Shown: positions 1 through 64,000 of the stretch, piece by piece | Layout of the letters: the number at the start of each line of letters is the position of its first letter | Position numbering within the stretch: position 1 is the first letter of the stretch | DNA from: Umezawaea tangerina | Lineage (GTDB): Bacteria > Actinomycetota > Actinomycetes > Mycobacteriales > Pseudonocardiaceae | Assembly: GCF_003002815.1 (NCBI RefSeq) | Contig: NZ_PVTF01000004.1 | Coordinates: forward strand, 62,001 to 126,000 | Direction of reading: 5' to 3' | DNA: 64,000 nucleotides | Notes under the pieces: generated by a model | What the model was told of the DNA's origin: nothing | Databases searched by the model: none | Seen by the model: only the letters and a program-made list of their open reading frames with translations | Translations under genes and position numbers: made by a program

Positions 1-542
1 GTCGTCCAGATCCGCATGACCAGCGGCCCGAACACGAGTGTCCACAGCAGCACGCGCAACCACGGGCCGCGCAAGCGTGAGCAGAGGAACGCGCCCGCGA
101 TGAACCCGGTGATCTGCACGGGCAGCGTCCAGTACGAGTAGTCGACGAGCCGGACGTCCGGGACCCAGTTCTGCAGCATGAAGATGTTCATCACGAGGTC
201 GCGGAACCCCAGCTGGCTCCAGCCCTCCGGCGCGACCCACTTGAGCACGCCGAACGTGAACGTGGCCGCCACCGCGTACGCGGGCAGCAGCCGCGAGAGC
301 CGGTTGCGCAGGAACCGCACGGGCTCGCCCTTCGCCAGCGACGCGCACGCGAAGTACGCGGACATGACGACCAGCCCGCTGGCCCCCATCTCGAGGGGGA
401 ACGAGAACAGCGGGCGACCGAGCTCGGGGTGCACGAACGGTCCCGCGTGCGTGGCGTGCTGCAGCAGGACGGAGAACACGGCGACCACCCGCAGGACGTC
501 CCAGTTGATCCGTCGGGCGGAGGCGCGAGGAGAGTTCGACAC
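1..542 (-). CDS. Acyltransferase 3 family membrane protein (N-terminal part, runs off the window)
   Basis: The reverse strand reads about 180 codons from a GTG at 542 to the window edge with no stop. The protein opens with the hallmark of acyltransferase-3 (OafA/NodX-like) enzymes: a short basic N-terminus, then RINWDVLRVVAVFSVLLQHA, where a His near the end of the first membrane helix is the usual catalytic His. Several hydrophobic segments follow. Such enzymes O-acylate sugars or antibiotics at the membrane. An in-frame TTG at 575 is an alternative start; no clear Shine-Dalgarno is seen for either. The C-terminal half is outside the window, so substrate and completeness cannot be judged. 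Confidence 0.75.
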   Translation of the reverse strand, partial: MSNSPRASARRINWDVLRVVAVFSVLLQHATHAGPFVHPELGRPLFSFPLEMGASGLVVMSAYFACASLAKGEPVRFLRNRLSRLLPAYAVAATFTFGVLKWVAPEGWSQLGFRDLVMNIFMLQNWVPDVRLVDYSYWTLPVQITGFIAGAFLCSRLRGPWLRVLLWTLVFGPLVMRIWT

Positions 543-669
543 GAGGGGGGAAACCCGTTCCGGAGTGTTCGGCAACGTCGGATTCGATCGTTACCAAGCC
601 TAAGGGGTCAACCTGTAGGGACCCTGAAGGAGTGCGCCGCAAGTACTCGAACGACTACCGTCGGCCATT

Positions 670-1347
670 GTGGACGTACAAGAGGACTACACCGGTCACG
701 TCGAACCGGGCGGCCCCGCGGCCCGCCGGACGCTCGGCGCCCTGACCATCACGAAGATCTCCGTCGGTCCGATGGACAACAACGCGTACCTCCTGGTGTG
801 CCGCGCTACCAACGAGGCCCTGCTCATCGACGCCGCCGCCGACCCCGAACGCCTCTCCGACCTGGTCGGCCACGACCAGGAGCGGCCGAGGCTCAAGACG
901 ATCGTCACCACCCACCAGCACGGCGACCACTGGCAGGCGCTCGGCGCGGTCGCGGGCGCGAACGGCGCCGACACCGTCGCCCACGCCCTGGACGCGGGCC
1001 CGCTGCCGGTTCCGCCGGACCAGCTCGTCGAGCACGGCGACACGGTCGCCGTCGGCGAGGTCCCGCTGACCGTCATCCACCTGCGCGGCCACACGCCGGG
1101 CTCCATCGCCCTGCTCTACCGCGACCCCGACGGGCACCCGCACCTGTTCACCGGCGACTCGCTGTTCCCCGGCGGCGTGGGCAAGACCTCGTCCCCGGAG
1201 AACTTCACCTCGCTGCTCGACGACGTGACCTCGCGGATCTTCGCCGAGCTGCCCGACGACACCTGGTTCTACCCCGGCCACGGTGACGACTCGACGCTGG
1301 GCGAGCAGCGCGGTCACCTGGACGAGTGGCGCTCGCGCGGGTGGTGA
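670..1347 (+). CDS. MBL-fold metallo-hydrolase (glyoxalase II-like)
   Basis: A 225-residue metallo-beta-lactamase-fold hydrolase. The metal-binding signature HQHGDH sits at residues 82-87. It is followed by GHTPGS, by GDSLFPGG (the bridging Asp) and by YPGHGDDSTLGE near the C-terminus, so all zinc ligands appear present. The length and the late PGHGDDSTLGE motif match the glyoxalase II/hydroxyacylglutathione hydrolase-like branch common in actinobacteria, probably a cytoplasmic thioester or lactone hydrolase; the substrate is unknown. The GTG start at 670 is chosen because it is the first in frame and sits next to the divergent acyltransferase promoter region. A strong hairpin follows directly after the stop, so it is probably monocistronic. 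Confidence 0.85.
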   Translation: MDVQEDYTGHVEPGGPAARRTLGALTITKISVGPMDNNAYLLVCRATNEALLIDAAADPERLSDLVGHDQERPRLKTIVTTHQHGDHWQALGAVAGANGADTVAHALDAGPLPVPPDQLVEHGDTVAVGEVPLTVIHLRGHTPGSIALLYRDPDGHPHLFTGDSLFPGGVGKTSSPENFTSLLDDVTSRIFAELPDDTWFYPGHGDDSTLGEQRGHLDEWRSRGW

Positions 1348-1353
1348 CCTCGG

Positions 1354-1380
1354 GTGGAGCCCCGGTCGCCGGGGCTCCAC
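1354..1380 (+). terminator. Intrinsic-type hairpin after the MBL hydrolase
   Basis: A perfect 12-bp GC-rich stem (1354-1365 with 1369-1380, starting GTGGAGCCCCGG) with a 3-nt TCG loop begins seven bases after the stop codon. There is no U-tract, as is common for actinobacterial terminators. Confidence 0.8.
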
Positions 1381-1539
1381 ACGGCGGTGGGTCGTGATCA
1401 TTCCACCGGCACGGAGCAATACGACTTCGACAAAGCTGAAATGGCCACCAGGACCGCAATAATCGGAGTCCGAAGTTGTCGGCCGAAGCAAGTTCGCATT
1501 GAGCGGACTCCGCCGTGGCCGGTTGGGTAATTTCGAGCC

Positions 1540-2259
1540 GTGGTCGACGAACTTGTTGTGGAGATCTACACCGATGGGTCGTGCTGGGGCAATCCCGGCC
1601 CCGGTGGCTGGGGCGCGGTGCTGAAATACGGTCCGCATGAGAAAGAACTCCACGGGTCCGAACCCACGATCACGACGAACAACCGGATGGAGCTGACGGC
1701 TCCGATCCGGGCGCTGGAAAGCCTGAAGCGACCGTCGGTGGTGCGGGTGTACACGGACAGCTCGTACGTGAAGGACGGCATCACGTCGTGGCTTCCGAAG
1801 TGGAAGGCGAACGGTTGGACCACCGGGTCCAAGAAACCGGTGAAGAACGTGGACCTGTGGCAACTCCTCGACGCCGCGACCGAGAAGCACGAGGTCGAAT
1901 GGCTCTGGGTCAAAGGACATGCCGGTCACCCCGAGAACGAGCGCGCTGACAGACTGGCGACCACGGGGGCGTCGGAAGCGGCCAAGGGGATGTCGTGGAC
2001 GCCACCCGTCCGGCCGGTGCGGATGCCGACTGAGACCACACCCGTGAAAGAGAAGACGCGCTGTCGGGCCGTGACCCGCAAGGGCGAGCAGTGCGCGGTC
2101 GACGCAGGCCTGTCCGGCCTGTGCCACGTGCACGACCCGGCTCTGCAGTGCGGTGCTCTGCAGAGGAATGGAAAGCGGTGCACAGTCGCCAGCGGAGGTG
2201 GTCCTTGCGTCCACCACCGAGGTGAATCGGACACCCATCCCAGTCTGTTCCGATTTTGA
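1540..2259 (+). CDS. Ribonuclease HI with two C-terminal Cys/His finger-like repeats
   Basis: Residues 5-145 are a complete RNase HI domain. All four metal-binding acidic residues are visible: D12 in YTDGS, E51 in NRMEL, D73 in YTDSSY and D137 in ERADRLA; the [15 protein letters not shown] block is also intact. It should cleave RNA in RNA/DNA hybrids in the cytoplasm. After a linker (about 146-172) come two copies of a short Cys/His module: C175, C185, C195, H198 and C204, C214, C223, H226. The spacing is C-x9-C-x8/9-C-x2-H, resembling DUF5763-type putative zinc fingers. The usual RNase HI is about 150 residues, so the tail is an addition. The GTG start at 1540 gives the standard short N-terminus. 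The gene stands alone after a terminator. Confidence 0.9.
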
Positions 2260-2328
2260 GTCCGTGGGCATCCGCGGTGCTGGTCGGCCGAATCGACTCA
2301 GGAAACGGGATCCGCCGCCGAGCGGTGA

Positions 2329-3009
2329 TCACGTCCGGTCCACCGTGAGCTCGGCGACGCCCGCCACGGCGTCGACGGCGTAGTGGTCGGCGGCGGTGTC
2401 GAGGTCGGTGGTGCTCAGCACGGTGCCGCCCGCGAGACCGGAGGTGGACGTGCCGTCGATCACGGCGTGGCCGGCACCGCCGCTGAACCGGACCTGGGCC
2501 TGCGCGCCGGCGGGCAGGTGCAGGTCGAAGGCGGAGGCGCCGCCGGTCATGCGGACCGGAACCGTGCCGGTCGGCGTCGGCAGCGTGAGGTCGATGCGGT
2601 CGGAGCCCGCGCCGAAGTCGACGGACTCGAGCTTGGCGGTGCGCAGGTCGACGGTCTGCACCTTGGCGCCGCCGTCGAGGTGGACGCTCCACGTGACGTC
2701 GGACGCCAGCTCGACGCGCGCCTCGTCGGCGTTGTCGAACGAGAGGGCGAGCACGTCGCCGTCGACGGTCGCGCGGGGCACCACGCGCCTGCCGTCCGGG
2801 GACCACGCGCGGAAGAGGTCGCCGTGCAGGTCGGTGGAGCGGACGACGATGGCGGTCGCGCCGGTCAGCAGCGTCAGGTCGGCCCGCGTCCGCCCCGCGC
2901 GGTCGGCGGTGACGGCGTCGCCGGGTACCGCGGTCGCGCGGTCCGGGGACGAGGAACACCCTGACACCGCAACGACAACAGCGGCCAGGACGAGCCACCG
3001 CTTCCCCAT
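2329..3009 (-). CDS. Putative lipoprotein with a DUF4097-like beta-rich domain
   Basis: Starting at the ATG at 3009 (GGGAG upstream) the protein has a classic lipoprotein signal: MGKRW, a hydrophobic run, and the lipobox VSGC, so it is predicted to be anchored outside the membrane. The mature part is about 200 residues of short alternating beta strands (for example SVDFGAGSDRIDLTLP) and resembles the repetitive DUF4097/DUF2154 surface folds. That resemblance is loose; no catalytic motif is seen and the function is unknown. It is transcribed divergently from the alpha/beta hydrolase at 3112. Confidence 0.75.
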   Translation of the reverse strand: MGKRWLVLAAVVVAVSGCSSSPDRATAVPGDAVTADRAGRTRADLTLLTGATAIVVRSTDLHGDLFRAWSPDGRRVVPRATVDGDVLALSFDNADEARVELASDVTWSVHLDGGAKVQTVDLRTAKLESVDFGAGSDRIDLTLPTPTGTVPVRMTGGASAFDLHLPAGAQAQVRFSGGAGHAVIDGTSTSGLAGGTVLSTTDLDTAADHYAVDAVAGVAELTVDRT

Positions 3010-3111
3010 GGGCGCGCTCCCTCTGCGTTGGTAACGCTCCCGGGGATTCCCCGCGACGGCCTTCCGGTAAACCCCGGACAGGCGTGCGCGACAGCTGCGA
3101 GGATTGCCCTC

Positions 3112-3786
3112 ATGGCACAGCGGGCACCGCACGAGTTCGAGTTCGTGGTGGAGACGCCGTTCACCGGCACCACCGGGCAGGTGGACGGCTACGACACCTA
3201 CCTGCCGCCCGGCGCCGACGGTCCGCTGCCCGCGGTCGTCATCGTCACCGGCCCCTCACCCGAGGTGTACCCGATCCGGCCGCGGCGGTGGCCGGTCTAC
3301 CAGGGGTACGCGCGGCTGCTGGCCGAACGCGGTGTGGTCGCGGTGGTCGCCGACCCGCCCTACCACTCCCCCGAGGCGTGGCCGGACGCAGCCGAGGACC
3401 TGGCGAGGATCGTCGACGCCGTGCGGGCGGCGGACGGGGTGGACGCGGACCGGGTGGCGCTGTGGGCGTTCTCCGGCGGCGCGCTGCTCACCGGCCGCTG
3501 GCTCGCCGAGTCACCGGAGTGGTTGCGCTGCCTGGCGTTGAGCTACCCGATGATGAACCCGGCCGACGCCGTGGCGCCCGGTCGGCCGATCGTGCTGACC
3601 AGGGTGGGCCTGGAGTCCGCCGAGCTGCAGGAGACGGTCGACGCGTTCCTCGCCACCGACGTCGACGTGCACGTCGTCCACGTGCCGGACGGGCAGCACG
3701 CGTTCGACGTGCTGGACCACACCCAGCAGTCGCGCGACGCCGTGCTGGAGGCCGCGGACCTGGTGCTGGGGCACCTCACGGCGTGA
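3112..3786 (+). CDS. Alpha/beta-hydrolase (dienelactone-hydrolase-like)
   Basis: A 224-residue single-domain hydrolase. After a leading strand, LPAVVIVTGPSPEVYP forms the oxyanion region. The nucleophile elbow is WAFSGGAL, with Ala in place of the first Gly of G-x-S-x-G. The catalytic His lies in PDGQHAFDVLD near the C-terminus, as in dienelactone-hydrolase-like proteins. The ATG at 3112 is preceded by GAGG and is preferred over an upstream in-frame start. It is predicted to be cytoplasmic with an unknown ester substrate. Its end overlaps the convergent gene at 3776 by 11 bases. Confidence 0.75.
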   Translation: MAQRAPHEFEFVVETPFTGTTGQVDGYDTYLPPGADGPLPAVVIVTGPSPEVYPIRPRRWPVYQGYARLLAERGVVAVVADPPYHSPEAWPDAAEDLARIVDAVRAADGVDADRVALWAFSGGALLTGRWLAESPEWLRCLALSYPMMNPADAVAPGRPIVLTRVGLESAELQETVDAFLATDVDVHVVHVPDGQHAFDVLDHTQQSRDAVLEAADLVLGHLTA

Positions 3787-4114
3787 AGACGCGGTCGTAG
3801 CCGGCCACGCGGAACTCGACGCGCACGCCGAGCAGGGCGGCCAGGCGGGCCGCGAGCGCCTCGCCGCGGGAGCGCCAGGCGAGGGTCGTGGTCTCGTCCG
3901 GGAACCCGGAGCTCATCGGGTCGTCGCTGACGAACACGGCCTGGAACTCGGCGTCCCACGCCTCTATCGCGGCGACCAGTTCGGCGGGTGCGCCGTGGTC
4001 GGCCACCAGCCGTTCGGGGGCGTAGTTCTCCCTGATCGGGTCATCCGCCCGGAGGACCCACAGGCAGTCGGTCACCCACTCGGGCGCCAGCCGCACGGAC
4101 AGCAGTTCCGCCAT
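3776..4114 (-). CDS. Hypothetical protein, 112 residues
   Basis: A small acidic protein with strongly GC-rich third codon positions, so it is very probably coding. No signal peptide, membrane segment or known catalytic motif is seen. The sequence is rich in Ala, Glu and Trp and begins MAELLSVRLAPEWVTDCLW. It lies 48 bases downstream of, and in the same direction as, the VOC gene at 4163-4570, so the two could be co-transcribed. Confidence 0.65.
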   Translation of the reverse strand: MAELLSVRLAPEWVTDCLWVLRADDPIRENYAPERLVADHGAPAELVAAIEAWDAEFQAVFVSDDPMSSGFPDETTTLAWRSRGEALAARLAALLGVRVEFRVAGYDRVFTP

Positions 4115-4162
4115 GCGGCCATCCTCCCGGCGACGGGCCCCACCCGCCGCCGGGGGGTGGGG

Positions 4163-4570
4163 TCAGGACTGGGTGATGTTGACCATCCACGGGATGCCGA
4201 AGCGGTCGACGCAGGCGCCGAACTCGTCGCCCCACATCTGCTTCTCCAGGGGGACCGAGACCGTCCCGCCGTCGGAGAGCTTCTCCCAGTAGCCGCGCAG
4301 GTCGTCGCCGTCGCTGCCGCTCAGGCTGATGGTGACGTTCGTGCCGGGGTTGTGCTCCATGCCGGGCGGGGTGTCCGCGGCCATCAGCGTGTAGCCGCTG
4401 TCGGTCTTCAGCATGCCGTGCATGATCTTGTCCGCGAACGGCGCGTCGTCCGCGCCGAACTCGCCGAACGTGTTGAGCGTCAGCTCACCGCCGAACACGC
4501 CCTGGTAGTACTCCATCGCCTCGCGGGCGTTGTCGGTGAAGCTGATGTACGGGTTCAGGACTGATGCCAT
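4163..4570 (-). CDS. VOC family protein, PhnB-like glyoxalase/bleomycin-resistance fold
   Basis: A 135-residue protein beginning MASVLNPYISFTDNAREAME, typical of the PhnB/DUF1428-like branch of the VOC superfamily. It has the two beta-alpha-beta-beta-beta units expected for one domain, and ends with WGDEFGACVDRFGIPWMVN, the conserved C-terminal strand pair. Members often lack enzymatic activity or act on unknown small molecules. The ATG at 4570 has AAGGAG six bases upstream; a GTG one codon earlier is the only competitor. Confidence 0.85.
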   Translation of the reverse strand: MASVLNPYISFTDNAREAMEYYQGVFGGELTLNTFGEFGADDAPFADKIMHGMLKTDSGYTLMAADTPPGMEHNPGTNVTISLSGSDGDDLRGYWEKLSDGGTVSVPLEKQMWGDEFGACVDRFGIPWMVNITQS

Positions 4571-4724
4571 CACACGCTCCTTGCTAGCGCCGGGACCGCA
4601 TCGTCGCAGAGCACTCCGGGTGCCGCCATAGGGAGCAATTCCCCTGCCACCAGGGGAGAACGGCCGGTCACCCGTGGTGAGATTGACCGGCGGTCCTGGA
4701 CAACGTTGTCACGAGGAGGCTGGG

Positions 4725-7700
4725 GTGTTCCTGCTGAACCGGCGGCGGTTGTTGGGGTTGATCGGGGCGTCCGCGGTGGTCGGGACGACCGGCGGTGTCG
4801 GCGTCGGACGGGCCGCCGCGGTCGCGGACCCGGTGGCCGACACCTACTACCGCGTCCTGCTCCGGCACACCCGGTGGTCCGAGACCCGGTTCGACGCCAC
4901 CGCGGGGCACTACACCCGCACCGACTTCGGGTTCGCCGTCGTGCTGGGCAACGCGGTCCTGGTGACCAGGGGCGAGTACGACGCGCAGGTCGCCGGGGTG
5001 GGCCGGGACGTGCTGCGGGCGCGGACGGTCGCCACCATCGAGCACTTCGCCGCGTCGAACGTGCTGGCCGGTGGGACCGAGTGGGGCAAGACCCTGTTCT
5101 GGGACACCACCTTCCAGTCCTACTTCGTCCTCGCCGCCCGGCTGCTCTGGTCCGACCTGGACGCCACGACGCGGTCCACTGTGGACACCATCGTCCGCGC
5201 GCAGGCCGAGTACACGGTCTCCCTGGGCACCGGCGACGACCCGCGGTCGGGCAGCTGGACGCCGAACGGCACGGCGGGCGGCTTCGCGGGCGACACCAAG
5301 CTGGAGGAGATGGGCGTGTATGCCCAGGCCCTCGCGCCCGGACTGGCCTGGGCCGACCAGCCGCCGGACGCGTGGCGCGCGGCGTTCGGCCGGTGGAGCC
5401 GCAACGCCTCCGGGCTGCCCGCGGCGGACCTCGCGAACCCGGCGCTGGTGGACGGCGTGCCGGTGAGCGCCAACACGGCGGCGAACCTGCACGACACGTT
5501 CCTGGTGGAGAACCACGGGTCGTTCGGGCCGCACTACCAGGAGGAGCTGTGGCGCACGTCGGCGCGCAACGGCGTCCACTTCCTGCTCGCGGGCCGTCCG
5601 CTGCCCGAGGTGGTCACCGCGCAGCCCAACGGGGAACGCCTGTGGCGCACCGTCCTGGGCACGATGAGCGACGCGGGCGAGCCGCTCATGCCGATGGTGG
5701 CCGACCGCGAACACCTCTACGGCAGGGACGTCATCCCGTTGGCGTTCCGGGCGCAGGTGCTCGGCGACCGCTTCGCCGCCCGTGCCGAGGCCGACCTCGC
5801 GGCCAGGCTGGAGGCCTACCAGGCGTACGCGCCGGTGGACCGGATCACGAAGTTCTCCGGTGAGCCCAAGTACGAGCCGGAGGCGCGGGCCGAGATCGCG
5901 ATCAGCTACCTGCTGCACGAGCTGCGGCCACGACCGGAGCCCGCCTCGGCCGCGGAGCTGTTCCGGCACGCGAGCGGGGCGACGGACTTCGGCGCGGGAC
6001 CGGGTCTGCTGGCGCAGCAGTCGGAGTCGGCGTGGGCGGCGACGGTCAGCAAGGCCGGGCTGGTGAAGTTCGCCTGGCAGCCCGGTCACGACGACTGGCT
6101 GTTCGTGCTCGGCGGCGCCTCGCCGATGTTCCTGCCGTCGACCGGGCTGGCCGTGCGGACGCGGTTCGCCAAGGCGTACAACGGGATCCGCGACGGGTTC
6201 GACGCGACGGCGAGCGTGCTGGGCTTCGACTCGGGGTGGGCCGGGATGGTGACGCTGCCGACCGGCACCGTCGTGTACGCGACCTCCGGTGTCGCGGCCG
6301 GGGAAGGCCGGGTGGAGGTCCACAACCGCACGATGCCCGGTGTGCCGGGGCTGGACGGCGACCGCGTGTACACCGCGGCCGAGGGCGCCGCGACGGTGCG
6401 CGCCACCGACGGCGTCGGCACCGGGCGGGTCGACGACCTGGTGTTCGCCCGCACGACCGCGCGGCACGTGCGGATGGTCGGCGTGACCCCGTACCCGACC
6501 TACGGCTACTCGGTCTTCGCGTTCGAGGTGCGGGACGGCGCGTCCGGTGCCGACGCGGCGCGCGGGCGTCCGACCACGGCGTCGTCGTCCGACACCGGCC
6601 GCGACCCGGCGTTCGCGACCGACAGCGACGCCGCGACGCGCTGGGCGGTGTCGCGGGCCGACCGGCCGCGCGCCGACAGCTGGCTCTCGGTCGACCTCGG
6701 CGCGGACGTCCCGCTCGACCGGGTGCGCCTGCACTGGGAGACCGCGGCCGGGGTGGCCTACCGCGTGGAGACCTCCGTCGACGGCGTGCGGTGGACGACC
6801 GCCGTGGCGTACCCGCACGACGACCTGCGCAGCACCGGTGGGTGGCTGGACGTGGACGGGCGCGCCGGGTTCGTCGTGCACGGCTCGACCGCGCCGATCG
6901 CCGTGCGCGGCGGGACGGTCGTGCTGTCCGACGGGCCCGCGGCCGGGTTCCTCGCGGAGGGTTACACCGGTGCGTCGAGGGACCTGCGCGCGATCGCCGC
7001 CGCGGGTGCGCCGACGTGCCCGGCGGGCGTCCGGGCGAGCACCGCCGACGGCTACCTGAGCCTTTTCAACCTGAGCGCGCTGCGGGTCACCGGCACGGTG
7101 TCGATCACGCAGCCGCGCACCGGGGTGCAGCTCTACCAGGGCGTCCAGCGGACCACCGCGACCGGCACCGACTACGTCCTGGCCGTCGACGCGGCGAGCG
7201 CACGGGTCGAGCCCGCCAGGTTCACCCTCCGCCGGGCCGCGGGCGGCGCGCTGCCGGTCGGGCTCACGGCGACGGTCTCCGACGGCCGGCGCGTCCGCGT
7301 CACCGGACCCGCCGCCGCGCTGGTCGTCACCCAGGCCGGTGGCGCCGAGCTGCCCCTGTCCAGCGGCGCCGAGGTGGTGTTCCCGACCGGGCGGCCGTAC
7401 CCACTGGCCGACCTGGCGGCCGGGCGCGTCGCGTTCCCGACCTCGCCCCTGCCGCCCGGCATGTCCGACCCGGCGGCGGCCGTGGACGACGACCCGCGGA
7501 CCTCGTGGACGCCGGGCCCGAACGGCCGCCTGGTGGTCGACCTCGGCGCGGCGCTGGCGGTGGACGGCGTGGTGCTGACCTGGACGGCCGGTCTCGTGCC
7601 CACGACCACCGTCTCGACCAGCACCGACGGCCGGACCTACCAGCCCGCCGCCGCGGCGGTGCCGCGCGGCCGGAGGTCGACCGCCGCGGTCGCCACGACG

Positions 7701-7787
7701 GCCCGCTACGTCGCCGTGGGCACCGGGTGGCGGACGGGTCAGGCGACCCTGGTGTCCGTCGTGGTGCGCCCGGCCGTCACAGGCTGA
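4725..7787 (+). CDS. Tat-exported discoidin (F5/8 type C) domain protein with an all-alpha N-terminal domain
   Basis: The GTG at 4725 has GAGGAGG at ideal spacing. It is chosen over the upstream in-frame start because it yields a twin-arginine signal (NRRRLLGLIGASAVVG). The mature protein is about 990 residues. Residues about 35-400 are helix-rich with Trp/His clusters such as VENHGSFGPHYQEELW, which suggest an (alpha/alpha) toroid like those of polysaccharide lyases. A beta-rich region follows. Two F5/8C carbohydrate-binding modules are recognisable, at about 600-710 (DSDAATRWAV...LSVDLGADVPLDRVRL) and at the C-terminus (DDDPRTSWTPGPNGRLVVDL). The protein is probably a secreted polysaccharide-acting enzyme. 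The catalytic family could not be named, and no PL8 active-site signature was seen. Confidence 0.8.
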   Translation: MFLLNRRRLLGLIGASAVVGTTGGVGVGRAAAVADPVADTYYRVLLRHTRWSETRFDATAGHYTRTDFGFAVVLGNAVLVTRGEYDAQVAGVGRDVLRARTVATIEHFAASNVLAGGTEWGKTLFWDTTFQSYFVLAARLLWSDLDATTRSTVDTIVRAQAEYTVSLGTGDDPRSGSWTPNGTAGGFAGDTKLEEMGVYAQALAPGLAWADQPPDAWRAAFGRWSRNASGLPAADLANPALVDGVPVSANTAANLHDTFLVENHGSFGPHYQEELWRTSARNGVHFLLAGRPLPEVVTAQPNGERLWRTVLGTMSDAGEPLMPMVADREHLYGRDVIPLAFRAQVLGDRFAARAEADLAARLEAYQAYAPVDRITKFSGEPKYEPEARAEIAISYLLHELRPRPEPASAAELFRHASGATDFGAGPGLLAQQSESAWAATVSKAGLVKFAWQPGHDDWLFVLGGASPMFLPSTGLAVRTRFAKAYNGIRDGFDATASVLGFDSGWAGMVTLPTGTVVYATSGVAAGEGRVEVHNRTMPGVPGLDGDRVYTAAEGAATVRATDGVGTGRVDDLVFARTTARHVRMVGVTPYPTYGYSVFAFEVRDGASGADAARGRPTTASSSDTGRDPAFATDSDAATRWAVSRADRPRADSWLSVDLGADVPLDRVRLHWETAAGVAYRVETSVDGVRWTTAVAYPHDDLRSTGGWLDVDGRAGFVVHGSTAPIAVRGGTVVLSDGPAAGFLAEGYTGASRDLRAIAAAGAPTCPAGVRASTADGYLSLFNLSALRVTGTVSITQPRTGVQLYQGVQRTTATGTDYVLAVDAASARVEPARFTLRRAAGGALPVGLTATVSDGRRVRVTGPAAALVVTQAGGAELPLSSGAEVVFPTGRPYPLADLAAGRVAFPTSPLPPGMSDPAAAVDDDPRTSWTPGPNGRLVVDLGAALAVDGVVLTWTAGLVPTTTVSTSTDGRTYQPAAAAVPRGRRSTAAVATTARYVAVGTGWRTGQATLVSVVVRPAVTG

Positions 7788-8505
7788 ACCCGCGCAGCAG
7801 CCCGGTGTACGGCTTCGACGGCGGCGTGGCGAACTCGCCGCGCGCCCCGGTGCGCAGCCCCATCGCGACCAGGGACTGCACCTGGAGCGTGGCGGCGCGG
7901 ACCCCGTCGACCACCGGCACGCCGATGGCGGCGGAGAGGTCCGCGCACAGGTCCGCCATGCCCGCGCAGCCGAGCACCACGGCGTCCGCGTCGTCCCGCA
8001 CGACGGCGTCCCGGCACGCCTGCGTGACCTTCTCCAGCGCGTCCGGGTCCTCCTCCAGCTCCAGCACCGGGATGTCGCACGCGTGCACCCCGGCGCAGAA
8101 CCGCTGCACCCCGTACCGCTCCGCGAGGTCCCACGCCCGGCCACGGGTGCGGTCGAGCGTGGTCACCACGGTGAACCGGCGGCCGAGGTAGGCCGCGGTG
8201 CGCATGGCCGCCTCGGCGATCCCGACCACCGGTCCGGCGGCCAGCTCGCGCGCCGCGTCCAGGCCGGGGTCGCCGAAGCAGGCGATCACGTAACCGTCCA
8301 CACCGGACTGCTCGCCCGCCGCGACCTCCGCCAGCACGCCGGGGACGCTGAGCGCCTCGTCGTAGTGGCTCTCGATCGACGCGGGGCCCATGGCCGGGCT
8401 CACCGCGTCGACCGATGTGCCGGGGGCGGCCATGGCGAGCGCCGCCGCGTGGATGGACCGGGTCATGCCCTTGCTGGTGTTCGGGTTGACGATCTTGATC
8501 AGCAC
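7777..8505 (-). CDS. Aspartate/glutamate-racemase superfamily protein, hydantoin/allantoin racemase type
   Basis: A 242-residue protein starting MLIKIVNPNTSKGMT, the signature start of hydantoin racemases (HyuE/AllE-like). The paired catalytic cysteines are present: C76 in VIACFGDPG and C180 in VVLGCAGM. It is expected to interconvert enantiomers of 5-substituted hydantoins or allantoin in the cytoplasm. It begins four bases after the stop of the NCS1 permease gene, so the two form an operon: the permease imports the substrate and the racemase makes both isomers available. No hydantoinase or carbamoylase gene is present here, so the downstream enzymes must be elsewhere. The 3' end overlaps the convergent gene by 11 bases. 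Confidence 0.88.
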   Translation of the reverse strand: MLIKIVNPNTSKGMTRSIHAAALAMAAPGTSVDAVSPAMGPASIESHYDEALSVPGVLAEVAAGEQSGVDGYVIACFGDPGLDAARELAAGPVVGIAEAAMRTAAYLGRRFTVVTTLDRTRGRAWDLAERYGVQRFCAGVHACDIPVLELEEDPDALEKVTQACRDAVVRDDADAVVLGCAGMADLCADLSAAIGVPVVDGVRAATLQVQSLVAMGLRTGARGEFATPPSKPYTGLLRGFSL

Positions 8506-8509
8506 GGGG

Positions 8510-10009
8510 CTACCCGGCGATCCTGGCGCGTTTGGCCAGCGCGGTGTAGACCGCGAGACCCAGCGCCATGCCGATGAACCAGGTGTACTGGGCCGCCGAC
8601 TTCATGCCCGGTCCGCCGGTCCACAGCACGGGGACCATCGCCACCGCGGCGCCGACCACCGTCGCGACGATCGCGGGCGGGTTGAACCCGTTGCGGTACC
8701 AGTACCTGCCGCCGGGCGACATGGTGAACAGGTCGTCGACCACGACCCGCTGCCTGCGGACGAGGTAGTAGTCGGCGATCAGCACGCCGAACAGCGGGCC
8801 GATGAACGCGCCGAGCGTCTCCAGCGTGTAGTGGATGACGTCGGGGCTGTTGTAGAGGTTCCACGGGGTGATCAGCACCGAGCCGACCGCGGCGATCATG
8901 CCGCCCGCGCGCCAGGAGATCTTCTGCGGGCTCACGTTGGAGAAGTCGAACGCGGGCGAGATGAAGTTCGCGACGATGTTGATGCCGATGGTCGCGATGG
9001 TGAAGGTCAGCGCTCCCAGCACGATCGCCAGCGTGCTGTCGATCCGGGCGACCGTCTGCACCGGGTCGATGATCAGCTCGCCGTAGATCGGGACGGTCAG
9101 GGACGCGGTCACCACGACCAGGATGGAGAACACCAGGAAGTTGACCGGCAGGCCGAGCAGGTTGCCGCGCTTGACCGCCGAGAACGACCTGCCGTAGCGG
9201 GAGAAGTCGCCGAAGTTGAGCATGGGCCCGGAGAAGTAGGACACGACCAGCGCGATGGCGCCCAGCATCACCGGGACCGACTGCGCGCCGGTGTACTTGA
9301 CGTCGCCCAGGGTCAGGTCGATGGCGCCCCAGCCCGCGCGGTAGACCAGGTACCCGGTCAGCAGGAACATCACGACGTAGACGGCGGGGCCGCAGAAGTC
9401 GATGAACTTGCGGATGGTCTCCATGCCGGTCCAGAACACCGCGGCCTGGAGGATCCACAGCACCGTGAACGAGACCCAGCCCAGCAGCGGCAGGCCGAGG
9501 AAGCCGTACTGCTGCACGTCGGCGTAGGGGATGAGGTCGGGGAACAGCTTGAGCAGAGCCACTTCCAGCGCCGCCGACGCGAGGTAGGTCTGGATGCCGT
9601 ACCAGGCGACCGCGATCAGCCCGCGGATCACGGCGGGGATGTTCGCGCCGCGCACGCCGAACACCGTGCGGCAGATGACCGGGTAGGGCACGCCCGCGGC
9701 CTGGCTCGGCTTGGCGACCAGGTTGCAGAAGAAGTACACGATGCCGATGCCGACCAGCAGCGCCACCAGGACCTGCCAGCTGTTCAGGCCGAGCATGAAC
9801 AGGCTGCCCGCGGTGATGTAGCCGCCGACGCTGTGCACGTCGGACATCCAGAAGGCGAAGATGTTGTAGGACCCCCAGGACTGCTCGGCCAGCGGGGCGA
9901 GGTCCTCGTTCGCGAGGCGGGGGTCGTACTCGGCCTTCAGGCCGCCGGGTACCCCGGCGGCCGGGGACGGTGGGCGGAGTTCCTCAACGTGCGGCACGAT
10001 CTCGGTCAT
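8510..10009 (-). CDS. NCS1-family permease (hydantoin/allantoin/nucleobase importer)
   Basis: About 500 residues with roughly 12 membrane segments. The N-terminal block SYNIFAFWMSDVHSVGGY is characteristic of NCS1 cation symporters for hydantoins, allantoin, uracil and cytosine. Start choice: the ATG at 10009 has GGGAG at proper spacing, whereas the GTG two codons earlier would abut it. Pairing with a hydantoin-type racemase favours a hydantoin or allantoin substrate over nucleobases; that is inference. The 127-base gap between this start and the upstream gntR gene carries two identical 14-bp sites, probably its control region. Confidence 0.88.
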   Translation of the reverse strand: MTEIVPHVEELRPPSPAAGVPGGLKAEYDPRLANEDLAPLAEQSWGSYNIFAFWMSDVHSVGGYITAGSLFMLGLNSWQVLVALLVGIGIVYFFCNLVAKPSQAAGVPYPVICRTVFGVRGANIPAVIRGLIAVAWYGIQTYLASAALEVALLKLFPDLIPYADVQQYGFLGLPLLGWVSFTVLWILQAAVFWTGMETIRKFIDFCGPAVYVVMFLLTGYLVYRAGWGAIDLTLGDVKYTGAQSVPVMLGAIALVVSYFSGPMLNFGDFSRYGRSFSAVKRGNLLGLPVNFLVFSILVVVTASLTVPIYGELIIDPVQTVARIDSTLAIVLGALTFTIATIGINIVANFISPAFDFSNVSPQKISWRAGGMIAAVGSVLITPWNLYNSPDVIHYTLETLGAFIGPLFGVLIADYYLVRRQRVVVDDLFTMSPGGRYWYRNGFNPPAIVATVVGAAVAMVPVLWTGGPGMKSAAQYTWFIGMALGLAVYTALAKRARIAG

Positions 10010-10091
10010 GGTCACTCCCGGCTCGCCTCGTCAGAACGGCTTCGCCAGGTCAAAGTAGGAGCGCGATGTTACGCGTCCATCACGTGGAACA

Positions 10092-10125
10092 TATATCTTG
10101 CCGGAGGCCGGTATATCTTGCCGGA
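10092..10125. promoter_or_regulatory. Two identical 14-bp direct repeats upstream of the NCS1 operon
   Basis: TATATCTTGCCGGA occurs at 10092-10105 and again at 10112-10125, exactly 20 bp apart start to start (about two helical turns). They lie between the end of gntR and the start of the permease gene. Such phasing is typical of cooperative regulator sites. The adjacent GntR protein is the obvious candidate binder, but many GntR operators are palindromic, so this is inference. Confidence 0.6.
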
Positions 10126-10136
10126 CCTGGGGTTTC

Positions 10137-10850
10137 TCAGTCCGGATCGGCGAAGAGCCCGGTGTCGCGGGGCAGCAGTTCCAGCGACGACTGGAGCCTC
10201 CCGTGGTGCCTGCGGGCCGCCTCCAGCAACGCCGTCGCGTCCCGCGCCACGAACGCCGCGAGCATCGCGTCGTGGTCGTTGTGCAGCTCCGCCCGTTCCG
10301 CCTCCGGCAGGTGCGCCATCGGTTGCAGCGGCTCGGTCATGTTCCACGCCGACTCGAACATCCCGAGCAGCCGCAGCATCCCGCACGGAGCCACCAGCGC
10401 CAGGTGGAAGCTCCGGCTCTCCCGGTGGTAGGCGTGCGCGTCCCTGGCGCGCACGGCCTCCTCCAGACCGCGGTGCGCCGCGCGGGCGTTCTCGTCGTCG
10501 GTCGCGTCCGCCGCCCCGACGGCCGCCGCCAGCGCCGCGGCCTCCAGCACCCCGCGCACCAGGTACAGCTCCTGGAGCTCGCGGGCGGTCAGCTTCGCCA
10601 CCGTGTAGCCGGCGTTGGGCCGGTGCTCCACCAGGCCTTCGCCGATCAGCGTCTTCAACGACTCGCGCACCGGGATCCGGCTGACGCCGAACACCGCCGC
10701 GACCTCGTCCAGCGGGATCGGCGTGCCGGGCGGGACGCCGCCGTCGAGCAGGCACCGGCGCAGCTCGGCGAGGATGGCGGCCTGCGAGCTGCCGGGCCGC
10801 TCGCTGACGAGCCGCGCCACCAGCACCGACCTGCTCCTGCGCCCTGGCAT
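10137..10850 (-). CDS. GntR-family regulator, FadR/FCD subgroup
   Basis: 237 residues. The winged helix-turn-helix at about 20-85 contains DEVAAVFGVSRIPVRESLKTLIGEGLVEHRPNAGY, closely following the GntR consensus. The C-terminal half (about 95-225) is an all-helical FCD ligand domain; His residues in SRSFHLALV and ELHNDHDAML fit the metal- or acid-binding pocket of that group. It is expected to sense a small metabolite and control the permease-racemase operon, which lies immediately downstream in the same direction. The ATG at 10850 begins MPGRRSRSVLV. Confidence 0.88.
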   Translation of the reverse strand: MPGRRSRSVLVARLVSERPGSSQAAILAELRRCLLDGGVPPGTPIPLDEVAAVFGVSRIPVRESLKTLIGEGLVEHRPNAGYTVAKLTARELQELYLVRGVLEAAALAAAVGAADATDDENARAAHRGLEEAVRARDAHAYHRESRSFHLALVAPCGMLRLLGMFESAWNMTEPLQPMAHLPEAERAELHNDHDAMLAAFVARDATALLEAARRHHGRLQSSLELLPRDTGLFADPD

Positions 10851-11033
10851 GCGACTCCCTCCCCGTCCGGGTCTCGCAGGAGGCTACGCGCTTCGTCCCG
10901 ACCCGCGCGTCGATCCGGGCCCGGCACTCGTCGACACGCTCCTGCGGGTGGCTCCTCGTCTCCGGACGTGTGGTGGCCCAGGAAGCAACCAGGACGACAG
11001 GACAGCGCCCCGCGGGCGTCCTAAGGTGCTCGG

Positions 11034-11423
11034 ATGGCCACCTGGGACGACGTGCACCGGCTCGCGATGGCGATGCCCGAGGCGGAGGAGCGCTCGCCGC
11101 GCGACTGGCGGGTCAAGGGCAAGGGGTTCGTCTCCGAACGCCCCCTGCGCCCCGCGGACCTGGCCGCGCTCGGCCCGTCCGCTCCGGACGGGCCGATCAT
11201 GGGCGCGCGGGTCGCGGACCTGGGCGTGAAGGAGGCCCTGCTCGCCGACGACCCGGCCGTGTACTTCACGACGCCGCACTTCGACGGGTACGCGTCGGTG
11301 CTGGTGCGGCTGGACCGGATCGGCGTCGAGGAGCTGGAGGAGCTGGTCGTCGAGGCGTGGCTCTGCAAGGCGCCGAAACGCCTCGCGAAGGCCTACCTCG
11401 ACGCTCAGGGCTCGATGACGTAG
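11034..11423 (+). CDS. MmcQ/YjbR family protein
   Basis: A 129-residue protein with the YjbR/MmcQ layout (MATWDDVHRLAMAMPEAEE at the start, WLCKAPKRLAKAYL at the end), a CyaY-like double-wing fold described as DNA-binding. The physiological role in actinobacteria is not established. A TAAGGT hexamer at 11022-11027 lies six bases before the ATG and no Shine-Dalgarno is seen, so the mRNA may be leaderless. Its end overlaps the convergent peptidase gene by 19 bases. Confidence 0.85.
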   Translation: MATWDDVHRLAMAMPEAEERSPRDWRVKGKGFVSERPLRPADLAALGPSAPDGPIMGARVADLGVKEALLADDPAVYFTTPHFDGYASVLVRLDRIGVEELEELVVEAWLCKAPKRLAKAYLDAQGSMT

Positions 11424-12571
11424 ACGATCCCGCCCGGCCCGTCGGCCACCGAGCCGTCGGCGTCGTACCGCTTGGTGCGCAACCAGATCGTCTCGAACTG
11501 GGCGCGCGGGTAGACGTGCCGGACGGCCTCGTTCGACGGGGACGCCGGGTCGTTGGCGATCACGTCGCCCTCGGCGGTGAACCCGACGACGACCATGATG
11601 TGGCCCGCCGTGCCGTACTCGGCGCCGTCCAGCTCCTCCTCGCGGAACGACTGGGAGGTGATCACCGGGACGCCGCGGGCGATGTAGGTCTCCAGCTCGG
11701 TCAGCGACCTGAGCCTGGTGATGTGCCCGCGCAGCCCGAACGTGGCCGCGTACGCGGTGTTGAACGGCCAGTTGCCGTCGCCGTCGTAGTCCAGGTCGTA
11801 GGTGTGCGCGGCCGCGTACTCGACGCTGCGGTCGGGGTGGCTCGGGTCGATCCCGGCCAGGTCCTCCGGGGTCGGGCCGCGGCCCCAGTACTCGACGACC
11901 ATCTCGGTGGACGTGGGGCTGCACAGGGACTCGCCGCCCTCGTGCACGTTCTGCGAGTAGCGCGGCACGGGCAGCTCGACACCGCGCGCGGGACCGGGCG
12001 CGCTGGCGGGCACGGTGAACGCGTCGGGAACCGCGGAGGCCATGGCGCCGGCCATGAGCAGCGTCGGGGTGGCCGTCGAGCCCGCCGACCGGTAGAGCGT
12101 CACGCGGAGCTGGACGTCGCGCAGCGGCTGCCCCTGGGCTGCCACGAACGTGTCCACGTCGACCCGGCCGTGCTCGTCGGACTGGCCGGGCACGCTGGTG
12201 CGCCTGATGTCGGTGTCGCCGGAGGCCCAGCGGCCCATGGCGTACCAGCCGGTGCGCGGGCCGCGCAGGTCGACCTGGAGCCACGTCCCCGGTGGGGTGA
12301 GGGCGTTCCACGACGCGACGACCTGCGTCGCGCCGAACCGGGTGGCGTGCCGCGGCGACGTCCAGCGGGCGAACTCGTACCCGCCCTCGGTACCCGCGGG
12401 CGAGCCGATGACCAGGCCCTGCCCGGCGGGCGCGCGCGTCAGCCCCTCGGAACGGCCCTGGGCGAACTCGGCGGCGGAGCGCCATTCGCGGTAGTCGACT
12501 TGCGCGTCCGTGGCGACCGCCATCGGCATGATCATCGCCGCGCTCATCAGCAGGACACCGAGCACGTTCAC
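11405..12571 (-). CDS. Secreted C39-like cysteine peptidase
   Basis: 388 residues. The hydrophobic N-terminus (MNVLGVLLMSAAMIMPMAVA) is a signal peptide. Residues about 25-190 form a beta-rich domain of unknown function. From about 200 a papain-like peptidase_C39_2 domain follows: the probable catalytic Cys is C217 in GGESLCSPTSTEM, the His is H324 in GTAGHIMVVVG, and the Asn/Asp is in VIANDPAS (340-341). It probably cleaves a peptide outside the cell; no adjacent bacteriocin precursor was seen, so a general secreted protease is more likely than a leader peptidase. The GTG start at 12571 has GGGAGG upstream. Confidence 0.85.
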   Translation of the reverse strand: MNVLGVLLMSAAMIMPMAVATDAQVDYREWRSAAEFAQGRSEGLTRAPAGQGLVIGSPAGTEGGYEFARWTSPRHATRFGATQVVASWNALTPPGTWLQVDLRGPRTGWYAMGRWASGDTDIRRTSVPGQSDEHGRVDVDTFVAAQGQPLRDVQLRVTLYRSAGSTATPTLLMAGAMASAVPDAFTVPASAPGPARGVELPVPRYSQNVHEGGESLCSPTSTEMVVEYWGRGPTPEDLAGIDPSHPDRSVEYAAAHTYDLDYDGDGNWPFNTAYAATFGLRGHITRLRSLTELETYIARGVPVITSQSFREEELDGAEYGTAGHIMVVVGFTAEGDVIANDPASPSNEAVRHVYPRAQFETIWLRTKRYDADGSVADGPGGIVYVIEP

Positions 12572-12672
12572 CCCACCACCTCCCGTTGCCGATTCCCACG
12601 GTAGCGGTCAGGGCCGTGGGGAACCAACCACCCATCCGGGAAACCCCCGCGACTTCTTGGCGTTATTGGCCG

Positions 12673-12719
12673 TTGACACGGGGCCGCTTGCCGCGCGACT
12701 GTGTGAGAGCGCTCTCACA
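12673..12719 (+). promoter_or_regulatory. Promoter with a perfect 18-bp palindromic operator before the GH64 glucanase
   Basis: TTGACA at 12673-12678 is a good -35 box. About 18 bases on, a weak -10 (GACTGT) merges into TGTGAGAGCGCTCTCACA at 12702-12719, a perfect palindrome. The centre GAGCGCTC matches the core of actinobacterial LacI-type operators such as the CebR site. Its position over the transcription start fits repression in the absence of a sugar inducer. Confidence 0.75.
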
Positions 12720-12745
12720 ACTCCATCCTGAGGAGGAGACAGCCG

Positions 12746-13930
12746 ATGTCGCTCAAACGCAAGACGTTCTCCCTGCTGGCGGCCGTGGCGACCGTGGCAA
12801 CCGGGCTCACCGCGACGGCGACCGTCGCCGAGGCGGTCCCGACGACCATCCCGCTGACGTTCACGAACAACTCGGGTCGAAGCGACCAGATCTACATCTA
12901 CAACCTCGGCACGCTGCTCTCGACCGGCCAGCAGGGCTGGGCCGACGCGAACGGCGGGTTCCACGCCTGGCCCGCGGGCGGCAACCCGCCGACCCCCGCG
13001 CCCGACGCGTCCATAGCCGGGCCCGCGAACGGGCAGTCGAAGACGATCCAGATGCCCAAGTTCTCCGGCCGGGTCTACTTCTCCTACGGGCAGAAGCTGG
13101 TCTTCAAGGTGACCACGGGCGGGCTCGTGCAGCCCGCCGTGCAGAACCCGTCCGACCCGAACGTCAACATCCTGTTCAACTGGTCCGAGTACACCCTGAA
13201 CGACGCCGGCCTGTGGCTGAACAGCACTCAGGTCGACTTCTTCTCGGCGCCCTACAACGTCGGCGTGCGGCCCGCGAGCGGCGCGACGAAGACGACCGGC
13301 AAGCTCAAGTCGGGCGGCTACAACGGCGTCATCAACGGCCTGCGCGCCCAGTCCGGCTGGGGGAACCTGGTCCGGACCCGGTCGGACGGCTCGGTCGTGC
13401 GCGTCCTCGCGCCCGGCCACGGCATCGAGGCGGGCGCGCTGTCGTCGACCGTCATGAACGACTACGTCAACCGCGTCTGGTCGAAGTACGCGTCCTCGAC
13501 GCTGACCGTCACCCCGTTCGCCGACCAGCCGAACACCAAGTACTTCGGCCGGGTCTCGGGCAACTCGATGAACTTCACCAACAGCGCGGGCCAGCAGGTC
13601 ACGTCGTTCCAGAAGCCGGACTCGGACTCGATCTTCGGATGCTACAAGCTGCTCGACGCGCCCAACGACCTGGTCCGCGGCCCGATCTCGCGCACCCTGT
13701 GCGCCGGGTACAACCGGTCCACGCTGCTCACCAACCCGAACCAGCCCGACGCGAACGACTCGGGCTTCTACAAGGACGGCGTGACGAACCACTACTCCCG
13801 CGTCATCCACTCGCAGATGGCCGACGGCAAGGCCTACGGCTTCGCCTTCGACGACGTCGGCGCGCACGAGTCGCTCGTCCACGACGGCAACCCGCAGCAG
13901 GCCTACATCACGCTGGACCCGTTCAGCTAG
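12746..13930 (+). CDS. Secreted glycoside hydrolase family 64 beta-1,3-glucanase
   Basis: 394 residues with a signal peptide (about 1-30, ending TVAEA). The mature protein has the GH64 thaumatin-like start (IPLTFTNNSGRSDQIYIYNLG). Conserved acidic residues lie where the inverting catalytic pair is expected: E148 in LFNWSEYTLNDAG and D164 in STQVDFFSAPYNVG. Enzymes of this family release laminaripentaose from beta-1,3-glucan, so it should attack fungal cell walls or curdlan outside the cell. The ATG at 12746 has GAGGAG upstream. The palindromic operator in front indicates sugar-dependent control. No carbohydrate-binding module is attached. Confidence 0.93.
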   Translation: MSLKRKTFSLLAAVATVATGLTATATVAEAVPTTIPLTFTNNSGRSDQIYIYNLGTLLSTGQQGWADANGGFHAWPAGGNPPTPAPDASIAGPANGQSKTIQMPKFSGRVYFSYGQKLVFKVTTGGLVQPAVQNPSDPNVNILFNWSEYTLNDAGLWLNSTQVDFFSAPYNVGVRPASGATKTTGKLKSGGYNGVINGLRAQSGWGNLVRTRSDGSVVRVLAPGHGIEAGALSSTVMNDYVNRVWSKYASSTLTVTPFADQPNTKYFGRVSGNSMNFTNSAGQQVTSFQKPDSDSIFGCYKLLDAPNDLVRGPISRTLCAGYNRSTLLTNPNQPDANDSGFYKDGVTNHYSRVIHSQMADGKAYGFAFDDVGAHESLVHDGNPQQAYITLDPFS

Positions 13931-13975
13931 ACCACGTGGCGGAGAGCCGTCCTGCCGGCGACTCCACCCCGAACC

Positions 13976-14012
13976 ACCGCGGGCCGGTCGCACCACGCGA
14001 CCGGCCCGCGGT
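13976..14012. terminator. Bidirectional terminator between the glucanase gene and lspA
   Basis: A perfect 16-bp stem (13976-13991 with 13997-14012, starting ACCGCGGGCC) with a 5-nt loop lies between two convergent genes. It touches the last base of the lspA stop codon. Confidence 0.8.
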
Positions 14013-14554
14013 CAGTTCTCAGCCGTCTTCTCGTCCTCGGCCTTCTCGCCCTGGGAGGCGCGCTCGGCCTCGCGGTCGCTGCGGAACGTGAGGACCACGA
14101 AGAGCACGGCCCCGGCGAACAGGGCGATGTCGGCGACGTTCCCGACGAAGAAGCCGTTGTAGTCGATGAAGTCCACGACGTGCCCGCGCGCGAAGCCGGG
14201 CGCGCGGAACAGCCGGTCGAGCAGGTGCGTGACGGCGCCGCCCAGCAGCAGCGCCAGCGCGATGGCGCGGCTCGGCGTCTGCGGCTGGGTCGCCAGCCGC
14301 AGCAGCACCACCGCCGCGATGGCGGCCAGCACGGTGAAGACCCAGGTCGACCCCGTGCCGATGGAGAACGCCGCGCCGGGGTTGTAGAGCAGGCGGAACT
14401 GGAGGAAGTCGCCGACCACCTGGACCGGTGGCCTGCCCGCGAGCGCGGACTCGGCCCAGTACTTCGTGGCCTGGTCGACCGCGAGCACGAGTGCCGCCAC
14501 GGTCAGCACGACCGCCGTCCGACGGGTCGCGGTGGGTGCTGGGGTATCCGTCAC
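14012..14554 (-). CDS. lspA: Lipoprotein signal peptidase (signal peptidase II)
   Basis: An inner-membrane aspartyl protease that cleaves the signal peptide of prolipoproteins at the lipobox. Four hydrophobic segments are visible. Family motifs are present: DQATKYWAE near the N-terminus, FRLLYNPGAAFSIG, the catalytic Asp in GGAVTHLLDRLF, and the second in HVVDFIDYNGFFVGNVADIAL. A short hydrophilic tail follows. The chosen GTG start at 14554 overlaps the stop of an upstream reading frame (GTGA), implying translational coupling. No Shine-Dalgarno is seen, so the start is not certain. Several lipoproteins in this window are potential substrates. Confidence 0.92.
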   Translation of the reverse strand: MTDTPAPTATRRTAVVLTVAALVLAVDQATKYWAESALAGRPPVQVVGDFLQFRLLYNPGAAFSIGTGSTWVFTVLAAIAAVVLLRLATQPQTPSRAIALALLLGGAVTHLLDRLFRAPGFARGHVVDFIDYNGFFVGNVADIALFAGAVLFVVLTFRSDREAERASQGEKAEDEKTAEN

Positions 14555-14842
14555 CGGAGGAGGGTATCCGGTCGGGTCGGCCGGACCGGTTCGCCGACGA
14601 GCGGGTCCCGCGCCTCCTCGTCGCACACCACCGGCCGCGCCACCTCGACGTCCGCCTGCGCCGCGCGGACCGACCGCGGCACCCGCCTCCACCACCGGCG
14701 TCGGGGGCTCGTTCACCGCCGTGACGACCGCGTCGGGCCGCTCGTGCGTGATGTCGTCGAGCACGCCCTGTGCCGTCCGACCGGGTGCGCGGCCGTGGCT
14801 TCGCGCCAAGACGACCACGGCCACCTGCGGGTTCGGGCACAA
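14551..14842 (-). pseudogene. Possible frameshifted small gene coupled to lspA
   Basis: Upstream of lspA the reverse strand carries two consecutive stretches that look coding by third-position GC, but in different frames. The first (from an ATG at 14842) reads VAVVVLARSHGRAPGRTA and onward to about 14690. The second (14682-14551) reads RAAQADVEVARPVVCDEE and ends in a TGA overlapping the lspA GTG. One frame change near 14690 would join them into a protein of about 95 residues. I do not recognise the family. It could instead be chance high-GC open frame in a divergent promoter region. Confidence 0.3.
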
Positions 14843-14850
14843 TCGGGGGT

Positions 14851-15351
14851 ATGACGGAGCGCAAACCCGCCGATGTCAGCTTCGAGTCGTGGGTCGACCG
14901 CCAGATCCGCGAGGCCACCGACCGCGGCGAGTTCGACGACCTGCCCGGCGCGGGCAAGCCCCTCCCCGGCCTCTCGGGGCCGGTCGAGGAGCAGTGGTGG
15001 CTCAAGGACTACCTGCGCCGCGAGAACCTGCCGACCGACGCCCTCCTGCCCACTCCCCTGCTCCTGCGCAAGGAGATCAACGCCCTGCCCGACACCGTCA
15101 AGGGCCTGCGCACCGAGCAGGAGGTCCGCGAGCTGGCGGGCGAGCTGAACCGGCGCGTCGTCGACTGGCTCCGCTTCGGCACCGGCCCGCGGGTGCCGCT
15201 CGGGCCGGTGAACGTGGACCGGGTGGTCGACGACTGGCGCGCCGCCCGCACCCCCGTCCGCACGGCACCGCCACCGGCACCCCCGGAGCGCACCCCGCGG
15301 GCCAGGTGGTGGCACCGCTGGACCCGCCGCTCCCCCGCTCCCGAGGACTGA
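14851..15351 (+). CDS. DUF1992 protein (DnaJ-homologue subfamily C 28-like domain)
   Basis: 166 residues. Residues 8-75 match the DUF1992 pattern: FESWVDRQIREATDRGEFDDLPGAGKPL followed by a WWLKDYLRREN segment. The role is unknown; in some species the domain is associated with DnaJ-like proteins. The C-terminal third is Pro/Arg-rich and probably disordered. The ATG at 14851 is the first start that keeps the domain intact, with a run of G upstream. It is transcribed divergently from the lspA region. Confidence 0.85.
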   Translation: MTERKPADVSFESWVDRQIREATDRGEFDDLPGAGKPLPGLSGPVEEQWWLKDYLRRENLPTDALLPTPLLLRKEINALPDTVKGLRTEQEVRELAGELNRRVVDWLRFGTGPRVPLGPVNVDRVVDDWRAARTPVRTAPPPAPPERTPRARWWHRWTRRSPAPED

Positions 15352-15355
15352 CCGG

Positions 15356-16516
15356 TCAGCGCAGCACCTCCGCGAGGCGGGCCATGCCCTCGGTGATCCG
15401 GTCGGGCGCGTTCGTGGTGAACGACAACCGCAGCGTCGCCTGGTCCGGGGTCGTGGCGTAGAACGGCGGCCCCGGTACGTAGGCGACGTCGTGCGCCAGC
15501 GCGGCCGACAGCAGCTCGGTGGTGTTGGTGCCCGCCGGGAGCGTCACCCACACGAACATCCCGCCGTCCGGGTCGGTCCACGTGGTGCCCGCAGGAGTCG
15601 CGCCGGGCAGTGCGGCCACCATCGCGTCGCGGCGCGACCGGTAGGCGGTGCGCAGGGCGGCGACGTGCCCGTCCAGGTCCGCCGTGGCCAGGTAGATCGC
15701 GGCAGCGGCCTGGTCGACGGTCGAGGTGTGCAGGTCGGCGGCCTGCTTGACGATCACCAGCGTCCCCATCAGGGACTCCGGCGCGCGCAACCAGCCGAGC
15801 CGCAGGCCGGGTGCGCCGATCTTGGAGAAGCTGCCGAGGTGCAGGACGTTGTCCGAGCCCACCGCCAGCGGTGCGATCGGCTCGCCCCGGTAGCGCAGCT
15901 CGCCGTACGGGTCGTCCTCCACCACCCACAGGTCGTGCGCCGCCGCGAGGGCGGCGATGGCGGCCCGGCGCTCGGCCGGGAGGGTGCGCCCGGCGGGGTT
16001 GGCGAACGTCGGCACCAGGTACACCAACGACGGCCGCTCGGCCCTGACCACCTCCTCCAACGCCTCCGGCACCATCCCGTGCCCGTCGGACGCGACCGCG
16101 ACCACGCGGGCGCCCGCCATCCGGAAGCACTGCAACGCGGCCAGGTACGTCGGCTCCTCGACGGCGACGACCGAACCGGGACCGAGCAGGGCGGCGGTCA
16201 CCAGGGTGAGCGCCTGCTGGGAACCGGTGGTCACCAGCAGGTCGTCCTCGGTGGTCGGCAGGCCCTTGCCGGTCATCCTGGCGGCGAGCAGCGAGCGGAG
16301 CGCGGGGTTGCCCTCGGTGGGCGCGTACTGGAGGTTGTCGCGGCCGGTCGGCTCGGAGAGCGCTTGGTGGAACGCCATGCGCAGACCGGGCAGGTCGAAC
16401 AGCTCCGGCGCGGGAAGCCCACCCGCGAAGGAGATCACCTCCGGGCGGGAGGTGAGCGCCAGGAGGTCGCGGACGGGGGAGCTGGAGACGTGCTTGGTCG
16501 AGCTGACGGGCGGCAT
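15356..16516 (-). CDS. PLP-dependent class I/II aminotransferase (2-aminoadipate/MocR-like)
   Basis: 386 residues of fold-type I aminotransferase. The N-terminal pattern PEVISFAGGLPAPELF is typical of the LysN/AroH-like 2-aminoadipate aminotransferase group. TTGSQQALTL binds the cofactor phosphate, PTFANPAGRTLP and VVEDDPYGELRY carry the Asn and Asp that contact the pyridine ring, and the Schiff-base Lys is in LGSFSKIGAPGLRLGW (about residue 230). It probably transaminates branched-chain, aromatic or aminoadipate substrates. There is no HTH domain, so it is an enzyme rather than a MocR regulator. Confidence 0.88.
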   Translation of the reverse strand: MPPVSSTKHVSSSPVRDLLALTSRPEVISFAGGLPAPELFDLPGLRMAFHQALSEPTGRDNLQYAPTEGNPALRSLLAARMTGKGLPTTEDDLLVTTGSQQALTLVTAALLGPGSVVAVEEPTYLAALQCFRMAGARVVAVASDGHGMVPEALEEVVRAERPSLVYLVPTFANPAGRTLPAERRAAIAALAAAHDLWVVEDDPYGELRYRGEPIAPLAVGSDNVLHLGSFSKIGAPGLRLGWLRAPESLMGTLVIVKQAADLHTSTVDQAAAAIYLATADLDGHVAALRTAYRSRRDAMVAALPGATPAGTTWTDPDGGMFVWVTLPAGTNTTELLSAALAHDVAYVPGPPFYATTPDQATLRLSFTTNAPDRITEGMARLAEVLR

Positions 16517-16625
16517 GGCGAGTCCTCGGGATCCACTGGGGGACCGCGGGTGCGGAGGGCGGTCGTATCGCCGGGCACGCGCGCAGGGGGCTGCACTGGT
16601 CGAGGAGCCGCCCTCACCCTACCTG

Positions 16626-17393
16626 TCAGCCGACCGGCCTCGCGATGATCGAGAACTCGGTGCCGAACGGGTCCGTCACGGTCGCGATCCGGCCGTAGAG
16701 CATGTCGTTCGGCGTGGTCGTCGTCCCGCCCGCGGCGACCGCACGCGCCACCGCGGCGTCGGTGTCCGCCACTTCGAAGCACGTGTCCCACCGCGACCGC
16801 ACGGCCGCCGGGTTGCCGAAGACGCCGCCCACCTCGTGGCCGTCGGCCCTGCGCAGGAAGGTGAAGTCGAAGTCCGGCATGTCCTCGTTGCGCTCCAGGG
16901 TGAACCCGAACACCGACGCGTAGAACTCGCGAGCGGGTTCCGGGTTCGGCGTCACGAGGTCGTTGCGCACCAACGAGTTCGGCTCGTTCACGACCTCGCA
17001 GCCGATGTGGTCGCGCCCCTGCCACAGCCCGAACTGGGCCCCGGTGGGGTCGACGGCGATCGCCATCCGCCCCTGCGTCATCACGTCCGACGGCTCCACC
17101 CGCACCGTGCCGCCCGCCTCTATGACGCTCTTGGCGGTCGCGTCCACGTCGGCGGTCGCCAGGTACACGTTCCACGCGAAGTCGGTCCCGCCCGGCTCCG
17201 GGTCCGGCACGATCGCGGCGACGCGGCGGCCGTCGAGCAGGCACGTCGTGTAGTGCCCCGTCTCCGGGCCGGACGTGCTGAACTCCCAGCCGAACAACGC
17301 CCCGTAGAACTCCTTCGCCCGGTCCAGGTCGGGTATGCCCAGGTCGACCCAGGTGGGCGTGCCGTCGGGCTGCACGGTGGTCAGGTGGCTCAT
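16626..17393 (-). CDS. Tandem VOC-domain protein (two glyoxalase-like domains)
   Basis: 255 residues with two consecutive VOC domains, about 10-125 (PTWVDLGIPDLDRAKEFYGALFGWEF) and 140-255 (NDLVTPNPEPAREFYASVFGFTL). This is the layout of CFP30B/27-kDa-antigen-like actinobacterial proteins often named hydroxylases. Each half ends with the DPTGAQFGLWQ or DPFGTEFSIIA strand. Metal ligands are not obviously complete. The ATG at 17393 is preferred over a longer frame because AGGAGAG lies upstream. Function unknown. Confidence 0.85.
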   Translation of the reverse strand: MSHLTTVQPDGTPTWVDLGIPDLDRAKEFYGALFGWEFSTSGPETGHYTTCLLDGRRVAAIVPDPEPGGTDFAWNVYLATADVDATAKSVIEAGGTVRVEPSDVMTQGRMAIAVDPTGAQFGLWQGRDHIGCEVVNEPNSLVRNDLVTPNPEPAREFYASVFGFTLERNEDMPDFDFTFLRRADGHEVGGVFGNPAAVRSRWDTCFEVADTDAAVARAVAAGGTTTTPNDMLYGRIATVTDPFGTEFSIIARPVG

Positions 17394-17466
17394 GGGGAAG
17401 CTCTCCTCCTCGGTTCGCGGACGGGATGCCAACGTCTCCGGACCATAGCCGGCAGCACCGACATTC

Positions 17467-18345
17467 CTAGCCCGAGTGAGCTCGCACGAACCCCAGCACG
17501 CGCCCGGTAATGGGCCCCGTGTCGTCGAACACGCCCAGGTCGTGCCCGCTGTCGGGCCACAGGTCGACCTCGGCGTGCGGAACCAGTTCCCGGAGCCGGG
17601 CCGCCGCGCGGGTGGCGTCGTGCACCGCGTTGCGGGCGCCGAACACCGCCAGCACCGGGATCCGCACGGCGCGGAGCTGCTCCTCCGACGGGGGCAGGAG
17701 CATCGGCAGCCTCATCCGGTACGTGCGCGTCCCGACGAGGACGACGCGCACCTCGGGCCGGTCCAGCACGTCGTGCCCGAACGAGTGCCGCAGGAACCAG
17801 CGCATCGCCCGGTCCGACCGGATCGCCGCGGCGAGCACCGCGCGCCACATGACCGCCGGGTGGTACGTCGACGTCACGGTCGTCGGCTCCAGCAGGCTGA
17901 GCGTCGCCACCCGCGCGGGTTCGTGCGCGACCAGCGACACCCCCAGCCAGCCGCCCGCGGACACCCCCACCACGTGGACACCGCTCAACCCCAGCCCCGC
18001 CAGCACCTCGTCCAGCACCCGCGCCCGGTCGGCCGCGCTCAGCAGCGGTCTCGTCTGCACGCTGCCGCCCGCCTCGCCGAGCGCGTCGACCGCGTAGACC
18101 GGGTTGCGCTCGGCGAACGCGCCGACGAACGGCCCCCAGCCCGCCGACGTGGACATGAACCCGTGCAGCAGCACGATCGGCGCGCCCTCGTCGGGGCCGT
18201 ACCGGTACACCCTCGCGGTGCCGAACGACGTCCGGACGTCGTACTGCTCGACCGGTCTCGGACCCGCGGCCATCGCCTCCCGGTAGGCCGCCGCGAACCG
18301 CTCCTCCGCTGCCGCGCTCCGGAATCCCCCTATGCGTTCCCCCAT
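17467..18345 (-). CDS. Alpha/beta-fold hydrolase
   Basis: 292 residues. APIVLLHGFMSTSAGW is the oxyanion strand, VVGVSAGGWLGVSL the nucleophile elbow (G-x-S-x-G), and WPDSGHDLGVFD carries the catalytic His; the acid is probably the Asp in NAVHD. A helical cap lies around 150-215. The start MGERIGGFRSAAAEERF at 18345 is chosen because coding signal drops upstream. Substrate unknown; cytoplasmic. Confidence 0.8.
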   Translation of the reverse strand: MGERIGGFRSAAAEERFAAAYREAMAAGPRPVEQYDVRTSFGTARVYRYGPDEGAPIVLLHGFMSTSAGWGPFVGAFAERNPVYAVDALGEAGGSVQTRPLLSAADRARVLDEVLAGLGLSGVHVVGVSAGGWLGVSLVAHEPARVATLSLLEPTTVTSTYHPAVMWRAVLAAAIRSDRAMRWFLRHSFGHDVLDRPEVRVVLVGTRTYRMRLPMLLPPSEEQLRAVRIPVLAVFGARNAVHDATRAAARLRELVPHAEVDLWPDSGHDLGVFDDTGPITGRVLGFVRAHSG

Positions 18346-18378
18346 GCGACCCACGATAGGGGGACGGGCGGGCTGCTC

Positions 18379-18558
18379 GTGGAGTTCCGACTTTTGGGCG
18401 GGGTCGAGGCGTTCCACGACGGCGCCCCGGTGGACCTCGGTCCGGTGTACCGGGCGGGCAGGCACGCCGACGCGCTGGGGCAGTACCGGGAGCTCGGTGC
18501 GGCGCCGAGCGAGGCCGCGACGGCGGAGCGGTTGCGGGGGTTGGGTTCCAGCGGGTGA
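18379..18558 (+). pseudogene. Remnant of a SARP/AfsR-type (BTAD) regulator with a large internal deletion
   Basis: A 59-codon open frame from a GTG at 18379 reads EFRLLGGVEAFHDGAPVDLG, the start typical of SARP regulators, and then passes directly into YRAGRHADALGQYREL, which belongs to the bacterial transcriptional activation (BTAD) domain more than 150 residues further on in intact proteins. The whole DNA-binding domain is missing. The frame is still open with GC-rich third positions, so the deletion may be recent. It lies in the short gap between two convergent genes. Confidence 0.65.
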
Positions 18559-18584
18559 ACCCGCCCCCCGCGACCGCCGTCGCA

Positions 18585-20915
18585 CTAGTCCAGCACGACC
18601 TCCGTGGTGAGCACGCGGTCGTGGCCCAGGCGCCTGGTCTCGCCGACGAGGGTGAACTCGTCGGAGAGCCTGATGTCCTCGCTGGAACCGCCGACCAGCA
18701 CGTGCAGCGCGCCCGGCTCGACGATCCGGTGGCCGTGCAGGCCCGTGAACGAGGTGCGGTCGGCGTGCAGGTGGAACGCGACCCGCCTCGACTGGCCCGC
18801 TTCGAGGTCGAGCCGCGTGAAGCCCGCGAGTTGGCGGACCGGCCTGGCGACGCTGGCGACGGGGTCGTGGAGGTAGAGCTGGACGACCTCGGTGCCGGAG
18901 CGGGTGCCGGTGTTGGTGACGGTGCAGGAGATGGTGAGCTCGCCGTCGGTCGGAACCTCGGTGGCGGACAGCTCCAGGGCGTCGTACTCGAAGGTCGTGT
19001 AGGACAGGCCGTGGCCGAACGGGTAGAGGGGGGTGGGGTCGGCCGAGCTGACGCCGCCGGGGCCGCCCAGTTTGGCGTGCAGGTAGGTGGTGGGTTGGCC
19101 GCCGGGGCCCTTGGGGACCTGCACCGGGAGTTTGCCGGACGGGTTGACGCGGCCGCTGAGGACGCCCGCGACGGCGGAAGCGCCTTCCTCGCCGGGGAAG
19201 AAGGCCTGGACGGTGGCGGCGGTGCCGGGGAAGTCGCCCAAGGCGTAGGGCCTGCCCGCGACGAGGACGAGGACGACGGGGATGTCGGCGTCCACCAGGG
19301 CGGCGAGCAGGTCGGCCTGGACGCCGGGGAGGGTCAGGTCCTCGGCGTCGCAGCCCTCACCGGAGGTGCCGCGGCCGAACAGGCCCGCGCGGTCGCCGAG
19401 GACGGCGACGCAGACGTCCGCCGAGCGGGCGATGCTGATGGCCTCGGCGAGACCGCCGAGGTCGGGGCCGTCGACGGTGCAGCCCCGCGCGGTGACGACG
19501 TCGGCGTCCGGGAACTCGGCGCGGATGGCGTCGAGCACCGTGGGGACCTCGACGCCGAGCGGCTCGTCCGGGTGCTGCACGCCGACGTGGCTGGGGAACG
19601 AGTAGCAGCCCATGAGCGCCAGCACGTCGTCGGCGCACGGCCCGATGACGGCGATGCGGGGCGGGGCCTGCAACGGGAGCGCGTCGCGGTGGTTGTCCAG
19701 CAGCACGACGGACCGCTCGGCCATCGTGCGGGCGAGGGAGCGCAGGCCGGGCGGGTCGAGGTTGACCGGTTCGGCGCGGCGCACCGCGGGCGACTCGGGG
19801 TCCCAGTCGGCGTCGAGCAGGCCGAGCTCGCACTTCTGCCGCATCACGTAGGTGACCGCGCGGTCGACCAGCTCCTCCGACACCTTGCCGGAACGGACCA
19901 GTTCGGCCAGCGGGTCGCCGTAGCAGCGGACGGTCGGCAGCTCGACGTCGACACCGGCCGCGAGCGCCAGCGCCGCCGCCTCGCCGGGCGACCCGGCGAC
20001 GCCGTGGGCGGTCTCCAGGAACGACACCGCGAAGTAGTCCGACACCAGGACCCCGCGGAAACCCCACTCGCCGCGCAGCAGATCCGTCAGCAGCACGGGG
20101 TTCGCGGCGGGCGGCACGCCGTCGACGTCGGCGTAGGACTGCATCACCGACCGCGCGCCACCCAGGCGCAGCGCCATCTCGAACGGCGGCAGCACCACGT
20201 CGGCGAACTCGCGCGGCCCGATGGACACCGGCGCGTGGTTGCGCCCGGCGGCCGACGCCGAGTAGCCCGCGAAGTGCTTGAGGGTCGCCACGACCCCGGT
20301 CGACTCCAGGCCGCGGGTGTAGGCGGAGCCGAGGAGCCCGACGAGGTACGGGTCCTCACCGATCGACTCCTCCGTGCGCCCCCACCTGGGGTCGCGGACG
20401 ACGTCGAGCACCGGCGCGAGGCCCTGGTGCACGCCGAGGTCGCGCAGCTGGCCGCCGATCTCGGTGGCCATCCGCTCCACGATCACCGGGTCGAACGTCG
20501 CCCCCCAGGCCAGCGGCGTCGGGAACACGGTGGCCTGCCAGGCGGTGAAGCCGGACAGGCACTCCTCGTGCGCCATCGCCGGGATGCCGAGGCGCGATCC
20601 GGAGACCAGCTTGCGCTGGGTCTCGGCCAGCACCCGCGCCCCGACCAGGGGGTCGATCGGGCGGGTTCCGAACACCCGCGTCAGCTGCCCGAGACCGGGT
20701 TTCGTCAGTTCGGCCCACGACGGCAGCGGCTCGGCGAACTCGTGCTGCGCGGGCGCGACCTCGGCGTCGTCCGGGGACACGCCCACCCACACCCCCACGA
20801 GCTGGGCGAGCTTCTCCTCGATCGTCATGTCGCGCACCACCAGGTCGACGCGCTCGTCGACGGGACGGGACGGATCGGCCCAAGCCGCTCCGGTGGTCCG
20901 GGAATCGTCGTGCAC
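18585..20915 (-). CDS. Glycoside hydrolase family 3 beta-glucosidase/xylosidase
   Basis: 776 residues in GH3 order: the TIM-barrel domain (about 20-330) with the RDPRWGRTEESIGEDPY and KHFAGYSASAAGRNHAP motifs, the nucleophile D293 in GVLVSDYFAV, then the GH3 C-terminal alpha/beta sandwich (about 385-610) with RSVVLLDN and PGEEGASAVAGVLSG, and a fibronectin III-like domain at the end. No signal peptide is present, so it acts inside the cell on imported oligosaccharides. It lies divergent from a sugar ABC transporter with shared operator-like sites, and so probably hydrolyses what the transporter imports (cello-, xylo- or related beta-oligosaccharides). GTG start with GAGGAGGAG upstream. Confidence 0.92.
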   Translation of the reverse strand: MHDDSRTTGAAWADPSRPVDERVDLVVRDMTIEEKLAQLVGVWVGVSPDDAEVAPAQHEFAEPLPSWAELTKPGLGQLTRVFGTRPIDPLVGARVLAETQRKLVSGSRLGIPAMAHEECLSGFTAWQATVFPTPLAWGATFDPVIVERMATEIGGQLRDLGVHQGLAPVLDVVRDPRWGRTEESIGEDPYLVGLLGSAYTRGLESTGVVATLKHFAGYSASAAGRNHAPVSIGPREFADVVLPPFEMALRLGGARSVMQSYADVDGVPPAANPVLLTDLLRGEWGFRGVLVSDYFAVSFLETAHGVAGSPGEAAALALAAGVDVELPTVRCYGDPLAELVRSGKVSEELVDRAVTYVMRQKCELGLLDADWDPESPAVRRAEPVNLDPPGLRSLARTMAERSVVLLDNHRDALPLQAPPRIAVIGPCADDVLALMGCYSFPSHVGVQHPDEPLGVEVPTVLDAIRAEFPDADVVTARGCTVDGPDLGGLAEAISIARSADVCVAVLGDRAGLFGRGTSGEGCDAEDLTLPGVQADLLAALVDADIPVVLVLVAGRPYALGDFPGTAATVQAFFPGEEGASAVAGVLSGRVNPSGKLPVQVPKGPGGQPTTYLHAKLGGPGGVSSADPTPLYPFGHGLSYTTFEYDALELSATEVPTDGELTISCTVTNTGTRSGTEVVQLYLHDPVASVARPVRQLAGFTRLDLEAGQSRRVAFHLHADRTSFTGLHGHRIVEPGALHVLVGGSSEDIRLSDEFTLVGETRRLGHDRVLTTEVVLD

Positions 20916-20951
20916 GCCCGCTCCTCCTCAACGCAAGTTCCAAGCTGTTTC

Positions 20952-20979
20952 CCGATACTATCGGAAACACTTCGAAACA
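20952..20979 (-). promoter_or_regulatory. Operator-like sites in the GH3 gene promoter
   Basis: CCGATACTATCGG (20952-20964), symmetrical about its middle base, overlaps a plausible -10 (TAGTAT on the reverse strand). Adjacent, read on the reverse strand, is TGTTTCGAAGTGTTTCC (20979-20963), which recurs as TGTTTCGAAATGTTTCG on the other side of the divergent region. Both motifs resemble LacI-family operators, and the LacI gene lies in the same cluster. Confidence 0.6.
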
Positions 20980-21023
20980 CAATGAGCAGCAAGAACAGCA
21001 CAATTAGGCCACAAAAGTGACTC

Positions 21024-21085
21024 TTGACACCCTATTGGGACAGCCCTACTGTCTCCGCAAGTCGTACATGTTTCGAAATGTTTCG
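21024..21085 (+). promoter_or_regulatory. Promoter and operator of the sugar ABC transporter operon
   Basis: TTGACA (21024-21029), a 17-base spacer and TACTGT (21047-21052) form a near-consensus promoter. Just downstream of the expected start, TGTTTCGAAATGTTTCG (21069-21085) contains CGAAA-TG-TTTCG and matches the site in the divergent GH3 promoter at 15 of 17 positions. Binding there would block transcription of the operon. Confidence 0.65.
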
Positions 21086-21120
21086 ACACTCCGCACCGTG
21101 GCAGAGAGGAAGGCGGTCGC

Positions 21121-22395
21121 ATGTTCCGCCGATCGAGGACGCGCCCCCTGATCGCACTGGTCGCAATGGTGGCCGCGGTAGCCGCGTGCGGCACCTCGGG
21201 CCCGTCGAGCGGGGGTGGCGGCCCCTTCAAGGTCTGGGCCCTCCAGGACCCCGTGCTCAACCCCATCGAGAAGACCTCCATCGAGGGGGCGGGCGGAGCG
21301 CTCGAGACCTTCGGCAACGACCCGTACAAGCAGAAGGTCCGGGTCGCGATCGGCTCCCCGAACGCGCCGGACGTCTTCTTCAACTGGGGCGGCGGCAACC
21401 TCAAGGAGTACGTCGACGCGGGCAAGATCGAGGACCTGACGCCGGTGCTCGACTCGACCAGCGGCCTGAAGGACGCCTTCCTGCCCAGCGTCCTGAACGG
21501 CGCGAAGATCGACGGCAAGTACTACGGCCTGCCGATGCGCGGCATGCAGCCGGTGGTCCTCTTCTACAACAAGGACCTCTTCACCTCCGCGGGTGTGCAG
21601 CCGCCGAAGACGTGGGACGACCTGCTCAAGCTCGTCGACGCGTTCAAGGGCAAGAACATCCAGCCGATCGCGCTGGCGGGCTCGCAGGCGTGGACCGAGC
21701 TGATGTGGATCGAGTACCTGCTCGACCGGGTAGGCGGCTCCGAGGTGTTCCAGAACATCAGGGACAAGGGCCCCGCGGGCTGGAAGGACCCGGCCGTGCT
21801 GGAGGCGGCGACCAAGGTGAAGGAGCTCGTCGACCGCGGCGGCTTCGGCACCAACTACGCCTCCGTCGGCTACGACGTCGGCGGCGCGTCCACGATCCTC
21901 GCGCAGGGCAAGGCCGCGATGCACCTCATGGGCTCCTGGGAGTACGTGAACCAGCTCGGCCAGTCGCCCGACTTCGTGAAGAACGACAAGCTCGGCTGGG
22001 TCACCTTCCCGAGCCTGGCAGGCGGCAAGGGCAAGCCGGACACCGTGGTGGGCAACGCGTCGAACTACTACTCGATCACGAAGTCCTCGAAGTCGTTGGA
22101 CGCGGCCAAGAAGTTCGTCTCGACCGCGCTGAACGACGAGAAGTACGTGCAGTCGCTGATCGACGCGGGTGACGTGCCCGCGGTGACCGGCGTGAAGGAG
22201 AAGCTGGCCAAGGCCGCGAACTCCCAGTACACGACGTGGATCTACGAGCAGGTCGAGAAGGCGTCCACGTTCCAGCTGTCCTGGGACCAGGACCTGCCCG
22301 CGGACCAGGCGACCAAGATGCTGACCCAGCTCCAGGAGCTGTTCCTGGGCAAGATCACCCCGCAGGCCTTCGTCGACGCGCTGGCGCAGGGCTGA
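21121..22395 (+). CDS. Sugar ABC transporter substrate-binding lipoprotein
   Basis: 424 residues. Signal peptide with lipobox VAACG (Cys about 23), then a Ser/Gly linker and a family-1 extracellular solute-binding fold: FGNDPYKQKVRVAIGSPNAPDVFFNWGG near the N-terminus, KYYGLPMRGMQPVVLFYNK in the hinge, and GKAAMHLMGSWEY in the second lobe. Aromatic residues expected to stack on sugars are plentiful. It delivers an oligosaccharide to the two permeases encoded immediately downstream. ATG start with GAGAGGAAGG upstream. Confidence 0.92.
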   Translation: MFRRSRTRPLIALVAMVAAVAACGTSGPSSGGGGPFKVWALQDPVLNPIEKTSIEGAGGALETFGNDPYKQKVRVAIGSPNAPDVFFNWGGGNLKEYVDAGKIEDLTPVLDSTSGLKDAFLPSVLNGAKIDGKYYGLPMRGMQPVVLFYNKDLFTSAGVQPPKTWDDLLKLVDAFKGKNIQPIALAGSQAWTELMWIEYLLDRVGGSEVFQNIRDKGPAGWKDPAVLEAATKVKELVDRGGFGTNYASVGYDVGGASTILAQGKAAMHLMGSWEYVNQLGQSPDFVKNDKLGWVTFPSLAGGKGKPDTVVGNASNYYSITKSSKSLDAAKKFVSTALNDEKYVQSLIDAGDVPAVTGVKEKLAKAANSQYTTWIYEQVEKASTFQLSWDQDLPADQATKMLTQLQELFLGKITPQAFVDALAQG

Positions 22396-22397
22396 CG

Positions 22398-23270
22398 ATG
22401 CGCCAACGACCGTCGTTCTGGTACGCCGCACCCGCTTTCGCGTTCTTCGCCCTGTTCGCGGCGCTGCCCATGGTCCTCGTCGTGTTCCTGAGCTTCACGT
22501 CGTGGGACGGACTGGGCACACCGCAACCGAACGGGGTGGACAACTGGGCTCGGCTGGCCGACGACGGTCAGGCGTACGACGCGGTGGGCCGCACCGCGAT
22601 CCTGATGGTGGTCTCGTGGCTGGTCCAGACGCCGATCGCACTGCTGATCGGCGTCTGGGCCGCGGGCCGCCAGCGCTCCCGCGCGGTGCTCAGCTCCATC
22701 TTCTTCCTGCCGCTGCTGCTGTCCACGGCCGCCATCGCGCTGCTGTGGAAGGTGATGCTCGACCCGAACTTCGGCGTGACGCAGGCGCTGGGCGGGCCGC
22801 TGGGCGACATCCAGTTCCTCGGCGACCCGTCCATCGCGCTCTACACGGTGGCGTTCGTGATCACCTGGCAGTACGTGCCGTTCCACACGCTGCTCTACCA
22901 GGGCGCGGCACGGGCGATCCCGCGCAACCTCTACGAGGCCGCCACGATCGACGGCGCCGGGCGGGTGCGGCAGTTCGTCCACATCACCCTGCCGCAGCTG
23001 CGGTACACGATCATCACGTCGTCGATCCTGATGATCGTGGGGTCGCTCACCACGTTCGACACCGTCCTGATCCTCACCGACGGCGGCGGACCCGGCACGG
23101 CGTCCAGGATCGCGCCGCTGCACATGTACATCACCGGCTTCAGCGGGTTCGAGATGGGCTACGCCAGCACCATGGCCGTGCTCCTCGTGGTCGTCGGGAC
23201 CGGGCTGTCGCTGCTCGTGATGCGGGTGACCGGGTACCGGTCCATGAACAGTCAGCAGGAGGGCGCGTGA
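22398..23270 (+). CDS. Sugar ABC transporter permease 1 (MsmF/MalF-like)
   Basis: 290 residues with six predicted membrane helices and the EAA loop YEAATIDGAGRVRQFVHITLP, which docks the ATPase. The ATG lies two bases after the stop of the binding-protein gene, and its last codon overlaps the next gene. Together with the second permease it forms the membrane channel for an oligosaccharide. Confidence 0.92.
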   Translation: MRQRPSFWYAAPAFAFFALFAALPMVLVVFLSFTSWDGLGTPQPNGVDNWARLADDGQAYDAVGRTAILMVVSWLVQTPIALLIGVWAAGRQRSRAVLSSIFFLPLLLSTAAIALLWKVMLDPNFGVTQALGGPLGDIQFLGDPSIALYTVAFVITWQYVPFHTLLYQGAARAIPRNLYEAATIDGAGRVRQFVHITLPQLRYTIITSSILMIVGSLTTFDTVLILTDGGGPGTASRIAPLHMYITGFSGFEMGYASTMAVLLVVVGTGLSLLVMRVTGYRSMNSQQEGA

Positions 23271-24079
23271 AGCGCAACGTGCCCGCCGGGGTATCGGCGC
23301 TGGTGTGGCTGGTCCTCGTCGCGGGGCCGCTCTACTTCATGGTGGCGGTCAGCCTGCGCGGGCGGGCCGACTACCTGACGAACAACCCGCTCAAACCGCC
23401 CACCGACCCGACGCTGGACAACTACCGGACCGTCCTCACCGGCGGGTTCGGCGGCTACCTGTTCAACAACGTCGTCGTCACGTTCGCCACCGTCGCGATC
23501 GTCGTGCTGCTCGGCGTGCCCGCGGCCTACGCGATCGTGCGGAGCACCAGCAAGCTCGTGCAGCGCGGGTTCACCCTGCTGCTGGCCGGGCTGGCGATCC
23601 CCGCGCAGGCGACGATCATCCCGGTCTACCTGCTGATCACCCGGCTGAACCTGTACGACAGCCTGACCGCGATCATCCTGCCGACGGCGGCGTTCGCGCT
23701 GCCGGTCGCGACGCTGGTGCTGACCAACAGCCTCCGCGACGTGCCGAAGGAGCTGTACGAGGCGCAGACGATCGACGGCGCCAGCGCGTTCGGCGTGCTG
23801 CGGCACCTGGTGCTGCCGCTGGCCAAGCCCGCGATCGTGACGGTCGTCGTCTACACGGCGCTCAACGCGTGGAACGGGTTCCTCTTCCCGCTCGTGCTGA
23901 CGCAGTCGGAGTCGACCAGGGTGCTCACGCTCGGCCTGTGGAACTTCCAGGGGCAGTTCGGGACCAACGTGCCCGCGCTCCTCGCGGCGGTTACCCTGTC
24001 GGTGTTGCCGATCTTCGTCGTGTACCTGATCGGCAGGCGATACCTGCTCAGCGGCCTGACCGCCGGGTTCGGCAAATAG
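23267..24079 (+). CDS. Sugar ABC transporter permease 2 (MsmG/MalG-like)
   Basis: 270 residues, six predicted membrane helices, and the EAA loop YEAQTIDGASAFGVLRHLVLP. The GTG start overlaps the preceding stop (GTGA), so the two permeases are translationally coupled. No ATP-binding protein gene follows. In related actinobacteria such importers share the MsiK ATPase encoded elsewhere, which is the likely arrangement here. Confidence 0.92.
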   Translation: MKRNVPAGVSALVWLVLVAGPLYFMVAVSLRGRADYLTNNPLKPPTDPTLDNYRTVLTGGFGGYLFNNVVVTFATVAIVVLLGVPAAYAIVRSTSKLVQRGFTLLLAGLAIPAQATIIPVYLLITRLNLYDSLTAIILPTAAFALPVATLVLTNSLRDVPKELYEAQTIDGASAFGVLRHLVLPLAKPAIVTVVVYTALNAWNGFLFPLVLTQSESTRVLTLGLWNFQGQFGTNVPALLAAVTLSVLPIFVVYLIGRRYLLSGLTAGFGK

Positions 24080-24082
24080 GTG

Positions 24083-24119
24083 CCGATAGTTTCGACCCCG
24101 GTCATCCCTGTCGTAGACT
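24083..24119 (+). promoter_or_regulatory. lacI-type gene promoter with an overlapping operator
   Basis: TTCGAC (24091-24096), 17 bases, TAGACT (24114-24119), then the ATG six bases later: a promoter for a leaderless mRNA. CCGATAGTTTCGA (24083-24095) covers the -35 box and resembles the reverse-strand reading CCGATAGTATCGG of the GH3 promoter site, suggesting autoregulation. Confidence 0.6.
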
Positions 24120-24125
24120 GCCGGC

Positions 24126-25172
24126 ATGTCAGCGAAAGCCGAGCCCTCCGCATCCGGCGGGCCCGCGTCGGGAAAGATCACCATTGCCGACATCGCGACC
24201 GAGGCAGGCGTGTCGGTACCGACAGTTTCGAAGGTGATGAACGGCCGCACGGACGTGGCCGCGCACACCAGGGAACGCGTCGAGGCGATCATCCGCAGGC
24301 ACGGGTACCAGCGCCGCGGCGACGACAGGTCGCGCAGGTCCACCCTGGTGGAGCTGATGTTCCACGAGCTGGAGAGCGCGTGGGCGCTGGAGATCATCCG
24401 GGGTGCCGAGCAGGTCGCCCGCGAGCACGGGCTGGCCGTCGTCATGTCCGAGTCGCAGGGCAGGCTCACGCCCGGCCACGGCTGGCTGGAGAGCGTGATC
24501 GCGCGCAGGCCGCTGGGCGTGATCGCGGTGTTCTCCGACCTCAGCGCGACGCAGCTGGCGAAGCTGCGCGCCCGTGACATCCCGGTCGTCGTGGTCGACC
24601 CGGTCGGCGAGCCCGGCCCGGAGACCCCGTCTATCGGCGCCACGAACTGGAACGGCGGGCTCACCGCGACCCGGCACCTGCTGGAGCTCGGCCACCGCCG
24701 GATCGGCATGATCGGCGGCCCGGAGCGCGTGCTGTGCAGCCGGGCCAGGGTGGACGGCTACCGGGCGGCGATGGAGACCGCCGGGCTGACCGTCGACCCG
24801 GACCTGGTGCGCTACGGCGACTTCCACGTCGAGGCCGGTTTCAAGCAGGCGGCCGTGCTGCTGGCCCGCCCCGACCGGCCGACCGCGATCTTCGCGGGCA
24901 GCGACCTCCAGGCGCTCGGCGTGTACGAGGCCGCGCGCGCCGCGGGCCTGCGCGTGCCGCAGGACCTCAGCGTCGTCGGCTTCGACGACCTGCCGCTGGC
25001 CGAGTGGGTCGGCCCGCCGCTCACCACGGTGCGGCAGCCGTTGCAGGACATGGCCGCCGCGGGCACCAGGCTCGCGATCACGCTGGCGCGCGGCGAGAAG
25101 CCCGAGCACCGGCGGATCGAGCTGGCGACCACGTTGGTCGTCCGGCACAGCACGGCACCTCCGGCACCTTGA
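24126..25172 (+). CDS. LacI-family transcriptional regulator of the GH3/ABC locus
   Basis: 348 residues. The N-terminal helix-turn-helix (ITIADIATEAGVSVPTVSKVMNGR, about 20-43) is a near-perfect LacI match, followed by the hinge helix region. The rest is a periplasmic-binding-protein-like sensor domain with the usual DLPLAEWVGPPLTTVRQPL block near the end. It should repress the divergent GH3 gene and the ABC operon until an oligosaccharide or its product binds. Operator-like sequences in three promoters of this locus support that. No Shine-Dalgarno precedes the ATG; the promoter geometry suggests a leaderless transcript. Confidence 0.92.
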   Translation: MSAKAEPSASGGPASGKITIADIATEAGVSVPTVSKVMNGRTDVAAHTRERVEAIIRRHGYQRRGDDRSRRSTLVELMFHELESAWALEIIRGAEQVAREHGLAVVMSESQGRLTPGHGWLESVIARRPLGVIAVFSDLSATQLAKLRARDIPVVVVDPVGEPGPETPSIGATNWNGGLTATRHLLELGHRRIGMIGGPERVLCSRARVDGYRAAMETAGLTVDPDLVRYGDFHVEAGFKQAAVLLARPDRPTAIFAGSDLQALGVYEAARAAGLRVPQDLSVVGFDDLPLAEWVGPPLTTVRQPLQDMAAAGTRLAITLARGEKPEHRRIELATTLVVRHSTAPPAP

Positions 25173-25210
25173 TCCATTTCGTTCCGCACTGGATAGTGTG
25201 GAACGAAATG
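25169..25210 (+). promoter_or_regulatory. Promoter embedded in a 36-bp inverted repeat before the NmrA-like gene
   Basis: Arms of 16 bp (25175-25190 and 25195-25210, CATTTCGTTCCGCACT against its complement with one mismatch) flank GGAT. The repeat begins three bases after the lacI stop. TTGATC (25169-25174), 17 bases, and GATAGT (25192-25197) form a promoter whose -10 box lies in the centre of the repeat. A TetR-, MarR- or HxlR-type regulator encoded elsewhere is the likely binder. Confidence 0.65.
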
Positions 25211-25230
25211 ATCCGGCACTGGAGGTTGTC

Positions 25231-26100
25231 TTGGGCAAGACCGTCGTCGTGGTCGGCGCCACCGGCAAGCAGGGCGGCGCGGCCGCGGCCCACCTCCTCC
25301 GGGGCGGGTGGCACGTCCGAGCCGTGACCAGGAACGCGCAGAGCCCGGCCGCCGCCGCGCTCACCGCGGCCGGCGCCGAGGTCGTCGTCGCCGACATGGA
25401 CGACCCGGCCTCGCTCGGCCGGGCCTTCGCGGGCGCGCACGGCGTGTTCAGCGTCCAGCCCGCCCCGCACGACCCCGGCGCCCCGATGGGGTACAGCACC
25501 GAGGTCGAGGTCCGGTGGGGGCGCAACGTCGCCGACGCCGCGGCCGCCGCGGGCGTCGCGCACCTGGTCTACGCCTCCCTCGTCGAGGCGGAGCAGCGCA
25601 CCGGCGTGCCGTCGTTCGACAGCAAGTGGGAGGTCGAGCGGCACATCCGCTCCCTCGGTCTGCCCACCACGGTGCTGCGGCCGGTCACGTTCATGGACGG
25701 CCTCGTGCTGTCGAAGGACGTGCTCGACGGCTCGTTCACCCACGTCCTGGACCCGGACACCCGCTACCAGCTGATCGGCGTGGACGACATCGGCGCCTTC
25801 GCCTCCCTCGTGTTCGCCGCGCCGGAGGAGTACGTCGGCCGGTCGCTCACCATCGCGGGCGACGAGCGCACCCCGCGCGAGGTCGCCACCGTCCTCGGCC
25901 GCGCCCTTGGCCACCCCGTCGCCTACCACCAGATCCCGATGGACCTGATCCGCCGGCACGACCCCGGCCTGGCCTCGGTGTTCGACGCGCCCCCGGCGAC
26001 CAAGGCGGACGTGGCCGCGCTGCGGGTAGCGCACCCTGGGCTGATGACGTTCGAGGCGTGGCTGTCGCGGCACGGCCGGGCGAAGCTCGCGGGGCTGTGA
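25231..26100 (+). CDS. NmrA-like NAD(P)-binding protein (SDR-type)
   Basis: About 289 residues. It opens with the Rossmann motif GKTVVVVGATGKQGGAAA, followed by RAVTRN for NADP phosphate recognition, VVADMDDPASL, and YASLVEAEQRTG in the place of the SDR active site, without the usual Tyr-x3-Lys. NmrA proteins are redox sensors or quinone/azo reductase-like enzymes. The TTG at 25231 is preferred because GGAGG lies five bases upstream; a GTG 33 bases earlier would start inside the inverted repeat. The inducible-looking promoter suggests a stress response. Confidence 0.82.
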   Translation: MGKTVVVVGATGKQGGAAAAHLLRGGWHVRAVTRNAQSPAAAALTAAGAEVVVADMDDPASLGRAFAGAHGVFSVQPAPHDPGAPMGYSTEVEVRWGRNVADAAAAAGVAHLVYASLVEAEQRTGVPSFDSKWEVERHIRSLGLPTTVLRPVTFMDGLVLSKDVLDGSFTHVLDPDTRYQLIGVDDIGAFASLVFAAPEEYVGRSLTIAGDERTPREVATVLGRALGHPVAYHQIPMDLIRRHDPGLASVFDAPPATKADVAALRVAHPGLMTFEAWLSRHGRAKLAGL

Positions 26101-26107
26101 GCCACCG

Positions 26108-26872
26108 TCACCCGAACCTCGCGATGACGTGCCACAGCCGCTTGAGCAGCTGCGGGTCGTGCGCACCGCGCGCCTCGTCGACGACCCGTGCGTCCAGGTA
26201 CCCCTCCCGCGCGAGGGCGCGCCCCAGCTCCGCGACCTCCTCGCCGCGGTAGTCCGGCCGCAGGTCGTCGACGTGCAGGCGGAACCCGTGGTGCCACTCC
26301 ACCGGGCACGGCAGCTCCGCCGCCAGCGCCTCGACCCCGGTGCCGCGGAAGCACGGGTCCAGCACCAGCGCCTCCACGTCGCCGTCGAGCAGCACCGGCC
26401 CGTGCACGTGCGCCTCGATGTAGTCGTCGAGCGCGTCGCGGTCGTCGGCCAGCGCCTTGTCGATCAACGACATCCGGTGCGCCACCCCGAAGTCCACCGG
26501 TTCGAAGACGCTGTCCGGGTAGCAGAACGTGGTGCGCGGCAGCGTGGCCGCGGTGAGCCGCAGGTGCGCCGACCCGAACCTCGGCGCCGGTCCGGCGGGT
26601 TTGCGGAGGTGGTTCAGGGCGCCGTACTTCGGGCGGTCCGCGGGCGGGGCGTGGTCGTAGACGCCGCCGAACAACCTGCTCTCCCACCGCCACCGGTCAC
26701 CGCCGGGGTGCGCGGTCAGGCCACCGTTGCTGGTCCCGGTCTCGAACTGCGACCGGTAGACGCCGTCGCGCAGCAGCGAGCCGAGGATGTGCGGGTGGAA
26801 ATGCAGGCCGACGCGCAGGTCGGGGGGCATCGGGTCACCATGGGAGAGCGCCTCGACGTGCCGGAGTGCCAT
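26108..26872 (-). CDS. DUF3626 family protein
   Basis: 254 residues with the features of DUF3626: VGLHFHPHILGSLLRDGVYRSQFETGTSNGG near the start, WRWESRLFGGVYD and RFGSAHLRLTAA in the middle, DCF/CFR-type LVLDPCFRGTG and VEWHHGFRLHVDDL later. Several conserved His and Asp residues suggest a metal or nucleotide enzyme, but the family's activity is not established. A second ATG at 26830 is an alternative start. It converges with the NmrA-like gene seven bases away. Confidence 0.8.
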   Translation of the reverse strand: MALRHVEALSHGDPMPPDLRVGLHFHPHILGSLLRDGVYRSQFETGTSNGGLTAHPGGDRWRWESRLFGGVYDHAPPADRPKYGALNHLRKPAGPAPRFGSAHLRLTAATLPRTTFCYPDSVFEPVDFGVAHRMSLIDKALADDRDALDDYIEAHVHGPVLLDGDVEALVLDPCFRGTGVEALAAELPCPVEWHHGFRLHVDDLRPDYRGEEVAELGRALAREGYLDARVVDEARGAHDPQLLKRLWHVIARFG

Positions 26873-26941
26873 GGACCCGATCCTGCACCGACGAGTTCCG
26901 CGGCGTGGCCGGGTCTACCCCTGTGACGAGAGGAGATTCCC

Positions 26942-27652
26942 ATGAGCCTGCCGAAGGTGGTTTCCCGCGAGGAGTGGCTGGTCGCGCGCAAGGAGCTGCT
27001 CGCCAAGGAGAAGGCCGCGACGAGGGCGCGCGACGCGCTGAACACCGAACGCCGTGAGCTGCCCATGGTCCGGATCGACAAGGAGTACGAGTTCGACGGG
27101 CCGTCGGGGAAGGTGTCGCTGCTCGACCTGTTCGAGGGCCGTCACCAGCTCGTCCTCGGCCACTTCATGTTCGACCCGGCGTGGGACGAGGGCTGTTCGA
27201 GCTGCAGCGCGGGCGCCGACGAGGTGTCCGACGGGCTGGTCAGGCACCTCAACACGCGCGACACGTCGCTGGCGTTCGTGTCCCGCGCGCCGTTGGCGAA
27301 GATCGAGGCTTACAAGGCGAAGAAGGGGTGGACGTTCCCCTGGTACTCGTCCTTCGGCAGCGACTTCAACTACGACTTCCACGTCACGCTGGACCCGGCC
27401 GTGCTCCCCACCGAGTACAACTACAGTCCGGTCGACCAGACCGAACCGGGCGAAGCGCCTGGTCAGAGCATCTTCCTGCGGGACGGCGACGAGGTGTTCC
27501 ACACCTACTCCAGCTACGCCCGCGGTGCCGAGGCCACCGGCGGCTCCTACTACTACCTCGACCTGACGCCGCTGGGACGGCAGGAGGACTGGGAGGAGCC
27601 GAAGGGGCGCACCTCGAACGCCCGCGACGCGACGCCGAACTTCGAGCGTTAG
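26942..27652 (+). CDS. DUF899 thioredoxin-like protein
   Basis: 236 residues beginning LPKVVSREEWLVARKELLAKEKAATR, a highly characteristic DUF899 start. A thioredoxin-like core follows (VLGHFMFDPAWDEGCSSCSAGADE), with a C-x2-C pair, and HVTLDP/YYYLDLTPLGRQEDWEEP near the end. The biochemical role is undetermined; a redox role is inferred. The ATG has GAGAGGAG upstream. Confidence 0.9.
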   Translation: MSLPKVVSREEWLVARKELLAKEKAATRARDALNTERRELPMVRIDKEYEFDGPSGKVSLLDLFEGRHQLVLGHFMFDPAWDEGCSSCSAGADEVSDGLVRHLNTRDTSLAFVSRAPLAKIEAYKAKKGWTFPWYSSFGSDFNYDFHVTLDPAVLPTEYNYSPVDQTEPGEAPGQSIFLRDGDEVFHTYSSYARGAEATGGSYYYLDLTPLGRQEDWEEPKGRTSNARDATPNFER

Positions 27653-27690
27653 CGACTCGGCGTGATGGCGACATCACGCGATGTTTCGTG

Positions 27691-27725
27691 CCGGTGCTCG
27701 CGGAGAGCTCCTCCGCGAGCACCGG
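27691..27725 (+). terminator. Terminator downstream of the DUF899 gene
   Basis: A perfect 15-bp stem (27691-27705 with 27711-27725, starting CCGGTGCTCGCGG) with a 5-nt loop, 39 bases after the stop codon. The rest of the gap up to 27908 shows no convincing gene or RNA. Confidence 0.8.
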
Positions 27726-27908
27726 AGTGGCCCGGCCGCGGGAGCACGACGACCGGCCGGACTTCGCGGGTCCCGACTGCTCGTGGGGTGACGAGCGCCT
27801 GGAGAGCTGCGGGCGCGGCACCGGTGAAGCGGGGTCGTCCGGCAGTGGATCGCGATGGCCACCTCGCACCACATCCGCCACGTCAGCCTGGGGGGCGGCG
27901 GCCTGACC

Positions 27909-28376
27909 TCAGCCCTCCGGCAGGGCCGCCAGTCGGTCCAGGAACGCGGCCTGGCCCTTCACGATCTTGGTCCTGGCCGTCTCCAGGTCGAACCACCCGA
28001 CCCGGTCCAGCTCCGGGAACTCCTTGAGCTGTCCCGACTTCGGCGGCCACTCCAGCTCGAACGTGCCGGGCACCACGTCGGCCGGGTCGAGGTCGCCGCG
28101 GAGCGCCCAGGCCGTGACGACCTTGCCGCCGGACTGCTTGACCTCGCCCAGCTCCAGCAGGTCGCCGTCCGGTGCGGGCAGTCCCAGCTCCTCCTGGAAC
28201 TCGCGGCGGGCGGCGTCCTGGGGTTCCTCGTCGTCGAGGTGCTCGCCTTTGACAAGGGACCAGGCGTGGTCGTCCTTGCGCGCCCAGAAGGGGCCGCCCA
28301 TGTGACCCAGCAGCACTTCCGTGCCGTTCTCGGTGTCGCGGAACAACAGGATCCCGGCACTGCGCTTCGCCGCCAT
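27909..28376 (-). CDS. NUDIX hydrolase
   Basis: 155 residues. The Nudix box is complete: [20 protein letters not shown] followed by LGL (about residues 44-66), which gives the Mg-binding Glu residues. It starts [18 protein letters not shown], resembling NTP-pyrophosphohydrolases of the MutT group, including diadenosine polyphosphate-type members. It is expected to hydrolyse a nucleoside diphosphate derivative in the cytoplasm. It lies divergent from the ahcY transcription unit. The ATG at 28376 is the start that best matches the family. Confidence 0.88.
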
Positions 28377-28403
28377 GCACCCGATTGTGCCAACCGCCCC
28401 GCG

Positions 28404-28433
28404 TTGACAACGCGGCGGAGGGCTTGCCATGCT
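28404..28433 (+). promoter_or_regulatory. Promoter of ahcY
   Basis: TTGACA (28404-28409), an 18-base spacer and CATGCT (28428-28433) put the expected transcript start near 28440, exactly at the first base pairs of the SAH riboswitch. Confidence 0.6.
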
Positions 28434-28438
28434 GGAAA

Positions 28439-28523
28439 GGAGTCGAGAGGCGCTGCGACGGGGAAGACCCGCCACGCTCGGCTCGCGACTCCACCCCCAA
28501 GGGCGCCTCCTGACACAGGAGGC
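28439..28523 (+). ncRNA. S-adenosylhomocysteine (SAH) riboswitch with SD-sequestering platform
   Basis: The leader of ahcY contains the hallmarks of the SAH riboswitch. The outer stem is GGAGTCG (28439-28445) with CGACTCC (28486-28492). The conserved GAGGCGCTGCGAC and GCCACGCTCGG segments lie inside. GAGGCGC (28447-28453) can pair with GCGCCTC (28503-28509) as the pseudoknot. Right after, GCCTCCTG (28505-28512) can instead pair with CAGGAGGC (28516-28523), which holds the AGGAGG Shine-Dalgarno. SAH binding should hold GCGCCTC in the aptamer and free the ribosome site, switching ahcY on. Confidence 0.88.
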
Positions 28524-28532
28524 TGGTGGGTT

Positions 28533-29993
28533 GTGAGTTCCAAGCTGCAGAAGGTCAACGGGATCGAGTTCGCGGTCGCGGACCTGTCGCTGGCGGAGTC
28601 CGGTCGGCACCAGATGCGGTTGGCCGAGCAGGAGATGCCCGGTCTGATGGCGACGCGCCGGGAGTTCGCGGAGTCGCAGCCGCTCAAGGGCGCGCGGGTC
28701 GCCGGGTCGCTGCACATGACGGTGCAGACCGCGGTGCTGATCGAGACGCTGGTGGCGTTGGGCGCGGAGGTGCGCTGGGTGTCGTGCAACGTGTTCTCCA
28801 CGCAGGACGAGGCCGCGGCGGCCGTGGTGGTGGGTCCCGACGGGACACCCGAGGAGCCGACCGGCACGCCGGTGTTCGCCTGGAAGGGCGAGACGCTGGA
28901 GGACTACTGGTGGTGCACGGACCAGCTGTTCCAGTTCGCGGACGGGCTCGGGCCGAACATGGTGGTCGACGACGGTGGCGACGCGACCATGCTGGTGCAC
29001 AAGGGAGTCGAGTTCGAGGCGGCGGGCGCGGTGCCCGCGCCGACCGACGACGACCCCGAGGAGTACCGGATCGTCCTGGCGACGCTGGCGAGGTCGCTGA
29101 CCGAGGACGCGGGCCGCTTCACCCGGATCGCGGCCGGGATCAAGGGCGTGACCGAGGAGACGACGAACGGCGTCAAGCGGCTCTACAAGCTGGCCGCCGA
29201 CGGGACGCTGCTGTTCCCGGCGATCAACGTCAACGACTCCGTCACGAAGTCCAAGTTCGACAACAAGTACGGCATCCGGCACTCCCTTGTGGACGGTCTG
29301 AACCGCGGGACGGACGTGATGATCGCGGGCAAGCTCGCGGTGATCTGCGGGTACGGCGACGTCGGCAAGGGCGCGGCGGAGTCGTTGCGCGGTCAGGGCG
29401 CGCGGGTCGTGGTGACCGAGATCGACCCGATCTGCGCGTTGCAGGCCTCCATGGAGGGCCTGGACGTGGTGGCGCTGGAGGACGTCGTCGAGAAGGGCGA
29501 CATCTTCATCACCACGACCGGCAACCTCGACATCGTCATGGCCGCGGACATGGCGCGGATGAAGCACAACGCCATCGTCGGCAACGTCGGCCACTTCGAC
29601 AACGAGATCGACATGGCCGGGCTCGCGAAGGTGCCCGGCATCAAGAAGGTCGAGATCAAGCCGCAGGTCCACGAGTGGCGCTTCCCGGACGGGCACTCGG
29701 TCATCGTGCTGTCCGAGGGCAGGCTGATGAACCTGGGCAACGCCACCGGGCACCCGAGCTTCGTCATGTCGAACTCGTTCACCAACCAGACGATGGCGCA
29801 GATCGAGCTGTTCACGAAGCCGGACGAGTACGACCGGCAGGTCTACGTGCTGCCCAAGCACCTGGACGAGAAGGTCGCCCGGCTGCACCTCGACGCGCTC
29901 GGCGTGAAGCTGACCAAGCTCACGCCCAAGCAGGCCGAGTACATCGGCGTCGAGGTCGAAGGCCCGTTCAAGGCCGACCACTACCGCTACTGA
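28533..29993 (+). CDS. ahcY: Adenosylhomocysteinase (S-adenosyl-L-homocysteine hydrolase)
   Basis: 486 residues, full length. It reversibly hydrolyses S-adenosylhomocysteine to adenosine and homocysteine, relieving product inhibition of methyltransferases. Signatures: [15 protein letters not shown] and [15 protein letters not shown] at the N-terminus, [19 protein letters not shown] with the catalytic Lys/Asp, the NAD-binding [17 protein letters not shown], and the C-terminal Lys-Tyr region ending DHYRY that completes the neighbouring subunit's NAD site. The residue 140-190 insertion is as in actinobacterial enzymes. GTG start with AGGAGG upstream, under SAH riboswitch control; a terminator follows. 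Confidence 0.97.
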
Positions 29994-29999
29994 CCGGCC

Positions 30000-30025
30000 G
30001 GGGCGGGCGGTGCGCCGCCCGCCCC
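30000..30025 (+). terminator. Terminator of ahcY
   Basis: A perfect 11-bp stem (30000-30010 with 30015-30025, GGGGCGGGCGG) with a TGCG loop, seven bases after the stop codon. It directly abuts the mobile-element-like palindrome that follows. Confidence 0.8.
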
Positions 30026-30194
30026 CTAGGGCGTGTATCGAAGTCTCGTTCGATGGGAGTCGCGCCTGAGGTGGTTCCTGGCGGTGCGGCCGACTGGCCC
30101 GCATACCGCTGTTGTATGCGGGCCAGTCGGCCGTGCCCCCAGGGGCCGCCTCAGGCCCGGCTACCGCGAACACGGACTTCGATACACGCCCTAG
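30026..30194. mobile_element. MITE-like palindromic element with 20-bp terminal inverted repeats
   Basis: The ends are perfect 20-bp inverted repeats (30026-30045 and 30175-30194; core GGGCGTGTATCGAAGTC) that begin and finish with CTAG, compatible with a duplicated TA target. Inside are nested inverted repeats: GCCTGAGG (30064-30071) with CCTCAGGC (30149-30156), and a perfect 20-bp stem (30087-30106 with 30114-30133) with a 7-nt loop. No reading frame of note lies inside. The structure fits a miniature inverted-repeat transposable element, probably of the IS630/mariner TA-target kind (inferred). It sits exactly between the ahcY terminator and the stop codon of the next gene. Confidence 0.75.
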
Positions 30195-30719
30195 TCACCG
30201 CTGCTGCCACATCGAGTAGATGAGGTTGTCGCCGTCCGCGCAGACGACCTGGGGCAGCGCGCCCTCCGGGATCTGGTTGCAGGACAACGGTCCGATGGCC
30301 AGCGGCGGCAGCCCGGTCTTCGGCTCGGAGCGCTGCGCGTAGTAGTCGACCAGGACGGCAGCGGCCTTGTCGCAGTCCAGCCTGCCCGCCGGGGTCTCGA
30401 CGACGACGGCGAGCATCTCCTTGCCGAGCGCGCCGGTGAACGGGCGGTCGCAGTACTGGGCCGGGGCGCTCTCGTCCACGGACGTCGGTGGTGGCGTCGG
30501 CGCGGTCGTGGTCGGACGCGCGGTGGTCGTGACGACGGTGGTCGTCGGCGCGGTGGTGGTGGTGGTGGTGGTGGTGGTGGTGGTCGGGCGCGTGGTGGTG
30601 GTGCCCGGCCGGTCCCCCGAACCGCTACCGCTCCCGGCGACGACCGCGGAGCACCCTCCCAGCAGGACGGCCAGCAGCACGCCGACGACCGCGAACCCCG
30701 AGCCCCTGACTCCGGCCAT
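30195..30719 (-). CDS. Putative lipoprotein with a poly-Thr linker
   Basis: 174 residues from the ATG at 30719 (GGGAG upstream). Lipoprotein signal with lipobox LLGGC, then a long Thr/Pro-rich low-complexity linker (about 35-80) encoded by a GTG/GGT repeat tract visible at 30545-30600. A compact C-terminal domain with conserved Cys residues (YCDRPF, LDCDKAAAVLVDYYAQR, LSCNQIP, VVCADG) follows, probably two disulfides. Predicted to be membrane-anchored with an extracellular domain; function unknown. The stop codon is adjacent to the MITE-like element. Confidence 0.82.
   Translation of the reverse strand: MAGVRGSGFAVVGVLLAVLLGGCSAVVAGSGSGSGDRPGTTTTRPTTTTTTTTTTTAPTTTVVTTTARPTTTAPTPPPTSVDESAPAQYCDRPFTGALGKEMLAVVVETPAGRLDCDKAAAVLVDYYAQRSEPKTGLPPLAIGPLSCNQIPEGALPQVVCADGDNLIYSMWQQR
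30545..30600. repeat. Trinucleotide (GTG/ACC) microsatellite within the lipoprotein gene
   Basis: An almost uninterrupted run of GTG triplets encodes the poly-Thr linker on the other strand. Such tracts can change copy number by slippage without breaking the frame, so linker length may vary between strains. Confidence 0.6.
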
Positions 30720-30791
30720 GCCACTCCCATCGTCGCGCCGCACCCCTGTCACCAGGTAGGACGCACGCCGCGGCCGTCGGTTCCCGCGTGC

Positions 30792-31418
30792 TCAGCGCCG
30801 CACGAGCCGGGGCGTGTTGGCCGCCAGCGGCACCTCGCCCGACGCGGTGTCCAACGTGGTCGCCAGCGCCGCCGCCCAGTCGCCGAGGCCCGCGATGTCG
30901 ATGCCGTGCGGCGGCGCGTCCAGGTACGGGGCGATGTTGCGCGCCCCGCGCCGGAGCAGCGCGGCCCCGCCGGTCGTGTTGCCGCGCGCGGCGTGGGTCA
31001 GGCCGACGGCCAGCTGCGCCATCCCCCGCCACAGCTCGCGCTCCGGCCCGTCCGACATCTTCCACGCGTCCTCGAGCACCTCGTGCGCGTGGAACGGCAT
31101 CCCCGCGTCCAGCAGGCGCTGCGCCTCCACCAGGGACTCGTCCGGTGTCCTCGGCACGCCCTCGGGCTGGCGTTCGACACCCGGCACGCCGTAGGGCAGC
31201 GGACGGCCGAGGCCGTCGCGCGGCCGGGCGTTGCGGGCCCGCCCCTCCTGGTCGCGGTCGCGCACGGCCGACGTCGCCGGGCCCGCTACCAGCTTCGGCG
31301 CGTCGGGGGCGAAGCCGCAGTGCTCGCACGCGGTCGAGCCCGGACGTTCCCGGATCCGGCCGCACTCCGGGCAGACGGCGTCCAACCAGCAGGCCGGGTC
31401 CCCTTGCTCCGCATCCAC
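30792..31418 (-). CDS. DUF309 family protein with an N-terminal zinc ribbon
   Basis: About 208 residues. An N-terminal CPECGRIRERPGSTACEHCG gives two C-x2-C pairs, typical of a zinc ribbon. The C-terminal half is a DUF309 helical bundle with the defining FHAHEVLEDAWK motif and LAVGLTHAARGNTTGGAALLRRG, which resembles a TPR-like fold. Function unknown. The GTG at 31418 is my best start: coding signal fades further upstream. Transcribed divergently from the GT39-like gene. Confidence 0.75.
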   Translation of the reverse strand: MDAEQGDPACWLDAVCPECGRIRERPGSTACEHCGFAPDAPKLVAGPATSAVRDRDQEGRARNARPRDGLGRPLPYGVPGVERQPEGVPRTPDESLVEAQRLLDAGMPFHAHEVLEDAWKMSDGPERELWRGMAQLAVGLTHAARGNTTGGAALLRRGARNIAPYLDAPPHGIDIAGLGDWAAALATTLDTASGEVPLAANTPRLVRR

Positions 31419-31563
31419 ACCCCGATCCTGCCACGTCCCCGGAACCGCCGTCGCCCACCGGAGATCCGGGTGCTGCCCCCACCCCCGTCGGGGTGCTCGC
31501 CCCCTCGTCGGCACCGGCCGCGCTCCCTACGTTCTCAAGGCACACGGACTTGGGGGAAAGATC

Positions 31564-33060
31564 ATGAGCACGGTTGTCGAGGCACCACCGCGGTCGCGGC
31601 TGGTGTACGGCGTGGCGGCACTGGTCGGCGTCGTCCTGGTGGCGTTCGCGGGCGGGTACGGCTACCACGGTGACGAGCTGTACTTCGTGGCGGCGGGCCG
31701 CCACCTGGCGTGGGGGTATCCGGACCAGCCGCCGCTCACGCCGCTGCTGGCGAGGCTGATGGACCTCGTCGCGCCCGACTCCCTGGTGGCGCTGCGGGTA
31801 CCGGCCGCGATCGCCGCGGGGCTGACGGTGCTGTTCGTCGGCCTGACCGCCCGCGAGATGGGCGGACGGCCGCGGGCGCAGCTGGTCGCGGCGACCGGCG
31901 CCGCGGTGTCCGGGCTGGTGCTGGTGCCCGGTCACATGATGCACACCACGACGGTCGACATCTGCCTGTCGGCGGCGTTGACGTGGCTGGTCGTGCGGGT
32001 GCTGCGGACCGGTGACGAGCGGCTGCTGGCGGTCGCGGGCGCGGTGCTCGGGGTGGGGCTGCTGAACAAGTACCAGATCGCGGCGGTCGCGGTCGCCCTG
32101 GTGCTCGGTCTCGCCGTGGCGGGACCGCGTGGTCTGCTGCGCAGCCCGTGGTTCGCCGCCGGGGTGCTGGTGGCGCTGGTGATGTGGGCGCCGAACCTGT
32201 GGTGGCAGGCCCAGCACGGGTGGCCGCAGCTGGACATGGCGCAGCTGATCAGCGAACGCGGCGGCAACGGCGCCCGCCTGGCCTTCGTGCCGCTGCAGCT
32301 GGTCTACGTCAGCCCGTTCCTGGCCCCGCTGTGGATCGCCGGGCTGGTCCGGCTGCTGCGCACGCCCGCGTCGCGCTTCCTCGGCGTCGCCTACCTGCTG
32401 CTGGCCGCGGCGTTCATCGCTGCGGGCGGCTCGGCGCTGTACCTGTTCGGCGCCTACTCGGCACTGCTGGCTGCGGGTGGTCTGGCCGTCGACGGGTGGC
32501 TGGAGCGCGGCGCGACCGGACGCCGCGTGGCCGTCGGCACGGCGCTGGTGGGGTCCGCGGCGTTCGTCGTGCCGCTGGCGCTGCCGGTGGTGCCGCTCGA
32601 CCGGCTGTCGACGATCCCGGTGGTCAAGCTCAACGGGCTGACGGCCGAGCAGTTCGGCTGGCCGGAGCTGGCCGAGACGGTGGCGAGCGTCCACCGGGGA
32701 TTGCCACCTGGTCAACGCGAGCACGCCGTCGTCCTGACCGAGAACTTCGGCGAGGCCGCCGCGCTGGAGCGCTACGGGCCCGCGCTCGGGCTGCCCGCCG
32801 CGTACAGCGGCTACCGCGGCTACGCCGACTGGGGACCGCCACCCGAGACGGCGACCACGGTGCTGCTCGTGCGCCCCGGCGGGAAGTCCGACCCGCCCGC
32901 GTGGGCCGTGCGGGCGTGCCGCGGAGGGGTGCGGCAGGTCGCGACGACGGACAACGACCAGGGCGTCAAGAACAAGGAGCAGGGCGGTCGGGTGTGGCTC
33001 TGCACGGATCTCGGCGAGTCCTGGGCGGCGCTTTGGCCCGGTATCCGCCACCTGGACTGA
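31564..33060 (+). CDS. GT39/ArnT-like glycosyltransferase, membrane protein
   Basis: 498 residues with about ten predicted membrane helices and a soluble C-terminal domain. YGYHGDELYFVAAGRHLAWGYPDQPPLTPLLAR in the first loop carries the acidic motif (GDELY) and Pro-Pro-Leu signature of GT39/PMT-type GT-C transferases that use polyprenyl-phosphate sugars. It probably glycosylates a lipid or cell-wall acceptor facing outside. ATG start at 31564 preceded by GGGGGAAAG. No partner glycosylation genes are adjacent. Confidence 0.85.
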   Translation: MSTVVEAPPRSRLVYGVAALVGVVLVAFAGGYGYHGDELYFVAAGRHLAWGYPDQPPLTPLLARLMDLVAPDSLVALRVPAAIAAGLTVLFVGLTAREMGGRPRAQLVAATGAAVSGLVLVPGHMMHTTTVDICLSAALTWLVVRVLRTGDERLLAVAGAVLGVGLLNKYQIAAVAVALVLGLAVAGPRGLLRSPWFAAGVLVALVMWAPNLWWQAQHGWPQLDMAQLISERGGNGARLAFVPLQLVYVSPFLAPLWIAGLVRLLRTPASRFLGVAYLLLAAAFIAAGGSALYLFGAYSALLAAGGLAVDGWLERGATGRRVAVGTALVGSAAFVVPLALPVVPLDRLSTIPVVKLNGLTAEQFGWPELAETVASVHRGLPPGQREHAVVLTENFGEAAALERYGPALGLPAAYSGYRGYADWGPPPETATTVLLVRPGGKSDPPAWAVRACRGGVRQVATTDNDQGVKNKEQGGRVWLCTDLGESWAALWPGIRHLD

Positions 33061-33133
33061 GCCAGTCCGACACCGGATTGCTCCGTATCGTTCATCCTCT
33101 GGCGCGGATTCTCATGGCAGTCTTCATCCCATC

Positions 33134-33152
33134 GTGTGACGTTTAATCACAC
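33134..33152. promoter_or_regulatory. Short inverted repeat upstream of the endonuclease gene
   Basis: GTGTGA-N7-TCACAC lies 57 bases before the endonuclease start, after the GT39 stop. It resembles a TGTGA/TCACA half-site pair but with one base too many for a standard CRP site, so it may be an operator for another regulator or a small hairpin. Confidence 0.35.
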
Positions 33153-33208
33153 TGCGTAGCCCGTGGATCCCTGCCCACGGGAGCGCCGCCCTCGGGAGAG
33201 GACACGCC

Positions 33209-34378
33209 ATGCCGAGATCCCGTGCCGCCCGGTGGAGCGCGGTGGGCCTGTTCGTCGTGGCGACGGTCGTCGCCGTCGCCGTCCAGGTCCCCACCGCCAC
33301 CGCCGCCACACCGATCACCGTCGCCCAGGCCATCGGCCAGCAGACCGGGGCCTCGGCCACCGTCCGCGGCTACGTGGTCGGCCAGCCCACCGCGACCAGC
33401 ACCGTCATCCGGTCGGGCTTCCCCAACGACTACGCGCTCGCCCTCGCCGACTCCGCGAGCGAGACCGCCACGTCGAAGATGGTCTACGTCCAGATCACGT
33501 CGTCGTTCCGGGCGGCCTGGGGGTTGCAGTCCAACCCGAGCCTGCTGGGCAAGCAGCTCGACGTCACCGGCCCGCTCGGCGCGTACTTCTCGCACGCCGG
33601 CCTCACCTCGCCGACCGCGTTCGCACTGGCGGGCGGCGGTGGCACCACCCCGCCGACGACCACGCCGCCGACCGGGACGCCCGGTGACTACGACGGCACG
33701 TACTACCTGCCCGCGATCGGGAAGTCCGGCACGGCGCTGCGCACGTCGTTGAACCAGATCATCCGGACGCAGACCAAGCTCACCTACGAGCAGGTCTGGG
33801 ACGCGCTCAAGCTGACCGACCAGGACCCGAACAACTCGAACAACGTGATCCTGCTGTACTCCGGCACGTCACGGGCCAAGAGCCTCAACGGCGGCAACCC
33901 CGACGACTGGAACCGCGAGCACGTCTGGGCCAAGTCGCACGGCGACTTCGGCACCGCGACCGGTCCCGGCACGGACATCCACCACCTGCGGCCGGCCGAC
34001 GTGACCGTCAACTCCGACCGCGGCAACAAGGACTTCGACAACGGCGGCACCCAGTCCACCGAGGCGCCCGGCAACTACACCGACGCCGACTCGTGGGAGC
34101 CGCGCAACGCCGACAAGGGCGACGTGGCCAGGATGATCTTCTACATGGCCATCCGCTACGAGGGCGGCGACGGCTTCCCCGACCTCGAGGTCAACAACAG
34201 CACCAGCAACGGCACGAACCCCTACATCGGCAAGCTGTCGGTGCTCAAGCAGTGGAACACCCAGGACCCGCCGAGCACGTTCGAGAAGCGGCGCAACCAG
34301 GTCATCTACGACACCTTCCAGCACAACCGCAACCCGTTCATCGACCACCCCGAGTGGGTCGACTCCATCTGGGGCTGA
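33209..34378 (+). CDS. Secreted endonuclease I family nuclease with an N-terminal OB-like domain
   Basis: 389 residues. Signal peptide 1-33, then an OB-fold-like domain (about 35-145, ITVAQAIGQQTGASATVRGYVVGQ), a Thr/Pro linker and an endonuclease I domain. The catalytic His-Me-finger region is intact: DDWNREHVWAKSHGDF, DIHHLRPADVTVNSDRGNKDFDN, and a late RRNQVIYDTFQHNRNPFIDHPEW. It should degrade DNA or RNA outside the cell for nutrient release. The OB-nuclease pairing occurs in other secreted bacterial nucleases. A strong terminator follows. Confidence 0.92.
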   Translation: MPRSRAARWSAVGLFVVATVVAVAVQVPTATAATPITVAQAIGQQTGASATVRGYVVGQPTATSTVIRSGFPNDYALALADSASETATSKMVYVQITSSFRAAWGLQSNPSLLGKQLDVTGPLGAYFSHAGLTSPTAFALAGGGGTTPPTTTPPTGTPGDYDGTYYLPAIGKSGTALRTSLNQIIRTQTKLTYEQVWDALKLTDQDPNNSNNVILLYSGTSRAKSLNGGNPDDWNREHVWAKSHGDFGTATGPGTDIHHLRPADVTVNSDRGNKDFDNGGTQSTEAPGNYTDADSWEPRNADKGDVARMIFYMAIRYEGGDGFPDLEVNNSTSNGTNPYIGKLSVLKQWNTQDPPSTFEKRRNQVIYDTFQHNRNPFIDHPEWVDSIWG

Positions 34379-34389
34379 GCAGGAGCGTC

Positions 34390-34421
34390 GAAGGGGGCCA
34401 CCCGAGCGGGTGGCCCCCTTC
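34390..34421 (+). terminator. Terminator of the endonuclease gene
   Basis: A perfect 15-bp stem (34390-34404 with 34407-34421, starting GAAGGGGGCC) and a 2-nt spacer, 11 bases after the stop codon. Confidence 0.82.
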
Positions 34422-34436
34422 AGCATGTCCGAGGTC

Positions 34437-34466
34437 TTTACATGTGACCATTTGGTCACCTATCCT
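34437..34466 (+). promoter_or_regulatory. ArsR-gene promoter with an operator between -35 and -10
   Basis: TTTACA (34437-34442), 18 bases, TATCCT (34461-34466), and the GTG start codon at 34473. The spacer holds GTGACCA-TT-TGGTCAC (34444-34459), a perfect 16-bp dyad. ArsR-type repressors usually bind such sites in their own promoter, so autoregulation is likely, and the mRNA would be leaderless. Confidence 0.7.
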
Positions 34467-34472
34467 TGGTTC

Positions 34473-34871
34473 GTGACCGACGACGACCGCGTCTTCAAAG
34501 CGCTCGCCGACCCCACCCGGAGGTTCTTGCTCGACCTGCTGTTCGAGCGGGACGGGCGCACGCTCACGGAGTTGGAGTCGGAGCTGGCGATGACCAGGTT
34601 CGGCGTCATGAAGCACCTCGGCGTCCTCGCCGACGCCGGGCTCGTCGTCACCCGCCGCTCGGGCCGGGAGAAGCTCCACTTCCTCAACCCGGTCCCGATC
34701 CGGCTGATCCACGACCGGTGGATCGACAAGTACACCGAGCGCCGCGTCTCGGCGCTCACCGACCTCAAGGCCCAGTTGGAGGCAGCGCATGAGCACGAGC
34801 ACCGTCCAGGTCCACCGGGTGTGGATCAAGGCGACCCCGCAGGCGGTCTGGGACGCGATCACCAGTCCTGA
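34473..34871 (+). CDS. ArsR-family regulator
   Basis: About 132 residues. DDRVFKALADPTRRFLLDLLFERDGRTLTELESELAMTRFGVMKHLGVLADAGLVVTRRSGREKLHFLNP is a textbook ArsR winged helix (about 5-75) without the metal-binding Cys box, so it is probably not a metal sensor. Paired with a SRPBCC/AHSA1 gene, as is very common in actinobacteria. GTG start at 34473 preceded by promoter elements but no Shine-Dalgarno. The reading frame continues 83 bases into the next gene, giving an odd Gly/Pro/His-rich tail. Confidence 0.88.
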   Translation: MTDDDRVFKALADPTRRFLLDLLFERDGRTLTELESELAMTRFGVMKHLGVLADAGLVVTRRSGREKLHFLNPVPIRLIHDRWIDKYTERRVSALTDLKAQLEAAHEHEHRPGPPGVDQGDPAGGLGRDHQS

Positions 34872-35268
34872 GTGGAACGCCCAGTACGGCTACGGCTGCC
34901 CCAGCGAGTACGACCTCCGCCCCGGCGGCACCTACCGCGTCCTCGCCAACGAGGCCATGACCCAACACGGCGCCCCACCCGTCATCATCGACGGCGAGGT
35001 CCTCGAATCCGACCCGCCCAACAAGCTCGTCCAAACCTGGCGCGCCAACTTCAGCCCCGACCTCACCGCCGAAGGCTTCACCCGCCTCACCTGGGAGATC
35101 ACCGAGGAGTACGGCGCGGTCCGCCTCACCGTCACCCACGAACTCGAAGGCGCCCCCATGGCAGCCGCCCAGGTCGCGGGCGACATCCCCGGCGCGGGCG
35201 GCGGCTGGACCTACATCATCAGCGACCTGAAGACCCTGCTGGAAACCGGCAAGACCTTCGCCAGCTAA
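34789..35268 (+). CDS. SRPBCC/AHSA1-family protein
   Basis: 159 residues of START-like fold: VQVHRVWIKATPQAVWDAITSPEWNAQYGYG at the start, YDLRPGGTYRV, LVQTWRANFSPDLTAEGFTRLTWEI and GGWTYIISDLKTLLETG at the end. The fold makes a hydrophobic cavity for a small ligand; role unknown. The ATG lies within the 3' end of the ArsR gene with GGAGGCAG upstream, so the two are translationally coupled and probably co-regulated. Confidence 0.9.
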   Translation: MSTSTVQVHRVWIKATPQAVWDAITSPEWNAQYGYGCPSEYDLRPGGTYRVLANEAMTQHGAPPVIIDGEVLESDPPNKLVQTWRANFSPDLTAEGFTRLTWEITEEYGAVRLTVTHELEGAPMAAAQVAGDIPGAGGGWTYIISDLKTLLETGKTFAS

Positions 35269-35321
35269 CCCACCAACCACAACACACAACACCCGACCCG
35301 ACGACAGCCAGACCCCGCCGG

Positions 35322-35541
35322 GCGAAGCCCGATACCTTGTCCGACGCGAAGCGAGGATGCAGCGTCCGACGGCAAAGCCGAGGATCCGTCGTCGGGCGCA
35401 GCCCGCCAGCGCGCATCCGGCGCGGAGCGCCTGGGGCCCTGTCGGCGCCAGCCGATGCCTGGTCCGACGCGAAGCGCGGATGCCCTGTCCGACGGCGCAG
35501 CCGAGGATGCGGTGTCAGGCGCAGCCTGATGCTGGCGAAGC
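35322..35541. repeat. Array A of tandem GCGNAGC mini-hairpin units
   Basis: Eight GCGNAGC heptamers (starts 35322, 35346, 35396, 35422, 35469, 35495, 35519, 35535) and two variants (about 35372 and 35445), each flanked by a few complementary bases, recur every 23-26 bases; the last two are 16 apart. GCGNAGC is known to form an unusually stable mini-hairpin with a GNA loop. The right part is near-identical to array B at 54097-54219, in the same orientation and with the same spacing. There is no coding signal in the block 35269-35758 around it. Confidence 0.75.
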
Positions 35542-35577
35542 CAGATCTACCCCTGCCCCCGATACACAGCGCCCTCC

Positions 35578-35634
35578 TGCCCCACCCCCGCTTGTCAAGA
35601 TGGCTTTATCGTCTTGACAAGCGGGGGTGGGGCA
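35578..35634. repeat. Long perfect inverted repeat A
   Basis: Perfect 23-bp arms (35578-35600 and 35612-35634) with an 11-nt loop. The inner CTTGTCAAGA / TCTTGACAAG and loop sequence are shared with inverted repeat B (54253-54315), whereas the outer arm sequences differ but stay complementary. It lies 36 bases right of array A. As an RNA it would be a strong bidirectional terminator; each arm also contains TTGACA. Confidence 0.8.
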
Positions 35635-35758
35635 TTGAGACAATCGCGCGCCGGGGGCCGGGCTTCGCGCTCCGGAAACCCAAGGTCCCCCCAACGTGAG
35701 AACCCCCCGAAACCCAAGGTACTCACAGGGTCCGACATTCCCCGCGCCCCAGACCCCC

Positions 35759-36044
35759 TCACAGCTCCCCCAACCCCACATTCGCCTCAGCGGCCCACCC
35801 CACCGAGTCACCCCGTTCCGCCGCCGGCACCCTCCACCACCCCGAGCAGCCATTCGTGCACGGATGCCCCACTTCCCGCAGCACGTACCCCCCGTCCTCC
35901 GGTTCGGGTTGCAACCAGGTCATCTCCCCCGTTCCACCGCACAGGTCGCACGGGGGCCGGGACTTGGCCGATCCCTCCGCAGGTTCCACAGATGCTCCTG
36001 TCCATCGCGATTCCGGAGCCGTGGCAACTCGGACACTCGCTCAT
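35759..36044 (-). pseudogene. Frameshifted CxxCxGxG zinc-finger-like protein gene
   Basis: From an ATG at 36044 the reverse strand reads SECPSCHGSGIAMDRSICGT followed by CGGIGQVPAP, two DnaJ-type C-x2-C-x-G-x-G motifs. In the next frame, after a CCCCC run near 35948, the same pattern continues as CDLCGGTGEMTWLQPEPEDG, then HPCTNGCSGWW, to a stop at 35759. One frame change in the C-run would give a single protein of about 95 residues. The uncorrected frame ends at 35808 in Gly/Arg-rich sequence. It could be a real mutation, slippage-controlled expression or a sequencing error. Confidence 0.6.
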
Positions 36045-36150
36045 CCACCAATCGGATCACACCCAGTGTCGGATGTAACCAAGTGGGCACCCGCGATCAC
36101 CCGAAGGTGGTGCGGTAGAAGGGTAACGGGACCGTTGGGCCATTCGGGTG

Positions 36151-36375
36151 TCAGCGCCGATCGGCGTTGCGGGGGTGGTTCTTGGCCGTGCGCTCGTTGC
36201 CGTGCCGGTAGTTGCCGGTCCACCTGGCCATGACCTCCTGCGGGTCGTCGTCGACCTCGGCGAGGAACTCGGCGGCCCTGGCACCGCGGAGGGTGGCGGC
36301 GACGCGGCCGTGGTGCAGGACGACGACCGTCCCGTCGGGACGGGTGGTGTGGGTGAAACCCCGTGGTGGTGGCAT
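36151..36375 (-). CDS. Small conserved-looking hypothetical protein, 74 residues
   Basis: MPPPRGFTHTTRPDGTVVVL leads into two short strand/helix units (HHGRVAATLRGARAAEFLAEVDDDPQEVMARWTGNYRHGNERTAKNHP). Third-position GC is high and the frame is compact, so it is probably real. The alternation (strand with Asp-Gly turn, HHGRVA strand, long helix) and basic tail suggest a small nucleic-acid or protein binder, but no family is recognised. No Shine-Dalgarno is obvious. Confidence 0.65.
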   Translation of the reverse strand: MPPPRGFTHTTRPDGTVVVLHHGRVAATLRGARAAEFLAEVDDDPQEVMARWTGNYRHGNERTAKNHPRNADRR

Positions 36376-36609
36376 CCGAGGAGTGTGGACCGCGACCGCG
36401 CACCGGACCGAGCGATTTTCCGCGAGCACACCTCGAACCGCCGCGGACGACGTGAAGCGGACCGGCACGACGAACACCGAGCCACGTGTCGACCGGCGTC
36501 CGGGCGTTCCACGACCCGTACCCCGAAGTTGGGCCGAATGCCCGGTTGAAGGCCTCCACCGCCGGGTAGTGACGTGGCAAGAAGTTCTTGTCGCACAAGG
36601 AGGCACCCA

Positions 36610-36795
36610 ATGCTCGCCATCGTCGCAGCGGTCATCTTCGGACTGGCGTTGCTGCTCGACCTCGCCGACGCCTCCATCGGATCGGTCATCAACCCCGGCA
36701 CGCTGATCACCGCGGGCCTGCTGTGCGTCGCCCTGCACCTGGCCGGGGTCGGCACCTCCGTCCGCCGCCCCAGCTTCCGCCGTCGTCGTCGCTGA
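36610..36795 (+). CDS. Small two-helix membrane protein, 61 residues
   Basis: MLAIVAAVIFGLALLLDLAD and a second hydrophobic helix (LITAGLLCVALHLAGV) flank a short Ser/Asn loop; the C-terminus is a run of Arg residues, so it stays inside by the positive-inside rule. AAGGAGG lies seven bases before the ATG. Such short membrane proteins are common in actinomycetes and mostly uncharacterised. The methyltransferase starts 16 bases downstream, possibly co-transcribed. Confidence 0.75.
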   Translation: MLAIVAAVIFGLALLLDLADASIGSVINPGTLITAGLLCVALHLAGVGTSVRRPSFRRRRR

Positions 36796-36811
36796 CGCGG
36801 GCCGCGTCCGG

Positions 36812-37579
36812 ATGAGCGGGTTGGAGTTCGACGAGCGGACCTCGCGCCGCGTCGAGGCCACCTACCTGGCACCGGACGTGGTGCGGCAGCGCCGGATCGT
36901 CCGGGAAGCCCTGTCCCTGCACCACGGCGAGCGGGTGCTCGACCTCGGCAGCGGGCCGGGCTTCCTCGCCGTCGAGATGGCCGCGGAGGTCGGCCCCGAC
37001 GGCGCGGTGTGCGGCATCGACCCGTCCCCCAGCATGCTCGCGCTCGCCGCGGACCGATCAGGCCACGCCGTCGAGTACCGCCAGGCGGGTGCCGAACGAA
37101 TTCCCTTCCAGGACGGCACTTTCGACGCGGTCGTGTCCACTCAGGTCTTCGAGTACCTGCCCGACGTGCCGGGCGCGCTGGCCGAGGTGCGCAGGGTGCT
37201 CCGGTCCGGCGGTCGGCTGGTGCTGGTCGACACCGACTGGGACTCCCTGGTCTGGCGCTCGCCCGACGACGCGCTGACCGACCGGGTGCTGACCGCGTTC
37301 GAGCAGCACCTGGCCGACGCCCGCTTACCGCGCAAGCTGCCCGCGGCGCTGGTCGCCGCGGGCTTCCGCGACGTGCGGACGAGCGTCGTCCCCCTGCTCA
37401 ACGTCGGCTACTCCCCCACCACCTACAGCGCGGGACTGCTGGAGCTGGTCGCGGAGTTCGTGCCGGGCCGCGACGGCATCACCGCCGAAGAGGCCACCGC
37501 GTGGGCGGCCGGTCAGCGGGCGCTCGGCCCGGACTACTTCTTCAGCCTCAACCGCTACCTGTTCGCGGCGACCGGCTGA
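36812..37579 (+). CDS. SAM-dependent methyltransferase (class I)
   Basis: 255 residues with the Rossmann SAM motifs in order: motif I VLDLGSGPGFLAVEMA, motif II CGIDPSPSML, the acidic DGTFDAVVSTQVFEYLPDV, and LRSGGRLVLVDTDW. It resembles UbiE/ArsM-like small-molecule methyltransferases that act on an unknown acceptor. A C-terminal helical lid (about 195-250) probably forms the substrate pocket. Confidence 0.88.
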   Translation: MSGLEFDERTSRRVEATYLAPDVVRQRRIVREALSLHHGERVLDLGSGPGFLAVEMAAEVGPDGAVCGIDPSPSMLALAADRSGHAVEYRQAGAERIPFQDGTFDAVVSTQVFEYLPDVPGALAEVRRVLRSGGRLVLVDTDWDSLVWRSPDDALTDRVLTAFEQHLADARLPRKLPAALVAAGFRDVRTSVVPLLNVGYSPTTYSAGLLELVAEFVPGRDGITAEEATAWAAGQRALGPDYFFSLNRYLFAATG

Positions 37580-37628
37580 CCCGGTCAAGCCCTGGCAGTC
37601 CGGGCTCCCGCCCAGTACGTTGCCCCGA

Positions 37629-38414
37629 GTGCCCCTCCCTCTCCTCGCCGAGCTCGAGTCCTTCTACGACGCGGTCCCCCGCCTGGACGCCCGAGCGGAG
37701 GTCCACGGCGGACTGACGCTGTTCGTCCGGGACGGCGAGGGGTTCCCGTACTACGCCCGGCCGACGTTCCCCGGTGGCGAGCCGACCGCGGTGGACGTGC
37801 GGGTGGTGCGGGAGCGGCAGCGCGACCTCGGCGTCTCCCAGGCGTTCGAGTGGGTCCACGAGACCACGCCGGGGATGCTCGACGTGGTGGAGCAGGCCGG
37901 GTTCACCGTGCTGCGGGCGCCCCTGCTGGTGCTGGACGGGCCGGTCCGCGTGCCCGAGGTCGACGCGCGGGTGCGCGTCCTGGACCCGGAGGCGCCCGGC
38001 TTCCTCCACGACGTCGCCATGGTCAGGACGATCGCCCAGCTCTCGTTCTCCGCGCCCGGCACCGCGACCGGCGAGACGGGCCCGCGGGACCGCGACACGC
38101 TCCTGCCGACCGTCACCCCCGTGCACGTGCCCAAGTTCCGCTACGCGCTGGCCGAGATCCCCGACCACGGTCCGGTGGCCACCGGCATGACCCAGCGGGC
38201 CGGGGACGTCGCCGAGGTCGTCGGCGTCGGCACCCTCCCCTCGGCCCGCCGCCGCGGCCTCGGCGCCGCGATCACCGCCGCCCTGGCCCAGGACGCCCTG
38301 GACAACGGCGTCGCGCGGGTCTTCCTGTCCGCGGGCAGCGAGGAGATCGCGCGGGTCTACGAGCGGGTCGGCTTCCGCCGCGTCGGCACCGCCTGCATCG
38401 CGGAGACCGAGTAG
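37629..38414 (+). CDS. GNAT-family N-acetyltransferase
   Basis: About 261 residues. The C-terminal half is a GNAT domain: VVGVGTLPSARRRGLGAAITAALA carries the acetyl-CoA pyrophosphate loop (R-R-x-G-L-G), and VFLSAGSEEIARVYERVGFRRVG is the typical C-terminal strand-helix. The N-terminal half looks like a degenerate second GNAT unit. Substrate unknown. The start is ambiguous: TTG at 37620 or GTG at 37629, neither with a clear Shine-Dalgarno. Confidence 0.8.
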   Translation: MPLPLLAELESFYDAVPRLDARAEVHGGLTLFVRDGEGFPYYARPTFPGGEPTAVDVRVVRERQRDLGVSQAFEWVHETTPGMLDVVEQAGFTVLRAPLLVLDGPVRVPEVDARVRVLDPEAPGFLHDVAMVRTIAQLSFSAPGTATGETGPRDRDTLLPTVTPVHVPKFRYALAEIPDHGPVATGMTQRAGDVAEVVGVGTLPSARRRGLGAAITAALAQDALDNGVARVFLSAGSEEIARVYERVGFRRVGTACIAETE

Positions 38415-38607
38415 CCGCCTCGGCGGGTCGGCCCCGCCCGTGGCCCACCGCCGGCGCAACCCCGCACCGAGCAGGCGGACGAGGACCGCGAAGTCCCTGA
38501 CCGGGAAGGGATTCCCGAGCGGTGGCGGCGTCGACCACGACCCGCGGGGGACCGGGTTCCCGGACGCCTTGCGGGAACGCCCGCGCCGACCCGATTAGGC
38601 TGCGGCC

Positions 38608-39411
38608 GTGATCAGGGTGCTGAAGGACTTCTCCACGGGTGTCGGGCTGCTCGCGAAGGGCTTCGGGCTGGTGTTCCGGTCGCCGAAGCTGCTGCTCATC
38701 GGGGCGATCCCGGCGGTGCTCAGCTCGGCGCTGCTCATCGGCAGCTTCGTGCTGCTGGCGCTGAACATCGACGCCATCGCCACCTGGGCGACGCCGTTCG
38801 CGGACGACTGGAGCGAGTCGGTGCGGACCGTGACCCGGTTCGCGGCGGGCATCTCGTTCATCGGCGCGTACCTGGCGATCGGGCTGCTCGCGTTCACCGC
38901 GGTCACGATCGTCATCGGCGGCCCGTTCTACGAGCACATCGCCGAGACGATCGAGGACGAGGAGCTGGGCGGTGTGCCGGACGCCGAGCAGGTGCCGTGG
39001 TGGCGGTCCGCGCTCAACGGCGTGCGCGACGCCGTGCTGCTGATCGGGCTGGCGGTGCTGTTCGCGATCCCGCTGTTCGCGGCCGGGTTCATCCCCGTCG
39101 TCGGGCAGACCGTCGTGCCGGTGGTCGCGGTGTTCGTCAACGGCTGGCTGCTCGGCATCGAGCTGACCGGCATCCCGTTCACCCGCCGCGGCAAGTCCCT
39201 CAAGGAGCGCCGCGCGGTGCTGCGGAGCAAGCGGGCGCTCGCGCTGGGCTTCGCCGTGCCGTCGTACCTGCTGTGCCTGATCCCGTTGGCGGCCATCGTG
39301 GTCATGCCCGCGGCGATGGCGGGCGGCACGGTCCTCGCGCACCGCCTGCTCACCGGACGCGACCAGGTCCCGGCCCACCGCCCCTACCCGAACGGCACCC
39401 AGGCGAGCTGA
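38608..39411 (+). CDS. EI24/CysZ-like integral membrane protein
   Basis: 267 residues with a half-dozen hydrophobic segments and the EI24 pattern (GVGLLAKGFGLVFRSPKLLLIGAIPAV at the start; GGPFYEHIAETIEDEELGG after helix 3; FTRRGKSLKERRAVLRSKRALALGF). Bacterial relatives include the sulfate transporter CysZ, but the actinobacterial branch is uncharacterised. The GTG start at 38608 follows a TAGGCT hexamer at 38596 by six bases with no Shine-Dalgarno, so the transcript is probably leaderless. Confidence 0.85.
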   Translation: MIRVLKDFSTGVGLLAKGFGLVFRSPKLLLIGAIPAVLSSALLIGSFVLLALNIDAIATWATPFADDWSESVRTVTRFAAGISFIGAYLAIGLLAFTAVTIVIGGPFYEHIAETIEDEELGGVPDAEQVPWWRSALNGVRDAVLLIGLAVLFAIPLFAAGFIPVVGQTVVPVVAVFVNGWLLGIELTGIPFTRRGKSLKERRAVLRSKRALALGFAVPSYLLCLIPLAAIVVMPAAMAGGTVLAHRLLTGRDQVPAHRPYPNGTQAS

Positions 39412-41246
39412 GCCGCCCGGTCACCGCTGCTGACCAGCGCACCCCCCTCCGACACGGTCCACAGGTCGTCGCCGATCACCAGTGCGCGGCGGATCGTGCC
39501 GGTCGGGTGCACGACCCGGCCGACCTCGTCGAACCCGTTGCCGGACAGGCGGAGCACGAGCGAGCCGCCGGTGCCGTCGGCGCGGTCGGTGACCGGCAGC
39601 ACGAGCAGGCCGTCCGCGGGCCAGTAGAGGAACGCGTGCGGGTCGTACTCGGCCTCCGAGGTGCCGCCCGGAACCTGGTACTGGGCAAGGCGTTCCGGCC
39701 TCGCGAGGTCGCGCACGTCGAACAGCGACACCTGCGTGCCGGAGACCCGGCCCCGGTCGTTCGCGTCCTGGCCGACGCCGATCAGCCTGCCGTCACCGGC
39801 CGGGTGCAGGTAGGCCGAGTAGCCGTTGATCTTCAGCTCGCCCACCACGCGCGGCTTCGCCGGGTCGGCCAGGTCGAGGGTGTAGAGCGGGTCGGTCTGC
39901 CGGAACGTGACCACGTAGCCGACCGCGCCGAGGAACCGGACGCTGTGGATCCGCTCCCCCACACCGAGTCCGTCGACCCGACCGGTCTGCACGAGCGCGT
40001 CGCCCCGCCGTTCCAGCACGATCACCGAGCTCTGCTGGGCGTTCTGCGCCGTGCTGCCCGTCGTGGCGATCCGCAGGTGCCCAGCGTACTCGGAGAACGA
40101 GTACTTGTTGAGCGGCAGGCCGTCCACCACACCGGAGGCGACGTGCCGCGGCGGACCGGGCCGGGAGATGTCGAACTGGTGGACCGAGGTCGTCCCGGAC
40201 GGGGCGATCCGGCCCCGGCCGGTGGTGAAGACCTGGTGCTGGTCGGCGACGTAGAGGTTCGACGCCGTGCCGTAGACGGTGTCGCCCGCGGCGACGACGG
40301 ACACCGGGTCGCCGGTGCCGAGCGCGGCCGAGAGGTCCAGCGTGAGGACGGTCAGCAGCGACGCCGACGTGGGCTGCTCGGGGAAGCTGACCCGCGAGCA
40401 GTCGACGAGGGTGCCGTCGCGGCGCGAGGTCGGCGTGGACAGCTCGTAGTGCGGCAGCCAGGTCGAGATCGGTGCGGCGTCGACGACCTTCTCGTTCTCC
40501 AGCCGGGTCTGGGCGACCGACCAGCCGTCCTGCGGGTACACGAACGCCGGGCGCGGCGTCGAGCTGACCACGACCCTGGCCACCCCACCGATCTGGCGGG
40601 CGTCCAGGTAGGTGCCGTCGACCGTCAGCGCCCCCAGCGCCTTCGGCGGTCCGGAGAGGTCGACCAGGACCAGCCTCGACCCGGTCCGCGGCGCGAACTC
40701 GTCGGGCGGCACCGGGATCCCGGCGGCGACCTCCGTCGTCACGACCAGGGCCCGGTCGCCGCTGAGCAGCAGCTGGGACGCCGAGCTGTTCGCCAGGTCG
40801 AGCGTCCCGGTGACCCGGCGGGACGCCACGTCGACCACCCGCAGCACGCCGTCGGCGACCGACACGACCCGCTTGCCGTCGGTCTTGACCAGGTCGGGCT
40901 CGTCGACCCCGTTCTCCTGCACGTTCGTCGTGGAGTGCTCCGCCGTGCCCGGCACGGCCGCGGTCCTGCTGTCGAACGAGGTCCCGGCCTCGGCCTTGGA
41001 CTCGACGGCGACGTCGCCGTCGACGGGCACCCACTGGCGCGAGAGCCGGTCGAGGTCGCCCTTCGCCGCCGCTCTGAACCGCGACAGCACCTCGTCGCAC
41101 GAGTCGAAGGCGACCAGCTCCACCGGTCCGGCGGTGCCCACGGGCGGCACCGGGTCCGGTGCCCACCCGTCCAGGACGGCGGGCGCGGAACCCGCGCACA
41201 GCCCCACGACGACGATCCCCGCCAACACCACTCCCGGCCGCTTCAT
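39384..41246 (-). CDS. Secreted PF09826-type beta-propeller protein
   Basis: About 620 residues. A signal peptide (MKRPGVVLAGIVVVGLCAGS) starts at 41246. FDSCDEVLSRFRAAA and the hallmark TTNVQENGVDEPDLVKTDGKRVVSVADG identify the beta-propeller family PF09826. The rest is a repeating series of four-stranded blades (for example RLVLVDLSGPPKALGALTVDGTYLDARQIGGVARVV). It is predicted to be extracellular, with a binding or scaffolding role. It ends inside the convergent EI24 gene (28-base overlap). Confidence 0.88.
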   Translation of the reverse strand: MKRPGVVLAGIVVVGLCAGSAPAVLDGWAPDPVPPVGTAGPVELVAFDSCDEVLSRFRAAAKGDLDRLSRQWVPVDGDVAVESKAEAGTSFDSRTAAVPGTAEHSTTNVQENGVDEPDLVKTDGKRVVSVADGVLRVVDVASRRVTGTLDLANSSASQLLLSGDRALVVTTEVAAGIPVPPDEFAPRTGSRLVLVDLSGPPKALGALTVDGTYLDARQIGGVARVVVSSTPRPAFVYPQDGWSVAQTRLENEKVVDAAPISTWLPHYELSTPTSRRDGTLVDCSRVSFPEQPTSASLLTVLTLDLSAALGTGDPVSVVAAGDTVYGTASNLYVADQHQVFTTGRGRIAPSGTTSVHQFDISRPGPPRHVASGVVDGLPLNKYSFSEYAGHLRIATTGSTAQNAQQSSVIVLERRGDALVQTGRVDGLGVGERIHSVRFLGAVGYVVTFRQTDPLYTLDLADPAKPRVVGELKINGYSAYLHPAGDGRLIGVGQDANDRGRVSGTQVSLFDVRDLARPERLAQYQVPGGTSEAEYDPHAFLYWPADGLLVLPVTDRADGTGGSLVLRLSGNGFDEVGRVVHPTGTIRRALVIGDDLWTVSEGGALVSSGDRAAQLAWVPFG

Positions 41247-41337
41247 GGACCCAGGACGCAAGCCGGGGCGCGGCGCGTTGCAAGGAAAGCGGAAATGCCG
41301 GGAGACCCGTGGGTCCCCCGGCATTCCCCTGCGGTGC

Positions 41338-42153
41338 TTAGGAGTTGATCTGCTGCGTGATCAGGGTCGCGAAGTTGGAGACCCTGGTGTAGACGCCGGG
41401 GTAGCCCGCCAGCGCGCAGCCCTCGCCCCACGAGGTGATGCCGATCAGCTTGCCGCCCGCGACCAGCGGACCGCCCGAGTCGCCCTGGCAGGTGTCCGTG
41501 CCGCCCTGGGGGTACGCGGCGCAGACCATGTGCGCGGCCTTGAAGTCCGAGCCGTACGCCGAGGAGCAGGTGGCGTTGCTGGTCAGCGGCACGGTCGCCT
41601 TGAGCAGGTAGCGCGACGCCGAGCCGCCCGAGGACGTGGTGCCCCAGCCGAGGATCGTGCTGGAGGTGCCCGCCGCGTACAGCCCGGTGTCGGAGCTGGT
41701 CGCGATCGGCAGCGTCGCCTGGGTGAGGTTGCGGTCCAGGGTCAGCACCGAGACGTCGTTGCCCTGGGTGGCGTCGACGTAGCTCGGGTGGATCCAGATC
41801 TTGGTGACGCGGGCGACGACGCCCGCGGTGGAGTTCTTGTCGTCACGACCGGCGACCACGCGGACCGCGGAGGCCGAGTCGCCGACGGTGCAGTGCGCCG
41901 CGGTGACGACCTTGTTGGCCGCGACCAGGGTGCCGCCGCAGTACTGGAACCCGCTGCTGGTGGCCAGGTAGACCACCCACGGGTACGTGCTCGTGCTGGC
42001 GCGGGTGCCGCCGACGATCTGGGTGCCGACCTCGCCGTCGGCCGACGGAGGTGCCGGTGCCGCCGTTGCCACGCTGAAGCCCGCCAGTGGGAGCAGGATC
42101 GCCACCACGAGCGCGCCAAGCCACGACCGCAGGCGGTGCAGGGTTGCCGCCAT
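41338..42153 (-). CDS. Secreted trypsin-like serine protease (S1 family)
   Basis: 271 residues from the ATG at 42153 (GAGGAG upstream). Signal peptide about 1-32, a short propeptide, and a mature IVGGT start at residue 46. The triad is complete: H87 in VVTAAHC, D133 in GNDVSVL, S226 in CQGDSGGPL. Asp in GGTDTCQGDSGG marks trypsin-like specificity for Lys/Arg. It is probably secreted for nutrient acquisition or developmental processing; an upstream beta-propeller gene lies in the same direction. Confidence 0.92.
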   Translation of the reverse strand: MAATLHRLRSWLGALVVAILLPLAGFSVATAAPAPPSADGEVGTQIVGGTRASTSTYPWVVYLATSSGFQYCGGTLVAANKVVTAAHCTVGDSASAVRVVAGRDDKNSTAGVVARVTKIWIHPSYVDATQGNDVSVLTLDRNLTQATLPIATSSDTGLYAAGTSSTILGWGTTSSGGSASRYLLKATVPLTSNATCSSAYGSDFKAAHMVCAAYPQGGTDTCQGDSGGPLVAGGKLIGITSWGEGCALAGYPGVYTRVSNFATLITQQINS

Positions 42154-42312
42154 GATCATCTCCTCGGTGTCGTAGGCCCCAATCGGGGTGCACACAGAGC
42201 AACAGACCGACTACAGCGGCCACAAGCTCCACTCGACGTAGGCCATTCGGCAGCGCCGTCGCGGACATGATTGACTCGCCGGCAGACCCATCCCGATCCG
42301 AGGAGGACCCGC

Positions 42313-42687
42313 ATGGCCACGCAGAAGCCCGAAGTCGACCTGGTCGAGGGCCCGCCGCCCGCCGACCTGGTCATCAACGACCTCTCGGTCGGCGACGGGC
42401 CCGAAGCCACGCCGGGCCAGGCCGTCACCGTGCACTACGTCGGCGTCTCGTTCACCACCGGCGAGGAGTTCGACTCCTCGTGGAGCCGCAACGACCCGTT
42501 CCGCTTCCCGCTCGGCGGCGGCCGCGTCATCGCGGGCTGGGACAAGGGCGTCGCGGGCATGAAGGTCGGCGGCCGTCGCCAGCTGGTCATCCCGCCGCAC
42601 CTCGCCTACGGCGACCGCGGCGCCGGTGCCGCCATCAAGCCCGGTGAGACCCTGATCTTCGTGGTGGACCTGCTCGCGGTGAACTAG
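42313..42687 (+). CDS. FKBP-type peptidyl-prolyl isomerase
   Basis: 124 residues of FKBP fold: VTVHYVGVSFTTGEEFDSSWSRNDPFRFPLGGGRVIAGWDKGVAGMKVGGRRQLVIPPHLAYGDRG, containing the conserved VHYVG, FDSS, VIxGW and IPxxLAYG blocks that line the active site. It catalyses cis-trans isomerisation of X-Pro bonds in protein folding. No signal peptide: cytoplasmic. AGGAGG precedes the ATG at 42313. A strong terminator follows. Confidence 0.95.
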   Translation: MATQKPEVDLVEGPPPADLVINDLSVGDGPEATPGQAVTVHYVGVSFTTGEEFDSSWSRNDPFRFPLGGGRVIAGWDKGVAGMKVGGRRQLVIPPHLAYGDRGAGAAIKPGETLIFVVDLLAVN

Positions 42688-42700
42688 TCCGCGATCCGTC

Positions 42701-42746
42701 CGACGGCGGCCCGCCCTGCTCCTCGGAGCGCGGCGGGCCGCCGTCG
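42701..42746 (+). terminator. Terminator of the FKBP gene
   Basis: A perfect 15-bp stem (42701-42715 with 42732-42746, CGACGGCGGCCCGCC) with a 16-nt loop, 13 bases after the stop codon. Confidence 0.78.
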
Positions 42747-42852
42747 TCCGTCAGCCATTCGGCGTATTTGGGTACCGACCGGAACCAGTGCGTTCCGGAG
42801 TGCGTCATCCTGGACGGGAGTGCTCGGGAGGGCTTCGAGGGGGGATGCCGGC

Positions 42853-43377
42853 GTGCCGGACGACATCGGGGGATCGGAGCGGATGCTCGCGCAGTGGGAG
42901 CAGTCGATCCAGCAGAAGGCCGCGCGCTACCAGAGCATGGCCGAACGCGTGCAGGGCCTGACGATCACGGAGACGTCCAGGGACGGCCTGATCAGGCTGA
43001 CCATCGGGTCCAACGGCATCCTGTCCTCTGTGGACATCGCGGAACCCGCGCGGGAGAAGCGGATGTCCGAGGTGTCGGCCGAGATCATGCGGTGCCTGCA
43101 ACGCGCGCAGTCGCGGATCCCCGAGCTGCTGCAGCAGGTGATGGCCGAGACCATCGGCACCCAGGACGAGACGGCGAACGCGCTCTTCGCCGAGGCGCGC
43201 AAGAACTTCCCCGCCGCACCGGCCGAGGAACCGCCGCCGTCGGTGAACGAGGAGCTCCGGTTCGGCATCGAGGACGACCACAACGCACCGCAACCGCCAC
43301 CGGCACCACGTCCGCAGCGCCCCCAGCGGCGCCCCGCGGACGACGACGACTTCGACGGCGGTTCATACCTGTCCTGA
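42853..43377 (+). CDS. YbaB/EbfC-family protein, first gene of the ESX-type toxin operon
   Basis: About 174 residues. ARYQSMAERVQGLTITETSRDGLIRLTIGSNGILSSVDIAEPAREKRMSEVSAEIMRCLQRAQ is a YbaB-like fold (nucleoid-associated in other contexts), followed by a Pro/Arg-rich acidic tail. In actinobacteria such proteins regularly precede type VII secretion substrates, where a chaperone-like role is suspected. GTG start at 42853; the next gene follows 26 bases later. Confidence 0.82.
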   Translation: MPDDIGGSERMLAQWEQSIQQKAARYQSMAERVQGLTITETSRDGLIRLTIGSNGILSSVDIAEPAREKRMSEVSAEIMRCLQRAQSRIPELLQQVMAETIGTQDETANALFAEARKNFPAAPAEEPPPSVNEELRFGIEDDHNAPQPPPAPRPQRPQRRPADDDDFDGGSYLS

Positions 43378-43403
43378 TCGAGAACGGCTAGGGGGTCGGC
43401 CCG

Positions 43404-43709
43404 ATGGCCGAGAAGTTCGACATCGTCCCGGAGACACTGGACGGACACCGCAAGCAGCTCGACGACCTGGGGGAGCGGTTGCGGGGCGCGCTCGACGCCG
43501 CCCGCACGGTCAGCATGCCGACCGACGCCTACGGCATCCTGTGCCAGCCGTTCCGGATGATGCTCGACCCCGTCGAGCAGTGGGGGCTGGACGCGCTCAA
43601 CGGCGCCGTCGAGGCCATGGACACCACCGCGAACAGCGTCAACGACACCGTCAAGCAGTACCGCACGGTCGACGAGTCGATCGGCGAGACCTTCAAGGTC
43701 GGTGACTGA
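43404..43709 (+). CDS. EspC-like (ESX secretion-associated) small helical protein
   Basis: 101 residues, almost entirely helical: a helix-turn-helix hairpin with FDIVPETLDGHRKQLDDLGERLRGALDAAR, then AYGILCQPFRMMLDPVEQWGLDALNGAVEAMDTTANSVNDTVKQYRTVDESIGETF. This fits the EspC/T7SS target family, whose members travel with ESX substrates or form the filament. It starts 26 bases after the YbaB-like gene and ends two bases before the toxin gene. Confidence 0.85.
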   Translation: MAEKFDIVPETLDGHRKQLDDLGERLRGALDAARTVSMPTDAYGILCQPFRMMLDPVEQWGLDALNGAVEAMDTTANSVNDTVKQYRTVDESIGETFKVGD

Positions 43710-43711
43710 CC

Positions 43712-46700
43712 ATGTCGAACCCCCTGGTCGCGCAGGCACCCCAGGAGGGCTCCGGGTTCACCCAGGGCACCGGTGACAACGGCTGGGCCACCGGCGTCTC
43801 CATCGCCGAGTCCGCCATGGACACGTTCAACGGCTTCAAGGACGGCAACTGGATCGAGGGCGGCCTCGGCGTCGTCGGGCTCGCCGCGGACGCCGCGTCG
43901 ATGGCCATCGACCCGTTCGGCACCCTCATGTCGTCGGCCGCGTCGTTCCTGATGGAGCACGTGCAGCCGTTGAAGGACATGCTCGACTGGCTCGCGGGCG
44001 ACCCGCCGGTGATCGAGTCCTACAGCACGACGTGGAACAACGTGGCCACCGAGCTGGGCAAGATCAGCGAGGACTACGCCACCGCGCTGAAGTCCGGTAC
44101 CGAGGGGTGGACCGGCGCCGCCGCGGACGCCTACCGCGATGCCGCCGCGCAGCAGTCCGACGCGATCACCGGCGCGGCCAGCGCGGCCGGGTCCGTCGGC
44201 ACGGTCGTCGGCGTGATGGGCATGGTCGTCGCGTTCGTGCGCGAGATGGTGCGCGACCTGATCGCCGACCTGGTCGCGAAGCTCATCGCGTGGGTGCTGG
44301 AAGCCGTGTTCTCACTGGGCTTCGGCACGCCGGTGATCGTCGCGCAGGCCATCACGGCCATCGGGAAGTGGGCGGCCCGGATCGCGAAGCTCGTCCAGAA
44401 GCTGTTGGACACCATCAAGAAGGTCTCGCCGATGCTCAAGCGTCTGGTCGAGATCTTCGAGAAGATCATGAAGGTGCTCGGGAAGCTGGCGGGCAAGGCG
44501 TCCGGTCTGGACGTGCTCGGCACGAAGATCGACGACCCCGGTTTCCTGAAGAAGCTCAACCGGGACGGGACGGACCTGCCGTCCACGTCGCACGCCGACA
44601 CGCCCGCCTCGACCACGACGTCCTCCAGCACCAGCACTTCCGACACCTCGCGCTCCACCCAGCCGGACGGCCCGCCGTCCCGGCCTTCGTCCGACACCAC
44701 CACGCCGTCGTCCAACACCGCGCCGTCGAGCACCACGCCGTCCACCACGACGCCGTCCAGCGCCACGCCGAGTCCTTCGCCCACTCCGGCGGCGCAGACG
44801 CCCGGCGGCTCGCCGTCGCCCAGTCCGACGTCGCGGGCACCCGGCAGCCCGTCACCGAGTCCGAGCACCAGCCCGGCGGGACGCGCACCCGGCAGCTCGC
44901 CGTCACCCAGCAGCAGTTCACCCGGCGGCCCGGCGGGACACGGCCCCAGCAGCACCAGCCCCGCGGGCCACACGCCCGGCAGCTCCCCCGGCGGCTCGAC
45001 GCCCGGCGGTCACGGTCCGGGCGGGCACGGGCCGGGCGGGCACAACCCCAGCACCACCAACCCTTCCGGGCACTCCCCCGCCCCTGGCGGCCACAGCCCC
45101 GGCGGCTCGTCCCCCGGCGGTCACGGTCCCGGTGGGCACGGTCCCGGCGGTCCATCCCACGCTCCGGGCGGCCCCGGCAACGGCGCACCCGCACACAACC
45201 CCGGCGCACCTTCGCACGCACCCGGCGGGCACAGTCCCGGCAACGGCGCTCCCGCACACAACCCCGGCGGTCCGTCGCACGCTCCAGGCGGGCACAGCCC
45301 CGGCAACGGCGGCCCCGCACACAACCCCGGCGGTCCGTCGCACGCTCCGGGTGGGCACAGCCCTGGCGCGCCCTCGCACGCACCCGGTGGACACAGCCCC
45401 GGCAACGGCGGCCCCACCCCAGGTGGTCACAGCCCCGGCGGCCCTGGCGGGCACAGCCCGAGCAGCCCCTCGCCCGCACCGGGCGGACACGGTCCCAGTG
45501 CTCCCGCGCCGGGCGGGCACGCGCCCGGTGGGCCGCCGCACGCACCTGGTGGTCCGTCGCCGAGTCCGGTCGGGCCGGGGCACGGGCCGTCGACGAGCCC
45601 GGCGGGGTCGGCGCCAGCGCGGGTGGACCAGACGCACTCGTCCGGGGCGGACGCGCCGTCCAGGGTCGACCAGCCGCACACCGGGCCGCGGGACACCGGG
45701 CCTGCGCAGGTGCCCCAGCAGGGTGCGCCCGCGCCGGGTGGCGGGGCGCCGCACGGCGGTGGCCAGCCGGGCGGAGGCGGTTCACCGGGGTCGTCCAGGC
45801 CCGGTTCGGGCAGCGGCTGGACCGGGACACCCGGTCACCGCGGCGACCTGTCGTCGGGCACCCCGCAGGGTCGCGCCCCGGACGGCACCCGGCCGCAGAG
45901 CGCCGGGCCGTCCCACTCCGGTCCGCCGCAGGCGCGGCCGCCCCAGGCGGGCCCGCCGCCGTACCGACCGGCGCAGGCCGGTCCCCCGCACGCCGGACCT
46001 CCCCACGCCGGTCCCCCGCACGCCGGTCCTCCCCAGGCCCGTCCGGCCGGACCGCCGCAGACCCGTCCCGGCGGGCCCGCGCACACGAACCCGGCGCGCA
46101 CGAACCCGCCGCACACCGGCCCGACCCAGCCGCGGCCGAACACCGGGCCGCCCCAGCACGCCCCGCGGGCCCGCGGCCCGCAGACCGGCGCGCCACCGCA
46201 CCACGACCCCTCCGCACCACCGCACCGCGACCCCGCGGGCCCGCGCCAGCACGACCCGAACACGCCGCCGCACCACGACCCGAACACCCCCGACCCGACC
46301 CACCACACCCCGGACCAGCACCGGCCCGACATCGACGAGGCGCACGCGCGGTACGGCGAGACGACGCCCGCGGGCGTGTCGCACCACCGCGGCGACGCCG
46401 ACATGGGCGACCTGCCGAGCCGGGTGCCGAACGACCCGCGCTACTTCACCGCCGACGTCCACATCACCCCGGACGGCCGGGCCCGGATCGGCAACCACAC
46501 CTACAGCCCCGAGGAGTACGGGGACCTGTTGCGCCGCAACGGGTGGGACGGCAAGACGCCGATCAGGCTGATCGGCTGCGACGCGGGCAGCAACGACTTC
46601 GCGAAGCGCCTCGCGGCGCACACCGACGCCCCCGTGCTGGCCCCGACGAAGCCCGCGTGGACCGACAGCAACGGCCGCGTCTACACCTCCGACGCCGAGG

Positions 46701-47683
46701 TCGACGCGCACGGCAACCGCCAGCCGAAGATCCCGCCGAACGGCGAGTGGGAGACCCACAACCCCGACGGCACCAAGGTCAGGTCCAGCGAGGACGGGTT
46801 CGTCCCCGGCACGCACGACAAGGACAAGTCCGACCTCGACCCCAGCGGCGCGCGCGACCGCGCGGCCGACGAGCCGCCGCGGACCGTGCAGGTCGACAGG
46901 GACGACCCGAACGCGCCGCTCAAGTCGAGGCCGTTCGGGCGGGACGCCGACGGCAACCCCGTCCAGCTCGAGCCGAACACCCGGTACGAGGTCACCGACC
47001 GGGCGGGCCGCGACCGGGGCGTGTTCACCACCGACGCCGAGGGCAACGTCGTGCGCGTCGAGACCACGTCGGGCAAGCAGGGCGACTGGCGGCCCGACAG
47101 CAGGCAGCCGTTCCCGAACTGCGAGTACCGGGTGACCGGGCAGGCGGGCAGCGTCTACACGTTCCACACCGACGCGGACGCCCGGACCTCGCGGATGACG
47201 GGCGACCTGGTGCACACCGGGTCGGACTCGGCCCGCCGCAGCCCCGACCAGGGCCCGGTCGGCCACGAGGGCCGCGACGAGTACCGGGCGCACAACCAGC
47301 AGGTCGTCAAGGAGTTCGAGGAGGCGCACGGCAGGCCCCCGGAGCCGCACGAGGTCCAGCTCTACGAGGACGTCGGCTGGAACGGCGGCCACCTCGCGGG
47401 CACCGAGTTCGACGGGCCCGGCGAGTACATCAACATGGTCCCGATGCTGGAGACCCTCAACCAGCACCAGCCGGGCAGCACGCTGGCGGACAACTTCCGC
47501 GCGCTGGAGGAGCACTGGGGCGACGTGCTCGCGCGCGACCCGAAGCCGAAGCTGACCGTGCAGGTCGAGATGGACTACCCGGACGGGAAGAAGACGCCCA
47601 CGTCCATCCACGTGCAGTACTGGATCGACGGCGTCCCCGAGGATCCGTTGGTCTACAACAACATCCCACCACGTCGGCGCTGA
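43712..47683 (+). CDS. ESX-type polymorphic toxin with C-terminal nonspecific nuclease
   Basis: 1323 residues. Residues 1-270 are a helical secretion module: an amphipathic start, W-x-G in GTEGWTGAAADAYRDAAAQQSD (WXG100-like) and hydrophobic helices. Residues about 290-870 are a low-complexity Pro/Gly/Ser/His spacer with tandem repeats. Residues about 880-1050 form a small alpha/beta domain (ITPDGRARIGNHTYSPEEY ... IRLIGCDAGSNDFAKRLAAHTDAPVLAP), of unknown function. The C-terminus (about 1053-1323) matches the DNA/RNA nonspecific endonuclease family (Endonuclea_NS_2): H1227 in WNGGHLAGTEFDGPGEYINMVPM, NFRALEEHWGDVLARDPK, and SIHVQYWIDG. It should be exported by a type VII system and kill or inhibit other cells. 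Confidence 0.85.
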   Translation: MSNPLVAQAPQEGSGFTQGTGDNGWATGVSIAESAMDTFNGFKDGNWIEGGLGVVGLAADAASMAIDPFGTLMSSAASFLMEHVQPLKDMLDWLAGDPPVIESYSTTWNNVATELGKISEDYATALKSGTEGWTGAAADAYRDAAAQQSDAITGAASAAGSVGTVVGVMGMVVAFVREMVRDLIADLVAKLIAWVLEAVFSLGFGTPVIVAQAITAIGKWAARIAKLVQKLLDTIKKVSPMLKRLVEIFEKIMKVLGKLAGKASGLDVLGTKIDDPGFLKKLNRDGTDLPSTSHADTPASTTTSSSTSTSDTSRSTQPDGPPSRPSSDTTTPSSNTAPSSTTPSTTTPSSATPSPSPTPAAQTPGGSPSPSPTSRAPGSPSPSPSTSPAGRAPGSSPSPSSSSPGGPAGHGPSSTSPAGHTPGSSPGGSTPGGHGPGGHGPGGHNPSTTNPSGHSPAPGGHSPGGSSPGGHGPGGHGPGGPSHAPGGPGNGAPAHNPGAPSHAPGGHSPGNGAPAHNPGGPSHAPGGHSPGNGGPAHNPGGPSHAPGGHSPGAPSHAPGGHSPGNGGPTPGGHSPGGPGGHSPSSPSPAPGGHGPSAPAPGGHAPGGPPHAPGGPSPSPVGPGHGPSTSPAGSAPARVDQTHSSGADAPSRVDQPHTGPRDTGPAQVPQQGAPAPGGGAPHGGGQPGGGGSPGSSRPGSGSGWTGTPGHRGDLSSGTPQGRAPDGTRPQSAGPSHSGPPQARPPQAGPPPYRPAQAGPPHAGPPHAGPPHAGPPQARPAGPPQTRPGGPAHTNPARTNPPHTGPTQPRPNTGPPQHAPRARGPQTGAPPHHDPSAPPHRDPAGPRQHDPNTPPHHDPNTPDPTHHTPDQHRPDIDEAHARYGETTPAGVSHHRGDADMGDLPSRVPNDPRYFTADVHITPDGRARIGNHTYSPEEYGDLLRRNGWDGKTPIRLIGCDAGSNDFAKRLAAHTDAPVLAPTKPAWTDSNGRVYTSDAEVDAHGNRQPKIPPNGEWETHNPDGTKVRSSEDGFVPGTHDKDKSDLDPSGARDRAADEPPRTVQVDRDDPNAPLKSRPFGRDADGNPVQLEPNTRYEVTDRAGRDRGVFTTDAEGNVVRVETTSGKQGDWRPDSRQPFPNCEYRVTGQAGSVYTFHTDADARTSRMTGDLVHTGSDSARRSPDQGPVGHEGRDEYRAHNQQVVKEFEEAHGRPPEPHEVQLYEDVGWNGGHLAGTEFDGPGEYINMVPMLETLNQHQPGSTLADNFRALEEHWGDVLARDPKPKLTVQVEMDYPDGKKTPTSIHVQYWIDGVPEDPLVYNNIPPRRR
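45145..45430. repeat. 63-bp tandem repeats in the toxin spacer
   Basis: About four copies of a 63-base unit encoding PSHAPGGHSPGNGAPAHNP plus two Gly-rich residues, slightly diverged, alternating with shorter copies of the same motif. The frame is kept, so recombination here would change only spacer length. A similar short PPHAG repeat lies at about 45985-46045. Confidence 0.7.
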
Positions 47684-47737
47684 GCGGCCGGGATAGGCTC
47701 GACGCCGGACAGCAGCCCTACCGATGAGGAAGTGGTC

Positions 47738-48193
47738 ATGTCGGACCCGATCCAGTTGACCCCGCCCGAGCAGGAGGAACTGCTCCAGGAGGCGGGGGGG
47801 ATCCTGCTGTCCGCCGCCCCGGAGGGCTGGCGGGCGCTGGAGCTGTCGTTCCGGTCGACGGTGGGCATCGACACCGCGACCTTCCTGTCCACCGGCCCGG
47901 ACGGCGGGCAGACCAAGGTCGCGCCGCCCGCGGCGGCGATGCGCGTGCTGAAGAAGCTGCGCGCGGGCATGTACGAGGAGGACCGCGGCAGCTGGTACAC
48001 GGCGCGGATCACCATCGAGCCGCCCGGCCGCTACGAGGTGGAGTACGACTACGACGGCGAGCCGACCTTCACGCCGCCGCTGACGGCGAGCGCGTACGCG
48101 CTCGACCAGGACTACTTCCCCCGGTCGGATGAGCACATCCCGGACTGGCTGCGGGCCAAGCTGGCGGAAGCGTCCGGGGACGACTCCGATTGA
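47738..48193 (+). CDS. YezG/DUF600-like putative immunity protein 1
   Basis: 151 residues. Helical N-terminus (MSDPIQLTPPEQEELLQEAGGILL), then strand pairs including GSWYTARITIEPPGRYEVEYDYDGEP and a C-terminal FPRSDEHIPDWLRAKL. This matches the DUF600/YezG layout; YezG is the immunity protein for a nuclease-type LXG toxin in Bacillus. Position directly after the toxin gene fits that role. GAGGAAG lies before the ATG. The assignment to YezG is by pattern, not search. Confidence 0.7.
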   Translation: MSDPIQLTPPEQEELLQEAGGILLSAAPEGWRALELSFRSTVGIDTATFLSTGPDGGQTKVAPPAAAMRVLKKLRAGMYEEDRGSWYTARITIEPPGRYEVEYDYDGEPTFTPPLTASAYALDQDYFPRSDEHIPDWLRAKLAEASGDDSD

Positions 48194-48284
48194 CCCCTTC
48201 CGGGTCGACGCGGTCACGCGCCGGTGGCGCGACCGTTAAGATCGGCGCACCGAACCGGGGGGATGTCGAAGGGGTGCGCGACGC

Positions 48285-49145
48285 ATGAGCCAGCCGACTA
48301 CACCGCTAACCGACCAGGAGCAGCAGGTGCTGGTCCGGCAGATCGGACGCGCGATGCTGCCTGCGCTCCCGCCGGGGTGGCAGCGGGTGCGGACCGAGTA
48401 CCGGGCCGCCGGGCGGCACATCGAGGTCGACATGGCGTTCGCGGGTCCGGACGGGCAGTTCCAGCCGTTGCGGCCGCCGATGGACGTGGTGACGCTGCTG
48501 GGCCAGCTGCGCGCGGGGATGCACGCGCCCGACCGGGGGACGTGGCTGACCGCCGTCTACGAGCTCGAGGCGCCGAGCGCGTTCACGGTGGACTTCAACT
48601 CCGAGGACGAGCCGCGCTGGCGCAACCCGCCGCCGCCGATCGGTCTCCAGGACGAGCTGCGGACGTTCCCGCGCACCGAGGACCGCATCCCGGCCTGGTG
48701 GCGCCAGCGGATCGGCCTGCCGCCCGTGGACGCGCCGGTCGACACGCCCCCGGGGGGTGTGCCCGCGCCGATGCGCACGGCCCGCGTGTACGACGGGAAG
48801 GCGCCGAACGGCAGGCCGTTCGTCAACCGGCCGCCGGTCGACCCGCGGCTGCGCGAGCAGCTCACCGCCTACCTCGAGGCCGCGCCGGTCGTGCTGGCCG
48901 CGAGCAAGTACGACGTGGACGAGTTCTCGGCCGGTGAGCAGGACGTGCCGCTGAACTTCCGCACCGACGGCACCTGGATCTGGGCGGGAGCCGTGCCGCA
49001 CTACCTGCGCAAGTACGGCCTGCCGCCGGAGCCGGACATGGTCGCGCACATCATGGGGCTGAACTTCCAGCTGGCCCCGGTGGACGAGGCGACCAAGGAG
49101 GTCGCGGTCGGCCTGATCACGGGCCAGGGCGTCTCGGTCGGCTGA
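48285..49145 (+). CDS. YezG/DUF600-like putative immunity protein 2 with a C-terminal extension
   Basis: 286 residues. The first 155 residues parallel the preceding protein (EQQVLVRQIGRAMLPALPPGWQ ... RGTWLTAVYELEAPSAFTVDFNSEDEPRW ... EDRIPAWW), so the two are probably duplicates. A second domain (about 190-286, LREQLTAYLEAAPVVLAASKYDVDEFSAGEQDVPLNFRTDGTWIW) is added; it looks like the domain often found next to other ESX-exported toxins. It may neutralise a second toxin variant or act as adaptor. Promoter and start (ATG) lie in the 91-base gap. Confidence 0.68.
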   Translation: MSQPTTPLTDQEQQVLVRQIGRAMLPALPPGWQRVRTEYRAAGRHIEVDMAFAGPDGQFQPLRPPMDVVTLLGQLRAGMHAPDRGTWLTAVYELEAPSAFTVDFNSEDEPRWRNPPPPIGLQDELRTFPRTEDRIPAWWRQRIGLPPVDAPVDTPPGGVPAPMRTARVYDGKAPNGRPFVNRPPVDPRLREQLTAYLEAAPVVLAASKYDVDEFSAGEQDVPLNFRTDGTWIWAGAVPHYLRKYGLPPEPDMVAHIMGLNFQLAPVDEATKEVAVGLITGQGVSVG

Positions 49146-49242
49146 GCTCGCGCGACACGGGCGGACACTGGGTTCGCCCGTGTTGCCGTTTCCCGCGGCG
49201 CTGCCACGATTGGGTCAGGTGATCCGATCGGGGAGGCACGCG

Positions 49243-49773
49243 ATGAGGGAAATGCTCGCCCGCCGCTGGTGGCTGTTCGCGCTGCGCGGGGCGTTCGCGA
49301 TCCTGTTCGGGCTGATGGCGCTGATCTGGCCGGGCATCACGCTGGTCGCGCTGGTCGTCCTGTGGGGCGCGTACACCCTGGTCGACGGCGCCACCGAGCT
49401 GTACCTGGCGATCACCCACCGGGACGCGGCGCACGGCGTGCTCGGCGCGCTGGGCGTGGTCGCGGGGCTGGTCGCGCTGTTCTGGCCGGGCATCACGGCG
49501 TTGGCGCTGCTGGTCGTGATCGCCGTGTGGGCCGTCGTCGGCGGGGTGCTGGAGATCGTGACGGCCGTGCGGCTGCGCAAGGTGATCGAGCACGAGCGGT
49601 TCCTGGCGCTCAGCGGTGTGCTGTCCGTGGTGCTCGGCCTGATCCTGCTGTCCACGCCGGGCACCGGGGCGCTAGCGCTCGTGGTGATGATCGGCGGGTT
49701 CGCGATCCTCTGGGGGATCGTGCTGGTGCTGCTCAGCCTGCGGCTGCGGAAGGCCGCGCCGGTAGCGGTCTGA
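49243..49773 (+). CDS. HdeD-like (DUF308) membrane protein
   Basis: 176 residues with six hydrophobic helices in three pairs, each pair containing the DUF308 pattern (FGLMALIWPGITLVALVVLWGAYTLVDGATEL; GLVALFWPGITALALLVVIAVWAVVGGVLEI). E. coli HdeD is involved in acid resistance; the actinobacterial role is unknown. The ATG at 49243 has GGGAGG at six bases and is preferred over two earlier in-frame starts. The 3' end overlaps the convergent gene by 41 bases. Confidence 0.85.
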   Translation: MREMLARRWWLFALRGAFAILFGLMALIWPGITLVALVVLWGAYTLVDGATELYLAITHRDAAHGVLGALGVVAGLVALFWPGITALALLVVIAVWAVVGGVLEIVTAVRLRKVIEHERFLALSGVLSVVLGLILLSTPGTGALALVVMIGGFAILWGIVLVLLSLRLRKAAPVAV

Positions 49774-51280
49774 ACGACAGCTCCAGCGGGTCGGGCCTGG
49801 TGAGCGAGACCGCGGCCAGCGCGGACACGGCCGCGGTCAGGGCCAGGTAGCCCCACGAGTACAGGGCCGTGTCGCCGTCGGGGAAGGTCACCAGCAGCAG
49901 GGTGCTGGAGAAGAACACCGCCGCGGTCAGCCCCTTCGCGGTCCACGCCAGCCCGGCACCGAGGACCAGCGGCCAGCTGAAGTACCAGGGCAGCGTCGCG
50001 GGCGAGAGCAGGGCGACGGCGAGCATGGTGAGCGCGGCGTGCCGGATGGCGTTGGGTCCGCCGTCCTCGGCCGCCCGCCACTGCCGCCACGCGATGTAGA
50101 CCAGCAGCACCGACCCGGCGGCGCGCGCGACGGCCATGAAGACCCCCGGCTCCACGTCCACCACGACGGCGACCAGGGTGTGCGCGAAGTCCCCCAGCGC
50201 GCTGGGCAGCGACAGCCAGTTCACGATCGCGGAGGACGACTTCAGCGCCGGGATCCAGCCCAGGTCGACGCCCGCGACCACCGAGCACAGCGCGAACACC
50301 GCGCCGAAGACCGCCGTGCCGCGCGCGACGGCCCGGCCGAGCCGGGAGCGCCGCGTGCCGTCGAGCCGGGCGGCCCAGACCAGCACCAGGAACGGCAGCA
50401 CCACCACGGCGGTCGCCTTGATCGCGACCGCCGCCGACACCAGCGCGATGCCGTGGGCGTGCCGCCGGTCGAGCACGAGCAGGACCCCGGCGGCCATGAG
50501 GCCGACCATCAGGATGTCGTTGTGGCCGCCGCCGATCAGGTGGACCAGCATCAGCGGGTTCGCCCCGGCCAGCCACAGCGCGACCGCCGGACGACCGCCG
50601 AGGTGGCGGGCCAGTCCCGGCAGCGACCAGCACAGCAGCGCCAGCCCGGCCGCGAGCACCAGCCGCATCAGCACGACACCGCCGATCACGCCCGCGCCGG
50701 TCGCCCACACCACGGACTTCGCGATCAGGATGAACAGCGGTCCGTACGGGGCCGGGGTGTTCTGCCAGACCCAGCTCACGTTGTCGCTCAACGGCGACGG
50801 CAACGCCGCCGGACCCACCCGGTACGGGTCGAACCCGTGCAGCGCCAACTGCCCCTGCGCCAGGTAGCTGTACACGTCCTTGCTGAACAACGGCGGCGAC
50901 AGCAGCAGCGGCAACGTCCACGCCACGATCGCGACCAGCACCGCCAGGCTGCCCACGTGCCGCCGGTGCACCATCCGCCCCAGCCGCACCCACGCCCAGA
51001 TCACCAGCCCCAGACCCGCGTACAGCAGCGCCGTCGCCAGGTCGTGGCCATGGCCGTACCGGATCCAGCTCAACGACAGGTCGGTCAGCACCGGGTCGGT
51101 CTTCACGACGGCACCCGCGCCCGCGCCGCCGAGCGCGACGAGGGAAACGCCCACCACGCCGAGGAGGATCGTCCGGATCGGCAGTCCGGTGGGCTCGGGC
51201 GGCGTGCTGACAGCAGCACGCGGCGCAAGTGGCACGGCGCTCGATCGGGGGGAGGACGGAGTTGAAGCCATCGCCGTCAT
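49733..51280 (-). CDS. MptB-like polyprenol-phosphate-mannose-dependent mannosyltransferase
   Basis: About 515 residues with some 12 membrane helices. SPPLFSKDVYSYLAQGQLALHGFDPYRVGP is the GT-C catalytic loop (with Asp-Val-Tyr) characteristic of MptA/MptB alpha-1,6-mannosyltransferases of lipomannan synthesis, and LAGANPLMLVHLIGGGHNDILMVGLM is the second family signature. It should extend a mannan chain using polyprenyl-phosphomannose on the outer face of the membrane. Start ambiguous among 51280 and 51271. It follows the GT87 gene by 58 bases, so the two are probably one operon. Confidence 0.88.
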   Translation of the reverse strand: MTAMASTPSSPRSSAVPLAPRAAVSTPPEPTGLPIRTILLGVVGVSLVALGGAGAGAVVKTDPVLTDLSLSWIRYGHGHDLATALLYAGLGLVIWAWVRLGRMVHRRHVGSLAVLVAIVAWTLPLLLSPPLFSKDVYSYLAQGQLALHGFDPYRVGPAALPSPLSDNVSWVWQNTPAPYGPLFILIAKSVVWATGAGVIGGVVLMRLVLAAGLALLCWSLPGLARHLGGRPAVALWLAGANPLMLVHLIGGGHNDILMVGLMAAGVLLVLDRRHAHGIALVSAAVAIKATAVVVLPFLVLVWAARLDGTRRSRLGRAVARGTAVFGAVFALCSVVAGVDLGWIPALKSSSAIVNWLSLPSALGDFAHTLVAVVVDVEPGVFMAVARAAGSVLLVYIAWRQWRAAEDGGPNAIRHAALTMLAVALLSPATLPWYFSWPLVLGAGLAWTAKGLTAAVFFSSTLLLVTFPDGDTALYSWGYLALTAAVSALAAVSLTRPDPLELSFRPLPARPSAAAG

Positions 51281-51338
51281 CGTCGCACACGGACCGAGAC
51301 CACCGTCCGCTTTCCGCACGTGGTGCGGGGAACGCGGG

Positions 51339-52541
51339 TCAGCCGACCTCCACCGGCCTCGGACGGCGGGCCACGGCCAGCGCCACGACCACGGCCAGCC
51401 CGAACCACACGTACGCGTTGCCGATGACCTGCTGCCACCAGGCCCAGTTCCGCTCGACGTCGTTGTCGTTGGGGAACAGCCAGTGCGGCCCGATCAGGAA
51501 CACCAGGACACCGGGAACCGCGAACGCCCAGAACGCCTTCGCCGCGCGGTACGCGGGAACCGCGAACACCGTGAGGGCCGGAGCGATCCAGATCCAGTGG
51601 TGGCCCCAGGACACGGGCGAGACGAGCAGTCCGGCGACGGCGACGACCAGGAAAGCGGCCACGTCGTCACCCGCTTTCCGCGCTTTCACCGCGGCGACGA
51701 ACGCGAGCACGACGACCACCAGGCACAGCAGCGCCCAGACGGCGACCTGCGGGGTGCCGTCGAGGCCGAGGCGCGCGACCAGCCCGCGCAGCGACTGGTT
51801 GCTGGTGTAGGTGAGCCTGCCGACGCGGCCGGGGTCGAGCAGGGCGTGGAACCAGAACTGGCGGGCCTCGCCGGGCATGATCAGGAAACCGATCCCCGCG
51901 AACACCAGGAACGACGCGAACGCCGTGACGACGGGCCGCCACTCCTTCTTCGCGAGGAAGAACAGCACGAACACCGCGGGCGTGAGCTTGATGGCCGCGG
52001 CCAGTCCGATGAGCGCGCCGCGCGGCAGCCGGGTGCGGGCCAGCAGGCAGTCGAGCAGCACGAGCACGGCGAGCAGCAGGTTGATCTGGCCGAACGACAG
52101 CGTCTCGCGCACCGGGTCGAAGACCGAGCCGACCGCGGCGGCGCCGAGGCCGTAGCGGATCGCGAGCGGGCCGCGGCCGCAGACGCGGGTGGCGGCGATC
52201 AGGCAGAGGGCGGTCAGCGCGACGAGGTTGAGCAGGGCGATGACGAAGATGGCGACGGGCAGCGGCACGGCGGCCAGCGGGCTGAACAGCACCACCGCGA
52301 TCGGCGGGTAGGTGAACGGCAGGTCGGGACCGCCCAGCGCGCTGCCGAAGTGGTCGACGTAGATGGGCAGGCCCTTGAGCCACGCGCCGCCGCCGTTGCG
52401 GTAGACCCGCAGGTCCAGCGACCACTCGTGCTCGCGGGTCATCACGTAGACGAGCGTGCCCACCATGACCAGCAGCCAGACCGCGACGACGGCACGGGTG
52501 AGCTTGTCCGACCGGACCGCATCCCCGGCTTCCACGACCAT
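51339..52541 (-). CDS. GT87-family mannosyltransferase (DUF2029)
   Basis: 400 residues, about 10 membrane helices. The first external loop SLDLRVYRNGGGAWLKGLPIY and FTYPPIAVVLFSPLA are the GT87 signatures (PimE/DUF2029-like), with the essential Asp in LDLRVY. It uses polyprenyl-phosphomannose to decorate lipid-linked glycans, as in phosphatidylinositol mannoside or arabinan assembly. The ATG at 52541 is chosen because the longer frame adds an Arg-rich stretch without coding signal. Adjacent to the MptB-like gene. Confidence 0.88.
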   Translation of the reverse strand: MVVEAGDAVRSDKLTRAVVAVWLLVMVGTLVYVMTREHEWSLDLRVYRNGGGAWLKGLPIYVDHFGSALGGPDLPFTYPPIAVVLFSPLAAVPLPVAIFVIALLNLVALTALCLIAATRVCGRGPLAIRYGLGAAAVGSVFDPVRETLSFGQINLLLAVLVLLDCLLARTRLPRGALIGLAAAIKLTPAVFVLFFLAKKEWRPVVTAFASFLVFAGIGFLIMPGEARQFWFHALLDPGRVGRLTYTSNQSLRGLVARLGLDGTPQVAVWALLCLVVVVLAFVAAVKARKAGDDVAAFLVVAVAGLLVSPVSWGHHWIWIAPALTVFAVPAYRAAKAFWAFAVPGVLVFLIGPHWLFPNDNDVERNWAWWQQVIGNAYVWFGLAVVVALAVARRPRPVEVG

Positions 52542-52657
52542 CGGACGACCACCCCCGCAACGTGAACGCGCCGAGCGGCGCGGCCCGAATGGTAACCAGG
52601 CGGCGGGTGAGTGCCATCTCACGTGCCGGACCTCGCGCGTTTACGTAGTGTGGTGAG

Positions 52658-52671
52658 CTGTGCGCGCACAG
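52658..52671. promoter_or_regulatory. Palindrome and promoter in the toxin-antitoxin control region
   Basis: CTGTGCGCGCACAG is a perfect 14-bp palindrome about 65 bases before the antitoxin ATG; GCGCAC half-sites recur between it and a GATACT hexamer (52724-52729). Antitoxins of this kind usually autoregulate. GATACT lies eight bases from the ATG, so the mRNA may be leaderless. Confidence 0.5.
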
Positions 52672-52737
52672 TGGAACATTCGGACCAATCCTCCCGAACG
52701 GGCGCACAAAGGCGCACGCTCGGGATACTCTGTGCGG

Positions 52738-53322
52738 ATGAGTCCTGCGCTGGAGACGGTGCTGGCCAAGGCCGGCCTACAGGTCACGCCAATGGAGTTC
52801 CTCAACCTGGTCGCCGAGGCCGCCAAGCGGCTCGCGCCTCCTCATCCGGAGCCCGCGAGCTACTTCACGCCCGACCAGCGCGAGGTGCTGACCGACGTCG
52901 GCCTCGACCTCGGCCCGCAGACCAACACCGACGCCATGCCCAGGGCGCGGTCCATAGTGGCGCTGTCGGTGCTGCGCGACACCGCGCTGACCGTGGCCGA
53001 GGCGGCCCGCCAGCTGCAGGTCGACACCAGCCGCATCCGGCACCGGCTCGGCGTCGGCAGGCTCGTGGGCTGGAAGGACAAGGGCAGTTGGCGGTTGCCC
53101 GCGTGGCAGTTCGCCGGCACCGGCGTCCTGCCCGGCCTGGAGGCCGTGCTCGCCACCGTCGCGCAGGACCAGCCCGCGCTCGTCGTGGCCGCGTTCATGA
53201 CGACCGCCCAGGAAGACCTGCTCGTCGACGGCACCCCGACCACTCCCCGCGACTGGCTGTTGGCAGGCGGCGACCCGCGCCGCGTCGCCGACCTCGCGGC
53301 GATGCTCGGCACGCCCGTCTGA
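52738..53322 (+). CDS. HTH antitoxin of a RES-Xre-type toxin-antitoxin pair
   Basis: 194 residues. A central helix-turn-helix (about 78-110, VLRDTALTVAEAARQLQVDTSRIRHRLGVGRLVGWKDKGSWRLPAWQF) and a C-terminal helical region ending DWLLAGGDPRRVADLAAMLGTPV, the Res-binding tail seen in Xre-type antitoxins (DUF2384-like placement). It binds and neutralises the RES toxin encoded 27 bases downstream and probably represses the operon. Confidence 0.8.
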   Translation: MSPALETVLAKAGLQVTPMEFLNLVAEAAKRLAPPHPEPASYFTPDQREVLTDVGLDLGPQTNTDAMPRARSIVALSVLRDTALTVAEAARQLQVDTSRIRHRLGVGRLVGWKDKGSWRLPAWQFAGTGVLPGLEAVLATVAQDQPALVVAAFMTTAQEDLLVDGTPTTPRDWLLAGGDPRRVADLAAMLGTPV

Positions 53323-53349
53323 CCCACGTCCCCGAACGACTGGACCCGA

Positions 53350-54006
53350 ATGTCACGGCTTCCCCAGCCGCCCGCTCCCGCCGTGCTGCAGGCGATCCTG
53401 CGCCGCACCGAGGACGTGGTGGCGGTGCACCGCGCGACCCGCCTGGTGCGCGTCTTCACCGCCAAAGGCCAGCACCCCCAGCGCTGGAACACCTTCCGCT
53501 ACACCGGCCCGTTGCCGCACGCCAGGTTCGACACCCACCCCCCGAGCCCCGACGGCACCCCGTCGGTCGCCCAGGAGCACGGCGTCCTCTACTTCGGCCT
53601 CACCGTGCGGACCAGCGTCGCCGAGGTCTTCCAGGCCACCTCGGTCGTCGACCGCCGCACCCGCAGCCCCTTCCTGGTCGCCCTGCGCCCCCGCCGCACC
53701 CTCCGCCTCCTCGACCTCACCGGCCTCTGGCCCACCCGCGTCGGCGCCTCCCAGGAACTCAGCAGCGGCCCCAAACACCTCACCCAAGCCTGGGCACGCG
53801 CCATCCGCGCCGCCTACCCGGAACTCGACGGCCTCTGGTACCGCTCCTCCATGGACTCCGGCGACCCCGCCGTCTGCCTCTGGGACCCCCCAGGCGCCTC
53901 CTGCCTACCAGCAGCCCCGGACGTCCTCCTACCTCTGGACCACCCAGGCCTGGACCTGCCACTGGCCAGGGTGTGCGAGGAGCTGAACTACACACTGCTG
54001 GGGTGA
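53350..54006 (+). CDS. RES-domain toxin
   Basis: 218 residues. RES domains are ADP-ribosyl-transferase-like NADases that deplete NAD. The three naming residues are visible: R59 in HARFDTHP, E92 in TSVAEVFQ and S166 in GLWYRSSM. YTGPLPHARF and VLYFGLTVRTSVAEVF match the family core. Activity would arrest growth when the antitoxin is lost. The gene is followed by array B of mini-hairpins, with 90 bases between. Confidence 0.85.
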   Translation: MSRLPQPPAPAVLQAILRRTEDVVAVHRATRLVRVFTAKGQHPQRWNTFRYTGPLPHARFDTHPPSPDGTPSVAQEHGVLYFGLTVRTSVAEVFQATSVVDRRTRSPFLVALRPRRTLRLLDLTGLWPTRVGASQELSSGPKHLTQAWARAIRAAYPELDGLWYRSSMDSGDPAVCLWDPPGASCLPAAPDVLLPLDHPGLDLPLARVCEELNYTLLG

Positions 54007-54096
54007 TCAGGGGCCGCTTCGGCCTTGGCACGCACGAACACCCACCTCGGGCCCCCACCCAACGCCCGCCCCTCGCGGCGCGAGGAACACGGACTG

Positions 54097-54219
54097 GCGC
54101 AGCCGCCACCCCCATCCGGCGCGGAGCGCCAGTGGCCTTGTCCGACGGCGGAGCCGAGGATGCCCTGTCCGACGCGCAGCGAGGATGCCTGGTCAGGCGC
54201 AGCCTGATGCTGGCGTAGC
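54097..54219. repeat. Array B of tandem GCGNAGC mini-hairpin units
   Basis: Six GCGNAGC heptamers (starts 54097, 54121, 54148, 54174, 54197, 54213) at intervals of 24, 27, 26, 23 and 16. The last units read TCAGGCGCAGCCTGATGCTG and TGGCGTAGCCAG, near-identical to the right end of array A. The stretch 54007-54380 contains only this array and inverted repeat B; no gene is seen. Confidence 0.75.
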
Positions 54220-54252
54220 CAGTCCCCTCCGGCACCCCGATCCGAAGCCATC

Positions 54253-54315
54253 TCTATGCCCACCCAAGCTTGTCAAGACAGCTTCACCGTCTTGACAAGC
54301 TTGGGTGGGCATAGA
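54253..54315. repeat. Long perfect inverted repeat B
   Basis: Perfect 27-bp arms (54253-54279 and 54289-54315) with a 9-nt loop, 33 bases right of array B. The central 31 bases differ from inverted repeat A at only four positions, while the outer parts of the arms are unrelated but complementary. Confidence 0.8.
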
Positions 54316-54380
54316 ACACTCGGCGACCGGGGTAGAGGCACCTCACCCACCACCCACCAAGCCACGCCCCAAGACCACCC

Positions 54381-54947
54381 TCAGGAACGGCGGGCCGCCG
54401 CGGTCGACCGGCGTCGAGGCGCCGACAGGAACCGGGCATACCTCACCTCAGGCAGCTCCTGGTCCCCCAGCTCGTACCGGTGCACCACCCCGTCGTGCCG
54501 CCACCCGTGCGCCTCGTAGAACTCCCGGCTGGGTGTGTTGTCCTGGAAGACCCAGAGCACCGCGTACCGGAACCCGTGGTCGATCAGGTGTCGGACGGCG
54601 ACCTCGTGCACCTCGTGCCCGGCCCCGGTCCCCTTGAACCGGGGGTCGGCGTAGATGGCCGTGATCTCGCCCGTGTGCAGGTCCGGGTGGGCGTCGCCGA
54701 TCTCGCGGACGGCGTCCACCGCGCAGTAGGCCCCGATGACACCGTCGTCGGTCACGGACACGAACACGGCGCTGGGCTCCGGGAGGGCGAGGACGCGGCT
54801 CCAGCCGGGGAGCCTGCTCTCCGGCAGCATGCGATCGAGCACGGGGTCGGCGACGATGCCCCGGTACGCGTGCTGCCACGCGGCCACGTTGATCCGGGCG
54901 ATCTCCGTGGCGTCCTCCGGCCTCGCGGGCCGGACTGTCCACTGCAT
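54381..54947 (-). CDS. GNAT-family N-acetyltransferase
   Basis: 188 residues from the ATG at 54947. VRPARPEDATEIARINVAAWQHAYRGIV at the start, ITAIYADPRFKGTGAGHEVHEVAVRHLIDHG (acetyl-CoA loop with K-G-T-G-A-G) and VLWVFQDNTPSREFYEAHGWRHDG at the end are all standard GNAT features. Acceptor unknown. A longer reading to 55034 is possible but lacks family similarity. Confidence 0.88.
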   Translation of the reverse strand: MQWTVRPARPEDATEIARINVAAWQHAYRGIVADPVLDRMLPESRLPGWSRVLALPEPSAVFVSVTDDGVIGAYCAVDAVREIGDAHPDLHTGEITAIYADPRFKGTGAGHEVHEVAVRHLIDHGFRYAVLWVFQDNTPSREFYEAHGWRHDGVVHRYELGDQELPEVRYARFLSAPRRRSTAAARRS

Positions 54948-55049
54948 GCAGGGAGCGTGCCGCACGGGAGCCGCCACCGCTAGCCATTGAGATATCCCGC
55001 CCACCGCGCGGGACGACTTCGGCGGGAAATCCACCGAAAGTCGTACCGG

Positions 55050-56972
55050 TCAGCCGAGGTGCCTGGACCACCAGTCCAGGACGGCGTCGAAGCGCTGGTG
55101 GCGGTGCCGCGGCTTGCCCGACCGGGTGAGCTCGTGGCCCTCACCGGGGAAGATCAGCATCTCGGCGGGCACGCCGTTGCGGCGGAGCGCGACGAACATG
55201 CGCTGGGCCTGTTCGAGCGGGCAGCGCCAGTCGTGCTCGGAGTGCACGACGGCGAACGGCATGCTGATCTTCTCGGCGTAGGTCAGCGGGCTCATCGCCT
55301 GCTGCTTGGCCGGGTCGGCGCCGCAGTAGGCGTCGGCGAAGAACCAGCCGATGTCGGACGACCCGCCGAACGAGTCCCAGGCGTTCACGGCGCGTTCGCT
55401 CCACGCGGCGCGGAAGCGCTCGCCGTGGTGCGCGGCCAGCCAGCTGGTCATGAACCCGCCGTACGAGCCGCCCATCACGCCGACGCGGTCGGCGTCCAGC
55501 TCCGGCCGTTCCAGCGCGGCGTCCAGGACCGCGAGCACGTCGTCCACGTCCACCGTGCCGAACCCGCCGACGATCGACTGCCCGTGCGCCTGGCCGTACC
55601 CGGCCGAGCCGCGCGGGTTGGGCAGCACGACGGCGTAGCCCGCACTGGCGTAGACCTGGGCTTCGTCGAAGAACCCCTTGGTGTGGTACATGAACGGGCC
55701 GCCGTGCACGGCCAGCACGACCGGGTGCGGGCCCTCGCCCTCGGGCAGCACCAGGAAGCCGTGCACCGGGTAGCCGTCGGGCGCGGTGCCGGTCAGCTCG
55801 ACCGACGCGCGCACGCCCGCCGCGCGCAGCGGGGCGGCGAAGTCGGTGATCGCGCCGGTGCCGACGAGCACGACCTCGCCGGGGTTGTCCGAAGTGGACA
55901 CGACCGCGACGACGCGGTCGCCGTCCGCGCCGAACGACTTGACCTCACCGCCTTGTCCCGCAACGACTTCCAGGTCGTCGAGGACCGCACCGGAGGCGTC
56001 GAGCGGCACGCGGCGCAGCTCGACGGCACCGCGGTTGCGGACCGCGACCAGGATGCCGGAGCCGGTCACCACGGGGACGCCCGCGGCGCGTTCGCAGTCG
56101 ACGGTCTCGACGTCGGTGAGCCTGGTCGCGGTCGACCCGGAGTACGACCACAGGCCGAGGTTGCGCGCCACGCCGTTGGTGCCGGTGAACTCGCTGGCCA
56201 GGAAGTGCAGCGTGCCGTCGGGGCCGTGGAACGGGTGGGCCGCGCTGCCCTCGGTGCGCACGACGAGCTCCGGCTCACCACCCTCGGCGGCCACCGAGTA
56301 CAGGTCGCTGTGCAGCGACTCGACGACGCCCAGGTCGCGGTCGACCACGAAGACCAGCCGCTCGCCGTCCGGGGTCCAGGTCGGCTCCGCGACGGCGAAC
56401 GCGCCGTCGGTCAGCTCGACCGGCTCGGCGTCCGGGTCCAGCGCGTCCACGACGTGCAGCCGCGGCATCCGGTCACCGAGGAAGCCCACGTCGTCGACGC
56501 GGTAGTCCAGCCGGGTGATCCGGCGCGGGGCCTCGGCGTCCGGTGCGGGCGCGTCCTCGCCCTCGACGAGCGCCGTGCCGTAGCGGCCGGGCTCGGGGAC
56601 CCGCGCGGTGAACGCGATCCGCCGCGAGTCCGGAGCCCACACCGGGGCGCCCGCGCCCAGCGGCAGGTCGGTGACCCGGCGCGGTTCGCCGCCGCCGGTC
56701 GGCAGCACGTGCAGCTGCGGGACGGCCGCCTTGCCCTGTCCGGAGCTGCGCAGGAACGCCACCCAGCGACCGTCCGGCGAGACGCGCGGGGCCTGGTCGC
56801 GGTCCCCCCACGTCCAGCGCACGGGCTCGCCGCCGTCCAGCGGCACGCGGTGCAGACCGCCTCGGTAGGCGTTCGCGGTCAGGTCGGGGCTCGTCACGGT
56901 GACCAGGAGGAGGTCGCCGTGCAGCGCGAGCGGGCCGGGCACGGACAGCAGTTTCAGGTCATCGGGGCGCAC
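55050..56972 (-). CDS. Prolyl oligopeptidase-family (S9) serine peptidase
   Basis: About 640 residues. The N-terminal two-thirds is a WD/TolB-type beta-propeller (for example APRVSPDGRWVAFLRSSGQGK, PVWAPDSRRIAFTARV). The C-terminal alpha/beta-hydrolase domain has the triad: Ser in GVMGGSYGGFMTSW, Asp in VVHSEHDWRCPLEQ and His in FPGEGHELTRSG, as in acylaminoacyl peptidases. It is expected to trim short peptides in the cytoplasm. Start uncertain (GTG 56972 or 57011). Divergent from the amidohydrolase gene. Confidence 0.9.
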   Translation of the reverse strand: MRPDDLKLLSVPGPLALHGDLLLVTVTSPDLTANAYRGGLHRVPLDGGEPVRWTWGDRDQAPRVSPDGRWVAFLRSSGQGKAAVPQLHVLPTGGGEPRRVTDLPLGAGAPVWAPDSRRIAFTARVPEPGRYGTALVEGEDAPAPDAEAPRRITRLDYRVDDVGFLGDRMPRLHVVDALDPDAEPVELTDGAFAVAEPTWTPDGERLVFVVDRDLGVVESLHSDLYSVAAEGGEPELVVRTEGSAAHPFHGPDGTLHFLASEFTGTNGVARNLGLWSYSGSTATRLTDVETVDCERAAGVPVVTGSGILVAVRNRGAVELRRVPLDASGAVLDDLEVVAGQGGEVKSFGADGDRVVAVVSTSDNPGEVVLVGTGAITDFAAPLRAAGVRASVELTGTAPDGYPVHGFLVLPEGEGPHPVVLAVHGGPFMYHTKGFFDEAQVYASAGYAVVLPNPRGSAGYGQAHGQSIVGGFGTVDVDDVLAVLDAALERPELDADRVGVMGGSYGGFMTSWLAAHHGERFRAAWSERAVNAWDSFGGSSDIGWFFADAYCGADPAKQQAMSPLTYAEKISMPFAVVHSEHDWRCPLEQAQRMFVALRRNGVPAEMLIFPGEGHELTRSGKPRHRHQRFDAVLDWWSRHLG

Positions 56973-57046
56973 GATGGAGCACGTTACCCCACTATTCTTA
57001 GCAAGGCTCACGAGATTTATTGACGATCACACAGGATTGCGGTGCC

Positions 57047-58258
57047 ATGACTCGGATCGTGTTCGCAGGTGGCAAGGTGTTCGACGGCTCCGGCGCTGCC
57101 GCGCGGCCCGGTGACGTGGTGGTCGAGGACGGCCGGGTCGTGGACGTCGGCACGGGCCTGGACGGCGACGAGGTCGTGGACGCGACCGGTCACACGGTCC
57201 TGCCCGGCCTGTTCGACTGCCACACGCACTTCATGTTCGGCGACATCGACACCGTGAAGGCGCTGAACACCCCGTTCTCACTGCCCTTCTACCAGGCCAT
57301 CGGCCGCATGCGGGCCACGCTGGAGTGCGGCATCACGTCCGTGCGCGACGCGCTGGGCTCCGACCTCGGCGTCGCGACCGCCGTGCGCACCGGGCTGGTC
57401 GCCGGGCCGCGGATGCAGATCGCGATCAGCATGGTGTCGCAGACCGGCGGTCACGGCGACGAGTGGATGCCGTGCGGCGTGCACGGCGCGGTGCACCACC
57501 CCGGCGCGCCCAACGGCGTCGGCGACGGCCCCGAGGAGCTGCGCCGGATCGTCCGCGAGCTGGTCCGCGCGGGCGCCGACGTCATCAAGATCGCCACCAG
57601 CGGCGGCGTGCTGTCCCCGCGCTCGAACCCCCGGCTGGGCCAGTTCCGCGACGAGGAGGTCGCGATGGTCGTCGCCGAGGCCAGGGCGGCGGGCATCTTC
57701 GTCATGTCCCACGCCCAGGCCACCGACGGCATCAAGGTCGCCGCGCGCAACGGCGTCCGCTCGGTCGAGCACGGGGTGTTCCTCGACGAGGAGGCCGTGG
57801 AGCTGATGCTGGCCAACGGCACGTGGCTGGTGCCGACGCTGACCGCGCCGCGGGCCGTGCTCAAGCAGATCGCCGACGGGATGAAGGTGTCCGACGCCAT
57901 CCGGGAGAAGGCCACGAGCGTGGCGGCCCGGCACGACGAGTCGGTGCGGATGGCCGTCCAGGCGGGCGTGAAGATCGCGATGGGCTCGGACTCCGGGGTC
58001 GGCCCGCACGGGGACAACCTGGAGGAGCTGCCGTTGATGGTCGCCTGTGGACTGACGCCCGCGCAGGCGTTGCACGCGGCCACGCGGTCGGCCGCGGAAC
58101 TGCTCGGTGTGGACGGTGAGCTGGGGACGCTCGAACCGGGCAAGAAGGCGGACCTGGTGCTGGTGCAGGGGGACGCGGAGGAGATGGCGGCGCGCAGCGG
58201 TGCGGAGCTGCGCGCGGCGGTCCGCGGGGTGTGGATGGACGGCAAGCGGGTGGTGTGA
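57047..58258 (+). CDS. Metal-dependent amidohydrolase (Xaa-Pro dipeptidase/imidazolonepropionase-like)
   Basis: 403 residues. Metal site intact: H-x-H in FDCHTHFMFG, carboxylated Lys region VIKIATSGGVL, His in IFVMSHAQATDG, the VEHG block, and Asp in IAMGSDSGVGPHG. ATG start at 57047 after a shorter upstream alternative. This subgroup hydrolyses cyclic or peptide-like amides; together with the divergent S9 peptidase it suggests peptide or dipeptide degradation, although the exact substrate is not predictable. Confidence 0.88.
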   Translation: MTRIVFAGGKVFDGSGAAARPGDVVVEDGRVVDVGTGLDGDEVVDATGHTVLPGLFDCHTHFMFGDIDTVKALNTPFSLPFYQAIGRMRATLECGITSVRDALGSDLGVATAVRTGLVAGPRMQIAISMVSQTGGHGDEWMPCGVHGAVHHPGAPNGVGDGPEELRRIVRELVRAGADVIKIATSGGVLSPRSNPRLGQFRDEEVAMVVAEARAAGIFVMSHAQATDGIKVAARNGVRSVEHGVFLDEEAVELMLANGTWLVPTLTAPRAVLKQIADGMKVSDAIREKATSVAARHDESVRMAVQAGVKIAMGSDSGVGPHGDNLEELPLMVACGLTPAQALHAATRSAAELLGVDGELGTLEPGKKADLVLVQGDAEEMAARSGAELRAAVRGVWMDGKRVV

Positions 58259-58315
58259 CGGGAACGGGGCTGGTGGGTGGACGGGAAGCCCGTCCGCCCA
58301 CCGGCACCGTCCTGG

Positions 58316-59317
58316 CTAGACCGTGCCCGCGACGTGCTTGGCGGCCTCGGGGTGGCGCTTGACCTTGATGAGGCTCGCGACCGTCGTGATGGCGAGGACG
58401 CCGACGATGACGCCGAGCGAGAGCTCGATGCCGATGGTCGGGACCGGCAGGCCCTCGCCGTCGTTGAGGAACGAGAACGTGTTGGTGTGCAGGGCTTCCA
58501 GGATCAGCTTGACGCCGATGAAGCCGAGGATCACCGAGAGGCCGACGGACAGGTACACCAGCTTGCTGAGCAGGCCGCCGAGCAGGAAGTACAGCTGGCG
58601 CAGGCCCATCAGGGCGAAGGCGTTGGCGGAGAAGACGAGGAACGGTTCCTTGGTGAGGCCGAAGATGGCCGGGATGGAGTCGAGGGCGAAGAGCAGGTCG
58701 GTGGTGCCGATGGCGACGATCACGATGAACATCGGCGTGACGAAGCGCTTGCCGTCGATCTTCACGAAGGACTTGGCCTCGTGGTACTTGTCGGACACCG
58801 GGAAGACCCGGCGGACGATGCGCAGGGCCGCGTTCTCCTTGAAGTCCTCGTCGTCCTCGTCGTGGTTGGTCTTCGCGAGGTTGTAGGCGGTGTAGATGAG
58901 GAACGCGCCGAAGATGTAGAAGACCCAGCTGAACTGGGAGATGACGGCCGCGCCGACCGCGATGAAGATGCCGCGCATGACCAGTGCCATCAGGATGCCG
59001 ATCAGCAGCACCTTGTGCTGGTGGATCGCGGGCACCTTGAACGTCGTCATGATGATCAGGAAGATGAACAGGTTGTCCACGCTGAGCGAGTACTCCGTGA
59101 TGTACCCGGCGAAGAACCCGGTCGCGGCCTCGGAGTCGCCGAAGAGCCAGAGCCCCGCTCCGAAGAGGACGGCGACGGCGACGTAGAACGCCACCCAGCG
59201 GCCCGCTTCACCGATGGTGACCTCGTGCGGCTTCCGGTCGACGATGACGAGGTCGATGGCGAGGAGTACCAGCAGACCGGCGATCGTAGCGATCCACAGC
59301 CACGCGGGAACTACCAT
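58316..59317 (-). CDS. TerC-family membrane protein under a yybP-ykoY riboswitch
   Basis: 333 residues with about eight membrane helices. The TerC signatures YSLSVDNLFIFLIIM and TDLLFALDSIPAIFGLT carry acidic residues within helices, consistent with a divalent metal exporter. The long acidic HDEDDEDFKENAALRIVRRVFPVS loop is typical. MVVPAWLWIATIAGLLVLLAIDLVIVD starts at 59317 with GGAGG upstream. Mn efflux is inferred from the family and from the upstream riboswitch. Confidence 0.92.
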   Translation of the reverse strand: MVVPAWLWIATIAGLLVLLAIDLVIVDRKPHEVTIGEAGRWVAFYVAVAVLFGAGLWLFGDSEAATGFFAGYITEYSLSVDNLFIFLIIMTTFKVPAIHQHKVLLIGILMALVMRGIFIAVGAAVISQFSWVFYIFGAFLIYTAYNLAKTNHDEDDEDFKENAALRIVRRVFPVSDKYHEAKSFVKIDGKRFVTPMFIVIVAIGTTDLLFALDSIPAIFGLTKEPFLVFSANAFALMGLRQLYFLLGGLLSKLVYLSVGLSVILGFIGVKLILEALHTNTFSFLNDGEGLPVPTIGIELSLGVIVGVLAITTVASLIKVKRHPEAAKHVAGTV

Positions 59318-59325
59318 GTTGTCAA

Positions 59326-59465
59326 CCTCCGGACAGGCGCACGCCAATGCCCGGAGGTCTCCTCCGCCAACAGCAGACTTCTGCTGCCGGCCGGCGGCAC
59401 CGGGTGCTCTCAGGTCGAGCACCGTGCTGACGACACCGCCGCGTTGGGAGTACTCCCCTCCACGC
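59326..59465 (-). ncRNA. yybP-ykoY (Mn2+) riboswitch with SD-sequestering platform, upstream of terC
   Basis: On the reverse strand the leader contains GGGGAGTA (59459-59452), GTGTCGTCAGCACGGTGCTC with GAGCACCCGGTGCCGCC, and GGCGGAGGAGACCTCC near 59357, matching the conserved blocks of the yybP-ykoY aptamer. The 3' strand of the basal stem (CCTCCGG, 59357-59351) is also complementary to the Shine-Dalgarno CCGGAGG (59332-59326). Metal binding would keep CCTCC in the aptamer and expose the ribosome site, turning on the exporter. Nothing else is evident between 59466 and 59640. Confidence 0.85.
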
Positions 59466-59653
59466 TCGCACTGAGTGTGTCCTACTCCGAGGTACCGGCG
59501 CCACTCGTCGTGATCAGGGGCACCCGCCCGCGTCCCGAATCACCCGATCCACCCAGCCGGTTCGTCCCACCAGCCGAAAGAGCGCGCGACGCGCTGAGAG
59601 GCCGCTTGTATACCTTCAGCCCGTTCTCAGCAAACCTCCAATAAGGTCAACCC

Positions 59654-62539
59654 GTGTCCCACCTCTCCCGCCTCCGCGGCAGGTGGTCTCTCCCCATCGT
59701 GCTCGTGGTGCTCGCCCTCGTCGGCGGCACCGTGCTCTGGACACGATCGGAAGACGCCCCTCCGCCGGTGAGCACCCGTGACGCGGTGATCGACGTGCCG
59801 GAAAGTCCTGGGAGCTCCCAGACGATCCAGATCGACACCACGCTGTACCTGCCCGTCCAGACGCCAGCGCCCGCGATCCTGCTCCCGCACGGTTTCGGCG
59901 GCAGCAAGACCAGCGTCTCCGCACAGGCCACCGAGCTGGCCCAGCGGGGGTTCGTCGTGCTGGCCTACTCGGCGCGCGGCTTCGGCCGCAGCACCGGCAA
60001 GATCTCGTTGAACGCCCCCGACCGCGAGGTGGCCGACGCCCGCAAGCTGCTCGACTGGCTGGCCACCCGCGAAGAGGTGCAGACCGACGGCCCCGGCGAC
60101 CCGAAGGTCGGCGTGACCGGCGGTTCCTACGGCGGCTCGCTGTCGCTGCTGCTGGCCGCGGCCGACCCCAGGGTCGACACGCTCGCGCCGGTCATCACCT
60201 ACAACGACCTGTCGCAGGCGCTGCTGCCCAACGCGGGCGCCACCGGGTCCCCCACCGCCACCACGCCCGCCGCCGGGTCGTTCGGCGACGACGGCGTGTT
60301 CAAGCGCTCGTGGGCGGGCATCTTCTTCTCGGCGGGCCTCTCCGGCAGCGACAGCGCCAGCCCCGGCCGGGAGGCCGCCGAGCCGGGCCAGGAGGACGAC
60401 GCCGCGGGCAACGCGGTCGCCGACGCCTCCGCGGCCGCCACGAGCCAGGGCCAGGGTCAAGGCCAGGGCCGCCAGCAAGGCGGGACCCAGGCCGCGCCGG
60501 ACGCGTGCGGCCGGTTCACCGCCGAGGTGTGCGCCGCCTACACCGAGGTCGCGACCACGGGCAAGGCGAGCCCCGCGACGGTGAAGCTGCTGCGCGACGT
60601 CTCCCCCGTGTCCTACAACAGCGGCATCAAGCAACCGACGCTGATCGTGCAGGGCGAGCAGGACACCCTGTTCGGCCTCGACCAGGCGGACGCGAACGCC
60701 CGGCAGATCAGCGCGAACGGCGCAAAGGTCAAGGTCGTCTGGTACGCGGGCGGCCACGACGGCGGCAGCCCCGGCGCCGGGCTGCGCGGCGAGATCGCCG
60801 ACTGGATGGCGTTCCACCTCCAGGGCAAGGGCACCGACCCCGGCACCGGCTTCGAGTACTCGGTGCAGGGAGCGTTCCGCACCAACGGCACCACGTCGGT
60901 GCGCACCGTGTCCGCGGCCGGCTACCCCGGCCTGACCGGCAAGGACGCGACCTCGCGGACGTCGTTGCCGCTCAAGGGCCGTGAGCAGGTCGTGGTCAAC
61001 CCCGCGGGCGGCAACCCGGCCGCGGTGAGCAGCCTGCCCGGCTTCGGCTCGGTGCTCAGCGGGTCCAGCTCGCTGTCCAGCAGGCTGTCGATCGACCTGC
61101 CCGGCCAGGCCGCCCTGTTCAGCTCCGACCAGCTCACCAGCCAGGTCCTGGTCGCGGGCTCGCCGACGGTGAGGCTGCGGGTCGCCGCGGTGCCCGGCCA
61201 GCCCGTGCCCGCCGACGGCACGGTGCTGTTCGTGAAGCTCTACGACGCCGACGCGAACGGCGCCCGCACGCTGCCGGGCGCGGCCGTGGCGCCGGTCCGG
61301 ATCGGCTCGCTGCCCGCCGACGGCACCCCGGTCGACGTGACCGTGACGCTGGCTGGTGTCGTGCGGCCGATCGAGAGCAACCACCGCGTGCAGCTCGTCG
61401 TGGCCACCACGGACCAGGCGTACGCGAACACCGGGGCGCCCGCGGCGTACCGGGTCGCGCTCGCCGACGAGAACATCCAGCTGCCCACCGTGGCGGGCAC
61501 GAACACCACGACCGGGCTCGCGACCACCGCGCTGTGGGGCATCGGCATCGTGCTGCTGGCCTTCGTCGCGATCGGTGTCGTGGCCGCGTTCCGGCGCAGG
61601 CTCGCCGCGGACGTCGACCCCGAGCTGACCTCGGTGCCGCTGGTGATCGAGAACCTGACGAAGTCCTACCCCGGCAAGCTCACCGCCGTGAAGGACCTGT
61701 CCTTCCGGGTGGAGCACGGCCAGGTGCTGGGCCTGCTCGGGCCGAACGGCGCGGGCAAGACCACCACGCTGCGCATGCTGATGGGGCTGATCCACCCGAC
61801 CGAGGGCGGCATCAGGGTGTTCGGCCACAAGGTCACGCCCGGTGCTCCCGTGCTGTCGCGGATCGGGTCGTTCGTCGAGGGCGCGGGCTTCCTGCCGCAC
61901 CTGTCCGGCACCGCGAACCTGCGCCTGTACTGGGCGGCCACCGGCCGACCGGTCGAGCAGGCGCACTTCGAGGAGGCGCTGGAGATCGCGGGCCTCGGCA
62001 ACGCCGTGGACCGCAAGGTCCGCACGTACAGCCAGGGCATGCGGCAGCGGCTGGCCATCGCCCAGGCGATGCTCGGCCTGCCGGACCTGCTCGTGCTGGA
62101 CGAGCCGACCAACGGGCTCGACCCGCCCCAGATCCACCAGATGCGCGACGTGCTGCGCCGCTACGCGGCGGCGGGCCGGACGGTGCTGGTCTCCAGCCAC
62201 CTGCTGGCCGAGGTCGAGCAGACCTGCAGCCACGTCGTGGTGATGCACAAGGGCAAGCTGGTCGCGGCCGGGCTCGTCGAGGACATCGCCCAGGGCGGTG
62301 GCGAGGCGACGTTCAAGGTCGGCGACCCGATGCGGGCGGCCACCGTGCTGCGCGCCATCGACGGCGTGCACGACGTGCACGTCGACGGCGAGCTGGTGCA
62401 CGCGGGCCTCAACGGCACGCCGCGCTCGGAGGCGTTGACCGAGCTGGTCAAGGCCGGGGTGACGGTCGACCAGGCCGGACCGCGCCGCAGGCTGGAAGAC
62501 GCCTTCCTGGAACTGGTCGGAGAGGGGACGTCCGCGTGA
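59654..62539 (+). CDS. Fused S15-like alpha/beta hydrolase and ABC-transporter ATPase
   Basis: 961 residues in one frame. Residues 13-30 are a membrane anchor or signal. About 40-380 form an X-Pro dipeptidyl-peptidase (S15)-like hydrolase: VTGGSYGGSLS with Ser158, VIQ/LIVQGEQDTLFG (Asp) and VWYAGGHDGGS (His). A jelly-roll domain follows (about 400-610) and a membrane helix at about 617-640. The last 320 residues are an ABC ATPase: LGPNGAGKTTT (Walker A, about 694-702), YSQGMRQRLAIAQ (signature) and LLVLDEPTNGLDPP (Walker B). The topology puts the hydrolase outside and the ATPase inside. GTG start six bases after TAAGGT (59642-59647), probably leaderless. Confidence 0.88.
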   Translation: MSHLSRLRGRWSLPIVLVVLALVGGTVLWTRSEDAPPPVSTRDAVIDVPESPGSSQTIQIDTTLYLPVQTPAPAILLPHGFGGSKTSVSAQATELAQRGFVVLAYSARGFGRSTGKISLNAPDREVADARKLLDWLATREEVQTDGPGDPKVGVTGGSYGGSLSLLLAAADPRVDTLAPVITYNDLSQALLPNAGATGSPTATTPAAGSFGDDGVFKRSWAGIFFSAGLSGSDSASPGREAAEPGQEDDAAGNAVADASAAATSQGQGQGQGRQQGGTQAAPDACGRFTAEVCAAYTEVATTGKASPATVKLLRDVSPVSYNSGIKQPTLIVQGEQDTLFGLDQADANARQISANGAKVKVVWYAGGHDGGSPGAGLRGEIADWMAFHLQGKGTDPGTGFEYSVQGAFRTNGTTSVRTVSAAGYPGLTGKDATSRTSLPLKGREQVVVNPAGGNPAAVSSLPGFGSVLSGSSSLSSRLSIDLPGQAALFSSDQLTSQVLVAGSPTVRLRVAAVPGQPVPADGTVLFVKLYDADANGARTLPGAAVAPVRIGSLPADGTPVDVTVTLAGVVRPIESNHRVQLVVATTDQAYANTGAPAAYRVALADENIQLPTVAGTNTTTGLATTALWGIGIVLLAFVAIGVVAAFRRRLAADVDPELTSVPLVIENLTKSYPGKLTAVKDLSFRVEHGQVLGLLGPNGAGKTTTLRMLMGLIHPTEGGIRVFGHKVTPGAPVLSRIGSFVEGAGFLPHLSGTANLRLYWAATGRPVEQAHFEEALEIAGLGNAVDRKVRTYSQGMRQRLAIAQAMLGLPDLLVLDEPTNGLDPPQIHQMRDVLRRYAAAGRTVLVSSHLLAEVEQTCSHVVVMHKGKLVAAGLVEDIAQGGGEATFKVGDPMRAATVLRAIDGVHDVHVDGELVHAGLNGTPRSEALTELVKAGVTVDQAGPRRRLEDAFLELVGEGTSA

Positions 62540-63504
62540 ACGCCGCGAAGAAGGACGCCGACGCCGCTGCCGTCGGGACCGACGACAGCGGGGTGCACAC
62601 CGACTCGGCCGCCATCGACGACCTCACGGACGCGGTGGCGGGCGAGGTGACGCGGGTGGCGCCGGACGGCTCGACCGTCGGCTACCGGGCCCGCAAGACC
62701 ATGCCGCTGCGGGTGGAGCTGGTCCGCCAGCTGCGGCGGCGCAGGACCCAGCTGGTGCTGGGCTTCCTGGTGCTGCTGCCGTTCATCCTGGTGATCTCGT
62801 TCGAGCTGGGCGAGTCCTCGCCGAACCGGCGGTCGGGCGGCTTCGTCGACCTGGCCACCGCGAGCGGCGTGAACTTCGTGCTGCTGACGCTGTTCGTGAC
62901 GAGCAGCTTCCTGCTGCCGATGATCGTGGCGCTGTTCTTCGGCGACACGATCGCCAGCGAGGCGTCGTGGTCGAGCCTGAAGTACCTGCTCGCCGCGCCG
63001 ATCCCCCGGCACCGGCTGATGCGCCGCAAAGCCATCTCGTCCGGGATCCTGTCGGTGTTCGGGCTGCTCCTGCTGCCCGCCGTGGCGCTGGCCGTCGGCG
63101 TGGTCTGGTACGGCTCGGGCGAGCTGGTCAGCCCGACCGGTGAGGCGGCCTCGTTCTCCGACGGCGTCACGGCACTGGTGCTCGCGGTCTGCTACATCGC
63201 GATCCACCTGTTCTGGGTCGCGGGGCTCGCGCTGTTCCTGTCCGTCGCCACCGACGCGCCGCTCGGCGCGGTCGGCGGCGCGGTGCTGGCGTCGATCCTG
63301 TCGCAGATCCTGGACCAGATCACCGCGCTGGGCGACCTGCGGCAGTACCTGCCCACGCACTACGCGCTGTCGTGGGCGGACCTGCTGTCCACCGACATCG
63401 ACTGGTCGGACATGACCAAGGGCGTGTTCTCGGCCCTGGTGTACGGCGGGCTGTTCACGGTGCTGGCCGCCCGCCGCTTCCGCACCAAGGACATCACCAG
63501 CTAA
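62536..63504 (+). CDS. ABC transporter permease (ABC-2 type)
   Basis: 322 residues. A hydrophilic Asp/Ala-rich N-terminal tail (about 1-50) precedes KTMPLRVELVRQLRRRRTQLVLG, then six membrane helices with FFGDTIASEASWSSLKYLLAAPIPRHRLMRRKAIS in the first cytoplasmic loop, typical of ABC-2/drug or lipid exporters. The GTG start overlaps the stop of the hydrolase-ATPase gene (GTGA), so the two proteins are made together and form the exporter. Substrate unknown. Confidence 0.88.
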   Translation: MNAAKKDADAAAVGTDDSGVHTDSAAIDDLTDAVAGEVTRVAPDGSTVGYRARKTMPLRVELVRQLRRRRTQLVLGFLVLLPFILVISFELGESSPNRRSGGFVDLATASGVNFVLLTLFVTSSFLLPMIVALFFGDTIASEASWSSLKYLLAAPIPRHRLMRRKAISSGILSVFGLLLLPAVALAVGVVWYGSGELVSPTGEAASFSDGVTALVLAVCYIAIHLFWVAGLALFLSVATDAPLGAVGGAVLASILSQILDQITALGDLRQYLPTHYALSWADLLSTDIDWSDMTKGVFSALVYGGLFTVLAARRFRTKDITS

Positions 63505-63509
63505 CCGGC

Positions 63510-63911
63510 TCAGTGCACGCAGAACTCGTTGCCTTCCGGGTCCTGCAGCACGGTGCACCTGCCGGTCGGCTCGTCGACCTCACCGACGACCACGGCCCCG
63601 GCCTCGACCAGGCGCGCCACGTGCGCGGCCTTGTCGGGACCGGGGTCGATGTCGAGGTGGACCCGGTTCTTCGCGGTCTTGCCCTCGGGGACGCGCTGGA
63701 GGTAGATGCGCGGCCCCCTGCCCTCCGGGTCGATGAGCGCGGACTGGTCGTTCCAGCGCTCCTCCGGCAGGTCGATGGACCGGCCGAAGTCCTCCCACGT
63801 GGCGAAGCCGGGTGGTGGTGGCTGGAACACGTAGCCCGCCGCGAGGGCCCAGAACTCGGCCAGCTTGGTGGGGTCGTGGGCGTCGAACGTGACCTGGATG
63901 CCGAATGCCAT
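63510..63911 (-). CDS. VOC family protein
   Basis: 133 residues from the ATG at 63911: AFGIQVTFDAHDPTKLAEFWALAAGYVFQ at the start, RIYLQRVPEGKTAKNRVHLDIDPG in the middle and CTVLQDPEGNEFCVH at the end, one complete glyoxalase/bleomycin-resistance domain (DUF/Glyoxalase_6-like). The His-Leu-Asp-Ile strand and final Glu are the usual metal-site positions. Substrate unknown. Convergent with the permease gene six bases away. Confidence 0.88.
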   Translation of the reverse strand: MAFGIQVTFDAHDPTKLAEFWALAAGYVFQPPPPGFATWEDFGRSIDLPEERWNDQSALIDPEGRGPRIYLQRVPEGKTAKNRVHLDIDPGPDKAAHVARLVEAGAVVVGEVDEPTGRCTVLQDPEGNEFCVH

Positions 63912-64000
63912 GCGGTCGACGTTAAGCCGAATTGGTGACAACCGCGGTCCTGGATAGCGGGTGGTTTCGGGCGTAGCGTCCGGCGCATGCCTCGCCCAGT

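Follow-up and report, generated by a model that had tools for sequence, protein, structure and literature searches.

A dispersed REP-like hairpin element of Pseudonocardiaceae and the strand-asymmetric mutation halo around its copies

Introduction

Sequences of the d(GCGAAGC) or GNA type form mini-hairpins, and insertion sequences of the IS200/IS605 family are known for replication-coupled single-strand transposition. Cytosines in single-stranded DNA undergo deamination and bypass, giving rise to C>T and C>G changes, and switch regions and mitochondrial strands are examples of this asymmetry. Among dispersed bacterial repeats, the closest described systems are the REP/BIME sequences with their RAYT (IS200/IS605-like) partners. 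As characterised in PMC2817692, they comprise more than 100 extragenic palindromes, form mosaic composites, are limited to clades and are apparently non-autonomous and dynamic.

The family described here has two copies, A and B, in the window, that is, the whole stretch of 64,000 nucleotides of Umezawaea tangerina DNA that was analysed. It resembles REP/BIME in numbering over 100 extragenic palindromes in one genome (174 exact cores), in its composite build, in being restricted to a clade, and in being apparently non-autonomous and dynamic. It differs from REP/BIME in that a cognate RAYT (Y1) was found in 0/11 carrier genomes, in that its array repeats all run one way instead of alternating as palindromes, and in having a long two-part hairpin with covarying arms and a strand-asymmetric halo. 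Because it departs from RAYT-associated REPs in two defining respects, it is filed as REP-like and not as REP. The window and nine loci gave 0 Rfam matches at gathering score, those in the element region all being below it and mostly to miRNA models, and no description of this element was found in Rfam or in the open-access literature searched.

Architecture of the Element

Copy A lies on the forward strand and begins with an array of ten mini-hairpin units about 24 nt apart (35316..35541). The initial annotation had described ten units built on GCGNAGC next to a 23-bp perfect inverted repeat, and both are present: eight units carry an exact GCGNAGC (35322-35541), the other two being GGC-AAA-GCC and GGC-GCCA-GCC, and the inverted repeat occupies 35578-35600/35612-35634. 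The spacing of 23-26 nt given for the array holds up to the last step, which is 16 nt. The inverted repeat forms the long hairpin (35578..35634, forward strand), with outer arms that are variable yet paired and a tip core TTGTCAAGA-N11-TCTTGACAA. It is enclosed in a structured hairpin domain (35555..35658, forward strand), whose outer stem GCCCCCG (35555-35561)/CGGGGGC (35652-35658) and internal loop, which has conserved letters, frame the long stem. A conserved 3' tail of the GGGCTTC type follows (35659..35676, forward strand), so that copy A is longer than first described, the outer stem extending the element to about 35676. No U-tract stands directly after the stem of copy A, which is followed by TTGAGACAATCG.

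Copy B has the order and orientation of copy A, as the same annotation had noted. Its array (54097..54219, forward strand) holds six exact GCGNAGC, and its structured hairpin domain (54233..54333, forward strand) carries a second type of flank and a long hairpin at 54253-54315, formed by a 27-bp perfect inverted repeat (54253-54279/54289-54315).

GCGNAGC is not enriched across the window (112 observed vs 100.8 expected), and what is unusual about it is its clustering with stems, not its overall abundance. CGNAG sites with at least three Watson-Crick pairs make up 199/270 in 31 arrays vs 414/4930 in the control elsewhere, a count that presupposes GNA loops; when 3-nt loops on 5-bp stems were collected in the arrays and GNA was not asked for, GNA still accounted for 114 of the 131, among the best 25 listed. 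It is this predominance of GNA loops that likens the arrays to the d(GCGAAGC) mini-hairpins, from which they differ in being genomic arrays, here predicted from sequence. In 31/31 copies examined (two 400-kb stretches, the window and five loci), the long hairpin is preceded on its 5' side by an array of at least four mini-hairpins in the same strand, and the array units are direct repeats on one strand. Several copies in G001 (Umezawaea endophytica, of the same genus as the window genome and likewise of the family Pseudonocardiaceae) have no visible array, so array and hairpin are separable. In Umezawaea, degenerate tandem units, as read from the sequence, are often found downstream of the hairpin 3' tail (e.g., G000:C1:616900-617300). 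A variant likewise recognised on reading occurs at L092, L100 (G027), L135 and L138, where the tip is enlarged by mini-hairpins inside the GTCAAG/CTTGAC stem.

Covariation in the Long Hairpin

The fold energy of the copy A region lies below that of shuffled sequences by 6.0 sd as RNA and by 5.7 sd as DNA. In alignments, 96.2% of the cells pair in 31 hairpins of the same genome and 98.2% in 76 hairpins from several genera, percentages that lean high, since the copies of both sets were selected by their core and the 76 rows also for at least 9/13 complementary arm positions. Without an arm filter, 1588/1694 arm cells are Watson-Crick in 121 distinct hairpins. Cells changed on both sides number 130 in the smaller set and 420 in the larger one, values reached by 0/500 shuffles in each case, and all four Watson-Crick types occur at 8/13 outer pairs of the 76 hairpins. 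These alignments bear out the earlier remark that the outer arms differ between copies and stay complementary within each. The invariance of the core in these two sets and in the arrays is by construction, as the copies were selected by it. Two of five covariation measures fail to beat shuffles in both sets, probably due to saturation: the number of pairs with a two-sided change was reached by 32/500 shuffles for the 31 hairpins and 40/500 for the 76, and that of further pair types by 455/500 and 474/500, respectively.

Base and internal-loop letters are common across genera. Mismatches on the strand with the pyrimidine loop are more often G.T than A.C (39 vs 11, p 9e-5), and the excess persists when distinct mismatch contexts are counted (29 vs 9, p 0.002), related copies not being independent. 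It would thus seem to be the pyrimidine-loop strand that folds. At the 7 sites common to G000 and G002, ungapped arm identity is 0.44, vs 0.45 for non-orthologous pairs, with a stem length that differs by one pair between some copies; core and arms differ at these sites, and the alignments show similarity in the element sequence next to them.

Family Size and Distribution

A search with the core TTGTCAAGA-N11-TCTTGACAA gave 174 exact matches in a 10.7-Mb Umezawaea genome (G000) and 0 with the reversed control, the gap being N11 at all places listed. The whole genome thus holds far more than the two copies on which the proposal of a REP-like, structure-conserved composite was first based, and the 174 exact cores together with the covariation uphold that proposal against two chance copies. 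A covariance model built from 31 copies had at least 104 matches in each of three Umezawaea genomes, and at least 150 in two of them. It matched 13/120 genomes of the family, in two of which (G022 and G109) the matches, when read, resemble unrelated palindromes. A different core form, GTCAAGGCA-N1-3-CTTTCCCGCCTTGAC, was detected in 69/390 Pseudonocardiaceae genomes (5/46 genera) with up to 86 copies, in 1/296 genomes sampled across the class, and not in G000. The named loci listed (at least 80, in at least 119 stretches) belong to Amycolatopsis, Umezawaea and Actinokineospora.

The core type is GACAG..TATCGTC in G000 and mostly GGCATCTTTCCCGCC in G001 and G002, of which G002 holds both, which suggests a concerted change of core throughout the repeat family. 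Outside the family, a lone copy (L285, in G464) stands 3' of a gene that by eye resembles a transposition-type ATPase, and this isolated position suggests acquisition by horizontal transfer.

Single long hairpins were also observed with a conserved noncoding leader (L105, L106 and L107; about 430 nt in the three aligned cases) that ends in CGCGCCTTGATCCCATAGAGCCAAGTTCGGCA. This end motif, allowing up to 3 mismatches, occurs in 138/390 genomes of the family and 22/46 genera, and in nine genomes listed the long hairpin is placed 306-310 nt upstream of it. The genes next downstream of the leader include PtuA/PtuB (Septu) and an ApeA-like HEPN. Ten further downstream ORFs, hand-picked from 30 loci and 3/10 of them without a Pfam match, comprise AAA_15/AAA_21, NACHT, NNH1-NACHT, an EcoRV-like nuclease, AAA_23/SMC, DUF6338 and DUF5677. 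In L107 (654-2300 and its neighbourhood), genes for RepSA (PF20199) and GntR adjoin one leader, which suggests a pSAM2-like integrative element with defence cargo.

Search for a Mobilising Partner

None of the 11 carrier genomes tested yielded the TnpA-REP (Y1) transposase that had been put forward as a possible partner. In a search of 21 genomes for Y1_Tnp (PF01797), only 2 were positive, both without detected elements; the control search was positive in 5/14 control genomes. RepSA, an HUH protein, was considered because single copies in three genomes adjoin accessory genes, once together with RepSA. It was rejected as a partner, being present in 19/21 genomes, some with no detected element among them, and not found in the carrier G011.

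Genomic Placement and Site Turnover

For the 138 copies with both neighbours called (gene calls, here and in the skew analyses below, were made with our own simple codon-usage caller), 72 are between convergent genes, 36 are sense and 22 antisense in tandem gaps, and 8 are between divergent genes, compared with 57 convergent, 150 tandem and 112 divergent among 319 background gaps of 150-900 nt. Copies inside genes amount to 0/130 in three sets. Over one 400-kb block, G000 and G002 have 7 sites in common, 3 are confined to G000 and 5 to G002, site counts that leave aside a further weak model hit in G000 (E 0.006). In the syntenic parts of that block no copies were found in G001, whose own three syntenic sites are in turn empty in G000 and G002. 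Copies are therefore gained or lost between species.

The ends of the composite are weakly inverted (82% over 17 nt). One candidate 8-nt direct repeat was seen at a filled site and not as such in the empty one, and no clear target duplication was found beyond it. As read from the sequence, at least one copy has as its neighbour a distinct terminator-like hairpin with a T-run, which likewise occurs at the empty counterpart, and a similar hairpin at another site has no clear T-run.

Strand-Asymmetric Mutation around the Copies

On the element strand, both flanks of the copies show a strongly positive skew (A+C)-(G+T), which fades by about 1.5-2 kb. In the window, where the 95th percentile of the absolute skew over the remaining 400-nt stretches is 0.175, it reaches +0.305 in the 400 nt 5' of copy A (34922..35321), extending into a gene for an AHSA1-domain protein (34789-35268), +0.27 in the 400 nt 3' of it (35681..36080) and +0.22 in the 400 nt 5' of copy B (53697..54096), over a RES-domain gene (53350-54006). 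The 3' side of copy B is without a halo (+0.065). At 550-700 nt upstream and 200-350 nt downstream, the skew is positive in 45/46 and 42/45 cases, respectively, for 46 copies of G000, and in 65/87 and 86/95 for 105 copies mostly from Amycolatopsis, which keep a trace of it at 2-3 kb downstream (p 0.01). For 18 copies of G002, it is positive in 17/18 upstream and 17/18 downstream. Its sign does not depend on gene orientation or codon position and is the same in intergenic DNA.

Comparison of filled and empty orthologues relates this skew to the presence of the element. Between G000 and G002, positions at 150-700 nt with A/C in the filled and G/T in the empty genome number 720, vs 145 for the reverse, and the direction is identical at 8/8 sites. 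The counts are 778:369 at 700-1500 nt and 1850:1466 at 2-5.5 kb, and 226:296 at sites filled in both genomes. G001, when empty, gives 664:177 against filled G000 (9 sites, one nearly without near alignment) and 1106:259 against filled G002 (11 sites, one without near alignment), two comparisons that overlap in sites; three G001 copies against empty G000 give 344:75. The far bins (2-5.5 kb) depart somewhat from parity, with ratios of 1.26, 0.90, 0.86 and 1.01. When derived changes are scored where two empty genomes agree, their rate is 11.4% at 150-400 nt, as against 4.9% beyond 2.5 kb. It is clearly raised near the copy at 6/6 G000/G002 sites with near data and at 1/3 G001 sites, the rise at the other two being slight (0.095 vs 0.082 and 0.139 vs 0.126). 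By this scoring, the halo changes arose in the genome carrying the copy.

The derived changes raised on the element strand are G>A (11.3% near vs 1.2% far, 9-fold), G>C (12.6% vs 3.9%, 3-fold) and C>A (2.2% vs 0.6%); C>T and C>G show no such rise there near copies. C>T and C>G are thus the main changes on the strand opposite the folding one, a pattern that fits recurrent single-strandedness with deamination and bypass. As in switch regions and mitochondrial strands, C is lost to T and G on one strand over about 1 kb, with the difference that the asymmetry is here centred on a dispersed bacterial repeat. A deaminase motif was sought and dropped, as no clear context emerged and the neighbours of the mutated cytosines are confounded by codon degeneracy.

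At 26 element-free convergent sites, the differences total 866:771, and the median ratio of the larger to the smaller count is 1.38; 3/26 reach at least 3:1, one of them 13.5, whereas by the same method 6/8 element sites are above 3:1 and 2/8 below. Windows of strong skew lie within 1.5 kb of a copy in 43/134 cases in G000 and 86/158 in G002; since many are away from copies, the skew alone is not specific. Of 14 such distant windows inspected, 12 have no stem over the threshold and 2 have a stem but no core.

Orientation and Replication

In G223, an orientation of the copies by two arcs fits 39/42 and agrees with the GC-skew arcs (Fisher 3e-8), the latter taken from 20 stretches, of which two are slightly off. 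The two-arc fit is 29/35 in G249 (p 0.006) and 21/25 in G252 C1 (p 0.03), the three genomes belonging to one genus. No such orientation was detected in G002 (47/69, p 0.32) or G088 (28/43, p 0.76), nor, by contig, in G000 (at least 126 copies listed, p 0.63). Lagging-strand orientation was discarded as a general rule. The pooled GC skew, which initially agreed at 78/99 named loci and 31/46 copies in G000, vanished once genes closer than 1-2 kb were excluded (G000, 25/46 at >1 kb; named loci, 47/81 at >1 kb, p 0.04, and 33/66 at >2 kb), so that the pooled signal is the local halo. The family resembles the IS200/IS605 elements in its hairpins, its strand-specific behaviour and the replication-like orientation arcs of three genomes, and differs from them in that no TnpA was found and in that such arcs are lacking in the window's own genus.

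Discussion

We lean slightly towards the reading that the composite is a dispersed, non-autonomous, REP/BIME-like mobile element of Pseudonocardiaceae next to which a putative factor recurrently exposes one strand. The element would consist of a GNA mini-hairpin array (in Umezawaea) and a long hairpin with conserved tip and base, and the putative factor would recognise the hairpin. The strand opposite the pyrimidine-loop strand would repeatedly be left single-stranded for about 1-1.5 kb on both sides by a nick, a gap, strand transfer or an R-loop, and its cytosines would mutate thereafter (C>T, C>G). The two palindrome arms would change fast and be re-matched to each other, remaining variable yet paired, possibly by mutation and copying of one arm from the other. 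We infer the exposure of one strand only from the mutation pattern.

It is unlikely that the composite is instead a transcript-level 3'-end element, be it a bidirectional terminator or an RNA stabiliser, whose structure is kept by selection on RNA. Its enrichment between convergent genes (72/138 vs 57/319 background gaps) and the excess of G.T over A.C on the loop strand, as RNA pairing permits, are what such an element would show, and like an intrinsic terminator it is a GC-rich hairpin often found between convergent genes. It differs from intrinsic terminators in its missing U-tract, its longer stem, its conserved tip and its occurrence in both orientations at tandem sites. Transcript-end control had been among the roles first proposed, and what speaks for it, if weakly, is a mild sense excess at tandem sites (36 vs 22); 22/58 of these sites are nevertheless antisense, no T-run follows the stem, and the terminator-like hairpin with a T-run beside one copy is separate from the element and present at the empty counterpart, the similar one elsewhere having no clear T-run. 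Site turnover and the halo are not directly explained by this reading either. We regard it as quite unlikely that the element is an ordinary MITE moved by a DDE transposase and that the halo merely reflects insertion into DNA that was already skewed and fast-evolving. The weak inverted ends, the candidate 8-nt direct repeat and the existence of strongly skewed windows without a copy would agree with it, but where the two empty genomes agree, the halo changes prove to be derived in the filled one, and their sign tracks the orientation of the element in both flanking genes, which target choice does not predict.

A binding site at which a chromosome-organising protein recognises the core palindrome, and whose orientation is set by replication, would account for the conserved tip and for the arcs of G223, G249 and G252 C1. 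It would leave without explanation the lack of arcs in G000, G002 and G088, the site turnover and the core that differs between sister species, and double-strand binding has no need of 13 covarying outer pairs; we hold this possibility to be distinctly improbable. Very improbable, finally, is a neutral palindrome with template-switch correction, whose arms covary by repair and which has neither function nor dedicated mobility. Such a sequence might well have near-perfect, fast-changing arms; base and internal-loop letters common across genera, an array joined to the hairpin in 31/31 copies of the same genome and dispersal over 174 sites are not expected of it.

Beyond the reading of a REP/BIME-like mobile element, it is possible, though we give it somewhat less than even chances, that the copies are strand-specific hypermutation elements, that is, mobile palindromes that drive targeted, strand-biased mutation in adjacent genes over about 1-1.5 kb through a putative nicking or unwinding enzyme. 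If this were true, they would constitute mobile elements of a new class and, at the same time, a natural system of targeted mutagenesis in bacteria. REP-like repeats generally count as dependent on Y1 transposases, and here more than 100 copies occur in a genome where none was found. The halo links a dispersed repeat to local strand-biased mutation of the adjacent genes, first and second codon positions included, so that gene evolution beside such repeats is distorted and should be interpreted with caution.
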